Assembly: GCF_000006405.1 (NCBI RefSeq) | Contig: NW_003215602.1 | Span: 140,768-204,767, forward strand | Reading direction: 5' to 3' | Source: Perkinsus marinus ATCC 50983 | Lineage: Eukaryota > Perkinsozoa > Perkinsida > Perkinsidae | Length of the DNA stretch: 64,000 nt | Shown here: piece after piece, positions 1 through 64,000 of the stretch | How the letters are laid out: each line of letters opens with the position of its first letter | How positions within the stretch are numbered: position 1 is the first letter of the stretch | Notes under the pieces: model-generated | Told to the model about the DNA's origin: nothing | What the model saw: only the letters and a program-made list of their open reading frames with translations | Database searches by the model: none | Position numbers and translations under genes: made by a program

Positions 1-49
1 GTATGCATTTACAAGTGAATCTTCGTACCACGAAGTGTGTAGCATTTTG

Positions 50-535
50 AAGGGATCAGGATCACGGATCACGAGTAGTGTAACGTAGCGAAAAAGCCCC
101 GTTACAGGATCACGGCATTTTAACACGCAAAGTACCACTGATCCGTAAACTGATCCTCTTGATTAATCAGAAGCTTGATCCAATATTTGATCCGGATCAG
201 AGGGTGATCCCACGGGACCGAATGAATCACGGATCAACGAAATTTCTCAACTCGTCTGAGAATTTCTCAACCCCTTGATCTTTGGATCACGGATCAAGTT
301 TTTTCTCAAGAATCATAGATCAGGATCAAAAATGAGGTTCACGCGAGATCCAGATCATAGATCACGGATCAGTATCAAAGTTCAGGGATCGAGATCAACG
401 GTCAAGGATCAGGATCAAAGATCACGGATCGAGATCAAGAATCGCAGATCTGACTCACGGATCTCGGATCACGAAAGATTTGGCTCAGACGTCAAGATCA
501 ACGAGCGATCTGGATCATGTGCTTGATCCGTGGAT
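50..535. repeat. GATC-rich degenerate tandem repeat
   Basis: The motif GGATCA(C/G) and its variants recur every 6-15 bases across the segment, densest at 285-535. The repeat is irregular rather than a clean satellite. An 83-codon open frame across it is rich in R, S and D and reads as repeat translation, so it is not called as a gene. Confidence 0.7.
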
Positions 536-539
536 CAGG

Positions 540-1097
540 ATCCGCATACCGGCCCTGGAAGATGTTGGTGCATCATCATCGATCGCTGTCTCAATCCTCC
601 GTAGCACACAATGTGTCTCTCTCGGGTGAAGAAAGCCCTTAGTTGAGCTTATGGTCCATAACCTCAGCTAAGGGCTCGTTCGATTCGAACGAGACACCTA
701 GCTCGCCAACGTCTCGGTATGGTCTCGGGGAGCCCATCTTGGGAAACACCTAGTGGTGGGAGACCTGCTTGAAATAGTCCAACGACGTAACAACAGCACT
801 TCTCACATCCACATGACTCGCTGGTCATAGTGGAAGCCTTAATCCATGAGAATCCTTCATCTCGAGTCGAGATTCTCGACTAATCCAAACGTCGGAACTG
901 CACTGATCGACATCATTACTCGGCTCACCGATGCCTACACAGAGAAGCCATCACTTCTATCTAATGTCGATTCTTCTTACCATCTTGAGTGCTTGTTATT
1001 TCGCCAATACATAAAACTAGCATACCGCTCGGATTGTGCTGAACGACAGCCTTTCCTCCTCGGGGACCGAAGTCTCCATCTTAGACGGAGACTAGCG
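540..1097. other. Gene-free stretch before Kelch-like remnant
   Basis: No frame here has recognisable protein features. The 114-codon plus-strand frame at 846-1190 partly overlaps the antisense of the Kelch-like exon and looks like a shadow. Confidence 0.4.
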
Positions 1098-1484
1098 TTA
1101 TCTGAATACCAACAATTCACAGTATACTGGAGCCTGTCGGGCGGCCCGACTTGGGCCTACCTCTTTCCACGACACTCCGCCGTCGTCTGACCTCCACACG
1201 TCAGAAAGGAAATCCGTCATAGTAGTGCCCCCGACCATGATTATCGACTGGCCGCATATCATACCAGGCGTACTCTCAACAATACACATTCGAAGGGAAC
1301 TCACCGTTGATGGTGGTGAATGATTCACCGTGAATCCCATGGCCCATCGGGGTTCCCATGGGGCGCACACAGACAGGCGTTGCCGACTTCCACCGGAGCC
1401 GTCAGAGCACCAAACGTCATTGAGGTGGATGTTGCTTATACCAATCCCTCCGCAAACAACTGTTGTTTGCGGAGGGCTACACAA
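1098..1484 (-). pseudogene. Kelch-like repeat protein fragment
   Basis: The minus-strand frame shows two Kelch-type blades: LNDVWCSDGSGGS near the start and LSDVWRSDDGGVSW near the end. These match the 'NDVW-S-D-G-W' motif of Kelch/galactose-oxidase-like propellers. A GT...AG intron can be drawn between FTVNHSPPST and SIIMVGG, joining a proper 'MVGG' beta strand to the second blade. Reading past a possible donor after SWKE gives a stop after a few codons, and I found no further blades on either side. A full propeller needs five to seven, so this is a gene fragment or decayed copy. Lineage-specific Kelch-like families are common in protists; no function is assigned. Confidence 0.45.
1446..1476. 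repeat. Perfect 31-nt palindrome (15-bp arms, 1-nt centre)
   Basis: The left arm CCCTCCGCAAACAAC is followed by a single T and then its exact reverse complement. It could form a tight cruciform. A second palindrome of identical geometry but different sequence lies at 19489-19519. Confidence 0.9.
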
Positions 1485-2287
1485 TGTTAAACAATGTTTA
1501 ACAACAATTCTGAGACACTAAGAGCCTGTATTTGATACGACATAATAACTACTCACCTTCCACTGTGCAGAAATTCTGCAGTGACTGAGATTCTCAGTGA
1601 CTGAGACCCACTCTGAAATTCTCAGATGATCGTAACAACAACCGGTATATGCTTCAGCCTAAATCAAATAGTCGGGATGCCTTGAACTGCACCGATGAAT
1701 TATGACTTAGTGTATCCCGTACATCAGTGACCCTGTTGTTTAGTGCTCTCCCTCATTGACTCCATGATGGAATCAATGCCAATCTCCCGAACCGCCGCTA
1801 CTTGAGAGTATAGGATCCGTCCAACCTGCCAAGTTTTACTTGGTCATCAATGAAAAGAAACACAGGACGACTTGGACAGGATTTCTCGTCAAGCGAAGAT
1901 GGCAGAAATTAAACTTCATTCTGCGATGAATCTATAAAGCAGAGCCAGATGGTACACAGTAACCGAGAGCCATTTTTCGGACTAACCATACTTGGGCCCA
2001 GTATATGCTACATTGTACAACATGCAATGTAGAGAGCAAACGCAACTCTGAGATACTTAATTTCCAACAATCGTCAACTTCCCGAGAATTCAGTGAAGTC
2101 AATTCATTCCGAAAAGAAATTCATCAAAGAGCTTACAGCACTTGCGAGGGCCAGGAGCCCAACAGAGTCGCTGTTCTGCGAACTGCTCTAGGAATATTCT
2201 CGCCGCTCTGTCGGAAATTCACCATTCAAGAGAAGACATCATAGCCTACGGGACAAGCCCAGGGTGTAACTCCAGTACACTGAATAT
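1485..2287. other. Non-coding stretch
   Basis: AT-rich sequence with short direct repeats (for example CAGTGACTGAGA near 1578 and 1597). The 79-codon plus frame at 2005-2244 has no recognisable features. Confidence 0.4.
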
Positions 2288-2869
2288 CTATTGGTAAGTT
2301 TTCTCATCTTCGTTCGGCAGCAGCGCAAAGATTATTGGGCATATACGCTCCGTCCTGCGTCGCATCAAAATGGTATATTGCTGAGACTCTCGGCAGCTGA
2401 CACAGTGTTTGAAAGTGCTATCCAAAGAGATGTAGATCTCCTCATATTCCCATCCCACCATGTATTTGTATCGGTCATACACTGCCAGACAGTAAACTCG
2501 ACTTGGCAGCAAACTAGAGGACGACTCATAAACTATGAGCCATAATATTGTTATCGCTCTATCGAAGTGATACATGATGATGGCTATTCGGACCATGTGT
2601 AATGATGTATGATGCATGGGCAACCAGATCCGACCATTACCAACCTGGTATAGGTGACCACCCGATATATGCGATCTGGGTGACCCGGTATAAATTAAAA
2701 TAGTGGGCAATATCGTATGATCTGTCATTTTACACAGGGCCTCTAAGTTAGAGGCTCTAAGTATCCAACTACTTTCTCGAAACTTTGAAAATGAGGCAGC
2801 CCAAGGGGAGTTCCAGCGTCCCCTCACTTGACTGGAGAGAGACCAAAGTTCATCGCGGAGAGAAGTCAC
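2288..2869 (-). CDS. Hypothetical protein, possible lineage-specific family
   Basis: A 193-codon minus-strand frame, long for this intron-dense window. The C-terminal half (YCLAVYDRYKYMVGWEYEE, then alternating hydrophobic and charged strands) reads like real protein. The N-terminal half is less convincing and may include intron. The pattern of short beta-like strands resembles the hypothetical at 63151-63849, but I cannot show homology by eye. No function assigned. Confidence 0.35.
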   Translation of the reverse strand: MTSLRDELWSLSSQVRGRWNSPWAASFSKFRESSWILRASNLEALCKMTDHTILPTILIYTGSPRSHISGGHLYQVGNGRIWLPMHHTSLHMVRIAIIMYHFDRAITILWLIVYESSSSLLPSRVYCLAVYDRYKYMVGWEYEEIYISLDSTFKHCVSCRESQQYTILMRRRTERICPIIFALLPNEDEKTYQ

Positions 2870-3294
2870 CGCTCGTGGAAGTTATTATTGGCAATGGCTT
2901 AGTAACTCGCTGGGGATTGGAAAGGCAATGTTGAGCAAATTAACACCGGATACGCACGACTCCCGTGATTACTGGAGCCCGGGTGGGTTAGCTCTATTAG
3001 GAATTACATAAACGATGAACATCAATAGACTGAGAATGTGGACGGGAAAAGCATCCCCGGGGATGATCCCCCTTTAAATTTCATTCGCGTCGCAACTGAG
3101 TTCGCTACGTTCATGTACAAGGACCGGTCGGAACTTCGCCCAATACTACTTATTCTGACTGGATCCTCCCGTTCGAACAGCGGCAATCGTAGTGTCTCAT
3201 TCAACTTCTTCGGAAGCGGCACTGTGTAGGTGGTCCTGGCACAATTAAAGACCGCTGTGCAACATCGATAAAGTGGTGACAATTTCACCGTGAC

Positions 3295-3882
3295 ATGATG
3301 AGCAACACGATGCAACTGAAAGCTCATATGAATCATATTGAGTACCTAATCTCTCGCCCTGTCAGTTGCCTAGAATTTATTCTTCGACTCGCTAATGAGC
3401 AAGACATAAGGGAAGAAAAACCGTCTGAATCAAAGGTTGTTAATCATTGCACATTAAAGAGGATAATTTTACTGAGCTTGCATCCGGGTTCAATCCCTGG
3501 ATCGGTCGTTTTTCTACGAAACGATTACAAGCCATACAGCAACTTGAATGAATCTATGTTGATCGAAGGGCGATTATCTCTCTGTTCCACAGTTTCTCAA
3601 TTTTCATCGCAAATGGCGGCTAGCCTTGTTGGCGAACTCTTCGACAAGTGGGATCTGACCTTCCCTGAGAAAGCAACGAAAAAAGAAGGTACTAGTGTAT
3701 CGGGTATATTGTCATCACTCACTGTCTCACGTCAGCTCTCCCCGACCCTACCGGGTTCAATTGGAAAGTGCAGCAATCAGGAGAGGCAGCGGGTCAACAG
3801 GCCATCCAAAAGCTTGCCCAACAAAAAGCTATCCTGGAGAAACGTAGTTACTCTTATGCGACTGGGCTCATATAACCGTTAA
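3295..3882 (+). CDS. Hypothetical open frame (195 codons)
   Basis: An uninterrupted plus-strand frame with no motif I recognise. A shorter frame follows at 3995-4216 with a hydrophobic start and may be a further exon. The composition is serine- and leucine-rich. It could be a lineage-specific gene or chance. Confidence 0.25.
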   Translation: MMSNTMQLKAHMNHIEYLISRPVSCLEFILRLANEQDIREEKPSESKVVNHCTLKRIILLSLHPGSIPGSVVFLRNDYKPYSNLNESMLIEGRLSLCSTVSQFSSQMAASLVGELFDKWDLTFPEKATKKEGTSVSGILSSLTVSRQLSPTLPGSIGKCSNQERQRVNRPSKSLPNKKLSWRNVVTLMRLGSYNR

Positions 3883-5145
3883 TAGGCGCATGGGAGACTG
3901 CTATCAGTCCGGCTAAGTCAATATTCATGAACTTGTTCATGCTCTGGATGAGCGGCTCTGGACCTGGTAACTATTCCCTGCTGTTCGTAGTAGTTTGTAC
4001 AGCTACGCTTTAGGCTTGTTTAGTATACTTATTGTGGGTTATGCTACTATGAACACCGTCAAGAGTCTTGCCAAATGCAACCAGGGTGAACCATTGACCA
4101 GCAAAGGGATAGTTTCAGCGCCTGTTACCATTTCAGTCTTCGACCAATTCGCTGCTGCTAACGTGATTCTCCAAAAGCTGGCTTACATTGGCATTAACGT
4201 TGCGATATTAGCGTAGGAAGCAAGTTCTGTGGGCTCCGTCAAGGTCTGTGCCTAGATACTTGGGGAATCATGCTGCGAATATGGGTATTCTGCCGATCGC
4301 CAGTGGGGACTGGATCCAGTTCATCCCGGAGCAACGGGTGACGTCCTGCTTTCTCCACGACAATTTTTATCAAGTTTTCCTCAGGTGGTAGAATCAGCTC
4401 GGCCTCTGAATGCGCGCTTGTTTGTTGATGACGTCAACGGTGGAATCTAGACCGTCCGTCATAAGTGTTCATTTTCTTGCAGTTTCGTCCGCCTCCCATG
4501 TGTTGAGTGATGGGGTTATCCAGGTGACTGCGTCATCGAGCACAGAAGGAAACGCAGAATGCTGCGACGATGTCTCCATTCAAACATTTCTTAACGCTCG
4601 TTTAAAATGTGGCCTTCGACGAACAAGCGGGCTAGACTCGGCAATTTCCGAGATAGTGATACTATCGCTATGACGATTCACGACTTTCCGCATCGACTAT
4701 CAATTTACTAACGCACAGAACGTGGACGTGCGTACGGATCAGGCTGGACCCAGTCGCTCTACGCTTCCTCAGTCGGAAGGCTTTCTCATCGTTGTAGGCA
4801 GCTGGGCTTCGATCCAACGGCGATTCTTGTCTTATCCTTATGCTGGACGAAGTGTCGTACCCTGTCTTCATGATTACTCTGATATTTGTCGAGCGCATGC
4901 AGATGTGATCGTGACCCATACAATGCACATTGCGCACTGCATAAGCCTTCTCCGTGACAAGTTCTCATTGAGTAATATACTCCCCCAAAGCTGCGCGCCG
5001 TAATATACTCCCCCAAAGCTGCGCGCCGTAAGTAGCCTTCGGCCCCACTCAAGAACAATGAACTTTGTCGACGTAAAACGAAGTCGGTTGGTCCAGTTAA
5101 AATCGCTCAAATAACAACTCTCGTTACTCCCGGAGCAGATGATGC
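3883..5145. other. Mostly non-coding; contains a 28-bp tandem duplication
   Basis: Several short overlapping frames on both strands are mutually exclusive and unsupported. The only clear structure is the exact 28-bp duplication at 4973-5028. Confidence 0.4.
4973..5028. repeat. Exact 28-bp tandem duplication
   Basis: The 28-bp unit starting TAATATACTCCCCC occupies 4973-5000 and is repeated exactly at 5001-5028. It looks like a recent slippage or duplication event. Confidence 0.9.
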
Positions 5146-5764
5146 TCAGAGGTATTTGTAGATATCCTTAGCCAGGGTGCAAGAAGCGCCTACATTATCC
5201 GGCTCGACCTCTATAGCCGCGATTTTCCCTGAGAGAAAAAATACCTATAACCATCTCCTCATGTTGGGCTCACCGTCCCTGATAACAGCAGCGAAGCGCT
5301 TGCATCTGACATTCCCGAGGACCGGAGTCACATCGAAATCAACCCCCAGAGCCTGAAGAAATACGATGCGAACAACAGAGGGCTAGTCGGACGCGATTGA
5401 CCTTAGCGGTATCAGCCTTGATGTCGGCGAGCATGTGAATCTTGCCCTCGGCCCCTGTGACTTTACCCCAGGCTTGCATGACGAAACTGTCATTGACAGC
5501 CATGCAAGCGATGACCTCAACGCCCTTGGCCTTCAGCTGTTCGTAGTCCTTGAGGTAACTGAATCACCACAGAATCACCACGCACGGCACTAACAAGACT
5601 TACCTTGGCAAGTGGGTCTGGTCACAAGTGGGAGTGAAGGCTCCTGGGACTCCGAAGAGAATCCCAGTTTTCATCCCAAAAACATCAGCCAAGGTCTTCT
5701 TGTCGTCAGGGCTTGTCTCGAAGAGTTCAGTCTTGGTAAGGGAGGAACCAACAGCGATAACCAT
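5146..5764 (-). CDS. PRDX5: Peroxiredoxin-5-type thioredoxin peroxidase
   Basis: Reduces hydrogen peroxide and alkyl hydroperoxides using thioredoxin-type donors (AhpE/Prx5 family knowledge). Four exons join in frame: 5604-5764, 5402-5558, 5274-5352 and 5146-5228, giving 159 aa, the usual Prx5 length. Introns are 45, 49 and 45 bp, all GT-AG. The peroxidatic site FGVPGAFTPTC is at residues 37-47 (Cys47), followed by DQTHLP. Later come VIACMAVND, VTPVLGNVRCKRFAAVI and a C-terminal VEPDNVGASCTLA, all in family order. I chose the Met directly before VIAVGSSL; a longer frame upstream adds 16 residues and may be 5' leader or a weak targeting extension. The neighbouring LRAT gene is on the same strand. 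Confidence in family is high; compartment is unknown. Confidence 0.93.
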
Positions 5765-6138
5765 GTTAAATAAACCTGGTAGTCGAGCTAAGAAGGCATC
5801 GAGGAAGACCACTTGAAAGTAACACTATCCGTGAAAATTGCCGATTCTCGCTCGCCTGCACAGGGTGCACGCATGCTCAAGGCGTGAACGTCACCCAAGA
5901 TCTGAATATCGCACTGCGAATTCTTATCACTCTATGACTCGACGTGTGTTTTCACCCGTACCCGAAGTTTGTGGAGTGTAGAGAGGTGCAAACACTGGTC
6001 GGACCCCTGGTCTACAAGCATCACGCACCAGTCAGGTCCATGATGCGCTCATTCGCTAATAGAGTCTCTGGTTGGCAAGAATAGCAATCTATTTATTCCA
6101 ACGATCCGATAACGCAATACGTCTGGCTGAGAGAATAA

Positions 6139-7567
6139 TCACTTTCTTGAAGCAGCACGATCCACATCGCACAAAGCAGATCGCAAGGCAGTCTCCCACT
6201 CGGTCGCACTCATCGGGCTTGTGATGTAATCCGGATTACGCAGAAGCTGTGGGTTCTCGGATATGTCAACAACGATCGCGCCAAGCATCGAGATACCTAT
6301 CGGAACGTCTTCCATGTGCGAACGAGGAATACGCCAATCACACTTTGCGATAGATCATCCGAGTTCACCGCTCTGTCTACAGCGTTCGGCAAAACCACTG
6401 GTACTGAGGCAAAGATCTTAGCGACGATGGCTTTGAAGAGCTTCAGATTGTCGTCTTTTCTCGTTGACGGTGTGTGCAGGAAGGTTGAGGCGAACGCAGT
6501 CACACTGTCACCTACAATTGGGTTGAGTTGGGAGATGCGTGGAGGTCCGTGCACTGCTCACTATGCTTGTATGCCGACTGAGCTGCGGTGCTCACTGCTG
6601 CTGAAGCCGCTGCCACATGAGCATCTGATGACCTCATAGTTCACTATGGTGGTAGGTTCTGCAATTCTTCTCAGCAAGTAAATACGCCCACCTCGAAAGC
6701 CCAGCGACTGGGCAACTGAACTCGTTATCGAAGATAGCTGCCGGAACCTCTCAGGATCACTTTGACCAATGGCTCGCCTCTCGGTCGACCCAAAGTTTAC
6801 AATACCACTCCCTGAAAACATCGAGTTGTCATCGGGCCAGCGAGACTCTATGACACTCACTGGGTCCAAGTTCACACCAACAACAGAAGAGTTCACAGTT
6901 CTTCTCGAGCAGATTATACTCGACGTCCAAATTGTTGACCATCGAGAGGGCTCTAAGAGCGACCATCCACGTAGGGTCTGGCACTTTCAAAGAACACGTG
7001 CCAGACCGCTCTGACTGAATCTGACCAGCATAGGCATTCCAATGTGAACTATCTGAATAGTAGGACACACTTGTTCGTTGGTGCAGCCATATTTGAATCT
7101 CTTGACCGATGAGGTCCCTTGCTCTCCCGCAAAGGTCCCAAGTGACGTCAACTTGATAGCAGCTTCACTAGCTTGGTGACCACTGAAATGCACCACGCTA
7201 CCTGCAGAGAGCATCGACTTCCACACGATCGAGAGCAAGACGACGGTGGAGAGCAAGACAGCCACTCCCCTCACATCGTACAGCACACGCCGCGATGGTC
7301 GCAGGTCTCGTTCGGACACGGGTTGATGTCCACGATGATTCCATGGTGTGAATATCTTGACAGAGAAATTCACTCCAAGGATCAACCGAAGTCATACAAG
7401 GATCCTTTCCGCCACTGATAAATATGGTCACCAACTTTCAAGTCAGTTTTCTTCACGGAGTTGCCCACTGACTTTGTCGCTACGCCCCAGAAAAATGAGG
7501 CGGCCGCCAGCGCTGCCTTAGCCGCGGCAGCATTCGTTCGGTGTGAGTCGTTCGAATGGTGAGCCAT
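6139..7567 (-). CDS. LRAT-domain (H-NC type) protein
   Basis: Exons joined by short introns rebuild an LRAT-like thiol acyltransferase/protease fold (NlpC/P60 superfamily). The order is: Ala-rich start (MAHHSNDSH), LKVGDHIYQWRKGSL, intron, YSHHGIIVDINPCPN with the catalytic-type His, VVHFSGH, then VEYNLLEKNCELFCCWC with the catalytic Cys in the NCE motif. The LxxxHHGI and NCExF motifs are family hallmarks; members act as phospholipid acyltransferases or lecithin:retinol acyltransferases. A roughly 150-residue C-terminal extension (GDSVTAFASTF ... SATEWETALRSALCD) has no motif I know. The extension is linked by plausible splices (intron about 49 bp near 6300) to a TGA at 6139-6141. The acid-tolerant extension and final exon joins are less certain than the domain itself. 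Substrate unknown. Confidence 0.8.
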
Positions 7568-7781
7568 TCAGTCCAACATAAAAACTGAAGATGACAAGAC
7601 AACACCCACCGCAAACGTAGTGAGTGACGATTCTCATAGTTTCGTAGACTAACCCAGGGGACCACAAGCCGCTCGCTTGTACAAAAGCAGAGTAGCAGGA
7701 ACACAGCAGAGCGTAGGACGAAACGGATACCCGATATCAAAATAGCAAAGATAATGGATATGATTGGCAAACCTTGAATGG

Positions 7782-10700
7782 TCAAGAGTGCGTGTGAAAT
7801 ATGTCGCCTTCAACAAATTGATCGAACATGTACAGTGCCTCCGATGGCTTGTCCATAGGAACCATATGTCCTGCATTATAGACTCGTAGAAACGCAAAGT
7901 TCTCGTACTGCTGGAGATGGCCAACTGGCATCACCAGCACTCCTCCATCTGAGAAAGAGTCGGACATCAGTTCAACCGCGACGGAAGCCTCTTAATATCG
8001 TGGGCAGTAGCAACGAATAATTTACCGTCTCGTTTGCCCCATGGCTTTGGCTTTTGCCGACCAAATTCTGATTGGTGAGCCCAGGGGAGGGCATTGGTCC
8101 ATGCTTGATTGCCGAGCCAGTTACACAGATAATCTTGGTCCCCAGCATATATCAGTACTCGGAGACCTCTGTCTAATACAAGCTTGACGTCAGAGGCACA
8201 GGAACGTGAGAACTCGGTGGGTCGGAGGTGCAATGCTACCTGGGCAAATCTCAACAGGGGACCGAATGTTGAAGCCCGATCATCTCGAAGATGAAAGTGC
8301 TGGCTAAAATGATAATATAATAGCTCACCCCAGGAGAGTCGGATCTCCAAGGTCTCAAGGCTCCTAGGTCTTTCATGACCAGGGGGTTGTTTAGATATCT
8401 GTTCATCGGCGTGAAATTGTATTCTCCGCGTTTACGCAAATCATACCTGAGTCCAAGTGATACTGGGGAACTCAGACTACTCTCTCTTCGGAAACACAAT
8501 ACCTTAAATACTGAGTTTTCGGAAAGGGAAGGCTGGCCCCGAGGTCGTCCAGCCGACCTCGACGGAACATCATTACGGGTACGTGATCACATACTTTGGG
8601 AACAGTTCATCAGCTGCGGCGATGGGCAATGCAAACGAAAAGATACAGGAGATGAAAGATCCACAATGGATCAATAACTCATAAGTTCAACATCATCATA
8701 CTTCTTCGTATGAGACCAAGTGGGTTGAACCAGAACCGCTCCCCTGTCGCAGAATCGATCAGGTTGATCGACGTAGGTGAGCGGTGACCGCTTAGGTTCT
8801 ACAACCGTCTGTTATTAACTGATGACTACACCATGAAAATTCGTGATCGTTAACAGGTATATATCTCGCAGCGTACTTGCTACATTGCGAGTGTATCAGA
8901 TACACCGTATCTTCAGGTTTCACTAGAGGAAAGCTGCAATTCATACCTCCTTGACGTTATTCTGCGAAGTTCGAGCCTAACATTCGATAACCTTTTCGCG
9001 AGTGCTGTCTCTGTTTCCTTGCTTGATGTCTACTCAGCCTTTCTGAAGCGTTCAGGGAGCATATCCAGATCGGCATCACCCTGGAAGTGTATGTAGACTG
9101 CTCGCTGAGAGTGCTCAATGACTATCCGATCGTCAGCCGCCGATGAGAATTCCAAGAATTCTCAAGATCAGAATTTGTTTCGCGTGTCGCAAACTGATTG
9201 CAAGACCGACGATGCAATCAGGAACCAGATCCAACTTGCAGATACTCAATCGTAATCTACGAGTCATCGATCGCGGAACTCCAGCGCAGGACGTAACAGG
9301 CAGAACCTCCTTCAGAGCATTCCAACTTTCGATGGCCGCAATGCGAGCATATGACACACTACTGTGTATTAAGCAAGACATGCTCTCTTGCTGAACTTCA
9401 CCAGAGTAAGATAGTCCTACCAAGATCACTCTCAGAATGCAGTAAGACTTTTCACCAAACGAAGCTTAGCTTCGCCTGTTGCTCATTGAACCGTCAGAAG
9501 CTGCTAATTGGATCAGATCGTCAATAGTTCCGGGATCGGAAAGAATGCACTGCTATCGAGTGATACTTTCATCGGGTGGAAACCATGCTATGGAGTTCAT
9601 GGACAACGAGTCGGTCTGGAGTGGATGCATGTGGAACCATACGTGGACGACCCAAAATTCACACATCTCGAGTCATCGGTCAGTCGATTGCATCGAGTTA
9701 TATCACATGGAGCATGAAAACGTAAAAACGGGGTCACCCAAAATCTTCCCGCACCAATACTGGAAGGGGAGGACAAGCATACTCATGCCTCAAGTAACAG
9801 TCCGATCTTCGGTGTCGTTGTGAAAGATTCTTACTTGTTATATCCGGCAGTGATAATAGGCATCATCATCGCAGTTTCAAATGTCAACCACGCGTTAATG
9901 CAGACTTCTGGCAAACTGAACCACGATTCTCGAGCCTGAATATAAGTCGCATAGGCTCGGTTCTAGTCGAGAGTGAAGTGTCCCTCAAGCAGCGATAAAT
10001 TGGCTCGGATCGCATCAGTCCATCGGAACGAATAGGACTTCGTCATTCAGTTATACTGACCCTCGAATCAATCGAAGCGATGAAGATGAACTCAGGCTTA
10101 CGACGCGTTAATGAAGCGCGACACGACATGCGCACCTTCCCCACCTTAGTAGACTGGTGCAGACATTCTGCGAGATATTTGTCCAACTTCGGCATCACAC
10201 TCATCATTTCATCGTAGGTCGCTCTCGACACTACGGATGGGGCCGTCGTGGAGTTGTAAGCCTAATACATACCACAGCTGATGACCGAGTGGACATACAC
10301 TGTTACCATTTGGGGATACCATTGCAGCTGTATTCCAGGCACTGTCACTCCGTTACCAATAGCCATCCCACGAAAGTCTATGAGCACTCTGCCGGGCAAT
10401 GAACCTGAGACTATCAATACTGCATGTACTGATATTTGACATCACTGTTTTCTAATTAACGAGGGACTAAAAGCATCGCCGACATCTTCCCTCAAATCAC
10501 CCTCAGCCCTTATTTCATCGTTCTTCTTGATTATCGTCGCAGCTAGCGAAGGTACGTACTGTCCACCAAAAGATTCTCCCGTGATGAAGAATCGATCGTT
10601 GAAATGTGGGAAGCGCCGGAAGAATGCTTGAAGGAATATATACATATCCTCTGAGACCTCCTCTTCGTCCCGATCATACGCCCCCGTTGAGAAACCAGTA

Positions 10701-11541
10701 CCAGGCGGTTGGTCAACCCAAAGCATGTTAGAAGACTCCGTCCAGCTATATTGATTGAACGTTGTAGTAGAGTTTTTCTGTACCCTACAAGGACCATTCT
10801 CCATCAGCAAGCCTAGCATTGAACTCATCCCGGGGCCGCCACTGAGCCATAGGGTAGTGGGTGGGCGTACAGTGCGATTTCTCGATTCGAAAAACCAGAA
10901 GAAATATTTCTTGTTGAGCCTTGGGTCAACAGTAAAATAGCCACTGTATTGTTCAACACTGTCATCGCACAACTTCGGTTTTCGCAGGAGCACACGGCCA
11001 CAGGCGCCCCCAATGTCATAGCTGAGGTGCTGAGTAAAGTGCACACCGTTGTCAATACCCATGCCTTGGAGGCTGTACATCTGCGCAGAATTCACTGAGC
11101 AATCTGATCGAAACCGAAAGTAAACCAAAGCCTCGCGAGTAATGTTTTTATACTTTGCCAGTAGCGGGGAAATTCACATTCGTCATGCGAAACAATGAAA
11201 TTCACCAGACTATCGTTGGATAGACGATCATTCCTCCATTTAATTGGAACTACTCCTTCCTGGCTAACTAACTACTTACTAAAATGCCTCAGAATGTGTC
11301 ATAACTCATAACCATGAAAGCCGAGCTACATCAACTCACTTGTCATCCCAGGCCTTGTGGCGCCATCGCCGACGTTCGTCCATATCAACATAGTCAACGG
11401 CCCCGCTATGCACACAGCCAATATAGTTGTTCTAAACAGATTGCTCGCCCACAGTGCTTTCAGACGTCTTCTGCAGCGTATCGTCCATCGGTCTCTCGAA
11501 CGCAGCAGAGGCTCGTACACTTCTGTTGTTTGCCGAAGCAT
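7782..11541 (-). CDS. Membrane-anchored S10 serine carboxypeptidase
   Basis: Removes C-terminal residues from peptides (carboxypeptidase Y/cathepsin A family). Eight exons join in frame to 549 aa: 11340-11541, 10446-11094, 10307-10388, 10145-10261, 9835-9935, 8329-8446, 8026-8239 and 7782-7948. Exon 1 encodes a basic stretch and then a single hydrophobic segment ([17 protein letters not shown]), a signal anchor. The hallmark motifs follow: [23 protein letters not shown], nucleophile [10 protein letters not shown] (Ser242), [18 protein letters not shown], the acid region [19 protein letters not shown] (Asp near 457-459) and [13 protein letters not shown] (His522). All triad parts are present. 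Introns are mostly 45-120 bp; the one between 8447 and 9834 is 1,388 bp. It probably works in the lumen of a vacuole, lysosome or secretory compartment. Confidence 0.95.
8447..9834 (-). other. Unusually long intron of the S10 carboxypeptidase gene
   Basis: Flanking exons join perfectly in phase (…GYN|KYDLRK…). The 1.39-kb intron has no A/B element I can recognise. It contains unsupported frames at 9133-9429 (minus, 98 codons) and 9479-9823 (plus, 114 codons). A nested small gene is possible but not demonstrated. Confidence 0.6.
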
Positions 11542-11670
11542 AACAGAATTCAAGACTATTTTTATGCAACACACTCCCTCTCGGACAGACCAACATGCAT
11601 AGTAACGAGACGGGAAGCGTTTCAGAAACATGGAAATGCCAGAAACGTTGAATATGTCGTTGAGCGTGGT

Positions 11671-14600
11671 TCATGCCTCGGTTAACTGAGCATGTTTCAA
11701 TCGCATCTTCTCATATTGATCGATCTTCCGTTTTCGCTCTATGACGAGTTTACATCGTGAGCGAATGTCTTCCAGCAGATCCGTGAAAACGTCGAAGTTC
11801 TTTACAGGTACGTTGCAGTCATCAGCATGCTGCCGTGCAGTAGGATGAATTCCGACCTGTACCAGACCAAGACGAACAATCACTCCCGAGCCAACAGATG
11901 TCCGTTCCTCGAGAAATTCCACACAGCTAAGACACTGCCTTCCAGAAAGTCACTATTCTTGCAGGAAAAGGAAGGGGAAAATATGACGAAAAAAAGTACC
12001 ACTCGAGAGTTGGCTACGAAGTTTCTCATGACGCCTAATCGATGACAATTATGATACTTCTCACTGGGTACATCAGCAAGCTCCCACGCAAGGCGAAATT
12101 AATGACGATTCCTCACAACAGAAATGTCACGATGATCTGACCTGGACTGTGTAAATTGGACAGTAGCCATAGTCCCTCTCAACCACTGCATGCTCAACAT
12201 CCTTCTTAAGAACAGGTCCGATCCCACCATGCACTATCGGTATTCGCATATCTAACACCTCCAACTCTACCCTCATCAAGGCGTTATAAGCTTACTAAAT
12301 TCTTTCTCTATCATCTCAATCTCATCCATTATACCGTCAAACACGTTAATTGACTGTGTTTTTAGTATCACTGGTAGGACCAACTTAGCCTCAGGTAAAT
12401 CCTCATATCTACACTGTGAACATACGCTATAGCGGACCGCACAGCAAATCACCAACATCAAGGAAAGGGAGATCAGTTTCTTAATAACAACACTTTCGTG
12501 AATTCAACACGTAAAACGATATACAATATGAACAATATTAAAATTGACCCACTCTGTAAGATCCAATTTTTCTCGATGCTCTCGATTTTTCCTCCGTCCG
12601 AAAATCTCAGCTCGAATCGCTTCCATCGCCTGCTGCTCCTATGAACAGAACCAGAACAACTATTTCACAATAGCAACCACATAACCGACACTTCTCGCTA
12701 CGGCGCCTAGCCTCAACGAAAACAACTATCTGTGATACCCTCAATTGTGCACCATACGACATTGTTAGTGTCCCAAGCGTTTGTGCAATGCGTCTACTGC
12801 TAGGCTGAAACGCTCGCTCACCAAAATTACCTAGGTGCTGTAGTAGGGTTACTATCAACGTCAAAACTATCAGTTGTGTTCTTATTTTTCACGATTACTT
12901 AGGATGAGGTCACTACGTACGTGTTCTTGATTTTTACAATTATCAAGTTGTGATGAAATTCATATAAACATCGAAGATATCAGTTGCGGTCTAGATTCTC
13001 ACAATCACTAAGTTGTGAGATAAGCTTTGTGCTGGTGAATTCAGCTACATATACAGGAGATGTCCGAAAATCGAAGCAAGTCGAAATTTCGGTTTTTTAG
13101 TTGTATAAATTGTACCTTCCTATGATAGAGATTGTACAATACAATCCACATAATAGGAAGGTGTTCAACAAGTAGATGCAGGGCTTGCATGGATTTCCAA
13201 TCAAAACTCTCATGAGTAACCATAAAGCTTCTCTAGTTTAAAGCCATCCTCCGTCACACAGCCTGGCGAGTATCATCCCAGGCATTCTTCTTTTTCCAAT
13301 CAACGATGAAATGCTCACCTCCTTAAAATGAGCCTTCTGTTCCTCCTTCTCCTTCCAGCTGTTCAAATCTCGCTCGCCCCACCTCTCCATGGTCCGCCGT
13401 GTGTCAGTGACTGCATCCTCCTGCCAATTCCTCCGTTCAACATAGTAACTTGAAAAATCAGCGTGTGAATATATACACAAGATTAACTACATGTGTTGGT
13501 AAAAAATATAGTAATTTTCAGGAATCTTTGGAAAATTATCGTGGGTTTTTCTTCATTTCTCTCGGAAACCGTGTGTGGATTTCATAACATAACGAGGAAA
13601 CCTACGAGTTCAGTCTCGGAAACCAAACGTATATTCCCGCAATGCCAAACATACTCCTTCAACCCAGCGAACTGCCGAGAAGATCTACATGGAATCTTTG
13701 CTGTGCGCAGCGGCGGCAGTAGCAGCAGCCTTTTCCCCAGCTGCAGTATCCATGGCTTCCTGACGCGCCTGGGCCTTCCGAGTGCTCTTCCTTCCGCCTC
13801 TCTTAGACTTAACCGGCTCCTCCTGAATAAAGAGCCAAGACACAAGTGCGGCTCAAAATCTCCAACAATTGATATTCTCGATCTCAACAGAAAAACGAGA
13901 AAAAAGGCGAAAAGTTCTGGATTTTACGTAAAGTTCATCAACTCGCAGAGCAAACGAGTCTCATTATCAAATGAGAGTATAAGTGTTCGTGTTTCTCGAC
14001 TCTTGTCCTTCGTGGTAAATCTGGAACGGCTACCACCTGCCAAAATTGTGCAGAACAAGCAGTGTTGGAATACATGTTCACTTTCCTCGGCTGATTCCAG
14101 GAATTTCCTCACTACATAATGAAATCTCCACACTAATTCAGATAGAACTGTGCATAAACCAATACGAATTTTCCATAATTTTCATACTCTCGCCAGTTGA
14201 CCATGTGCATATTCTCTCACAAAATAGACTCTAAACCGACCGTTCCTACCTCAGCCTTCTGCTCCGGCTCCACCACTATGCTATGTGGCGTGCCCGAGGC
14301 CAGCTTAGCCAGGCGTATCCTTTCTGCTTTCAACTTCTCCTTAGTCTCTTGTTCCGCCAATTCGAAGTCTCTCATTTGCTTATAGTTCGGGACTGAACCT
14401 GCAAAATCAATACCCCAACAAACTTCAGCCAAGATGGCCACGCAGATCCAATCTCAGTACAACTGCTGATCACGATGATCAATGCTCACTTGAAAATGTG
14501 GACGCTACCTCCAGTGCTGTGGGAGTATATGCTCGTTTTCCTCACTAATCATAGGAGTTCATATACGAATTCGGGTAGAAGTGTACAGGGACCACCAAGA

Positions 14601-17600
14601 ACTTCCCGAGATTTTCTCAGAATTTTCATATCGTCACCAACACATGTAATTGACACTCTTGCTACCTTCATAATCCTCAGCCTCGAAACCCACGAGCGGG
14701 TTGTGTTCGCCCAGTCTAGCGAGTTCCTCATACTCCTCTCGAGGCGCCTCTCTGAAGACTTTATTGTCGTTATACCCCACTTCACCATATTCCGAGACCG
14801 TCCGTTCTTTACTCAACCAGTCACGGGCTACCTGCAAAACGGAGTTATGAGGATTTTATGAATTTAATAGAGATTCACCCGTGATATGAAGACCACTAGT
14901 GAAAAACATGTTTCACAGTTCACTTCGCGGAAAAATTCATCCGTGTTTTTCACCTAGAGTATCACGCCATTTCGCGTAAAACGGATGAAACTATTGAGAA
15001 ACATTTCTCCCATCGTATTGATCTATTACATGATGAATTAAATTGTATAACGAAATTTCCATTTTTTCAGTGCCATTTCTCCGACATTACGCGAAATAGC
15101 AAATTTCACTCCAAGTGAAACGCGCGATACAAATCTTCACATCAGTAAACTTCTTACCGCTCTCTCGCCAACAGCCTCATCCGCAGACCTCGGCATGTCC
15201 GCTTGCGTCTTCGCCACTCCATCGCTCGACCACGGCACCTCAATAGGAGGCCCCGCTGTTTGAATTTCCGACAAATTCTCAATATTCTGCCGATACCTAT
15301 TCACACAGGATCAGAAAATCATCCAGAAATCTCCAATGGGGGGAAACTCATTTTGAATTTTCCACGTATGGCTAGGAACACATTCTTCTATCAGTTTCCC
15401 ATGTAAATGCCATCATCACATTTTTATCAAGCCTTAGGGGGCATGCACAGAATCCTTGCGAATCCTCCTTACGCTGATAGTCGCCATGCTCTCTCCTTTG
15501 GCATGACCATTACAATATCAGTAGCGCTACAGGTGCCGTCCTTCCCCCTTCGCTGCTTCTTCAACCCTACTATCTGTACTGCCATACCCGGCGTGGCCTT
15601 CGTAACTGATGGGCAACAACGTCATACCAATCATCGAGATTGTCAAAATTGAACTTATTAGTGGTTCACCAAAAAACTTTTATTAGAGTTTTTGCTAGTT
15701 TTTTTTATGAATCTTCATATAAGAGACATGAAAAAAACTAGGAATACAAAGAATAACCAAATGAAAAGGAGCCGAAATAAATGAATAGTAGATGAACGAA
15801 TAGAAAATATGATACCCAAACTCTTCCAGGTAAGACAATCATGACATTTTTCATGATTTCCCCAAAAACACACGCTCTTAGGAGTGTGTGCTTGACGAAA
15901 AACACAGCAACACACAACACCCAAAACACACAACAACAACAATTGGCGCTCATATCTACTCTATCAGAATTGACTACTAGAGATATATACTATGATCGAA
16001 TCGTCTCATCCTACTTTCAGCTTTGGTGCCCTTGTCTGCATCCCACATGCGTTCGACTTGCCCAAAAGCACTGCCCGCCACAAAAAAGCTGCCTTTCATC
16101 ACAACACCATGCTTCACCAAACACAGCATAATGCGGCCCTCCGACATGTTGTTGGTCATGTCTATGATCACTAATGCTGCCGTTACAGGTAAGTTCACGT
16201 CGGTGAGGTAGTCATTCCCTAAAAAAACGACTATAAACTCGGAAAAAATTATGCCCTGACACTTATGGCATCGATAAAAAGCACTGAAACCATGCTAATT
16301 AGCGTCACCGCGCTACGAAATTCAAACATGCAACACTCGTTACTTTTCTTCGTGATCCTGTAGAACTGTGCAACCATTCCAGGCGTAATCGACGGTGCCG
16401 GTATCTGATCCGAATCTATTCCCGATATCACAATATCTCTACCATAAATCAACGAGCATCGTCGAAAATTTTCGGAAAAAAATCGAAAATTTTTTCCCTT
16501 CCACTAGAGATTTCCTTCATCCCTCATTGCGATCGAATCCGACCCTACATGATGCAATGGTAGCTCTTGCTGACTCTCGTTGAGGACCTCGTCAATGGAC
16601 TGCTGCAGAGATGCTACCACCTAGTGTACAGACCAATCTCAGAATGGTCTTTGATTTCTCAAGACAAGTAATGGTAACTCTACTCAATATTTACACATTC
16701 ACCACACACTCGATCTTCATGCAGAACAACCAGTGTTGGACTACAAATTCGCTTTCCTCGGTTAGCTCCAGGAATTTCCTCACTACACTAATTCATGTAG
16801 AACTGTACATGAACCAATAAGAATTTCCTATACTGTCCCCAGTTGACCATATGCATATTCACACAATTCTTTACAGCTGCGAATTAACTTACATCATTCA
16901 CATTCGTGCTGTGTAAAGCGGATATAGCGACCGCTTTGCGGGCAGCATCAGAAAAGTCACTGCTGATCATCCCAGCTTCATACAGCTTAGCACACTGGTA
17001 CCTACACCCACCTATAGACAATCACTAACACGGCAATACTCACGCAAGTTCATTCCTGACCAGTTCCACGTTGGCATACGGCAGGTCTATCTTGTTCAGA
17101 GCCTACAGCCACAGCGCAATGTGAATCTCGCTCGCCCGAAAATAAAGTCGTGCTTACAAATACAACTGGTACTTGAAACGCATCCGCTTGCATGAGGACC
17201 TCCTCAGTTTGAATATCAGCGCCGTTTCTGGATAGGAGGGGATATGCGATCGATGATGAAAGCGATTACTTACTCAACGGAGACGACCACTAACGCACAG
17301 TCGGCAACTTCAACAGCGCGCCCCCGGGAAGTCTCGAACGCTGCATGCCTGAAGTAGCGTGGAAAAATAAGCAACAATTATGTTTTAGCGACAATGTGAA
17401 ATTTCTGCGAATTTGCGGAAAATTCTCCTTAATTTCTGGCCGAACTTGGAAATATATGTTCGCTTTTCTCAGCTGAGCTCAGGAGTTTCCACATGAATTC
17501 GGGTACAAAAACAAACAGAATTCTCCGGAATTTCCAACAAATATAGTTGACATGTGCATATTTTCCCACACCGCCCTCGAAGTGAACTGGACCCACCCAG

Positions 17601-18564
17601 GAGTGTCGATGAAAGTCATCCTGTCAGTGTCGAACGAAGCACTTCTCGTCCCTGCTTGTTGCGAGCCTTCAGGCAAGTCCATTGTGAACGCTCGGACCTG
17701 CAGCCATAGCGACATGTTGGGAAAAATGTTTGCTCTCCTCAGCTGAGCTGAGCAGTTTCCTCATAATGACAAGCGAAGTTTTCATAACGCGTTACCGATA
17801 GTATAGGTAGCACATTATGCAAATTTTCAGGGGGGGGGGGATTTCTCACGCACGTTCGTGCATTTCGAATTTACAATATCGTATATTTTCCCACACCTAC
17901 CGATTGAGTGATTCGGCCCGGTTCCGTATCCACCACGTTGGTCCCGCGTAGTGCATCCAGAAGAGTAGTTTTACCATGATTAATATGCCCAACTACCACG
18001 ACTACCGGTACCTGCACCACAAGAAAAACCACCAATTCATGAATCAAATCGCTTCCCTCAAGTGAACTCAGGAGTTTCCCTCACGATACAGCGCAGAAGT
18101 TTACACAAACCTACGGGAATTCTCCACAATTTCCTTTCTGTCACTACAGTAGTACACGTGCGAAAACCTATAATGTTCCCGAGTGAATGTGCCATACAGA
18201 TTGTTATTTCTCAAAGTTGGATGAATCGTACTTGACCTTACACATTTCGTCTTGAGTCCCGACTTCACTGGTAGACTCTCAGAGTCCCACTCGGGCTCCA
18301 TGTCGATCATCCTTGGCTCCATCCCAAACCTACATCACGGTGATTCTCATCAAATTAGAGATCATGTAACACTACTTGTACAATGAGCGAACTATATTGT
18401 CAAACGGGACGATAACTTTGCGTTTGCTCGTGGTTTCGAATTCTCGTCCTTCGTGGTCATTCCAATAGTACTTTTTCAAGTACTGCCTGAAGCGACTTAC
18501 GAGAAAATAGAGACCGCTCAAGCTCCTCACCGGGCTCCACAAAGACTAAGTGCTGCTGAATAAT
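11671..18564 (-). CDS. MTIF2: Mitochondrial translation initiation factor IF-2
   Basis: A GTPase that places initiator tRNA on the mitochondrial ribosome. The G domain is clear: [19 protein letters not shown] (G1, exon 17901-18011), TMDLPEG region (17597-17697), FIDTPG|HAAF (G3, split by an intron), [13 protein letters not shown] (G4). Domain II follows near 16.1 kb ([18 protein letters not shown]) and 15.5 kb ([14 protein letters not shown], then [10 protein letters not shown]). The C-terminal half has [16 protein letters not shown] (14.3 kb), [19 protein letters not shown] (12.4 kb), [19 protein letters not shown] (12.2 kb) and [13 protein letters not shown] (11.75 kb). It ends with TGA at 11671. 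Many introns carry A, B or C elements, so the gene is nearly 7 kb for about 1,000 codons. The N-terminus is not fixed: exons at 18235-18330 and 18498-18564 fit, and a basic segment near 19.1 kb may be the targeting exon. The middle low-complexity exons (13.4-13.8 kb, 14.7 kb, 15.2 kb) are likely but less certain. Confidence 0.88.
14062..14219 (-). mobile_element. Element A copy (in IF-2 intron)
   Basis: Family A is a 130-180-bp non-coding element. One end reads CAGTGTTGGAAAATATG and the other is close to its inverse. It has inner blocks ATGCACATGGTCAACTACATG and the palindromic core CTCAGCTGAGCTCAG. Strand is given as + when the GCACATGGTCAAC block comes first on the plus strand. This copy keeps both ends and lies wholly inside an IF-2 intron. 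Confidence 0.75.
14518..14660 (-). mobile_element. Element A copy (in IF-2 intron)
   Basis: The GTGCTGTGGGAGTATATGC end and the CACCAACACATGTAATTGAC end are present. The latter lies within about 10 bp of the intron donor, so the donor-side tip appears truncated. Confidence 0.7.
14873..15010 (-). mobile_element. Element B copy (in IF-2 intron)
   Basis: Family B reads GGAGTTTCACYCGTTTTACG at one end and ends GGGTGAAACTCCA, with a middle block CGCGGTGATATGCAGTAGTC. This copy is in reverse orientation and diverged. Confidence 0.55.
15312..15425. repeat. Element C copy (in IF-2 intron)
   Basis: A block of about 110 bp with high similarity to 31535-31640. Shared segments include ATCTCCAATGG, TGGCTAGGAAC and ATCAGTTTCCCATGTAAATG. 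Both copies lie in introns of minus-strand genes. Confidence 0.7.
16731..16868 (-). mobile_element. Element A copy (in IF-2 intron)
   Basis: Starts CAGTGTTGGACTACAAATTC and ends GTTGACCATATGCATATTCA; located between coding exons of IF-2. Confidence 0.7.
17443..17572 (-). mobile_element. Element A copy (intron splitting IF-2 G3 motif)
   Basis: This copy occupies the centre of the 248-bp intron (17349-17596) that separates DTPG from HAAF. It is inserted in the intron and does not abut either splice site. Confidence 0.75.
17714..17897 (-). mobile_element. Element A copy, diverged (IF-2 intron)
   Basis: Fills most of the 203-bp intron 17698-17900. Its TGTGGGAAAATAT tip starts about 5 bp after the donor GTAGG. 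A run of ten or so C/G bases and other changes mark decay. Confidence 0.65.
18047..18200 (-). mobile_element. Element A relic (IF-2 intron)
   Basis: Only the CTCAAGTGAACTCAGGAGTTTCC segment and nearby CACGTGCG..TATAATG remnants are recognisable. Confidence 0.4.
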
Positions 18565-19488
18565 CTATGGGCAACATCAAACGCAATTCTGAAGCACCCA
18601 GGTAGGGCGGAACTAAGATGACCTGAGGACGAGAGAGCGATCATTCACACATCCTCACCAGCTGACACTATTAGTGTATTAATATGAGTAATATGCGATA
18701 ATGAATAACACATGTTATTATGTAATATTATAGTCGAGCCAGGATGAGCTCTCCCCAATTCTATACAAGAATTGAGGCCCATGGCAGGGTGGAGGTCCCA
18801 GTATTGAGTCCGACGTGAACGGATGATTAATCACAAAGACAAAACAGTGACCCCATCCCTATAAAGAACGGCAGGCGACCGGGACAGCGCAGCAGGACGA
18901 TGCCGTTAATATACTGCCAAGTCTCGAACATACAGTATAATTCCAATAATATTTATTTAAATAAGCATTTCTGAGAGTTCGAGTATCAACTTTTGGGAAC
19001 ATCTACATATTACATACAGCTCTCCACGATAACGAGAAAAACTTAACTAGTAATTTCAAGAAAGTAAGGGAATCCGGAAGGCGTTCCTCACCTTATCCCG
19101 AGACTCTCGTCCTTTGACAATAGTGTCTCTGGCCGTTTTCCGTGCGAGAAATGCTGAGCCCTTCTTATGATAATGTCGTACACTCAGCCAAAACGGTGCT
19201 GTTGGTACTGTTTCCTGTAGACATGCCGATACGAACTCCCGTCGGATTATCATTTCAGGTAGCAAATCTACTACCAAGATTAAGTGTAACTCAACTAAAG
19301 AAATTGTCATAATAATCAGAAACTCAAATGTCACCATGGGCCGCTCACAGCACTAGTATTTGTTGTACCTACAAAACCAACTGCCCAATTCATTAAGTTC
19401 ACTCCCTTTTCCCGACTCGAACGAGAGGAAACTTGAGCTCCACGTCTTCAATTTCTGTGGTTACCAGGGACACTATACCAATTTCTAT

Positions 19489-19519
19489 GGACACTATACC
19501 ACAGTGTGGTATAGTGTCC
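19489..19519. repeat. Perfect 31-nt palindrome (15-bp arms, 1-nt centre)
   Basis: The left arm GGACACTATACCACA, one G, then the exact reverse complement. A partial direct copy of the left arm (GGACACTATACCAATTTCTA) lies just upstream at about 19469. Confidence 0.9.
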
Positions 19520-20680
19520 AAAACGAACAGAGGAACTAGCATATACGATGGAGAGTTCTCCCATAGATTCAAAATCCGTAATCATTCCTGGCTCATCACC
19601 GATTATGATCACCGCGTGAAAATAGAGCTCTTTTATCCCAGCCCGACTAGGAAAAACTGCAGCGAAGAAACTGAGTCCTGGTATGGACTCACGCTTCCAA
19701 GACAAAGAACATTATTCGGGCTCGCTGGCAAATTCGGCACAGTGGGAAGAAAAAACTCACTTCTTCTTTTTCATTCGCATAAACTTCCATCGTCGGAATT
19801 TCTTATTCGTCTCGACTGAAAAACATATTCATCTCCAGAGCTATACTCAGAGCCACTCACAGGTATGTATCGCTAAGGGCTGAGGGATATAGGTCGGCGC
19901 TCTCACTGCAGTCATAGTGCTAGTGACGACATTCAGCCGTGCGGCTTTGGTTCTTATAAACCACATAGTTTGAACTAAACCGAGGCTGTTAGTCAGACTC
20001 AACTCAAGAGAGAAACTGACTCTTCTTATTAAGCAGAAATAGATAAAGCTCTTCCCTAGGAAAGTCGCGAGGAACTGTGGGGCCGAGTATATTGCCCATC
20101 GAGTAAGTACCTGCGAGAGTAACCAGAGAAGCTACAACGGGGCTAGAGATGGGAAGCTGTGATGGATTTTGAATCTGAGCCCCATATTGTGATGGGCTGA
20201 TTGCATTGTGCGTTTAGGAGAAACGCGATGGGAATAAGCTGAACGCAACTAACCGACAGAGGTCGCTTATCAATGCATTTGTTCGGCGAACTCAGGTGTA
20301 CTAGTTCAGTCTGAGACTGGCAGTCTCAGTTCTTCCATGCCTTGGACAGTGGCATTCATAATCTACTTGAGCTTGTGATATCAGCTACGCTGTCATCTCT
20401 GATGGCGCCGGTGTCTAACAGGGCCTTGACAGACTAGAGTGCCTATCCAACCCGCTATACGTTAACCCTTTAGGGGTTCTTCTGACGGAGTTGGTCACCA
20501 GCTCATCACCGTGATGATGTCGATTTAGAAGCCATACATGTGTGGGACTCTCACAGTGAGAGTACCAGTCCTACAATCTCTCATCCTGCTAATTGGGAAC
20601 GATTGAGAACTGCAGGGCTAATTGGGTTGCCCTGTTAACATTCTTAGCGGTATTTCTCCAGTGACGAAGACGATTTCTGC

Positions 20681-20801
20681 TCGGCTTTAGAAGCACAGAG
20701 ACACACCACATATGACCTCCATATACATATAAACATGTAGAGGATGGCTGATCGGCTTGAGAAGGACAGAGGCACACCACATATGACCTCCATATACATA
20801 T
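20681..20801. repeat. 50-bp direct repeat, 71-bp period, two copies
   Basis: Copies at 20681-20730 and 20752-20801 differ at only four or so positions and share CACACCACATATGACCTCC. The intervening 21 bp is unique. Confidence 0.85.
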
Positions 20802-21907
20802 CACCGGACTCCGGTGATAGGCCTTTGCCCGAAAGCCTGCTCGAATAATGTCCGTTGCGATAGCAGGAAGTTTGGCTGCTGCGACGGAGAGTGCAGGTGA
20901 TTGTGTTCAGGGAGAGTGAGTGTCGATTCGACACTGTCGAAGAAGCTCTGAGCGATCTTCTCTCCCTCGAATTATGGAAATCTTACCAGGAAATCTGGTT
21001 GAACAACTGTCGCGACCGGCAAACCGGCTGATGTCAATGGAGACAATGAAGGTCCCATGCCATACATTGTACTGGATTGTAGTGTCACGAAGAATCGCCT
21101 TGCGTCTGGGGTGCCGCTTCTCAACATCATGCGACTGTAATGTGAGGACTCCCTGCTGGGCCAGCAGTGCTGGCAGCGAGGCCCTGTCACAGGGCCCCCG
21201 CGCAAATATTCATTTTCACGCATTTTTATACATGGATGAAACCGTGAACTACACAACGTCAATAAATATTTTGAATTATCTTATCCGGAGGGATAAATAC
21301 TAACATCCCTGTACTTACGCATTAGAGCCGATGTGTTCACAAATCCAGCGCAACTGTCACGTTCATCCATCTACTACGTTTGATTCTCTCCCTCCGAGCG
21401 CCTCTGTCAGAGTAAACATCCACTCTATCACGGTCCTCAAAAGCGGAACGCATTACCATTGTAACGAGAAAAACTCGTGCAACAAACCTGACTACTCGAC
21501 CCTGGACTATCCCTCCAAAGATCTACAGTCAAACTCAACACCATTTATCAAATCAACAGCATTAGCATGACTTCGGGTACATGTAATCTTACATATATGT
21601 CTTAATTTACAATCACCGATGTGACCCGCCATATCTACTGCTCAATGTGGCTGATTGGTCCAATTGCTGGAGTAGGTTGTGTACCTAACCCCGGCGACAG
21701 TTCTACAAGGACGTGAGTACAGATTGCAGCCAAATAACCTCAGCAGCAATCCCCTCGAATCTCCAGGTGGACAGATCAACAAGCTCATGTATTTCCGCAC
21801 TCCTCGCGCTACCACTATCCGCGTTGGTAATGATACGGCCTGAGATACGACGAATCCACAATGATTTACCAGCACTTAATCCACCAGGTGCACACTTGAA
21901 AAAAAAC

Positions 21908-21988
21908 GACACCTGTGGGATTCGAACCCACGCGGGCAGAGCCCAACGGCTTAGCAGGCCGCCGCCTTAACCACTCGGCCAAAGTGTC
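21908..21988 (-). tRNA. tRNA-Ser(GCU)
   Basis: The 81-nt minus-strand sequence folds as a class II tRNA. The acceptor stem GACACTT/AGGTGTC has a single G-T pair. The D arm is GGCCGAGTGGTTAAGGC, and the anticodon loop CTGCTAA gives anticodon GCT. A long variable arm GCCGTTGGGCTCTGCCCGC is typical of serine tRNAs, and the T arm is GTGGGTTCGAATCCCAC. No intron is seen. Confidence 0.95.
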
Positions 21989-22043
21989 ACATAAAAATAG
22001 TGTACATTCATTCCTTCACGAGGATTCTTATTCTAGCAAAGTG

Positions 22044-22381
22044 TCAAGAACAGCAGTAACCCCCACTACTCATTTCCTTCAGCGCATCAGTTGCAGTCTT
22101 CGCACTAGGATCCTCCGAATCATAAACAGAAACACACAGCTGGCACGTCACGTCACTCTGCCGTCCCGATGGGAACACATCGATCCTACATCGGAGCAAA
22201 TGACATTCAAAGAATTCACACAACAATACCTTCGTATGCTGATCCCCATGAGCCTCTGCAACGCCGCTCGAACTGCCTCACAGGTCACGTCGGACCCTGC
22301 CTGGGCGTCCGTATCGGCCCCTTCGTACGAGGTCACAGTAGCTCGCCACCAATCACCATGCCGAACAATGGTATCTGCCAT
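22044..22381 (-). CDS. 3' end of a hypothetical protein
   Basis: Two minus-strand frames join through a GT...AG intron of about 44-60 bp (RLMGISIR|RIDVFPSG). The joined piece gives an acidic, Cys-containing C-terminus that ends SSGGYCCS and a stop at 22044. The gene probably continues upstream past the element A insertion toward 22700-23155. No family recognised. Confidence 0.4.
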
Positions 22382-22437
22382 GTTATGAATGCGCTAATAC
22401 GTCCAGCTTGGGTAACCCAATATCACAGCCCGTATTC

Positions 22438-22790
22438 AGTGTGGGGGAATATGCACATGGTCAACTACATGTGCTGATAACAATGAGTAAATTCTGGGGA
22501 AATTTTAGGAATTTTTGTTGTTTCTATACACTTCACCCCTGATACCATATATTGCGATAGATATATGAGATGCAAATATGATAACAAAATATATACAAAA
22601 AAACCTATTAACTACAGGAGTAGCAATAAATGATATATAAGACCCCATCACGATAAAAACAATACAGTGCTATATTCAATATTCATATTAAAATTTAATT
22701 TATCGTAAATTCCCTTGACACAGTGACGAAACTCCTGAGCTCGGCCGAGATAACCAAACACGTTTGCCCACACCGCCCGTATTACTCCCA
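22438..22790 (+). mobile_element. Element A copy with internal AT-rich insertion
   Basis: The left end GTGTGGGGGAATATGCACATG and the right end CTCCTGAGCTCGGCCGAG..CCCACAC frame about 200 bp of extra AT-rich sequence. This is longer than any other copy. Confidence 0.65.
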
Positions 22791-23155
22791 CTGCTGGGGG
22801 CGAATACAGCACCGCCTCCTCCCGACAAGGTAGAGCCCGGCGGGGCGAGGACCCTGCGCTCTCTGAAGTACGGTGCACTATCTGGCGGAGGAGGTACTGT
22901 GCACCCTCTTGCTCGCCGAGTCCCCACCGTATAATAGATGTTCCTGTCAAGACCAGCTATCTGTAGCCCCAACCTCCCCCTGGTATTACCGGAATAATTC
23001 CTCAACGACTTGATCGGTTGGCCGACAAGGGTGAAGGTAGTCCAGTAGCAGACGACCCACAGCATCAGCACTAGGGTGGCCCCCGCCTTTACCAACCTCA
23101 TCCACGCCTCGACCCCGACGAGGATGACCTTCACCCGCAGGCGGAGATGCTGCAT
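22700..23155 (-). CDS. Hypothetical membrane protein exon(s)
   Basis: The minus-strand frame begins with a strong hydrophobic helix (AGATLVLMLWVVCYWTTFTLV). It continues as a Pro/Gly-rich, basic tail, and the local GC content is higher than its surroundings. Its 3' end overlaps the element A copy, so the true exon is shorter than the frame. It may be upstream coding of the gene ending at 22044. No family recognised. Confidence 0.3.
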   Translation of the reverse strand: MQHLRLRVKVILVGVEAWMRLVKAGATLVLMLWVVCYWTTFTLVGQPIKSLRNYSGNTRGRLGLQIAGLDRNIYYTVGTRRARGCTVPPPPDSAPYFRERRVLAPPGSTLSGGGGAVFAPSSGSNTGGVGKRVWLSRPSSGVSSLCQGNLR

Positions 23156-23859
23156 TATACCAAGATGCGCAGACGCCTAGAGTAGCACTATCAACGAAGA
23201 ACTGACCGCGATTCCTATCACCAGCGAGGCTTTGCCCAAGAGCAAATATCTGCTGCCGGAGAACTCGACACTCTTCACTTCTGTCAGCCGAGGAGTGACG
23301 AACCGACAATGGACTCAACCTACGAGAGTTCTCGATACTTGGAATAGACAGAAACTACTTCACCTCCGCTGTGGTGAACGATATCGGTTGGGCTCAACCG
23401 CGAGCGTTCGAGTCGGCGGCACTCCATACTGCTGCATGCCATGCTGTGGCTGGGCCCACCTGGGGCTGTTGGTTTGGTACGAACTAAGAGCAAACACATA
23501 GCGGAGCGACGCTCAACTTGGTTTCCTCGAGCAGCAGAATCCGTAGGTTGTATGAGGCAACTGGTGAAGGCCTTAGTACGCAAAAATGGTTTACTGTACA
23601 TATTATGAAAGTCTACAGTAAACTTCCTAATCCCACAGTTAACGAAATACCGCAACAGCAGGGCGAGCAACGACAATCAACGACAGCAGTTCCCGGAACT
23701 AATACACTGAGGAGAGGGGTCAGAGTTTCACAATAAATCGACGAATATGTATTCACAAAAGCAACTAAGCGAACTAAGTAATGCCCACATGCACCCTCCC
23801 GAATTAGTACTAGGGTTGTCCTCTGTGGTTGCCCTCCTCTCCACTAGACCGCTCTACCG

Positions 23860-24399
23860 GTGGCCTGGGCTGCGGCGGCAACACCTCCATGTATCGCTCT
23901 CGGGGATGATTATTCTTGCTCGGCGACCACCAGCGATCGATCTGAAGTGTTCGGAGGGGAAAGTATGTGCCACACTTGCGAAGACTACCTTCACTTCGTG
24001 CCCGTATGGAGGCGGGCTTTGGTTTTGTCGAGGCATCTCCACTGCGGGAGGAGGGGGATAGCAAGAGTTACGGTCAAGAACTCCGTCGCGGGGACACTGA
24101 GGGAAAGTGGACCTAATGTGTATCTTGCTCGGTCGACCTCAAGATACCTGTGGGCCGTGCAAGTGCTTCACGCAGTTGCACCGTGTGCACCTCGGAACTG
24201 GTTGAGCGCTCGGGATGCCGCTTCGTACGTTAGGCGGGGAAACCACGTGAGGGCCAGACTCCATTACAACTACGAGAGACCCCCGGATCGATTCCCAGCA
24301 ACGACACTCCCGGAAAATCTTCAGCCACCGACACGCTACGAGCGTACCGCTCTCATAGGGTCCTACGAGAACCTAAAGTGCAATCAGATTTCCAAATAG
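23860..24399 (+). CDS. Hypothetical open frame (179 codons)
   Basis: A long plus-strand frame in a GC-rich stretch, with no motif recognised. Antisense frames (23810-24064 minus, Pro/Arg-rich) compete with it. One of the two may be real; I cannot decide which. Confidence 0.25.
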   Translation: MAWAAAATPPCIALGDDYSCSATTSDRSEVFGGESMCHTCEDYLHFVPVWRRALVLSRHLHCGRRGIARVTVKNSVAGTLRESGPNVYLARSTSRYLWAVQVLHAVAPCAPRNWLSARDAASYVRRGNHVRARLHYNYERPPDRFPATTLPENLQPPTRYERTALIGSYENLKCNQISK

Positions 24400-24837
24400 G
24401 CGAAGACTAGTAACCAGTTCAATTCAATTCCTTAGATTTCCTTCGAGATTTGCGCTGTCGATCGCGCGCGCCCAGATGAATGTGCACGCACGCGCAAAGG
24501 TAACTCGGTGATGAGTGGGGACTTATGATCTGTGTTGATGACATGAGTACTCACAACTTGATGTATCTTGAGGTCGACCGTGCAAGATACAAAGTAGGCC
24601 CGATACCATGACAGATCTTTTCTCTTGTTATTCTAATGTTCGCACCGCTTATACGCTCGAGCCCGTCGCCATCTATGCCCAAGTAAGGCGTCCCCTTGCA
24701 CCTCCCCTTCCTCCTCAGCTGTTCACCTCCCTCTCTGCCGCGGCTACACCCCTCTCCCTCCCCACCTTATCCTCCTGCCCTCGCCCTTCCCCCTGATCGT
24801 GCCTACTATCCAATGCTCTTCTCAGGTGAAGGCGGCC

Positions 24838-25390
24838 AACCACGCCAAGTTGAATTTATGCGTCATTTCAGATTCCTCCAGAGTAACACAGTCGTCACCT
24901 TTCCCAGAATGTCCCCCTTATGCAGGCGCGTCTTTGCTCGAGTAAGTGCCTTCAGTAGTGTGGGAATAAATTTTCGCTTTCCTCATCAATTTCCCTACAA
25001 AATCGATTAGTGGGGTAGCCTCTTACACTCTCATCTCGCGCACCGCGTTGGGAACACCAATTCGAGTGTCATGGCCCTCCTCGCTGCCGAGTGTACAGGA
25101 GGAACCTTCAAAAATTTCCTCTGAATTTTCGCAAATGCCACCAACACATGTAGTTGACCATGTGCATATTCTCCCACACCGATTATCAGTTCGTGCCACT
25201 CGATCGAATCGTTTCACCATCCGTGCGAATTCACACGACATTGACGGAGTCTTTGCAGGGGAGCTCGTACATAAAGCGTATGAAGAATGTCAGCAACATG
25301 CGATAGAGTTTTCTGCAAACTCCTCCGAAAATGTCGCTTGTCACGCGTGTTGTCATCAACAAATTTTCTATCACAGGAAAAGTCGACGCG
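24838..25390 (+). CDS. Exons of an unrecognised plus-strand gene
   Basis: One exon (VKAANHAKLNLCVISDSS ... GASLLE) ends at a consensus GTAAGT donor near 24943. An element A copy follows, then a second open segment (DYQFVPLDRIVSPSV ... TESLQGSSYIKRM) around 25186-25290. The splice logic is good but the product is unknown. Confidence 0.35.
24957..25178 (-). mobile_element. Element A copy, interrupted (intron)
   Basis: The end GTGTGGGAATAAATTTTCGC and the end GTTGACCATGTGCATATTCT are about 220 bp apart, so roughly 70 bp of unrelated sequence is inserted or the middle has diverged. Confidence 0.6.
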
Positions 25391-25607
25391 GCTCGAAGTA
25401 GTGATGAACTCCATTTCTGTTAAAAGGTAACACGCTCGTTTCTGCAGCTGATGTTGCCGTCAGTAGCGAGGCTTCCCGCCTTCGCAAAGGCAATTTCTGG
25501 TCAATATTGGGAGTCGCGTTACGCCCAGTCTTTGTGCCTTTACATCTCTAGAAGAGATGTCACGCAGTAGTCGAGGTTAAACTCCCCCACACCCAGTTTG
25601 AGTCGTC

Positions 25608-27168
25608 ATGGCTCTCAATGATACCAAAGTCTTGGAGCTCTTCAGTGGCATTGGAGGCATGCGCTGTGCTCTGGCCTCAGCAGGCTTGATCATGTACTAT
25701 GGGCTAGCTCGGAGTAGTCTCACATCATATCCTAGGTCCTCGAAAATAACAGCAGTCGATGTCAACACGGAGTCCAATAAGGTGTACGCAAGGAGCTATG
25801 GAGATTCACCGATTGCTAAGAATATTGCATCGGCTGGTAGTAAGGCGGTTTTGTACGAGAGGTTTGGGTGCTCCTATCGCCGTCACGAGAATACTAGTCT
25901 CACTCGTTTTACGTGAAGTGGCGTAATTCTCTGTGAAAAACGCAATACTCGCGGTGATATGCAGTAGTCGTGAAATACGTTTTTCATATCACTAGGGTGA
26001 AACTCCACTAATTTTTCAGGTGTCAAGTGGTTCGACTCGATGGCTGCCGACATGTGGACGTTGAGTCCTCCTTGCCAGCCTTATACACGACAGGGGAAGC
26101 AACAAGATTCGGAGGACTGTCGGGCGACCGCACTCGGAAGAATCACACAGGTCGCTGGTGAACGCTGTACTAAGACAACGAATTTGATCATGTTAGGTTC
26201 TTTGTGAGATGAAGACTCCTCCCCGGGTTATTTTGCTCGAAAACGTCGTCCACTTTGAAAAATCTGCATCGCTCCGTCAACTTCTGAAAGCATTGCAGAA
26301 AATTGGAGGCTATCATTGGCGCGGTTTTATGCTCAATCCGATGCAGTTTGGTTTTCCAAATTCTCGCACGAGATTTTATTTGGTCGCTATTCGCGGTGAA
26401 TCGGCGTTTTCGAAACTCCCGTATATCACGACGGAAAATGCCGACGCTCTGTCACTGACAGTATACAAGAACATTCCCTGTGTTCACTGCAAGGAGACTT
26501 CACTGAGAATCGTGTCTAAGGAGACGGTGGATCCCATTCGAGACGAGGATGGCTTCGAGTTGGTCATGGCTGACCTCGACTGTAATTGTCAGTACACTTC
26601 ACGGGAAATCGGGCAGTTTCTCGATCACTCATCGGGCACTCTATGTGACGTGCCAGAGTCTACGTTGGAGAAACCCTCGAGCTTTTGCTTCGACATTGTG
26701 GCTCCGAAGTCGCTTCAATCGATGTGCTTCACGAAGGCTTACAGGAAATTTCACAACGGCACCGGTAGCGTCCTGCTGAAATCAGAAACGCCCAGAAAAC
26801 CTGACGCCTGGGATGATATGAATCGGCCGCATTTCCACGACCTCAAGAGTATGACCGCTCTGGCTGGTCAGCTGCGGTATTTCACGCCAAGTGAAATCGC
26901 GCGGCTTCAAGGTTTCCCGTTGAAGTCTGATGGTAGCCGCTGGCGACCAGCGCTGTGCTCCAGACACGAGGAGTCGATTGAGCCTAAGGAGAAGCGGGTT
27001 AAGACTGGCACCTACGAGACGACAGCACTTTGCACTGACGTGGAAGAGTTGGAGATTCCGGAGAGGGCTCTGGTGGGCATGTTGGGGAACTCACTTAATC
27101 CCGAGGTAGTTAGCCGGATCATCGATGTCTGTGAAATTGGTGATTTCCTGGCGCGCGAAAAAGATTGA
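25608..27168 (+). CDS. TRDMT1: tRNA (cytosine-5) methyltransferase, DNMT2 type
   Basis: Methylates C38 of tRNA-Asp (and some others) from S-adenosylmethionine. Exons 25608-25693, 25736-25836, 26020-26150 and 26197-27168 join in frame to 429 aa. Motif I ELFSGIGGMR is at residues 9-18. Motif IV is WTLSPPCQPYTRQG with catalytic Cys81, and motif VI is LLENV (Glu121). QFGFPNSRTRFYLVA matches motif VIII. The DNMT2-specific CFTKAYRKFHNGTGS is present, and so are the C-terminal RLQGFP and GNSLNPEVVSRI. Introns are 42 and 46 bp except intron 2 (183 bp), which holds an element B copy. TYW3, another anticodon-loop tRNA modifier, follows on the same strand. Confidence 0.96.
25899..26012 (+). mobile_element. 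Element B copy (in TRDMT1 intron 2)
   Basis: Contains CGTTTTACGTGAAGTGGCG, GCGGTGATATGCAGTAGTCG and the terminal CTAGGGTGAAACTCCA. Its 3' tip ends 8 bp before the splice acceptor. Confidence 0.8.
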
Positions 27169-27658
27169 AAATCCGCTGGAGAGGTGATATTATTATTACT
27201 AGAAGGCTTAAAGGGGAGAAGAGAAGGCCAATGGCTCGCTATGGTTACTACGTTTCTTCACAAGTACTGCATTTAGTTGGCGAACAGAATTTCTATGTGA
27301 TACAAAAAGTGTCTCTCAGGATCCAGGGTTGAGTGCTAGCGGAATGACTCCGGGCATTATGTCCGCATCGGACGCAATTTTCGAATGGACTTCACAGTGT
27401 TGGAAAAAATGTACGCTTTCTTCAGCTGAGCTCAAGAGTTTTCTCAGTTATAGAAGCTTACGAGAGAATTCGGGTTGTACAAAAACCAACAAGAATTCCC
27501 CAGAATTTCCACATTGCCAATATTTTTCAACACAGGCTTCACCCGCCTCTTGGAGTACTCATTGATTATTCGAGGCCTCACTACAAGTGAGCGCAGACTG
27601 TGCTCGCTATATATGAGTGGCTACTTCATCAGTAGTGGTGCTCAGCGAGTTGTTGATG
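27169..27658. other. TRDMT1-TYW3 intergenic region with element A copy
   Basis: Contains an element A copy at 27395-27534. Short frames here have no recognisable features. An untranslated 5' exon of TYW3 would fit. Confidence 0.4.
27395..27534 (-). mobile_element. Element A copy
   Basis: The ends ACAGTGTTGGAAAAAATG and TTTTTCAACACAG are intact, with the core TTCAGCTGAGCTCAAGAG. A short CAG is present on both sides. Confidence 0.75.
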
Positions 27659-28657
27659 ATGTCCAAAAAGCAGTCGCCCTACACCGTAAAGCAGTTCCTG
27701 AACCAGAAGAAGAATGCCTTGACGAAAGCTGACAAGTCGTCCAAGGGCTCCTGGGATGCGGCGACAATACCTCTTTGTGATCTCATCAATTCCAGTGATG
27801 ATTACTATACCACTAGCAGCTGCAGTGGGCGGGTCCAGGTGAGCTCCGAGTATACGCGTTAGGTCAACTCCTGCTGTCCAGGTCTGGGCCGGAGAGTCAA
27901 CACAGAGTAAAACCGATGGGCATTTTATGCACCGATACGGCATTTCTCACGACTACGTCCCTTCTGATTACCTACACAATCTGCCAACACCCGAAGAGGA
28001 ACCCTTCCTGTGGCTTAAGGTAGTAGGGTATCCAAAATCTTCGCTGTGCGCAGCCTTTGTCATCAGTTCGAGCCGATCATTCTTCATGTCGCCTGCAGTT
28101 CTCTGGAGACTGCGATGAAACTCGTTAGAGGTTTCCGCACTGTTCTACCTCTTAGTATGATACGCAGCATTCAGGTAGGGGAGAAGGCTATAAGGCTAAG
28201 TCATATATCAATAAGCTCAGGCGAGCTCCCCTGAAGACTGTAAGAAGGTCCTCATTGCTGTTGAAGGGGAGGATCGCATCGATGCTCCCATTCGAGTCCA
28301 AGGCCAGGACCTGTAGGACATACCACACTTTTGTCGAATTACTGTCATTACTACATACTGTTGGAAAATATGATTGCTTCCCTCGACCGAGCTCAAGAAT
28401 TTCCTCATATGCGATTCCGGGTAGAAGTGTATAAAACCACCGAAAATTTTCTCAAAATTTTCATACACATTTAGTCGAGCATGTGCATATTTTCCAACGA
28501 CAGATACACCGGTCCAGCAGCGGACTGGTTGGTCAAGGCAGCCAACGAGAAATTGCGGAGGAACTTTGAACGCATTGACGAAGTGACCGAGGCCGTGAAG
28601 AAGGTCTTGGAAGGCGTGGACATGCCCACTGGCGAAGACTTTACAGCTTCTGATTAA
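27659..28657 (+). CDS. TYW3: Wybutosine-synthesis methyltransferase TYW3
   Basis: N-4 methylation step of wybutosine formation at G37 of tRNA-Phe. Exons 27659-27838, 27882-28019, 28067-28123, 28221-28312 and 28504-28657 join in frame to 206 aa. Family hallmarks in order are: KADKSSKGSWD, LCDLINSSDDYYTTSSCSGR (the S-C-S-G-R signature), VWAGES, FEPIILHVACSSLETAMKL, KKVLIAVEG and the C-terminal helix WLVKAANEKLRRNFERID. The 97-bp intron 3 may hide a small exon, because the usual AGFRNSG segment was not found. Intron 4 (191 bp) contains an element A copy ending 5 bp before the acceptor. It sits directly downstream of TRDMT1. Confidence 0.9.
28361..28500 (-). mobile_element. Element A copy (in TYW3 intron 4)
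   Basis: Intact inverted ends ACTGTTGGAAAATATG and GCATATTTTCCAAC. The element ends just upstream of the acceptor GACAG. Confidence 0.8.
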
Positions 28658-29561
28658 ACCATCTTGATGCAAACGATAGTTTCTCCACAAAGTGTAGCCT
28701 TAGTTTTGCAGTTAATCCGCCGCGTTATCGATCTTCATGTCTACAGCATTTCTGGGTCAAATTAATTTTCTGCTGACAAATTCAATTTTTTTACCCATGG
28801 CAATTAGTTAGACCTGGAAATGCTGTAGAAATCATTAGTCTACTCGTTTTTGCCTTAGCGATGAAAGATTCCCAAGCCGTTGCTGTTGTATCACTGTGTA
28901 GGGGTGAAAAACATCCGCCGATCAGTTGACAGTTGGTCGGTAGTGTGGAAGAGGACCAAACGCTGTGAACCCTCCCAGGGTCTTCCCTTGGGCTCTGGGT
29001 TCACAGATCATGTTCGGTCACACTAACAATGTAATATAGTGAGAAAGAAGAGATAAGGCAACTGATTCATCTCATATTATCACTGACTTCCAGAACTTGG
29101 GTTGAACCAACCTATACATAAACTTCAATGGACTTACTCTCGAGCAAAACCTCCACTGAAGACCTAATTCGGAAATCTAATCAACGCCATTGAGTCAACG
29201 GCTCAAAATATTAAAATATTCATATATTTTTGTTCCTACATAAGTGATACCCTCACACACGAAATCTCACAACCTGAGTCGCAGTAATAACAAAGAAATC
29301 GAAAAAATACTGTATGTTCTATTATTTTGTGAGGGGGTTTATGAAGTTCGAAAGTATTGGGAAGAAGAAACACTTGATAACACAGCTCCACTCCCGAAGT
29401 GAATCCCTGGTCATCTCTCAGTCATGGGCATATATATGTAAACATGTATGTGCTAATGGTGGAGCTCCTGGCGCTCTTGAAGAGCTCATCACTCGAAATA
29501 GAGTAGATTTTATCAGTAACATATAGGCTTCCACCAGATCCTCCTTGACATCATGAAAACT
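28658..29561. other. Gene-free stretch
   Basis: AT-rich with a partial inverted pair around 28730-28830 (CTACAGCATTTCTGGGTC / GACCTGGAAATGCTGTAG). The 70-codon frame at 29314-29526 has no features. Confidence 0.4.
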
Positions 29562-30494
29562 TCAAGGGGGATTTACCCCACAATTAGCCCGTGGAGTGGG
29601 ACGACCATTCGCACAACGAACTTCAGCGAAACCGAGGTAGACGAGATTTCGGAAAATTTCGGCTGATCGAATCTGGAAATGTTCACCTTGATGGTCGTCA
29701 CCCGTTGGACCAACAATAACACTAGCCAGACGACTGTTTGGAGGAATAGACTGAATATAGTAGCAGTAGAACAGCATCCAACTAGCCATACCTAGAAGGG
29801 AGATCAGATTGGGCAGACAGCAATGTGGGAATATATATTCGGTTTCCTCAACTTCTTCACTGCATTATGAGAATTCACACACGACTTGGGCAGGAGAAAT
29901 ACGATAATTCCTGTAACAATTTCCATATTTTTACCAACACATGCAGTTGAACATACGCGTAAATTCCACATTACACAACAAATGGACGATAGAGTAATCT
30001 CTGTCCACTAGCAAACATGCAAACATCAGCAAATCTATGTGATTATCCCCTCAAACTTCCCCCAGCCACGAAATCATCGAGTTGGATGCGTTAAAGAAAG
30101 TAAACAACTGCAGGCCTGCCTCCCCCCCGACGTTCTGTTGGCTGTGGAATATCCCAACACTCACGCCGAGTAGGAGATTCTAAGAGACCCAAAATACGCT
30201 GGGTACCCTCTTTCGCTGAGCGTTGGAGTTTCATCACTCGTTTTACGTGAAAAATCCGCGCGGTGATATGCAGTACTCGTGAAGTATTTTCCATATCACT
30301 AGGGTGAAACTCCATTGTATCATTGATAGGGCGCAATATATTTCACATTCAAGTTTTGTCTCCAGATCTTTCTGGAGCTCCCCAGAATACCAAGCCATGT
30401 GAAGCGTCCATTCCGCCGGAGCAGAATTGACACTGTAACGCAGCACAGGAGGCAGTGGGGAAATACTGTTGATACTAATGATCTTCACATCCAA
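29562..30494 (-). CDS. Hypothetical protein, split gene
   Basis: Minus-strand open segments are 30316-30494 (MDVKIISINSISPLPPVLRY ... ELQKDLETKLECEIYC), 30091-30225 (LQRSAKEGTQRILGLLESP) and 29562-29789 (LASVIVGPTGDDHQGEHFQIR). An element B copy separates the first two and an element A copy the last two. That matches intron placement elsewhere in the window, but I did not verify every splice. Its start lies 37 bp from the stop of PSMB4 on the same strand. No family recognised. Confidence 0.35.
29822..29972 (-). mobile_element. Element A copy
   Basis: The ends TGTGGGAATATATATTCGG and GCGTAAATTCCACA; the core CTCAGCTGAG is partly lost. Confidence 0.65.
30226..30315 (+). mobile_element. Element B copy, internally deleted
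   Basis: The ends TGGAGTTTCATC and AGGGTGAAACTCCA form a near-perfect inverted terminal pair around a shortened middle of about 65 bp. Confidence 0.75.
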
Positions 30495-30530
30495 CTGGTT
30501 TCAACTCCACGGTGTTTAGTGTTTAAGACT

Positions 30531-31946
30531 CTACCAGCTGGACCCTAAAGTCTGGGCGATCTCGATAGTAGGAGTAATCCATCTCTGATAATCCCACTTG
30601 CCAGAAAGAACAACCTGAAACGAAAAAATGGCGGAGCGAAGCAAGAGGCGGAAGATACCTCGTTGGAGATTTTATATCCCTCAGCTGTGATAGTCGCGAA
30701 CTTGACCTTATTGGAGCAATAGCAATCACGGTAGTACAACACATTCATACCTAGACCATTGGTGATCATAAATCAGCACGCATGCACAAAGATACTATTA
30801 CATTCCTCCAACATCTCTCTGGCCTCTGCCTCGGACATATCATTACGATGCTTACGGCGCATGATCGGGATCGCTAGATGCTGACCGAAACCTGAGGAGA
30901 ATCGCCTGTTGCGACGCATATTGAAGTTTCACCTGTTTTACGTAAGGTGGCGGAAAACCCGATATGCAGTGAGAATCGTAAAATATGTTTTTCATTACAC
31001 GAATGAAGTTATATTCATAAAGACTAGCAACAGTCTCAGTGGTAGATAAAAGCCTTGTATGATCACCTGTTGCCACAATGTCCTCTTGAAAGAAAGTTCC
31101 GTAGAGGTCAACAGTAGCGAGGTAATAAGGCTCCTCGCTGCTGCCCTTCTTGTTGATACCACCAATGACCACATTGTTGTAAAGTGGATCCATCTTACCG
31201 CGTTTCTGATAGTATATACGACTGATATACTGTGCCCATTCCGAGGGGCCACGCCTGAAATGAGATAGACCTCCTCCGGACCTATTCCGTATCTTTCAGT
31301 CGGCAACCTATGATACCACTTACTCGGTTCCATCATCACAGAGCCAGTCCTGGTTTTCAAGATCCTGTAGATTATCACTCAGATACCTACAAAGATTTCC
31401 GACCTCAAATGAATCTTTCTCAGTCAACCTCAAGATTCTTACTGAAAATCCGAAATCTCACCCGAAGCAGCCACGAGGGTATTACTGCCGACCTGAAATA
31501 CCACACCATGGACAACTCAGGACGGTGCGCACAGCGAGGAATCATCCAGGAATCTCCAATGGTCCCGGGCGGGAACTCATTTCCACGGATGGCTAGGAAC
31601 GCATTCTTCAATCAGTTTCCCATGTGAATGTCATCATCATATTAGGAACATTTCCCCATTGTTATTAAACCCTGAGTGATGCTATTTCTCAGAGGTAAAT
31701 AGGTCCCTGGCGAGCCCAGTAGCTCTAAGATCAAATGCTCCTACCTTGATAACTCTGTCAACTCCCGTGAATCTCGCAGAGCTGCCGTAGCTGGCCAAAG
31801 TGTCATAGCACATCATAATACCATCCTTATACCTACATCAATGAGAAAATGATACGAAACATGAATCGCTTCGCTCCGCCTCACTTCACGGCCAAAACTG
31901 AAGCTCCAGTGACATAAGGCTGAAGAGTTCGCTGTTGTCCCGACAT
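30531..31946 (-). CDS. PSMB4: 20S proteasome subunit beta-7 (PSMB4)
   Basis: A non-catalytic beta subunit of the 20S core. Eight exons join in frame to 240 aa: 31885-31946, 31745-31832, 31443-31492, 31324-31386, 31067-31254, 30796-30891, 30659-30750 and 30531-30614. Family landmarks are VTGASVLAVKYKDGIM, CYDTLASYGSSARF, VAASGEISDFQYL, KMDPLYNNVVIGGI, DLYGTFFQEDIVATGFGQHLA, AREMLEECN and NVLYYRDCYCSNK. The N-terminus is short, without the long propeptide of mammalian PSMB4. Introns are 44-69 bp except two: intron 2 (252 bp, element C) and intron 5 (175 bp, element B). An element A copy lies about 40 bp upstream of the start codon. Confidence 0.96.
30927..31018 (+). mobile_element. Element B copy (in PSMB4 intron 5)
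   Basis: Recognisable by GAAGTTTCACCTGTTTTACG and AAATATGTTTTTCATTACACG. It fills about half of the intron and is antisense to the gene. Confidence 0.65.
31535..31640. repeat. Element C copy (in PSMB4 intron 2)
   Basis: Closely matches 15312-15425: ATCTCCAATGG, GGATGGCTAGGAACGCATTC, ATCAGTTTCCCATGTGAATG and CATCATCAT are shared. Confidence 0.7.
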
Positions 31947-31984
31947 GAGAATTCAAAATCACCGAAATGAAGAAACTGCTGCAC

Positions 31985-32210
31985 AAAGTGTGGGAAAATA
32001 TGCACATGGTCAACTACATATGTTGGTGAGAATATCAAAATTCTGAGGAAATTTTGCAATACTTTTAACTGAATTCACTTTAGTGAATTTTTTTCACTTT
32101 GCACTTTTTTTTTCATACTTTTAGTGAATTTTATCAAAATTCTGAATTCTATAACTAGTGAAGGAACTCCTCCTGAGCTCAGCTGAGAAAAGCCAACATA
32201 TATTCCTACT
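31985..32210 (+). mobile_element. Element A copy upstream of PSMB4
   Basis: The left end GTGTGGGAAAATATGCACATG is intact. The right end has CTCCTGAGCTCAGCTGAG and CCAACATATATTCC. Its middle has a T-rich expansion. Confidence 0.75.
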
Positions 32211-32213
32211 CCA

Positions 32214-32260
<47 letters not shown>

Positions 32261-32262
32261 AA
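32214..32262. repeat. (CTA)n microsatellite
   Basis: About 15 tandem CTA/ACT units directly adjoining the 3' end of the element A copy. Translation as poly-Leu or poly-Val explains the frames seen here. Confidence 0.9.
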
Positions 32263-32673
32263 CTGCTACGGCTAAGTCGAGATCCAACACGCTCTCATAG
32301 AAACAATATCACTCGTGTAAAAATAGCAGTATACCAACGTGAAGTCAAATGTCATCATCCTTTCCTATTAACCTCATACACTCCTCATACCCCAACGGCT
32401 CCATCGATACCCCCTCTGACGGTACGCACATCTCATGATTGATCCTCACCTGAAACGTAACAAAATGAAATTTCCAAACTGTTATTGTGAATATTATAAC
32501 TGCTAGATACGTAAGGTTTCGATTCGCTCTGTGAAACGCCCTATTAAAAACCCAATGAACTGAGTCCTAGTCGTCTGTAGTTTCTATAACTGCATTGTAC
32601 AGAGCCCCCAAGTGCTCTCGAGAATCAGAAGGTGGAAGCGACTCCACGAAAATTCAAGCGCGGCAATTTTCGG
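32263..32673. other. Gene-free stretch between PSMB4 and HTATIP2-like gene
   Basis: Nothing recognised beyond A/T-rich sequence. Confidence 0.4.
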
Positions 32674-33886
32674 TTATAGTATTACCGCTAATGCCAGATG
32701 ATCAGCGCTGATCTCTCGATATTGTGTCCGCATAAACTGAGCTTTAATTGGATACAACGCTTGTATCAGTCGTTCCTTCACCGACGATGAGGAGGAGGTA
32801 CTCACTGCTGGCGGGGCCTCTGAAGAACATACTGCTATAATACCAGCAAGAGGCCAACTCACCGCATTGATCAGAAGGTTCCCCTGTGATCAAGGCGGGC
32901 TTGAATAGCGATACTCGAGTACCCAAAGACTTCAGCACCTCGGAAGTCTCGATTCTGTACCTGACGACCACTTGACACTAGGTGAACTGACACTGCTAGG
33001 GACCATAGACTAGGGCCTCTACTGAAACGTGATATATAAATATGGTAGAATGAGATTTAACAAACATTGCCATGGAATTTGCTCATTATCCGTATCCAAT
33101 GAAACCCAGATGGTGCACACATATCACCGTATTGGTCATCGAGTTTAGAGATATACAATATTGAATGTATTCGTGTGGTAGAGCCCCTTACTCGAGAAGG
33201 CCTTTAGCCTCTCTGAAGTTGCCGGGCATTGCGTCGTCACTAGTCGTCTTGTTGCTGTAATTGGCACTAACGTGGCTCATGAGAGCCACATGGGAAGCGC
33301 CTGAGGGAAGATAATTTCAATGAAGAGGTGCCGGGAGACTACCGAGTTGTTGGGCGGCGGTTTCGGCGAAACTCAAATTGGTAGCGACGTCAAGGCGGAA
33401 GAGGTCTGCAGGGCTTGCTGAACCGTACCTAGTGATGGATTAGAACCCACGACCACATGGTATGGAGATGAGAATCCCACCATTAGACCAATCCGTACCT
33501 GCCTCCTCTAGCTCCAAGAGCGGAGACCGCAAGCTCAGCGCCTGTTCCATACTCCTTCAAAGCGGCCGGCAAATCCGACAAGTCCTCAGCAATGTCAATT
33601 GTTTTCAATTTAGACCTACCATATGGATTCCCTCATACGAGCCCTCCTAGAGTACTTTGCTCCAGCGTTGCCCATCTTAGTGGTGATGAAGTTGTTGAGC
33701 CTCTCAGCATGCCCGGGTCGGCCTATGGAGACCAGCCGGCTACCTACCAATGTGATATATTCACTACGGACCAACTGCTGGCTTACACAAAGGGGACAGG
33801 AGGAAGCTTCGGACTAAGTGGCTTCCAAGGCGGCCCGTCCCACCGATCAGCACTGCTGTGTACTCGCGGTAAAGTGGCGAAGACAT
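32674..33886 (-). CDS. NAD(P)-binding oxidoreductase, HTATIP2/TIP30-like
   Basis: A Rossmann-fold short-chain-type oxidoreductase. The N-terminus YTAVLIGGTGRLGSHLVRSF is the dinucleotide-binding GxxGxxG loop. Next come ERLNNFITTKMG, KTIDIAEDLSDLPAALKEYG and ELAVSALGARGG (equivalent to the family's second-strand and 'CLGT' regions). After a 70-bp intron come SPADLFRLDVATNLSFAETA and SHVALMSHVSANYS. RVSLFKPALITGEPSDQC (the family's 'FRPGLL' region) and AQFMRTQYREISADHLALA complete it. Start chosen at MSSPLYREY; a Met 33 bp upstream (33919) is also possible. A few internal splices (33180-33420 and 33501-33700) are approximate. The intron at 33429-33498 is tRNA-like. Confidence 0.8.
33429..33498 (-). 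other. tRNA-like 70-bp intron flanked by 8-bp direct repeat
   Basis: Read in gene sense, the intron is GTACGG + insert + CACTAG. The insert has an A-box-like TGGTCTAATGG and a B-box-like GGTTCTAATCC about 30 bp apart, as in tRNA genes and tRNA-derived SINEs. The 8-mer CCGTACCT (plus strand) occurs at 33423-33430 and 33493-33500, exactly flanking the insert. It contains AG|GT on the gene strand, so each copy supplies one splice site. Deleting the insert plus one repeat leaves a continuous frame (GGRYGSAS). Stems are degenerate, so it is unlikely to be a working tRNA. Confidence 0.8.
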
Positions 33887-33942
33887 CACGGAAGAGCACA
33901 GCACCTCGGCCGAGATCATCGCAACTGTGGTAAATCGATTAG

Positions 33943-35162
33943 ATGGGCGTGCGCTTTTTACACGGACGACGATTTGTAAAGGAGAAGGATTCATTAGGTG
34001 TAGTTTGTTCGCTCATGCTGGGGTTGGAGGATGGTCTCGTCCTACTCCAACAGGCGTGGGACACCTTTTGGCAGGTTGATGTAAGGCATATGCTCGATGG
34101 GTTCATAGTAGACATATGTTGTTCAGCCTGGTGGTCTGGCAAGTTACCCTCTAGTGCCCCCAGTGTCGGTACCCATCCAGCTAGGGATGATGCCGACTGC
34201 TGCTCCTCTAGTGGGAGCTGCTGCTCTTGCGGTAAACAACAGCTTTACTATTGAGTTTTACTATTCCTCTCCAGAGTGGCCTTGGAAGGGACGATGCCAC
34301 CTCGAGGGACTTTTTCGGCGAGGGTGAGTGGCTGCACGTAGAGGTGTTTGTGGCCTGCTTCACCTCGCAGGGCACTTTATATCAACAATCCTATTAAGAT
34401 ATAATCTATATATTTAATTTGAATGGACGCAATAACAGTGGAGTTTCACCCGTTTTACGTGAAGTGGCGTAAAACTCGGTGTAAAACGAGTTTTACTTGC
34501 CTGTAGTAGTCGTGAAATATGTTTTTCACTAGTGTTTTTCATATCACGGTCGTGAAACCTCAGTATATTATATTTGATATAATGGAGTTTCACTTGTTTT
34601 ACGTGAAGTGGCGTAGAACTCGGTGAAAAACGCGATATTCGCGGTGATATGCAGTAGTCGTGAAATATATCTTTCACTGGTGTTTTTAATATCACTAGGG
34701 TGAAATTTCAATATTACATCCTCACCAATTTCAGACAAGTTCCGTCTACAGTCTAGAAATTCTGATTGACTTTCTCTCTCCGCCGGAGAGTCTCCGGTTT
34801 GCCTTTCCAGTGTGGGGATATATGTGTGGTTTTTTCAGTTTGACCGGAGTATGAAAACCCCAATAATTTCCCCAAATTTTCTCGTGATTTTCATTATTTT
34901 ACCTAACACATGTAATTGACTATGTGCACATATTGCCTCCCCTCCAGGTCCCAGGAGGACTTCGTCGTCGAGTAGTGGTGTTGGTCGCGTCGGTGGCGGC
35001 GGCGGCGTGCCAGTGAATATCGCGACCAAGAGTGGTGGATCAATGGAGCCTATGGATGAGGATGAGCACTACCAAGGAGGTCACAAGATCAACTCTGGCA
35101 GATCTAGGAAATTCCTAGAGTATTTATGTCGCCTTATGAACCGACCCCAACCCCACGTGTAG
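33943..35162 (+). CDS. Hypothetical Gly/Pro-rich protein
   Basis: Divergent from the HTATIP2-like gene. Spliceable plus-strand segments are AHAGVGGWSRPTPTGVGHL, then SYPLVPPVSVPIQLGMMP with APLVGAAALA, then SGLGRDDATSRDFFGE. After a long intron carrying two element B copies and one A copy comes RRTSSSSSGVGRVGGGGGVP ... EYLCRLMNRPQPHV and TAG at 35162. The low-complexity style suggests a scaffold or RNA-associated protein, but no domain is recognised. The first exon is uncertain. Confidence 0.4.
34437..34562 (+). mobile_element. Element B copy (first of adjacent pair)
   Basis: Starts AGTGGAGTTTCACCCGTTTT and ends CACGGTCGTGAAACCTCA. It contains an extra GTAAAACGAGTTTTACTTGC segment, a small internal palindrome. 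Confidence 0.8.
34582..34713 (+). mobile_element. Element B copy (second of adjacent pair)
   Basis: Starts ATGGAGTTTCACTTGTTTTA and ends CTAGGGTGAAATTTCA, in tandem with the preceding copy after a 19-bp AT-rich gap (TATTATATTTGATATAA-like). Confidence 0.8.
34810..34945 (-). mobile_element. Element A copy (intron)
   Basis: The ends AGTGTGGGGATATATGTG and GACTATGTGCACATATTGC; the GCACATAT end is within 20 bp of the next exon's acceptor. Confidence 0.65.
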
Positions 35163-35829
35163 GTGGCTGCCCACTATCATGACAGGAGTCAGCTTATTCG
35201 ACACCTCCCTGCTGGTCGCTACTATCCGAGGCTTTGGGATTCCCTGTGACGTCCCTTTGTTGGCTTGGGCGATAGGTGTGCTGACGCCGGCAATGCCCTT
35301 AGTGTGATCGTACCTGTTCAGTGGGGCTCTTGTTGGGCTGGCCGGCTACCTTCCTGGTCTACTCCTATGGTCGTGAAGAGGGATTCAAGTAAAACTGCTG
35401 TGCTTCGCTCCGTCGGGTTATGTCTGCTACCCTCAGAGGTGCTTTTATTCTGGAGCTGTTGCTCTTGGCAGGCTCCTTCTGTTGGCTGTGTACAGGTAGG
35501 GTTGGTGATACTACAGAATGTTGTTTGTCTACGACCCCTTATCAGGCTTGGTTTGGGTGAACACCTCGATCACTTGCATTGACACGTCACCGCTACTATG
35601 GTGGACGGTCTTTGTGAAGTAAGTGTGAAAATAATCTCCTCCAACACTGCACGTGGTCAGCTCGATCACCAGCCTGTCGATCACAAGTACTATTATGTTC
35701 TGCATGGTTGTTACTACGGTGAGTTGCATAGTCGTTGTTTTCTCGCTAAACTACTCGTAGGTTATATCATTGCTCTTTGGTGGTGGAGGCGGTGGAGGCA
35801 GACAGTGATCGCCTGATATGCATACTCGT

Positions 35830-36001
35830 GAGTGTTGGAATATTATAATTGATGTTCTCAGCTGAGCTCGGGAACTTCATTACTAATTATGGGAGTTTAT
35901 ATGTGAATCGGGGTGGAAATTTACAGAAATCAAAAATAATCTCTGGAAATTTCCTCAGAATTTTCATATCATCGCCACCAAATGCGTATATTCTCTCACA
36001 G
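35830..36001 (-). mobile_element. Element A copy
   Basis: The core CTCAGCTGAGCTCGGGAAC, then CATCGCCACCAAATGCGTATATTCTCTCACA. Confidence 0.7.
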
Positions 36002-36652
36002 TGCAATTGACTTGTCACTCGTACTCGCGTCGCTCATATGTGTCCTAATTCAGGTTAGCAGCGTAGAGGAAGAGCTCTCGATCCCTGTATGTTGCTGTCC
36101 TCATCAATTTTCTTGAGATGCCTCGGTTTGCTATTTGACAGTGTAGTCTTATTAGATTTAGTTCATTTACGATATGCTAGTCTTGAGGTCTGTCTAGATA
36201 AACTGACGGACTTCGGCTAGTAATGTTGGTGTATTGATTTAATAGAATGGGATCTGTTGGTAGGGCTGATGGCTACTCGAAATAGTGAGGAAGTAGACAA
36301 TCAGTTGGTATTGAGGGCGACCTTATGCACTTGCTGGGGTTTGAACCATGGTGTAAGGCAGAAGAGTCAGCGATGATACCGTTAGGCTGTTGAATCGTAT
36401 ATATATCGACATGATTGAATATTGTATGGATTTCTGACTTAATATTGAGTGTTTTGTTGGTGCAAGTTGGTGAGTATTTGAGAACGCAGTTTGGGAGGGG
36501 TTCGTTCGCCTTAGCATATAGGAGTCTGTGCGTGCTAAAGTAGGTCGGAGTAGAATTCTAACATTTCTAACAAGATGGCGGATGGATGCAGGGGAAGCAT
36601 CTATGTGGTATAACTACTATCAATTCCCACTTGCGTGTGAATGCTGTAAATA

Positions 36653-36816
36653 TGTGGTAAAATATGCAAATGGTTAACCACATGTGTTGGTGAGAAAATG
36701 AAAATTCTGAGAGGAAACTTGTCGTATATATTCTCCCAATTCGTATGTAGAATTGGCGAGGCAAATATTGAGCTCAGCTGAGGAGGGCGAACATTTCTTT
36801 GCAGCACTGGTGTGGC
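36653..36816 (+). mobile_element. Element A copy
   Basis: The left end TGTGGTAAAATATGCAAATGG and the right core GAGCTCAGCTGAGGAGGGCG, then ATTTCTTTGCAGCACTGG. Confidence 0.7.
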
Positions 36817-37166
36817 GAAAATGTGAAGAGTCGTGTGGACCCGAAGTATCACGGGGGTCGTGGGATTCGGCTACGGCTGGTATGTTGTATACGAAGTATA
36901 GGACTCCTCTAAGAATAACAGCTATGGCATTTGGCTACGCTATGGGAGTTTTAAATTACTGTATACCACATTGTCAAAGGTATATTGATAGAGCACTTGT
37001 TGATCTGAAGGGAAGTGCTCGATTGTATTTTCGAACATGGAGAAATGATGAACGGTGGAGTGCATTGTTAGGGCATTGCTAGGCGGGTGAGAAATGTCCA
37101 TGTCCTATTGTGTTTCCGAATGTAGGGAAGGTGTGACACCAAGATTGTGTGTCACCACTGTTAGCC

Positions 37167-40032
37167 ATGTCTCCACCAAAGCACAAGGCGTCATTGCATC
37201 ATAACAGCAACGACGAGCTCACTGTATGGTGTACGGACTTCATCAGGCTACTACAAGAGGAGGACGGGGATGGCATTAGGCGCCACTTAGCTGATGCGAA
37301 TACGAGGCTGGGTAGTAGTAATAGTTGGGGAGCATGTCAAGGATTCTAGTTGGTAGTAGTGTCGATAGCTCAAGTCGTGATCTCGGCTGTTGGAGGAGGT
37401 CAATCACTTCTTCGGAACACACGTATTAATGTAATCGTGAGATTTCCTGTGGTTGGACACTTTTATCGTTTTACGTGAAGTGGCGTAATACTCTGTTAAA
37501 AAGGCGATACTCGCGGTGATATGCAGTGGTTGTGAAATATATTTCTCACTGGTGTTTTTCATATCACTAGGGTGAAGTTCCAATATAGGTTCAGACAACT
37601 GCCTGAATAGAGCCGACTCAGCCATTCAGCGTGTGGTCACCACAACTCTGACCAAACAGGGAGCACAGATTTGCATGTGGGGCAAGTTCCTGCAACCTTA
37701 CCTGTTGCATCTCAAGGCCCGACGAAACCATGACTGGGTGAGTAGTGAGGGATACTATCCTCCCCGATTTTGGATTTATCAGGCACTAGCATTGGAGAAT
37801 CTAGTGAGCTCAGTGAGGGCCTACACGGAGCTTTACGTCAACAGTGAGTTGCTGTCCATCATGGAGGAAGTAGGTTGGGGCTTCGACTGGAGTCTATGTT
37901 AGTAGTGCTAGTATTGGAACCTCGCACGATATGAAGGTGAAACCTGGAAGCTCACCCGAATTCCCGAAGGGAATATTCACTGTTTTATTGGTCTGTCAGA
38001 AGTGTTTTTTATTCTTTCTAGTTCTGTGAAATTTAAAGTTATTAAAATCTGTTTTTACCAGCTCTTTATGTGAAGTAGCCCTATAAGCCAAGTCATCTCG
38101 TTGACCGGGTGCTCCCAGTAAAGTCTTAGTCTCCTTTCGTAACACTCTGTGAATTAGTATGTATGCAGGGAGGGTGAATACATCAGTGTTGTTGTTGCAT
38201 CTTGAGAATAATCATCAGCAGAAGTGGAAAAGGAAACGACCTCTCCAGTGAGGTCCGATTCACACATAACTTTGCTATAATTCGTTCCAGCCGGTCTTCG
38301 CTTCACGTCTATTGAGCAAGTCTCAGGCTGGTGGACTTTTTGGCGTGAAAATTGGTATATCAAAAGATTGGAATTTTTTATTTTCAAAGAAGTATTCATA
38401 ACTGGTCAAAAAAGAAAAATTATTTTTGCGTAGTTTCGACTTGCACTGAAGTTTATGAAACTTATTCTCTGGTTTTGTTTTCAGTCCTCAGAAGATCTTC
38501 AAGATGTTTATTTCACCTCTGGTGACTCCTTTGCATGGTTCGTCCCACCCTTCATAGAAGTTACCTCCCAATCACGGCACCTAGCAATATACATGGACAA
38601 CGCCAGTGATCAGCACCGATGGTGTATGAAGATGGTTGAAGTCGCTCGTGAGCTCTTTCCGAAGCTGTTGAAGGAACGTCGGAGGAAAATGACGGGGGCA
38701 TGTTGGCTGTCGAGTGAGCTACTACGACTATTCCAGAGGCTCGATCAAGTTGCACTGTGTGGTCCGATATTGGCGTCGATTCAGCAACAGTATAAGGCGT
38801 ATTTCAAACCTGAGGTGCTGCCTAAGTCGGTCGCTGTAACGCTGTATTTTCACTGGGGGAAGTATTTAGTGACAGAGCAGAAATTTGGTGAAGCTACTGA
38901 GCGGTTGAATTGGGCGTTGGAGAACTGCTGTGAGGAGCATAGGAGTAATAGGAGACGAATTGCACAGTATTTGATACCGTGTAATTTGCTGGCGCGCGGT
39001 TTTCTCCCGAGTGAGAGCATGTTGAGGGAGTACGGCCTGGAGGGGGAGTATGGACGCATACTGCATGCTGTCCGGGTTGGCAATATTAGAGAGTAAAAAT
39101 GCCACTTGTGGGGATCGAACCTGGGACCTCCTTATCAGGTATCAAATCTGCCTCGAGCACAACACTGATGAGTATGTGAAGGCTGGGACGTATATGGTGA
39201 TGGAGAAATTGCTGGTGAGATGACGCTATATCGAGAGATTTGATATCTTGCATCTATTTCAGTTGGTGTTATATAGGAACCTTGCCAAGCGTGTTTACTT
39301 GATAGTAGATCCCGCCTCGTGTGCATATAAACTGGACTTGGAATATTTCGAGATTGGTACGTCGGCCTCGAGTATTACTGGTCCGTTATGGTGTTGATCA
39401 TTAGCCTGGCAAGTTGCCTCTGCTAAGCCCTCGGAAGGTGGCGAGTCCTCCAATGTTAGTGTAGCTAGTAGCTCCCCTATGAGTGTGGAGAGCGAGGATC
39501 ATCAACTACATAGGCCTGATGCTGACGAGGTCCAGTGTGCTCTAGCCGGACTCATATACATACAAGCGATCAAGGTGGGGAGAGGCGTCCTTTGAAATTA
39601 TCATCTTTGTGTCGGAATTGTATCAATGCTATGGTCACTAGTATGTATTTGATAGGACAAGATGAAACAGTCCCACCGTGTGAAGTCGATGGCAATGTGT
39701 GATTCATGCATCAACTGGTGTAAAGCCAAGTGCGACTGAGCTAGCAGAGTCTTTGGAGGAATATATGTTCGCTTTCCTCAGCTGAGCTCAGCAGGGTTTT
39801 ATCATTTACTATAGAAGTTAACATACGGGTAGAAGTGTGCGGAAAACAAGAAAAAATTTCCTGAAATTTTCCGCAAAATTTTCAGTGTCACCAGCACATG
39901 TTGATGGTGATGGTGGAAGAACACACATTCAATATCGTATATCTATTTTAGGGTTACCTGTCGTACGAGCATAAGAAGTTCGTCTTCTCCAAGCAGAATG
40001 CCTTCCCTCCTATCGATAAGTGGAAGTGGTGA
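37167..40032 (+). CDS. PCID2: PCI-domain protein PCID2/THP1 (TREX-2 family)
   Basis: PCID2/Thp1 couples transcription to nuclear mRNA export in the TREX-2 complex. Eight exons join in frame to 469 aa: 37167-37311, 37589-37737, 37783-37869, 38485-39092, 39139-39214, 39263-39356, 39405-39574 and 39952-40032. The PCI core is clear: AVTLYFHWGKYLVTEQKFGEA, RRRIAQYLIPCNLLARGFLP, REYGLEGEYGRILHAVRVGN, MEKLLLVLYRNLAKRVYL, DADEVQCALAGLIYIQAIKG and YEHKKFVFSKQNAFPPIDKW, matching the family's closing motif order. Introns of 45, 46, 48 and 48 bp alternate with long ones. Intron 1 (277 bp, element B) and intron 7 (377 bp, element A) hold elements; no element was recognised in intron 3 (615 bp). A Ser-rich acidic insert lies before the winged-helix part. 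Confidence 0.94.
37457..37586 (+). mobile_element. Element B copy (in PCID2 intron 1)
   Basis: Has TCGTTTTACGTGAAGTGGCG, CGCGGTGATATGCAGTGGTTG and CTAGGGTGAAGTTCCA. It ends 2 bp before the splice acceptor region ATATAG. Confidence 0.8.
39093..39138 (-). other. 46-bp PCID2 intron carrying antisense tRNA 3'-half
   Basis: The intron (plus strand) is framed by GTAAAA and TTATCAG. On the minus strand it contains GGTCCCAGGTTCGATCCCC, a B-box/T-arm-like segment followed by an acceptor-like tail. The splice is fixed by frame (NIR|E|YQICLEHN) and by PCI homology on both sides. The T stem pairs only partly, so this is tRNA-like, not a gene. Confidence 0.6.
39750..39930 (-). mobile_element. Element A copy (in PCID2 intron 7)
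   Basis: GGAGGAATATATGTTCGCTT then CCTCAGCTGAGCTCAGCAG; the far end CACCAGCACATGTTGATGG is diverged. Confidence 0.7.
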
Positions 40033-40453
40033 TTGCTATAATGAACGACGTTTCGCGTGACTATAGGACTGGTGTTGGATAAACAATTGACAATCAGGGT
40101 CAAGGCTTCATCTGAGTTATAGCTCCCGTGTGTTGACATATTTCTACCGGAGAAATGGTCACATTGTTACGATAAAGTACGTGTGTCGGTGATGAAATGA
40201 AAAATTCATTATTGGTTTCTGTACACTAATACCCGAAGTTATGCAGTGATCGTTCTAGTGTTCCTCTCTTGTACGCTTTGTGCATGCGGTCTACACAGTG
40301 TTGTTGGAAAATATGCACATGGTCAAGTGAAATTTTTTTGAGGAAATATTTTAGGAAACTCTCGTTGGTTTTTGTACAACTCTATAGAGGTCAGCTGAGG
40401 AAAGCAAACATTTATTTCTGCAACACTGGTTGCTGTAGTCCCCATTTTTGTGA
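40033..40453. other. PCID2-DnaJ intergenic region with element A copy
   Basis: Contains the element A copy at 40308-40430, which ends about 25 bp before the J-protein start. An upstream untranslated exon is possible. Confidence 0.4.
40308..40430 (+). mobile_element. Element A copy, shortened
   Basis: Ends ACAGTGTTGTTGGAAAATATG and CTGCAACACTGG; the middle is reduced to about 90 bp. Confidence 0.7.
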
Positions 40454-42937
40454 ATGATCTATAATGGATACGGTTTAGTAGTCCGGCAGTGCAGCCCCCC
40501 ACTGTACAGCTCTATACGACGGCACTTCAGTGCTGTACCTAGATTTGACCACTACGCGGAATTGGGTGTTCATCGGCATTCCTCTGATAAGGAGGTTAGA
40601 GAGGCCTATTTAAAGGCTGTGAAACAACACCATCCTGATGCTGGAGGCAACCATGATAAATTCGTTCGAGTGAGAATATCTGTTTTGGGAGGTTGTGCAG
40701 TGAAATTAATAATGGTGAAGTAATTTGTGAGCCGAAATACGACTTCTAGTGTATGCTACGTGTTCGCTTTGGGGGTTAATGTAAGGCACTAGGGGAGCTA
40801 TTTTGGTGGGAAACTTCGGCACCTTGTGGAGCGTTTTTTGACGACTCGGCTAGAGCAGGAAACTCGGAAACCTGATAAAGTGAAATGTGTGTATCGTTGG
40901 TCTCGCATACTCTAAACACTCTCGAGCTATTGCATATGGTGGTGAATCAGGTGCAACAGGCCTATGAACACATTAATAGGGATAAGAAGGATGGCGTGCC
41001 GAAGTCGACAAATACCACATCGTAGCATCTGGCCTGACCCGAAGTCGCTATCCTATATCGATTCATTTCAGGTCTACATCTTCCTCATCATCGTCTTCCT
41101 CCTATTCCTATCCGAATAGTGGTGGCTCTGGGTTCGGTGGCTCTGGAGGCTTTGGCGGCTCAACATGGTGGTGGTCGTCTGGTCGGGGGCGGCCTAAGGG
41201 GGAGGACTTTGCTTTTGATGAAAGGGAGTTTGAAAAGGCATGGAATAAGTAAGCTGCAGACGGCAGCGGCAAATTTCAGTTTGTCGCAATTATGGATGGT
41301 TTTTACGACTAGGCGTATTGTGTGAATATAGTAGTTATGAAAGTATTAGGCCTTCGTAACGATAGGGCGAAGCTCATTCAGTCCACGTCTACTGATTCGA
41401 TCAATGACTTTCACATAGGTCCCCGGTTCGATCCCTGGGTAGGACATTTCCCCGTCATCAAATTTTTTCGTGCATATCTCTTCGTGCTGTTCTCATAATC
41501 GAGTTTTCCGATTTTTCGCGAAGCTTCCGCGTATAGAAGAGTCGTTTGATCTATCTGGTAGTCTCCTACGGTCCGTAGTCAAGCCAGAATAACTCTGCAC
41601 GCACGCACGCACAGCGCGAAAGTGCCTGTTGTTGCGGTATATGCTCCGCTCGCTTCGCTCGCTCCGCAACTTACAACGTACATATCTGTATATTATCACT
41701 TCTCACGATACACTCTATCGAATGATACTTAAAAATTTGCCGAGCATTTATTCCCGAAAATTCACTTCAGAAACCTGTGAATAGAAAAATTTCTAATAGA
41801 AGTACAAGTCTTTTATGAGCACCTTTATCGTTTTCATGAGGAAGCTCAATAGGGTGTTCGACCGAATTTGAGGTGGTGATTGGTGACACCTACTAGCACT
41901 GACTAATTATAATATTACAAATACAGATGTTAACTTATCATTGGTTTCTGTAAGCCTATGGTAGGTTCAAGAGAACTCAGCGTAGACAGGGTAGCGGTCA
42001 ATGGGCTCAGTATTACCAGTCGGACTCTGAGGATGAGGACTACTTTGATGAGAGTGACGAGGAACGCATGTAAGTGTAGATAACACAGATGTGGCAGTGC
42101 AAGGCTCTGGTGTTAGTTTCGAGAGGCGTAGGAATAACAGTCCTAAGGAGCGAAGACGCGAGCGAGAGAGTGCTCGTAGAGCGTACGCTAGATACGCGGA
42201 CGAGGTGACCGCTGGGGTTTGCTCAGGATTATTCATCTTATCCATCTGCTATTCACAGAGAGCCGAAAATGTATATATCTGGGTGCTTGAAAGCACTCTT
42301 AGTTCGTTATTTTATGTTCGTTAACAGAATATGAATCCGCGAGATCGCAAGCCTAAGGCAACAGCAGGGCATTCAGTAGTGGATATAGCAACTGCTCACA
42401 CCTATCACTCGGCGTTGTTGAATGGTAAGCCTCCACAGGCTGCTGTGGGTTCTTGTCTCTGTTTAATAGGGACGTATAAGCGAATTGGAATTTTCAATGG
42501 CCGTCCAGCGTACAGGCGGATATCCGGCAATGAACGATGGCCAGTCTTCCTCTATTACTCTGAAAGGTAAATTCCGTCGGTGTTTTTATCCCATGTAGCT
42601 GATAGTCAAAACTGTTCAGTAGGAGGTTACAACAAACTGTTGGGAATAGCAATGGCGATCACCCTGGGGAAGATAATTTTCATCGTCTTCCACTCGTTGA
42701 ATTTCGAGTTATGCCATTTTTCACGGCTCGCCTATCGCACGCCTTCGGACTTTCTCCCTCGTGAAGTTGATCACTTGAGTATGTTGTGGTAGATTCAATG
42801 ATTGGAAACTGCATTCACAGTTGCGCGATACTAACCTGTGTTATGCCTTCCTGGACGATCCAGAGTGCTCCAACGCTTTCGACCTCATGAAGAGCACCGA
42901 GCCGTGGTTTGTTTTCAATGATCGAAAGCATCGGTAG
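40454..42937 (+). CDS. Mitochondrial-type J-domain (DnaJ) protein with C-terminal extension
   Basis: A J-domain co-chaperone that stimulates Hsp70. The N-terminus is basic and Ser/Arg-rich (LYSSIRRHFSAV), fitting a mitochondrial presequence. The J domain follows: HYAELGVHRHSSDKEVREAY, then the essential HPD in KQHHPDAGG, then VQQAYEHINRDKK. A Ser/Gly-rich linker (GGSGFGGSGGFGGS), an acidic stretch (DSEDEDYFDESDEE) and an Arg-rich helix follow. The C-terminal segment reads HSVVDIATAHTYHSALL ... RIGIFNGRPAYRRISG ... ERFNDWKLHSQLRD ... EPWFVFNDRK. Exons 40454-40669, 40951-41021, 41072-41248, 41965-42069, 42117-42216 (or 42204), 42328-42566 and 42793-42937 join in frame to about 350 aa. The C-terminal domain is not one I can name. 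Confidence 0.85.
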
Positions 42938-43304
42938 GCGTCGGAAAAAATCATCCTGATGAGCGATGAAGTACGATTGTGTACTAGGTTGTGAAGGGGT
43001 GAACTTGGCCTGGAATTGTAGTTTTTTTTCATCACCAAGATTGACGCTCTCGAGGATGATTGTGCATTCTCTTGTTGTACTCGCGTGAACTGACCCGAAC
43101 TGAAACTGATGAAGTATGGTTTCAGTTTTGCAAACTATTCACATCTTCAACTACATGTGTCGGTGACAATATGAGAAATTTAAAGAAATATCGGATGATA
43201 TTCAAATTCTAATTCGTATATATAGATCAGCTGAGGAAAGCGAACATATATTCCTCCAACACTGTATGGTTTCGCTCCGCTGTAGGTATGAGATATTGTC
43301 AGAC
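42938..43304. other. Intergenic region with element A copy
   Basis: Holds the element A copy at 43127-43265; otherwise featureless. Confidence 0.45.
43127..43265 (+). mobile_element. Element A copy
   Basis: TTCAACTACATGTGTCGGTGAC at the left, then GATCAGCTGAGGAAAGCGAAC and ATTCCTCCAACACTG at the right; the left tip is lost. It ends 40 bp before the next start codon. Confidence 0.7.
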
Positions 43305-44202
43305 ATGAAATTGACTCTACCCACTCGAGCAGGAGCTACCACGTCTGCTGGAGACAGTGGTGAGTTTTCGAGCAACTTCGCGCGCCATGAAATCGCTCCT
43401 AGATGCGACTGATGATGCAGGGCCGCCAGCGACAGCGGAGGAGGTGGAGGCGGTGTCCTCGTGGTCGGCGGGTGAGTTGAAGCAGTGGTTGGAGGACTGT
43501 GGTATGGCCAAGAAGGTAGCCTTAGGGTTACAATAGCGAGTGAGTGAGATTTCCCTCAGGCCGAATTGTGTTTTGAGAAGAACGATCTAGTCTCAGCAGT
43601 GCGGGAATTGATGAAAAGTGGCGTCCGGCCGAAGAAGGGTCCGCACTTGGGGAAGGAGAAGACTGATGATCGATTCGTTGATGATCGTGGAGCTGATGAG
43701 GAGAAGCGGAAGGAAGAAAACAATCGTGAGCACATCGTGTTTTTAATAACTGATGAGTTCGCCTCTTTAGATGAGGAATTGACTCTTCTGGACATGACTA
43801 AGGTGAAAGGTCGAGAAGTGAAGCTCGCCTCTCGCATGAAGTCGGATGGAAAGAATATAAAACCACCAAGGTGAGTCTGATCGCTATAAGGAGGTATCTA
43901 GTTCCCTTTAGGTTGCAGACGAGTTACCATGCTTTTGGCAATCGGGTGGAATTCGCATATAAGTCTGGGCAGCCCGTTGAGGAGTTCTTGGCGACCTATG
44001 GAGACCGCGGTAGAGTCTATGGCGTCTTCGTGGAAGGACAGTATAAGTAAGAAATCACCTACCCTCTGTTTCTTTCGAAATTGCTTGTTGTAGGTTCAGT
44101 GTCATTTGGGACAGGAAGAGCGGTCGATGGGCACGTGCAAATTCCCGATACGATAGCAGTGAGAGCAGGAAGGATGATAAAGCAACGAAAACGAAGAAAT
44201 GA
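43305..44202 (+). CDS. Hypothetical protein with SAP-like helical segment
   Basis: Exons join in frame: MKLTLPTRAGATTSAGDS, intron of about 48 bp, DATDDAGPPATAEEVEAV with SSWSAGELKQWLEDCGMAKK, then AELCFEKNDLVSAVRELMKSG. A long charged segment (KEKTDDRFVDDRGADEEKRK) follows, then TSYHAFGNRVEFAYKSGQPV and FSVIWDRKSGRWARANSRY, ending TGA at 44202. The 'ELKQWLEDCG...C.EKNDLVSAVREL' helix-turn-helix resembles the SAP-like C-terminal fold of MANF and other SAP modules (similarity by eye). No signal peptide is evident. Function not assigned. Confidence 0.6.
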
Positions 44203-44480
44203 TGAGCATGCGCACTTTCCGTTACAGCGTTTCTATGGATGTGTGTATTGTTGTTGTTACTATACTGTTGAACACAATAGAACTTGTAATGTGCAAAGTG
44301 CCTCACAGCACAAATTCGAGGAGTGATCAAACCTGTAATCAGGCAGCAACTACTACTACACAAGCAGGACTCAAACGATGGGCTTCTCTTCCGAGATAGG
44401 ACAATGATGCGATGGTGGTGACGGTGATAAGTAATCGCATCGGAACACCATCACGGATGGGTAACAAATTAATCGATTAT
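44203..44480. other. Short convergent intergenic region
   Basis: Lies between the plus-strand SAP-like gene and a minus-strand hypothetical. Nothing recognised. Confidence 0.4.
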
Positions 44481-45670
44481 TCAACGAGGAGTATCATCAT
44501 CCGATATAAATCCCTCGAAAAGGACTTCGTCGGTGCCGTGATCAGACGCGGATGATGAGGATGAGAGCTCGAATAAGAGGTACTCCAACATGGAGGAATT
44601 CAGACTTCCCTCTTTGCTTGATGCCGGAGAGTCGGTGCTTGTGCCTACAATATCACCATGTGAATAGTTCGACAGGTTATGTACACAACCTACAACACCA
44701 ACGACCACAGGTTCAACTCCTGGTAACGGGCTTTTGCATTGAAAAATCACAATACTTCGGGACTGAATAATGCATTGACCATTAGTAGAGTTTGACCAGC
44801 GTGGGAAAATATACGCATGGTCGACTCCATATGTTGGTGACAATAACAGGATTTTGACGAAATTTTGGGAGATTCTCGTTGGTTTCTTGACACTTCTACC
44901 GCAGCTCTCATATAAACTCCTATAGTTGGCGAGGAAACTCCTGAGATCAGCTAAGGAAAGCAAACATATATTCCACTAATACCGAGGTCAACCCGCATAA
45001 TTCCTCGTCGCAAACCCTAGGGTAACGAGGTGAATAACAAGTGTCTCACTTGGTGTGGGAATAGCACTGTCGTCGCCGAGTTCATCAACGCATTTCTTCG
45101 TAAGGGCATCTGCGTTCACTTGGCCCGTGGGGGATATGGCTACTCGCTTAGCAGCCTCTTCCTCGTCGGTGGGTGCTAGTCGAGGCGGTCGAGGGCGGCG
45201 TATAACGAGCTCGGCACCGCGGATCATGCGTCGACGATTACCGCGGTCAATAGGACAATTGGCAGTTCTCTTTTGCCTGAAAAGGGCGATGATCCCTGAA
45301 CACTGATGATCGAGTTTACTGCTTCTCGTCAGAGCACGGCTTAGAAGCTCTTCCGAAGTGCGAGTCGACGGACCGTTCCTAAGAGCAACGTGGGATGACC
45401 TGCACATGCGATGTATTGTTTCCTTACATCGGGTTCGGCACCTTGCGGAACAACTCGATTAGTCGAAATAGAAACAGACATGGTCAAGCAAACGCAACCG
45501 TGATGGAGACTCGACGGCTGAGCACTTAGGCTGGCGATGAGGATTCCCTTAGGCCCTGGCGTTTCTTTGGATAGTCTTGCTCCCATTCTTTGACGAATTT
45601 TCAAGTTTTCTAACGGTAATAGCGCACGCCCGGTGTGCCGTGTTTCCACAATTATCTCTAAGGAATTCAT
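44481..45670 (-). CDS. Hypothetical protein with acidic Ser-rich C-terminus
   Basis: Minus-strand open segments: the start MNSLEIIVETRHTGRALLPL with ENLKIRQRMGARLSKETPGP near 45670-45540; a middle exon with LVIRRPRPPRLAPTDEEEAA and DALTKKCVDELGDDSAIPTP (45030-45330); an element A intron; and a tail SLNSSMLEYLLFELSSSSSA ending DDDTPR and a stop at 44481. Splices between them are plausible but not individually proven. No family recognised. Confidence 0.4.
44801..44978 (+). mobile_element. Element A copy (likely intron)
   Basis: Long, well-conserved copy: GCGTGGGAAAATATACGCATG, CATATGTTGGTGACAATAAC, GAGGAAACTCCTGAGATCAGC and GCAAACATATATTCC. Confidence 0.8.
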
Positions 45671-46783
45671 TCTAGTGGCTTTCTTCAGCTCATGGAGATC
45701 TTAATGATAATGGGAGGATCTCACTCCTCGTTGTATCACAGATAGCAATATACCATAATGCATATCCCAATGCAGTTGCATTCTATAGAGTGCACTATGA
45801 CTGGTGAAAGCCACCACCATCGCCATGGACACGCGTTGGTTGGATTTGAAAAAACAAATTAGTATGATTTTTGCTCTGTTTGGGAGGCTGAGTCCTCATC
45901 CCTTTAATTGTGTCACTTCCTAGATGGGCGGATAATACTCTCCTTACGTCTACAGTAAGTATGTGTACTATGACTCGATGGTAAGTACCTCCCCTGCCAT
46001 CCCCACGCAGTAGTAGTAGTGACATCGCAACTGTTCCCAGCCTTACGTGGCGTTCCGGCAACCTATCGTGGTTCGTCGCCAGTGCTGTAGCTCCAACAGA
46101 GGCCATTGGTAGCAGTGTTAGAATATATGTTGGCTCTCAATCGGTCCATATAATCTGTGCGTCACCTCGACAGGTTACCTGTGCGTGGGGCCCACTATCG
46201 GGCATCGATCGAACTACATAGTGGAGCGGTGGTCGGCAAGTGCGCCTTCAGGCATCTACCTAAGGAATAACGTTGAACCTTTATATAGCTCGTGCATTGA
46301 TGATGTCATTTTCAGATGAGGTTTGCAGACCATGAATTTAGGGTCCCTAGCGCTCTTCTGTATTTGCCCTACTATATAGGCCAACGAGTTCCCAGCATTG
46401 ACCGACGGGGATTCGAACCCGGGACCTCTAGGATGATGCAATATCTTCCTCAGACGGTGGACAATTCGACAACTTCTGTATTGCCTGACGCCTTTCCCAG
46501 CTGATCTCAGAAAGCTCAGTATCGTGCGATCCGCTTAGTATTTCGAATGTTGTGTTATCAATGACCGATTCATGCAACTGAAACGGAACTCTATCATAAA
46601 GTTGCTCCTGGATGAATTCCAACGCCTTATGCTTTGTAACGACAAGCTTTATTTCACCGACCGAGCCTTTTGTCCATCCGAAATACTCTGTACTTTGAGT
46701 TGGTCTATGGGTGTATAATATAAATGATAGAAATAATTGACGTGAAACGCTGCTATAGTTTTTCCGTGGTCTCCATCATCATC
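45671..46783. other. Mostly unassigned; short minus-strand frame and B-box-like site
   Basis: A 64-codon minus frame at 46428-46622 (EFIQEQLYDRVPFQLHESV ... LSEISWERRQAIQKL) could be one exon. Next to it, at 46395-46425, the minus strand reads GAGGTCCCGGGTTCGAATCC, a tRNA T-arm-like segment without a matching 5' half. A 23-bp element A tip is at about 46122. Confidence 0.35.
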
Positions 46784-47645
46784 ATGGTCGTCGAGTTAGC
46801 CACCATACCAGAGTTTGACTTACCTGTCTCCACCTGTCTGGTGATAATGCTCTTTGAGGCTCTCTTCCTTCTACTATTACAGGTGGTGATTCTGCTCACT
46901 ACCGTGTCACCACTTAGTATATTCTCTGTAGTTTGACGAAAAACACATCTCGTTGTTCGCGGCTAGGAAGTTATGTCACGCCGGCAGTGGCTTCGCCATG
47001 CTTTTCCTCACTCCTCGGTAAGTAGCCTCGCAGCCGTTGCCACAACGACGTTGGCGTACAGTCTATTGGTGAACCGCTTATACATATATGGAGTAGTGGC
47101 TATGAGCCTCATCATGACTTGGTCATTGGTTCCCGGCATACCAAACTGGCGCTTCGGAGCTCTGGAGGATCCTGGTATCACCATCTACCTTCTCGTTGTT
47201 GGGTGAGACCTCGGCAACAGTAGAGCATTCGAAAGCTTACATCTCAGGTATTGGTATTTCATGGAGTTTCCTATTGCGGTCCTAGCTCCCATATTCTTCG
47301 CAGATCCGGCAGGGGCTATCGTTGGCAAATGGGCGTCATCACAGATCCCGAAGTAACATGCAATTCTCTATTCTAATGGTAGACCCCCCTCCGGCTCAGT
47401 CTGAACCCGAGATGGATCGGCACTAAGACAGTCCTAGGCTCAGCGGCTGTTCTGGTGGTAGCCTTCATCACTCTGCACTCCCCGACATCCTTCCTACCTA
47501 GACTCCTGGTGAGTTACGGTCCCCACCCAATGGTCATTACCATCATCAGATTGCTTCTATCGTGTCTGTGGCGGAGGCGCTTGGCAGCAGGTTCGACAAC
47601 CTCAATGTAGCGGCTGTTGTTATCGTCGCTTGGTTATGCTTTTGA
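46784..47645 (+). CDS. Polyprenol/phytol-kinase-like membrane protein, copy 1
   Basis: Looks like the dolichol/phytol kinase-CDP-diacylglycerol synthase-related fold, CTP-dependent lipid kinases of membranes. Six exons (46784-46882, 46932-47017, 47062-47202, 47248-47352, 47400-47508, 47550-47645) join in frame to 211 aa. Family-like landmarks are FAARKLCHAGSGFAM (compare 'RKxxHxGxG'), PIFFADPAGAIVGKW ('DPxGxxxG'), RWIGTKTVLGSAAVL ('K.TxxGSxAxF') and VAEALGSRFDNLNVAAVV ('VExL...DNLxxP'). Several hydrophobic helices span the chain. The start at MVVELATIPEF is chosen by alignment with copy 2; a Met at 46724 is possible. Substrate unknown. Confidence 0.82.
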
Positions 47646-47811
47646 TTGGATTTATACGCGTTGCCTCCTTTTCCGATCAGCTAGGTGAATACGAGTAGTA
47701 GTTACCAATATGCTAGTCTAGTTTTTCATTCATTATTATCGATTCTCACCATCACTCGGGTGCTGTGTTGTTATGGAACGGCGCGAGTCCCGTCATTCAG
47801 CATAGGATAGA

Positions 47812-48677
47812 ATGCCTGCAATGCTTGTCCCGGATGATATCGATATCCCGATATCAGTTGGAGTCGTCTTGATGGCTTTGGAAGGAGTCTTCCTCCTGAT
47901 ATTACAAGTAGTTCCGACACTCTATTGTGAGCAGATAACGCATCAGATCAGTTTGACAAGCAACACTTCTCGAAATTCGCCGCGAGGAAGTTGTGCCATG
48001 CCGGTACAGGTCTGCTCATGCTGTGTCTGAACTCCAAGTAAGATCTCTTGTCTTCTACCAGCTTAGTATCGATGGCCGAAGGTATTTCATTAATCGTCTC
48101 TTTATTTACGGGCTGATGGTCTCGAGTCTGATCATGACGTGGGAAGTCATCCCAGGATTGCCCAACTGGCGTTTTGGCACCTATGGCGATGTTGGGATTA
48201 CTGTCTACCTAGTCGTTCTGGGGTGAGTCTTCAATCTCAAGTCTCGGGTACTCTGGTATCAGGGTATGGTACTATATGGAGCTCCCGATAGTTGTCTTAG
48301 CGCCAATCTTCTTTGCTGACCCGGCGGGAGCGGTCGTGGGACGATGGGTATCTCGAAAAGCACCACAGTGAGATTTTTTTAGAATTAAAGGCCTCTAGAT
48401 CTGCCCCTGTGGTAGATTCAACCCACCGTGGATGGGCACGAAGACAGTTTTCGGCTCAGCAGCTGTGCTAGTGGTCACCTTTCTTACATTACACTCCCCG
48501 GTTGGAGCACTTCCCCGACTATTTGTACGATTGTAAATGGTCGATCAGAGTACGCAGGTTTTGTGGCTTTAGGTGGCGTTGGTCACGGCATTGATGGAAG
48601 CGATCGGCGGGCAATATGATAATCTCTGCATAACAGCGGTTGTTGTATCAGCATGGATGCTGTCGACAACACCCTGA
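47812..48677 (+). CDS. Polyprenol/phytol-kinase-like membrane protein, copy 2
   Basis: Tandem paralogue of the preceding gene, 167 bp downstream. Six exons (47812-47907, 47952-48037, 48082-48222, 48263-48367, 48416-48524, 48573-48677) give 213 aa. Internal exons 2-5 have exactly the same lengths as in copy 1 (86, 141, 105 and 109 nt) and the same phases. Motifs: FAARKLCHAGTGLLM, PIFFADPAGAVVGRW, WMGTKTVFGSAAVL and LMEAIGGQYDNLCITAVV. Catalytic-type residues are kept in both copies, so both look functional. Introns are 40-54 bp and show no obvious similarity between copies. Confidence 0.82.
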
Positions 48678-49112
48678 CTGTGTTACTTTGTAGATCTCAT
48701 GGTGTCTTACTCATCTCTATCTCGATTTGAATTCCCGATTTCAGCAATGCAAGTGGTGTTTGAATTCATATGTGAATGATCATCCTAGCTCTTATATTGA
48801 GATCGAATAAAAGGGCCCACGCATTGAAATCTCCCAGCGTATGTGAATATCAGACAAACTCAGGCATCATTTCAAAGATCTCGACGAGGTCTATCCTGTG
48901 GTAGTTGAATCAATTGCATACTCTTCATACTAGACAAGGTATGACGACATGGAGAAAGGTGTATATAGGGAAACGTGCTGGCAGATTCCATTTCGGGAGT
49001 GTTTCCGTCTATCGATCATCCAACTTAGCGATATGCAACGATGTTTCATCAATGATGAAAACACTTGCACTCGCACTTCGGAAGAGGTTCTAAGCCGTGC
49101 TCTGATGAATCA

Positions 49113-49662
49113 TCATTTGGCTTAGGAACGGTAAACCTGGTTGGGGCGCCTATGCCATCGTGGGGCCAACTTAGCGATATGCAACGATATTTCATCATCT
49201 AACTTAGGAACGGTAAACCTGGTTGGGGCGCCTATGCCATCGTGGGGCCAACTTAGCGATATGCAACGATATTTCATCATCTAACTTAGGAACGGTAAAC
49301 CTTGTTGGGGCGCCTATGCCATCGTGGGGCCAACTTAGCGATATGCAACGATATTTCATCATCTAACTTAGGAACGGTAAACCTTGTTGGGGCGCCTATG
49401 CCATCGTGGGTCCAACTTAGCGATATGCAACGATATTTCATCATTTGGCTTTGGAACGGTAAACCTTGTTGGGGCGCCTATGCCATCGTGGGGCCAACTT
49501 AGCGATATGCAACGATATTTCATCATTTGGCTTTGGAACGGTAAACCTTGTTGGGGCGCCTATGCCATCGTGGGTCCAACTTAGCGATATGCAACGATAT
49601 TTCATCATTTGGCTTTGGAACGGTAAACCTTGTTGGGGCGCCTATGCCATCTCTGCGAACAC
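49113..49662. repeat. 82-bp tandem repeat, seven copies
   Basis: The segment GAACGGTAAACCTKGTTGGG starts at about 49127 and recurs every 82 bp to 49619. Copies differ at few sites. The early copies carry CATCTAACTTAGG where the late ones have CATTTGGCTTTGG, and single-base variants alternate (GGGGCC/GGGTCC). A degenerate half-unit lies at about 49015. The period is not a multiple of three, so it is not a coding repeat. Confidence 0.95.
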
Positions 49663-49737
49663 TGCAGGGAGTTAAATCATAGATAGATACGCAAATACTG
49701 CAAAATGGACTCTGCTGCCAGCGCTGATCCGGCGTCG

Positions 49738-50065
49738 CCCCTAGACTACTCAATCCGCCCCTAAACTACTCAATCCGCTGCCCCTAAGCTACTCAATCCG
49801 CCCCTAAACTACTCAATCCGCCCCTAAACTACTCAATCCGCCCCTAAATTACTCAATCCGCCCCTAAATTACTCAATCCGCCCCTAAACTACTCAATCCG
49901 ACCCTAAATTACTCAATCCGCCCCTAAACTACTCAATCCGACCCTAAATTACTCAATGTGCCCCTAAATTACTCAATCTGCCCCTAAATTACTCAATCCG
50001 CCCCTAAATTACTCAATCCGCCCCTAAATTAGTCAATCCGCCGCCCTTAAATTACTCAGTCTTAC
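49738..50065. repeat. 20-bp tandem repeat (CCCCTAAAYTACTCAATCCG), about 16 copies
   Basis: A near-perfect 20-bp unit, with C/T alternation at one site and a few 3-nt insertions (CTG/GCC) near the ends. It starts about 75 bp after the 82-bp array. Confidence 0.95.
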
Positions 50066-50742
50066 TCAAAAACTGCAACGTGTCTTTGTTGACAATTATG
50101 ATATATTGAGGAGAGCTCTTGTGCATTAGGCCGGCTAATTGGCAAGCCATCAGCTTGGGTCGGGATTTTGCATGTTTGGGACAACTCCTCAATTTACGAC
50201 TCTGTGTGGTCGGTGTTATGATATTGCTATGCCTTCATAGATTCTGCGATGCATATACCGTTATATGCTGTGCCGCGCCACATGTGCGCACGTGAATGAT
50301 CTATTTACCATAGCTTTTTCCTTATTGCCGAGTACGCAAGTACAATTCTGCCTCTCGGCTCAACTGTGCTGTCGTGTTAAGCACAGTTCTACGGGCATCT
50401 ACAACAGTCGGAAGGGGGTACAGTACCCCGGGTACTCGTATCACATTCTGACCGATAGGCTATCGATGACAGTCGATCCTGTCATAGTGATGCTGTTCAA
50501 TAGCAGATATTGATATGACTGGGAGTTAGATTCTTTGGAGGAAATGCTCTCATACCGTACCTGACGTCTTTCAACGCGCTCTCATTTACCAATACTAGAT
50601 GGAAATTCCATCATGGAATCGATACTAATTTTTGCCGGAGTGTGGATGCGGTTGCTGTTTATAACGTAGAGAATGTACACACATAGGAGCGAATCAAGGT
50701 ATCTGTCAGAATTTAACAATAACTGTTACAATTCGGAACCGA

Positions 50743-51866
50743 ATGGAAATACTTGCTGAGGAGCGGCAAGAGATAGCAAGAACGCAAGATCGATTCATAA
50801 TCGGGCACCGATGTGATTCCCAAACCCTTCCTAGACTCTATCGATGTATGAAAGATAAGCAGTCAGTGAAGAGTAGCATCCCCCAGAGGGTGCTCAGTGA
50901 GCCGACCCTCATCACGGCTGGGCCCTATAGGAAGGCCCCGAGTTGGTCGATGACGAGGCGGCCTCCACATCAGAACAAGTCGGCAAGTCAGCGATCCCCT
51001 GGTAACTGCTGAGCTCAATTGAGGTGTCAGCTTGAATTCATGATAGGTCCGGCAGCATATACATTACAGTCGACTATGATGGAGGGATGTACCAAAGGAG
51101 GCTTCGGTAGCAAAACCGCTAGCCGTTTTACTACCACACCTTTGCGACATCGTAACCCCGGCCCGACTGACTACACCCCAAAACTGTATGTATACAACGG
51201 CAAGTAGCGTTCATCGGCGTTTGCTTGTCAGAGCTGCAGAGGCACGAGTTTTCAACCCCAGTTCAAAGCTGTACACCCTACCAGCGGCCGGACGTAATGC
51301 TGCTAATCACACGCCAGGCAATGACTCTCCCGGTCCGGCACACTACTTGCACAGGTCGGCTCGATTGCTGACCCGTAGTCCTATCGCTTCTGTTCAGTCA
51401 TAAAAACATTGGAACCGACACGAGGAGGGCCGGCTTCGGCTGGGCTGTTGGCCCTGGTATGGGCCATCATGACCTCTCACTGAGGTCTCATAAACCAGGA
51501 CCAGGTAGGATGATGAACATCTAACCCTGCACAATACGATCCCGCCGGTTCAGACCAATACACCATCAAGAGTATCTTCGAACGCAATATAGATGCAAAG
51601 AGAGGTGCCGGCATTGGGTACGGCCCTAGGGGGCGAGGAATGCTCGGGGGCCTCGACAACTCAGGTCAGTGCTAGACGTTTCTCGATCGGCCGATGACTG
51701 TCGCTAAGGTCCTGGTCCCGGCGGATACGAGCAAACTAGGGAGATACCGGGCCCGAAGTGGAGTATGGGTCGTAGGATGGAATACGAGAGGGATTTCTGG
51801 AAGGGCCTCGAGCCGAGCCCGTTGGCATACTCTTTCACCCAGTTCGAGAGTAAACGGAAACACTAA
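50743..51866 (+). CDS. Sperm-tail PG-rich repeat (STPGR/ODF3-like) axonemal protein
   Basis: Ciliary microtubule inner protein family (SHIPPO/ODF3/CIMAP), consistent with a flagellated zoospore stage. The diagnostic PGP-x-Y repeats occur through the chain: APSWSMTRRPP ... SPGPAAYTLQS, NPGPTDYTPKL, SPGPAHYLHRS, KPGPDQYTIKS, SGPGPGGYEQT and IPGPKWSMGRR ... EPSPLAYSF, closing with TAA at 51866. Exons are split by short introns, often exactly at or near a PG repeat (for example after SP-G at about 50998). The first exon has an acidic-basic leader. About 320 aa; exact splice of the third exon is approximate. Confidence 0.82.
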
Positions 51867-51974
51867 ACATGATTGTATACCATTTACCAGAGTACCGATG
51901 TCCATACTAGTAGTGAAGCTCTGTGTTAACCCACATTGGGAGCTGGTGTTGTTTTTGGCTTATCGAGAGCCTCC

Positions 51975-52619
51975 ATGTCAGCTACTGAAGCCTCGACTGC
52001 CGGGAAGGTCGTCCGCTGCTGCAAATGCAATGCTGTTGTTAGTGTAGCGGGCTCGAGGAAGTCCAGGAGGAGGATGAGAAGGTAAGCTATTCACTGAGTG
52101 CCTGCTATTCGATCGATTCCTTACTTTTTGCACAGTAATGTGATGTTGTATTGCTACTTCAGGCACTCGAGCCAGCGTTGTCTACCGATACTCAGACCCA
52201 AGGTGTTATATGACCTCCAACCGCCATACGCTATTCTAGGCGGCTTATCGGAATACAAGACAGGTTGGGATATACCCGGCCGGACCATCACTAACACTAA
52301 CTTTTCAGATTACATGCAGTTCGGCAACTACCCCGAGGATGAGATGGCTTTCATTACCTGCAGCAAACCAGGGCGGTCAAAGAGCGGAGTACGTCGGTGC
52401 AGTTGAAGTTGTCGACTCACTTCATGCTACCTTCAGTTGCCTCGGTCTAATAGCGAGCCTCCGCGATCAGCATCAGATAAGAGCATCCGTACCTTCTCCA
52501 ACCACTCACCTGCCCGCTCATCGAGGTCTACCAGCTATGGCTGTAGCTCCTGCTACTCGAGGAGCTCGGGATCGACAGGGAGCTCCTCCACTGCATATAC
52601 CAGCACCTACGGATCGTAA
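51975..52619 (+). CDS. Hypothetical protein with Ser-rich tail
   Basis: Three exons: MSATEASTAGKVVRCCKCNA with a basic end; then PILRPKVLYDLQPPYAILGG with TNTNFSDYMQFGNYPEDEMA and FITCSKPGRSKSG; then PRSNSEPPRSASDKSIRTFS with many Ser/Tyr, ending in TAA at 52619. The CCKC pair may bind metal. It lies just downstream of the STPGR gene on the same strand. No family recognised. Confidence 0.5.
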
Positions 52620-54129
52620 GGCGCTAGGCTTCTAGTTTCAAATTTGTCATCAGTCGTGCATACTGGTGGTGATCACTCTTGGAAGGCGCTTACGTTGGTC
52701 AGGTATTCCTCGTCGTCGTTTTACGATTCTTGTTCATCATACTCGCTTGTGCCAGAATAGTCTAGAATCACCACCATGTCATCGTAGTTGTTGTTCCGGT
52801 GGTCTCTTGGGTATTGCGTTCAGTAGAGACAAGACCATATTTTTCCAACGAGAGAACCATCTAGTAGGGCCCATCACAACAATCGAAAATAGCACATTGC
52901 CATTACTCCTAGATCGGTGGTCAACTACGATGACTGAACACTTGAGCTAACGAATACCAGGAGAATGATTTGTCGATGCTTCTGGCCTAGTGGTTCAGTG
53001 ATCCCACTCGTGAGATGAAGTCCCTTGAAACATCTCTACTTGGCTCTGTATTACTCGGGGACGTACTACAATATCATCATCGAGCGTGTTTTTAGGAGTG
53101 GAGTTTCTCAGCTTCATTCACTGCCTCTTGAAACCAAACAAGGTGATAACGATGGCGTTGAGATAATTGATAATGGAATCAATGGTTCACAGAAAAAGTC
53201 AGGGATCGAAGAGGTTATTCTAACTCAAAATTGTCCTCTGTTGTTATCCACCAGAGCTGGTGGCGCGAAATAGGCTTTCTTCTTGACGTCACACACATCC
53301 TAATACGAACTTCGCTCAGCACGGATAGCAGAAGACGTTTCTGATCTCTCAGAGGTAATGTACTCAACTCCTCATTCAACAACCTTGAGAGGTCGAGTCT
53401 CCCGCTGGCAACTCCGTTCTCAACCTCGGCGAATCGGTCGTACAGCATCGACAAATTCGCGATCATGAGATTCCCAGTGTACTTCATCTTTCAGCAATGC
53501 GCCCCCAGTTGTTGTGTGGGGAGCTTCACAGCTTCGCTTTCGACGAGACTAGGACCAATTATGTCTAAGGATTTCACCTCACCGTGCATAACCAATTGAG
53601 GGTGCCAATCGAGGAAGTCGATCTCGGAGATCGAAGTTTTGTGAATAGGTCACGGTTGCACTCGAGACAAACCTCAGCGGTTAAATGTGGTCAAAAATTA
53701 GTACGCATGTGCAAACTCAGTAGGCAGCACTGCATGGCACATGTGTAGCTACTTTGATTCTGGCTGGGGTGAGACTCATGAAGGCGGCCACAATACGCTA
53801 CTTTGACGCGCCTGGAAGACGTTCGCTAAAGTTGGAGGCTTCACTCGCAACAACTAGTGCTCATCTATCGGATTGATTTCATGCTCGCTCTCCGTTGTTA
53901 GTTTGCTCATGCTAAGAACTTGTGCCCGTTGAAATTCACAGTCCCCACCGACAAAGCAACGACTCCCAAGAACAACGTGGAGACCGTTCGGAGGCAGCCT
54001 CCGCGAATCCAATGCGATTCAGGAGCCGTATGCTCCGAATCGGAGCACACGGCTCAGAGACCTCAAGAGTTTTAGTCAAGATCACGAGGCTTACTTAAGT
54101 GGATTCTGAGATGGTTCTTTACTGGCTTC
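52620..54129. other. Unassigned stretch with short frames
   Basis: Contains a minus-strand frame at 53215-53487 (ANLSMLYDRFAEVENGVASG, RDQKRLLLSVLSEV), which is helix-like and may be an exon of a small gene. A near-perfect hairpin lies around 54022-54054. Confidence 0.35.
54022..54054. repeat. Hairpin with 16-bp arms (one mismatch)
   Basis: GAGCCGTATGCTCCGA is followed immediately by ATCGGAGCACACGGCTC. The arms pair with one mismatch and almost no loop. Confidence 0.75.
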
Positions 54130-54381
54130 GTGGCGTCGTCGCCGACGACTCGTCATGGCACCTTCCATTTCAAAACAAGCATTCCGGAGGATGTAAGCTT
54201 CGCTGTTGCCAATGAAAGGGCGCCTGCGTTCAAAGAGATGCAGCAGAAATTCAAACAGATATGCCCAGCCTATGTCAAGGGTCGCGTAGACATGGGTGAC
54301 CTTGGAGATTACGATTACGAGGATGGTGCGATAAAGACGTGGATGTGTGGAGAACGGTTGGTCCTGAAAAGAGTGGTGTGA
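54130..54381 (+). CDS. Hypothetical small frame
   Basis: An 83-codon frame (TFHFKTSIPEDVSFAVANER ... YVKGRVDMGDLGDYDYEDGA) with a natural-looking mix of residues. A GT donor just after VVLKRVV|GTGAGC hints at an exon. No family recognised. Confidence 0.35.
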   Translation: MASSPTTRHGTFHFKTSIPEDVSFAVANERAPAFKEMQQKFKQICPAYVKGRVDMGDLGDYDYEDGAIKTWMCGERLVLKRVV

Positions 54382-56348
54382 GCTTACCCTCATTATTTCA
54401 TCGTCATCTACCAACATATCAGTCTCATCAACCGATCAATTTGTGAGGATGATTTCGCGAGGCTTGACAACTCTACTATAGTTGTCAATCATTCAGACGA
54501 CCATGTCTACTTTCTATTTCGTATACTCATTATCAGACTTATTGAGAAATAGTGAAGAACTTGAGAACTCGAAGAACTGAGATCTCACGATATGTCTGTG
54601 ACGCGTCCGATATTCGATTCTGAGTTGAGTTGAGTTCATTGCGAAGTCCGTATTTTTGCAGCTCGATACATTTCGAGTATCTTACGTACTTCAGGGGTTC
54701 TTATTTGGATCTTAATCTTCTGTCTATTCCGTCACTATAACTTCGATATGGATCTGAGTCCTAGTAGGAGAAGCTTTGTTGGGTTGTACGCGAGTCCATC
54801 GTCAATAGCTTCTAATCAGGAGTCTGCAGGGGAGGAAACCGTATCGCTGCACCATTTTCAGTATACCACTAACCTGTTACCTAAAAATCGGCTCTTGCGT
54901 TCATGCAGTAACGGAACAGCCGGCTTGTCCCCGCTGTCCCCCCCCCCTAAGATTCATTGAAGAGTAAGAAACGAGTCAGCTTCGAGCTTCGTAGATAATT
55001 ACGACTTTCTCCCGCCACGCTCAATCCGTGGCGGAAGGGATCGGGTTTGTCCGCAACTTCGTCCCCTCGCTCATTTAGCAAAGCCTAGAGTACAGTGAGG
55101 CTGTCGAGCAGTGCCTCGTAGTCGTATCGAGTCGTGCGATGATAACAGGAAAAACATCAATACCTTTGAGATGAAATCTCCACTTCGCTGTAAGAAATCT
55201 CCATCCCCAAACCCAAGCCCAATATTCTCAATATTATCATAACAAACTACTTTAATTATAAATATTAACATTATGATTAAAGTAGTTGGTTCAATCAGTT
55301 CATGACCATCATTATTTGTAGTGGGTGAACCAACAGCGTTAATCCAACACTACTAACAATGAAACCGTGTATTGTAGAGTATGATGCTTTCGAGACCGTT
55401 CGATACCATTGGAACGTAACAAGAGATAATTTGAAGACTTTAGTGCTGGATACTGTCACGCTGCTAGAAGTCCATGTTAACCTTTTGCTGATTCGGGTAA
55501 ACAGTAGGTGGCTCAAAGGCGAATTCAGTAATCTTTGGGGCGCAGCGAGAATTTTCGGGCGACCTAAGCCCCATGTTCATCGATTGCGTGACCTTTGGAC
55601 ACATCAACTTTGGACATAAAGTTGTCGAAAGCCCTTTGGACAGCAAGGGATGTCAAAACGAATCTCATGACTAAGTTTTGGACAGTTTGTCCAAAAACTA
55701 CCCTAGGGAGTAGTTTGGACATGAAGTTGTCGAATATATTTTTTTCATCAAGAAGTTGTCCAATTACGCCTGTAGCGACCTTTGGACAGCTTCCTGATCA
55801 ATTGGACATGTTTGGACAATATTTAGTAATCTGGACTACAATGTGTCGGAATGTGGCACCGATTACCTTTGGACATCTGTCTCGAATGCGCTCGCCCATA
55901 AATGTTTCAAATTTATCTGACAATGTAATTCCTGATAGCTCCTTAATAGTATTAGCTTTCGATGAGGCTATTAATCTTCTTATTTTTGCGACACGAGAGA
56001 TGAATCAGCTCAGCTGATAAGATGAGATGGCGATGTTAAAAAAACCAAAAAAACCAAAAAACAACGGAGATGGACTGGTCACCCTCGCCGACTATCGAAG
56101 ACCTCAAAAGCCGCTGATGTGTGCGAAGCATTGGCTGGCCGCCTAGCCGAAATCGGCTTCGAGTGAGAGAGAGAGGGAATCTTGTAGTCGGTGTTGTTTT
56201 TGCATTATGGCTGAGACTGCAGTAAGGATAGTGTACCGGCATTTCCTAGCAGTACACTAGTACACTAGTAGTACGCACACTAGTATATCGACTGGATTTA
56301 TCCGAGTCCAAAGTTGCTCCTTCATGGGTTCTGCTGTGGCGCCTTGAT
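54382..56348. other. Non-coding stretch with TTTGGACA cluster
   Basis: Contains the hairpin CCGCCACG..CGTGGCGG near 55017-55038, the TTTGGACA cluster at 55598-55876 and an AC/CTAG-rich simple stretch near 56250-56285. The frames across it are not supported. Confidence 0.4.
55598..55876. repeat. TTTGGACA/TGTCCAAA motif cluster 1
   Basis: About ten copies of TTTGGACA or its complement in 280 bp, often extended as TTTGGACAT-AAGTTGTCGAA. Spacing is irregular (11-60 bp), so it is not a simple tandem array. A similar cluster is at 58037-58345. Confidence 0.8.
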
Positions 56349-56828
56349 TTGGAGGTGGGCCATTTTGACTGCAACTTCGAAGGGGTTGGTGGTAGAAGAT
56401 TACCACTGTCACAACTTGTCCTAACCATAGAACCAGCTGAACATCCTGTTATATTCGGGTATGTGGGAACAGATCTTGCTAACGAGTGCGGAATCAGTCT
56501 GCCAAGCCATCGATATGAGATAGGAGGTCTTTGCTTTCTGTATGACACATACATATGTGCATTCGCGTCTCGTGGACATGGTCTGAAGGGCATGATCGTA
56601 GATTTGTGCACCGAATCAATAATTTTCATGACCCCTTCGTATGGTCTTTCTCCGTTCCGTGATGTGCAAATATCTGACTTATGGATGGACAATAAGGGCA
56701 TAATACTGTGTATCAATGTGGCTGACTCTCGGTATGAGATAGGAGATGAAGAGCTAAGTGAGAACCGTGATGATAGCGGACGATCATTCTATGTGAAGTA
56801 TTTTGAAATAGAAGGATCGAAACTTTAA
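56349..56828 (+). CDS. Hypothetical protein, possible lineage-specific family
   Basis: A 159-codon uninterrupted frame with good codon flow (VFGYV-like strands, HRYEIGGLCFLYDTYICAFA, RDVQISDLWMDNKGIILCIN, SFYVKYFEIEG) and a TAA at the end. The pattern of alternating short beta strands resembles a propeller-like protein, as does 63151-63849. The frame may be one exon of a longer gene upstream. Function not assigned. Confidence 0.5.
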   Translation: MEVGHFDCNFEGVGGRRLPLSQLVLTIEPAEHPVIFGYVGTDLANECGISLPSHRYEIGGLCFLYDTYICAFASRGHGLKGMIVDLCTESIIFMTPSYGLSPFRDVQISDLWMDNKGIILCINVADSRYEIGDEELSENRDDSGRSFYVKYFEIEGSKL

Positions 56829-58486
56829 TAGTCATTTGTCGTATCAGCTGCTCTAACACGGCATGTCTATTATTTCGACTCGTTGCGAAGCTGTAAGTAT
56901 TCGTAGCATTCCGAAGTATTTTATGTTATCTATTGTACTCGAGGTATTTGGAGGTAGAACTCCTATCCAATAACAAAGTCTGTAATGCAATCAGTTTACA
57001 TCAGTATTATCAATTTTCATCAGCCGTAATCAATCCTTTTCCTGATCGTTATGAGTTGAGTTTATACATTACTCGCTAACTTATGGAGAGATTAGTGAGA
57101 TTATCCGTGAGATTATCAAACTCCCATTCCCGTTCCCAGTAGGAAAATAACCAGATATACCAGGCTATAATCAGATATACCGTTTTAAATGCCCTTATCA
57201 TGTTGTGTTTCAATACTCACGATCTAACAATGTTATTATCGAACACAATACAAGTGCAACGTGGAATTATTCTACTAGAATCAGGTGCGGACCAATAGTC
57301 GACTGCCATTTCGCACCGGAAGTGTATATCACACTAAACTCAACACAGAAATCTATGCCAACCTCAACGCTCAAAATATCGCGGGAGACAGACGGTGTAA
57401 AAAATCGGTGTGTACACGCTTCATCAGCTATGCTCAGCCAATGACTGACTTAAAGAGCTCGTGTTGTATACTTATATCACGTGTATGAACTCGCATGTTA
57501 ATCCCGAGAATCCCGAGTATACCAGATATCCGACTCGGATAATCCGAGTGAGTTCAGTACATGATGTGATTGGTCTAGGGCGTAAGAGGTCTCGAGACTT
57601 CCGAACCAGGAGAAGTGCCACGAAGAAACTATCCCTAACCGCCAGACTTCTCCAAACGATCATTCCACTGAATCTAGTGAGAAATATTGAATGACGTATA
57701 GCCGTTAAACATTCGCACGTTAAATCCGTCCCCAGTTGCCTCGAAAGGTTATGACTCCTAAATGTTCAATGAGATCTAGTAAATCTGATTTACATGCGTG
57801 TGTGATGAGTAAACATGTTCGCCCAAACGTGCGTGCCTTTATATGTAGTGTTGTATCAAACAATTTGCTTACAATTGCAAGGTACGGGACCGAAAGACAT
57901 ATGCGTTTGAAGATAAACTGTTGAAGCTTTGCAATCAATGTGATCCAAACGTAATTGGGTGCCATTGATCATCTATGCTAATATCGCTAAGTGTGAAAGC
58001 TTCGAGATTGCAAGATAGCGTTATCAACTCATCATCAACTGTCCAAAAGTGCCAACGACAAGCTTTGGACAAGTTTTCGAGGGAAATGCAGACAAATCCA
58101 CCTTTGGACATCACTTGGACAAGATGTTGTCCAAAAGAGGCTGGATGTCCTTCTGGACATGTCGACACGTATTTGTTGTCCAAAAAACCTGTCCAAAGAT
58201 CACCCATGGTGTTGCTTTCGACATTTCTTGTCCAATTTGTACATTTTCGGGCGAGCGCCACTACGTTTCAAGTTGTCGAAACATAGCCCATGGGTTGAGT
58301 AATGGACACCTTGTCAAGCATTTAACTTTGGACAAGAAAGTTGATGTGTCCAAAGAAGCGCTTACGTGTTCATCGAATCATCACTGAAATTCAGACTATT
58401 ATTCGTGTGAGAATCGAGTCTGAGTTTCGAGATCGGCTTATAGAGCGACCCCTAAGTCACCACCCGCTGAAAGCGCGCAGGCCCAT
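56829..58486. other. Gene-free stretch with second TTTGGACA cluster
   Basis: AT-rich; includes the palindrome ACTCGGATAATCCGAGT near 57533 and the motif cluster at 58037-58345. Overlapping short frames are not supported. Confidence 0.4.
58037..58345. repeat. TTTGGACA/TGTCCAAA motif cluster 2
   Basis: About ten to twelve copies of TTTGGACA, TGTCCAAA and close variants (CTTTGGACAAG, GTTGTCCAAAAG) in both orientations within 310 bp, like cluster 1. Confidence 0.8.
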
Positions 58487-59733
58487 GTGATCACCATCTG
58501 CGCACTTGGGTTGATCAGGCTGTCTTCTTCCCGAGGACTCAATTCTTCTCCACCACCCACAGCGATCCTCCAGGGTGAATGTGGACGATTCCGAAGTATG
58601 AGTATTGGATTAAAGCGAGAACCGCTGTTTCACTCGAGTGGATTCTTAACTTCGATTCGAAGTCTGTACTCAACACATACACATTGGGTGGACCAGCCAC
58701 CGGTCGTGCAAAGATCCTCTCGCCGCGGATCGAACCTCAGCCCAGTGAACTACTGGAGATCCAGCGCTGGCAGACAACCCAATATGTCAAGAAGGAGCTC
58801 GAACCAAAAACCAAAAGTGCATCGCTTGAGCCTCCTCTCATTGAGGTGGACACATGACGAATTGATGCACCACCACTGCGGAGTATATTTTGGAGTTGTT
58901 TCATGGGCTCGGGTAAATCTTGTGTACATAGGTTTTTGGTCTCCTCCATTGCAATGGATGACAACATCACAACGAATGCCAATATGGCATCGGCGTCGAC
59001 CCAGGCTCGGTATGCGGTGGCGGTAATATGCTGGGGTCGAACCTGAGCGGGAAGGATAACAGTCGTGTGCAATCACCGTCCGAGTGAATCGATAGTGTTG
59101 ATTGTCTCCAACGCCACTCGTGATTGGTTCAGGGTCACAAACTCCATCCGGTGTTCCTCGAAAGCGTTCCTCACAAATTCTATCGAGCTCCACCGTGGCT
59201 TGTTAGGTGTGTAATCCCTTGAACACTACTGGAGAACGATTCGAGTTCGTAACCGAGGGTCTACAGCCTTTACCTCATGTTCATTGGAAACGAGAAGACA
59301 TGAGGGACTTCTGGCACACGTACAGTGCACCTCCTGACGGCTTCCATAAGTGCTACTTACAGCACCCATGATAGTGAGCACGGTTAAGTTCAGGTTCGCA
59401 CTAGTTACTAAGCTGCTGGACCACCACGGTCTGGGGAGGAAGTCCCGCTCCGAGGTGCATTTAAGCCGACTCGAGGGTGCATTACGACGGTATAGTCCCC
59501 ACTGAGTTATTCACCACCACCGTTGTTTTTCATTAGAGCCGGTTTGGCCGTTGACGCTCGAAATCGCGTCAGTGCTGATGCCTTCAACGCTATATCAGAG
59601 GACATCACTGAGAGGGGCGGTCTGCATTGTTGGATCCGAACTGCTCTCTCTTGAAGTATCATACCATTCCCTTTTAACTTCGTGTTTTGAGTTCATTAGT
59701 CTTCAACGGTGGTCATAGTACTGATTATTCAAG
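58487..59733. other. Competing unassigned frames
   Basis: Overlapping frames at 58487-59026 (+), 58579-58857 (+; EPQPSELLEIQRWQTTQYVK looks the most natural) and 58750-59193 (-). No family recognised and no decisive splice signals. Confidence 0.3.
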
Positions 59734-60516
59734 ATGACCATGCAAGCCTCAGCGGCATCCGCGTTTTACTACACCTGTTTCGACACAGCAGAAGTCGGTC
59801 AATGGTCCTCACTGCAGCCCATAGTACCTGGTGCCTTGATGCCGATGGAGAGTCTCAGCGCCGAGTAAGTCCTGGGCTGCACTGTGTATGCATTTACTGT
59901 ATTCAGATGCTCGTCTAGCGATAGCAGCAGTCCTCTACTCCGTAGCTTGGATCGTGACTCGTGTGTTGAGGTCATTGCTCGCCTCATTGATGACGATGGT
60001 CGGAAACTGGTAAGCATGCCCCACAGCAGTTCGTACCTTATCCAGTGTGGTAAAATATTGTCGATCACATGCCTGGGAAAATACCCATTAACTCTCATCT
60101 GTACATTCTACTCGAATTTGTATGTAAATTCTCTAGTTGTGAGGAAATTCTCGGACTCAGCTGAGGGGAGCGAACATATATTTCAACACTGTATCTGTTG
60201 TTGTCGTCTTCAGGAGACGGTGGAAGTGGTGCGGCAGTGCTGGAGAGAGCAGCAGATGATATCCCTCTTCCTCAATCATCGAGACCATTACCACACGGCA
60301 TTGGAGATACTCAACAGCTCACAGATACCACCCATCGAGGACTTCCTCAACATACGGCCCTACACACGGATGCTATCGGCGGGCATGGCAGCTGAGCTTT
60401 CGACACTTAGTAGAGTAGACCTTATACAGTTGATTGTGGATGTGGTTAAGGATCCCTCCAAGGTCGACACTATTCCCTCTATTATAAGCTGTAAGTCTGC
60501 AGCTACTGCTTCGTGA
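59734..60516 (+). CDS. Hypothetical protein, three exons
   Basis: Exon 1 starts MTMQASAASAFYYTCFDTAE and ends at a GTAAGT donor. Exon 2 (ECSSSDSSSPLLRSLDRDSC, VIARLIDDDGRKL) joins in frame and ends at GTAAGC. After an intron carrying a partial element A, exon 3 (ETVEVVRQCWREQQMISLFL ... PPIEDFLNIRPYTRMLSAGM ... LIQLIVDVVKDPSKVDT) ends TGA at 60516. The C-terminal part looks alpha-helical. All three splices are consensus, so the gene is probably real; the family is unknown. Confidence 0.65.
60110..60200 (+). mobile_element. Element A partial copy (intron)
   Basis: Only the right half remains: GTGAGGAAATTCTCGGACTC, AGCTGAGGGGAGCGAACATA and TTTCAACACTG. Confidence 0.65.
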
Positions 60517-60767
60517 CTTCACACGAGTTGTGTTATCTAGTTGTGCTAGGATGCAATAAGTGGAATAGTTCACTATTACTAGCGATTTATGTTGATCATG
60601 GCTATTACTAAGTTCTCGTACGCTGAGCTAGTCTTCTGGGGACAATAGGTCTCAATGAATGCTAGACCGAACATCATCGATGTTGTTGTGGAGCTTTCAG
60701 TTAAGCTTAGCCGTGGCTCCCAATTGAATTCATCCTCCCTACACAGTATCACCTCGTAGGTGATTGT

Positions 60768-62402
60768 ATGATATCTTCTCTCTTAATGAGGCCATCCCTT
60801 TCTCGTATACCTGGTGTCACCATCCTTCGTCGTAGCCTAGCTACACTCAGCAATCCTCTGCCCGTAGCGCAACTACGGGAGAAGTCGATGATGAAGCCAA
60901 GCTGCGGCCCTCTACCACAGAGGCTTACTGAGTCAGGACACCCCTGGGTCTACTGGCCAGAGGTATCTCGTCTACAGCTGTTCCCAGGGAGTGTAGGCTC
61001 CATGTCGTTGTAATTCAGATAGAGAACATCAAGGAGTTGAACCCCCTGCCCCCAGGCTCCATCGTGAGGCTGCTAGGGCCGGATGGGTCAGACCTTGGAC
61101 TGGGTCTACTCAATCGGTCGAGCTCTATCCCAGTACGAGTGCTCACCAGGAGCTCACCATCCTCTACAGTGACGGAAGATTATATATCTGTGAGCCCTCC
61201 GCCACGTTGCACATATGCATGGTCATGGCTCAGGCATTGCTCCGTCGTCGAGCCCATAAAGCAGTATCTCGTAGCTTGGCACTACCCACTATAGCTCGGC
61301 ATCGGTGTGGTAGACTCATCACAGGGGAGGCTGATGGTCTGCCCGGAATCACCTGTGACCTACTGCGAGCTGCTGACGACAAAGGACGTGGCAGTATACT
61401 GATTTTCAAGTGGGGACGGCAGCTTCTGCTGTACAGCATTGTGGGTTTATCCTTCTCGGCCAGATTCGATACCTACGGGGAAGAGTTCTCATGGGATAAG
61501 GTCGTCCGAGATGAGGTGTGCGATAGCATTCACGATATAACAGCGGTGGTTGTTCATAAAATGAACTGGAGGAAGGAGCGCCATGGGGCCGATGGCAAGG
61601 TTCGTCCGACATGACACCTTCATTGATTTGTGTCACTCCGAAGATGGTGTTCTTGCTATTGTCAGGAATTCACTACTACACTAGTCCGAGGAAGCGAGAG
61701 TGTTCTTGATGGCGCCTACGTTGTCGAGGGACAAACGCACTTCCAGCTGCCGCTCATGGATGTGCATCATCAGAGTATGTGGCCTTTCCATGAAGCTGAT
61801 ATGCGGCAACGATTACAACCCGTAGGTCGACAGCGAACGGTCTCCTGTTATTGTCGCTCAGTGTGTCCGAGGCCGTACTGTGTTGGATGTCTCCTGTGGG
61901 TACGGCGGTTGGGGTATCAGGGCAGCTAAGGAAGGTGCTGCTGCGGAAGTAGTGATGCTGGACGAAGCTGTCAGGGCCGTACGCTTTGCCGAAACTAATT
62001 CTAAGATCAATGGAGTTGATGACAAGGTGGAGGTTCGCGTGGATCTTGTTGAGAATCTAATTCTATTCAGGTATCAATCCTTCTGAGAAATGACCTCGAG
62101 AACGAGCTTGAGGCTATGGCTGCTTCGAGGCTCTTCTTCGACGTGGTAATCCTGCATGCTTATCCACAAATTAAGAAACGGGAGAGGGTTTCATTCGGCC
62201 AGCTGGGACGGGAGCTCGTGGCTTCTGCAGAAGGGTGTGTGAGCATCACGACCGCCTCGAATATGCGGGTTGGTTGATCAGCTTACACAAAGAGGTTCAA
62301 GCTGCGGTAGGAGTCGTGGCTAAGGGAGGTCTTCTAGTGTTACACACTCCTTTGATATCTCGGGCGGAAGATAAGGCTAGCGAACAGATGGTGATTCCTT
62401 AG
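60768..62402 (+). CDS. RlmI-like PUA/SAM RNA methyltransferase
   Basis: Class I SAM methyltransferase resembling bacterial RlmI (23S rRNA m5C). A basic start (MRPSLSRIPGVTILRRSLATL) suits an organelle presequence. The PUA part follows: ESGHPWVYWPE (the family's 'GHPWVF'), then PLPPGSIVRLLGPDG and LGLLNRSSSIPVRVLTRS. Next are ALLRRRAHKA and LITGEADGLPGITCDLL (the 'HGEADGLPGL' signature). The SAM core is RTVLDVSCGYGGWGIRAAKE (motif I), AVRFAETNSKINGVDDKVEV, FFDVVILHAYPQ and VVAKGGLLVLHTP. First exons are 60768-60962, 61019-61189 and 61234 onward; later splices are approximate. Ends TAG at 62402. The usual 'DPP' motif reads HAY here, so activity could be altered. Confidence 0.8.
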
Positions 62403-63150
62403 TTCTACTGATTCGAGATAAATCACGTCCCGTGTAGATAATTCACGCTCTGAGCAATCAGAAGAGAACAGGAGCGATAGAATGGAGTATGAGTAGCGTT
62501 GGGCCATCCTCAGGTGAGAGGGACGGTTCTTTAGGAACCCATCCATCACGCTGAATATTCGTCAGGTCTCTTGCTGGGTCATCACGATGTGCTCTATTCC
62601 CGTACAATGGCAGTTCGCTTGACATGATCCGTTTTTTTGTTTCTGAAATCACGTTTCTATACCCTAGCCGGATTTGCCTTGAACAGTTTGCGGATTACTA
62701 GAGCGTAATAAATGAACGAGATGAAGTTACTCACGACTCGTGAGTATGAGTTGGGAATCGTTGAATGGACAAACGAATGGGAGTCGAAGAACTTTCTATT
62801 CATTGAGGCGATACCTCTAACTCCCACTAGGTCGAAGTCTGTTTGTATGGTCCTGCTGCTAGGATCTGCCTCGTTATGTTCTAGCTGATCGAAGCTCCAG
62901 ACGAACCTCGATCTTCGTGTGCTCATTTCCCGTGCCAGCTATAGCGATAAGCGATGTCACACTTGTGATTGACCGATTACGGAATATCATTAGTGGTCTC
63001 AACATCACCGATCGCAACACCAGTAACGGCGGAATATACAGCAGATGAGATCGTATACTCTGCAACTCAATTCATAGCTATAAGAATCGATGAAATCCCT
63101 GAAATAGCGGTGTACTATTGAAGATGGAGAAAAGCAAGATGACGTCCTAG
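62403..63150. other. Unassigned stretch
   Basis: Short minus-strand frames (62657-62926: FVWSFDQLEHNEADPSSRTI; 62874-63065) might be 3' exons of the following minus-strand gene, but no splice is convincing. Confidence 0.3.
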
Positions 63151-63849
63151 TCACTGATAGCGATGGAGAAGTCGAATAGTGCAAGCACCAGGATCTTGGG
63201 CATTTTCCTCGACAGTATGAATTATGCCGCGCGGCAAACGTCCAGCAGCTAGAGTAGTCGCCTCCGGGGGAATTGACAATGGCTCCATCCTATTGTTGTT
63301 GAGGTGTCTGAGCATCCACTTGACTTTCCCTACATCGTTCAGAACTCGTATTATGACACAGTCATGGGTGACAAAGTGGACTCTCATACCATCTTGCATT
63401 TCTTCTTTGTTGCTGAACAAGGTTTCGCGAGCTCCACGCACGATCTGAGGTGGTTCAGAATCATCGAAGACCAACGAGGAGTGATGGTAGGCGGAAAAAC
63501 CACCGCGAACAATCTGAGCCGTCAGATGAGTTTGGCACCAAGAGCAACTAATGTCAACTGCGAGCCAGCGATTCTGTTCATGCGGATACGAGACCAGCTT
63601 CCTGGCCTGCGAGGACCATAAGCCTCTCCGAATATCACAGTCGTACAGCGAGATATCCCCTCTCCATAAGAGGCATATAAATATGCGATCTCTAGTGTAT
63701 CTCACAACCAACTTCTTTTCGTCGGCGCGCGGTAATCCTCTGATTTCTACAATACTGATGCACTGCCGGTGGTTGAGGTCATAAGTATACACCCGGTTAG
63801 CCCGCCTATCGAACGCAGCTAGATGGTCAACGTCAGAGTTTAAGGTCAA
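63151..63849 (-). CDS. Hypothetical beta-rich protein
   Basis: A 232-codon minus-strand frame and the longest single hypothetical here. Repeated short strands (NRVYTYDLNHRQCISIVEIR, RDRIFICLLWRGDISLYDCD, VIIRVLNDVGKVKWMLRHL) suggest a propeller-like fold. The Met at 63849 is the first in frame; the true start may lie upstream of the window's neighbouring exon. No family recognised. Confidence 0.55.
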   Translation of the reverse strand: MTLNSDVDHLAAFDRRANRVYTYDLNHRQCISIVEIRGLPRADEKKLVVRYTRDRIFICLLWRGDISLYDCDIRRGLWSSQARKLVSYPHEQNRWLAVDISCSWCQTHLTAQIVRGGFSAYHHSSLVFDDSEPPQIVRGARETLFSNKEEMQDGMRVHFVTHDCVIIRVLNDVGKVKWMLRHLNNNRMEPLSIPPEATTLAAGRLPRGIIHTVEENAQDPGACTIRLLHRYQ

Positions 63850-64000
63850 TGAGAGAGCCCTTCGGACAAGGTGGATCCAGTTCCATAACGAACCGATTAT
63901 TCTCCAGCACCGACCTCATGGCTGTGTGGGCCGATGAACTCATGTATGATGGATTGTAGTGTCTCTATGGGGCCGACCTTGCAAACCTCCCTCAACCAAA
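63850..64000. other. Window end, unassigned
   Basis: Nothing recognised in the last 150 bp; may hold upstream exons of the minus-strand gene. Confidence 0.3.

What the first reader, a model, noticed from the sequence alone, without database searches (positions are those of the whole stretch)
33423..33500. A tRNA-like insert with 8-bp target duplication has become an intron
Inside the HTATIP2-like gene, a 70-bp intron is a tRNA-like sequence (A-box-like TGGTCTAATGG, B-box-like GGTTCTAATCC) flanked by the perfect direct repeat CCGTACCT. On the gene strand the repeat holds AG|GT, so one copy gives the donor GT and the other the acceptor AG. Removing the insert plus one copy restores an open frame (GGRYGSAS). 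That is the signature expected if a tRNA-derived mobile element created an intron on insertion (introner-type birth), here from a tRNA/SINE source rather than a DNA transposon.
Basis: partly seen in the sequence, partly recalled or inferred. Interest (0 to 1): 0.85.

Follow-up and report, generated by a model that had tools for sequence, protein, structure and literature searches.

The report
Intron born from a tRNA-like insert
In an oyster parasite's gene, a 70-base intron looks like a decayed transfer-RNA sequence that landed in the coding region, duplicated 8 bases of its target and is cut out of the message using those duplicated bases, a rarely seen snapshot of how a new intron can arise.

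Summary
In the Perkinsus marinus gene annotated Pmar_PMAR027615 (minus strand), a 70-nt GT-AG intron (33429-33498) lies between two perfect AGGTACGG copies. The public protein models omit exactly this stretch; excision restores a frame conserved in P. olseni and P. chesapeaki. A second gene copy carries the same intron, and the coding sequence is under constraint (pN/pS 0.17). The intron is tRNA-like along its length: exact A and B boxes, paired D arm, best match tRNA-Gly; 0 of 3,973 random 70-mers match a tRNA as well. Rfam and ARAGORN do not call it a tRNA; a model of this genome's tRNAs gives E = 0.16. The genome is rich in tRNA-type T arms (GGTTCGATCCC 924 versus 5), so a source exists. 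The insert was found only in the two gene copies, so it is not shown to be an introner or SINE family; it is a single tRNA-derived insertion that works like an introner birth. A second intron (39093-39138, PCID2-like gene) overlaps an antisense tRNA 3'-half-like stretch. No intron-less allele and no RNA-seq could be examined. Rice CatA (p-SINE1-like intron) is a precedent.

The parts
33429..33498 (-). 70-nt GT-AG intron (GTACGG...CACTAG)
   Evidence: absent from public protein models P0001 and P0004
33493..33500 (-). donor-side copy of the 8-bp direct repeat AGGTACGG (AG|GTACGG)
   Evidence: in the second gene copy the intronic part reads GTATGG, so this copy differs there
33423..33430 (-). 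acceptor/exon-side copy of the repeat; exon part encodes R-Y-G, conserved as RYG in P. olseni and RYN in P. chesapeaki
33431..33492 (-). 62-nt tRNA-like insert between the repeats
33480..33490 (-). A-box-like TGGTCTAATGG within a D arm whose stem pairs in the model alignment
33437..33447 (-). B-box/T-loop GGTTCTAATCC; a T stands where the 13 aligned P. marinus tRNAs have G or A, which creates CTAAT 11 nt from the intron end
33191..33886 (-). first five exons of the NAD(P)-binding (epimerase-like) gene, ATG at 33886, end of exon 5 approximate; introns of 43, 40, 70 and 42 nt
39093..39138 (+). 46-nt intron of a PCID2-like gene that holds a tRNA 3'-half-like stretch in antisense

Best explanation
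A tRNA-derived sequence of about 62 bp (a decayed tRNA, tRNA fragment or tRNA-headed SINE) was inserted into the exon sequence AGGTACGG, and the 8-bp target was duplicated. The AG|GT in the upstream copy became the 5' splice site and the AG in the downstream copy the 3' splice site, so the spliceosome removes the insert plus one repeat and the protein is unchanged. Shown: the sequence anatomy, the frame, the conserved spliced protein, constraint in both gene copies, and a significant tRNA-likeness. Inferred: the order of events, the staggered cut, splicing in vivo, and the guess that the T loop (changed to TTCTAAT) serves as branch point.
For: Intron and element share the same borders, leaving no room for an older intron. 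Public models of both copies omit it, and orthologous proteins run through the junction without a gap. pN/pS is 0.17 between copies. tRNA-likeness: best score 37 against tRNA-Gly, 0 of 1000 dinucleotide shuffles, 0 of 3,973 two-strand random 70-mers, the SINE at 41.4 kb, the PCID2 intron, the insert and tRNA-Ser dropped beforehand. With a model of 13 P. marinus tRNAs it is rank 4 of 20 matches in 64 kb, aligned over positions 1-73, 11.7 bits, E 0.16. A/B-box pair 84 versus 0 genome-wide. Source material is abundant (924 versus 5, tRNA genes and SINEs included; a SINE at 41.4 kb with at least 30 further places). The other four introns examined have junction repeats of only 2-3 bp. The insert does not resemble its own flanks, so a tandem duplication is not the source.
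Against: ARAGORN and Rfam do not see a tRNA. The insert was found only in the two syntenic gene copies (a word-based search that reaches near relatives only). Its own B box GGTTCTAATCC is at chance frequency (16 versus 14). Two of the 84 A/B-pair hits look like coding sequence, so such pairs can arise without a tRNA. In the model alignment 4 of 5 anticodon-stem pairs and 2 acceptor pairs fail, the T stem needs a 2-nt insertion, and part of the acceptor match comes from the repeat itself, since GTAC is a palindrome. Given AG|GT at both ends, an 8-bp repeat is not rare. With fewer places masked and 10 tRNA-like heads added to the references, 2 of 2,987 random windows scored as high. No intron-less allele and no RNA data were seen.
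Confidence: 0.62

Rival explanations
1. A tRNA fragment or its cDNA was captured as filler during repair of a staggered double-strand break; the 8-bp repeat comes from filling in the overhangs. Same outcome (new intron), but no mobile element. This is a route within the best explanation rather than its opposite.
For: One locus found, no tail; truncated acceptor end; PMC3443670 lists break repair as an intron-gain route (passages seen).
Against: The genome has tRNA-headed SINEs that could supply a mobile source.
Confidence: 0.4
2. The tRNA-like element was inserted into an intron that was already there.
For: The gene has other short introns of 40-43 nt; SINEs often sit in introns (general knowledge).
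Against: Nothing of the intron lies outside the element plus its repeat; the repeats coincide with the splice sites.
Confidence: 0.12
3. Chance: an ordinary intron that happens to resemble a tRNA and to have matching ends.
For: B box alone not enriched; model E-value only 0.16; 8-bp junction repeats occur in several of the 184 chance AG|GT pairs; A/B pairs also occur in what looks like coding sequence.
Against: Joint coincidence of whole-length tRNA match, exact A/B boxes and border-matched repeat.
Confidence: 0.18
4. A full-length tRNA-like sequence was inserted without target duplication; its acceptor stem contains the palindrome GTAC, which mimics a direct repeat.
For: In the model alignment 5' GTAC pairs with 3' GTAC.
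Against: The exon-side copy encodes RYG, which is RYG in P. olseni and RYN in P. chesapeaki, so it looks like ancestral exon; the repeat extends beyond GTAC on both sides.
Confidence: 0.06
5. Both gene copies are broken by an unspliced insertion.
For: No RNA evidence was available here.
Against: pN/pS 0.17, the one exon length change is 3 bases, public models and orthologues agree.
Confidence: 0.02

Closest known systems
p-SINE1-like intron of rice CatA catalase (Iwamoto et al. 1998, 1999; titles seen only in reference lists; details recalled)
   Same: A tRNA-derived short retroelement forms an intron in a coding gene.
   Different: There it belongs to a known SINE family in plants (recalled); here a 62-bp element found at one duplicated gene in an alveolate, co-terminal with the intron.
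Introners (PMC9860276: passages and section 7 seen)
   Same: Some families show 3-9 bp target duplications; in some both splice sites come from the insertion site; mostly the spliced message is unchanged.
   Different: Introners are families (5 to over 2,000 copies per genome), many with DNA-transposon features (49 of 130 families with TSDs, 72 of 177 with TIRs); SINE, tRNA and Perkinsus do not occur in its main text. Here one locus and a tRNA-like body.
Introner elements of Amoebophrya (PMC7789003: passages seen)
   Same: Direct repeats at intron borders in a relative of dinoflagellates.
   Different: Those repeats are 3-5 nt, with inverted repeats of 8-20 nt and largely non-canonical splice sites; here canonical GT-AG, 8 bp, and insert ends that match as inverted repeats at only 6 of 12 places.
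tRNA-derived SINEs (here the 41.4-kb family)
   Same: B-box-bearing tRNA-like head, same genome.
   Different: The insert has no tail, no body beyond the tRNA-like part and no other copies found.

Membership tests
Introner | Occupies a spliceosomal intron in a coding gene | tested here: met
   (sequence and protein evidence only, no RNA)
Introner | Target duplication supplies splice sites | tested here: met
   AGGTACGG on both sides
Introner | Many similar copies in many genes | tested here: not met
   DNA search of the whole assembly finds 2 places, both in the duplicated gene; distant relatives would be missed
Introner | Presence/absence between close relatives | not testable with these tools
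   the genome 'has no relatives here'; no DNA of other Perkinsus was found
tRNA-derived SINE | Pol III A and B boxes with tRNA spacing | tested here: met
   one T-loop base deviates
tRNA-derived SINE | Target-site duplication | tested here: met
   8 bp
tRNA-derived SINE | 3' tail or LINE-related end | tested here: not met
   insert ends CCATCACT directly before the repeat; LINE ends were not searched
tRNA-derived SINE | Dispersed multi-copy family | tested here: not met
tRNA gene | Recognised cloverleaf (ARAGORN, Rfam RF00005) | tested here: not met
   own model R1 E 0.16 with most of the anticodon stem unpaired

The most novel reading that the evidence does not exclude
Perkinsus marinus gains introns recurrently from tRNA-derived sequences, in both orientations. 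Besides this sense insert, the 46-nt intron of the PCID2-like gene in the same window is largely an antisense tRNA 3'-half-like stretch (a TTTTTAC end read backwards gives the donor GTAAAAA). The genome holds hundreds of tRNA-type T arms, so tRNA/SINE debris may be a standing source of new introns in this lineage.
Probability: 0.2. Interest if true: 0.8.

Novelty: new variant of a known kind. Interest (0 to 1): 0.5.

Why it matters
How new introns arise is a long-standing question with few clear single events. Here element borders, repeat and splice sites coincide, so one comparison with another Perkinsus genome would date the event and test the 'insertion into AGGT' model with a tRNA-derived rather than DNA-transposon donor. 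If recurrent, it would add a tRNA-derived source to intron gain in alveolates.

Tried and rejected
Rfam and ARAGORN on the insert: no call. RNA fold of the intron plus repeat: not more stable than shuffles (z -0.28, 68 of 200 fold at least as well). Relatives of the insert in the genome: none found beyond the two gene copies. 'The insert is unusually conserved between the copies' (2 of 70 differences against pS 0.155): rejected, because 34% of 70-nt windows in the region have 2 or fewer differences. My first gene model used a 25-nt first intron; orthologues and public models show 43 nt, so the protein letters used hold a few wrong residues at that junction (hence 95% identity), which does not touch the intron in question. 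My note calls the second gene SMYD-like; it is PCID2-like. Other T-arm-like places in the window are not all introns: 46399-46459 lies just after a stop codon, 44703-44722 may be coding, 41387-41446 is a SINE. Of the 84 A/B-pair hits I looked at few outside tRNA genes; L090, L095 and L096 showed no intron or clear repeat by eye, and L097 and L098 lie in an open frame. L021 had an antisense T arm between AGGT sites but no convincing gene model. Tandem duplication as origin: the insert is no more like its own flanks than like other stretches (471 of 482 score as high).

Full report
Setting. The window is G000:C321:140768-204767 of a 54.5-Mb, 347-contig assembly. The gene's product matches Pmar_PMAR027615 of Perkinsus marinus ATCC 50983, with homologues in P. 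olseni and P. chesapeaki (95% identity because my first query held a few wrong residues at the first junction). P. marinus is a parasite of oysters (general knowledge); only description was done here.

Observation. CCGTACCT occurs at 33423-33430 and 33493-33500 with 62 bases between. On the gene strand the intron is GTACGGATTGG...CACTAG, 70 nt, 33429-33498, between AGGCAG|GTACGG and CACTAG|GTACGG. Spliced, the frame reads SALGARGGRYGSASPADL; unspliced it meets a stop five codons past the junction codon (GGRYGLV*) in both gene copies. The public protein models P0001 (this copy) and P0004 (216 aa, from the 26,517-base contig) run through this junction, as do P0002, P0003 and P0005 from the other species, as GARGGRYG or GARGGRYN. 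Whether those species have an intron there cannot be seen from proteins.

Second copy. A copy with 93% identity over 2,332 aligned positions lies on contig C145 with the same intron. Four of six other stretches of the window recur there in the same order, so C145 is an alternative haplotype or a segmental duplicate. Over the first five exons pS is 0.155 and pN 0.027, ratio 0.17; the one length change in an exon is 3 bases, the one in an intron 1 base. The gene is under constraint in both copies, hence the insert must be removed from the message. In the C145 copy the intronic repeat reads GTATGG while the exonic one is still GTACGG, as expected if only the exon copy codes.

tRNA-likeness. Among 57 distinct tRNA sequences that ARAGORN found in the held loci, plus 10 tRNA-like heads, the best match is tRNA-Gly(TCC), score 37; 0 of 1000 dinucleotide shuffles and 2 of 2,987 random windows reach it. 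Against the tRNAs alone, on both strands, with the SINE at 41.4 kb, the PCID2 intron, the insert and the tRNA-Ser gene left out before sampling, 0 of 3,973 reach 37 (maximum 35). A step-20 scan of the window with 14 tRNA representatives puts the insert (36) after the tRNA-Ser gene and just above two T-arm-like places (35 and 34). Exact A and B boxes at tRNA spacing occur twice in the window (the insert and tRNA-Ser) and once in 300 Markov sequences of the same length. In the whole genome GTCTARNGG..GGTTCNANNCC gives 84 matches, many of them tRNA genes, and its reversed control 0; but 2 of the 84, one duplicated place on C196, lie in a 104-aa open frame and are probably not tRNA-derived. Against: ARAGORN and Rfam are silent, and the insert's own B box GGTTCTAATCC is no more common than its reversed control (16 versus 14). 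A covariance model of 13 P. marinus tRNAs aligns the whole intron (33498-33424, positions 1-73) at 11.7 bits, E 0.16 for 64 kb: the D stem pairs, the T stem pairs with a 2-nt insertion, 4 of 5 anticodon-stem pairs fail, and the acceptor stem is formed partly by the palindrome GTAC of the repeat. I read it as tRNA-derived but decayed.

The repeat. Among 184 AG|GT..AG|GT pairs 30-120 bases apart, 12 have runs of 8 or more bases: the present intron, six in an 82-bp tandem array, one in a 29-bp repeat and four others. So the octamer alone is weak evidence; its exact coincidence with the ends of the tRNA-like body is what counts. The other three introns of the gene and the PCID2 intron have 2-3 bp.

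Source. The genome is rich in tRNA-type sequence: GGTTCGATCCC occurs 924 times, tRNA genes and SINEs included, against 5 for the control. A SINE at 41.4 kb with a T arm (GGTCCCCGGTTCGATCCC) has at least 30 further places at 82-92% identity besides C145 (40 of 95 candidates were scored); ten fetched copies align over the element and diverge upstream of it. In the window GGTTCNANNCC occurs 11 times against 2.5 in Markov sequences. The insert itself has no other relatives found. It therefore fails the multi-copy criterion for an introner or SINE family, but it works like an introner birth.

A second tRNA-like intron. The + strand gene with an ORF at 38455-39096 aligns to human PCID2 across a 46-nt intron at 39093-39138 (E 1.4e-12; frame). 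Its reverse complement is a tRNA 3'-half-like stretch, best match tRNA-Val, score 30; 7 of 3,979 random 46-mers do as well, the SINE not being masked in that run. The model match 39151-39100 has E 0.65 and runs 13 bases beyond the intron. It lacks a target repeat (3 bp). This is suggestive, not proof, of recurrence.

Mechanism. Insertion at AGGTACGG with duplication makes AG|GT on both sides; the upstream GT and downstream AG become splice sites. This is the insertion-into-AGGT model described in PMC3443670 (passages) and one of the splice-site routes listed for introners in PMC9860276 (section 7). The T-loop change to TTCTAAT creates CTAAT 11 nt from the intron end; none of the other four introns has a YTRAY site, so a branch-point role is only a guess.

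Literature. Searches for SINE- or tRNA-derived introns or introners and for Perkinsus with SINE or introns listed no such report for Perkinsus; the listings were capped, and subscription papers are not held, so this is no proof of absence. The rice CatA p-SINE1-like intron (title seen in a reference list) is the closest precedent. PMC11782384 (abstract) reports that direct repeats near splice sites are common, which again cautions against leaning on the repeat alone.

Verdict. An ordinary-looking GT-AG intron that most likely began as a tRNA-derived insertion; new variant of a known kind; the timing and the recurrence are open.

Noticed in passing
window 39093-39138 (+): 46-nt intron of a PCID2-like gene is largely an antisense tRNA 3'-half-like stretch.
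   Followed up: partly
window about 41357-41560 (+): Member of a tRNA-headed SINE family (starts ...TAGGCCTTCGT, T arm GGTCCCCGGTTCGATCCC) with at least 30 further places in the genome.
   Followed up: partly
whole genome G000: GGTTCGATCCC (tRNA T arm) 924 times versus 5 in the reversed control; the share in introns is unknown.
   Followed up: partly
window 46399-46459 (-): tRNA-3'-half-like sequence directly after a stop codon (frame ...EEDIASS*), possibly a SINE-supplied gene end.
   Followed up: partly
window 49110-49651: 82-bp tandem array, 6.6 copies, 97% matches, with AGGT in its units; next to a 20-bp array from 49736 to at least 50000.
   Followed up: no
contig C145 (26,517 bp): Syntenic second copy of the 33-45 kb part of the window at 91-99% identity in the stretches matched; haplotype or duplicate.
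   Followed up: partly
G000:C292 and C48: Tandem arrays of tRNA-like repeats: His-type about every 157 bp on C292 (type read by me from the sequence) and tRNA-Gln (CTG) about every 134 bp on C48.
   Followed up: no
G000:C196:78981-79032 and 85307-85358: A/B-box pairs inside a 104-aa open frame in two similar copies; a coding look-alike of a tRNA promoter.
   Followed up: partly
window 34430-34600: Repeated motifs of the kind GTTTTAC/GTAAAAC and GTGAAAC/GTTTCAC near the gene (by eye).
   Followed up: no
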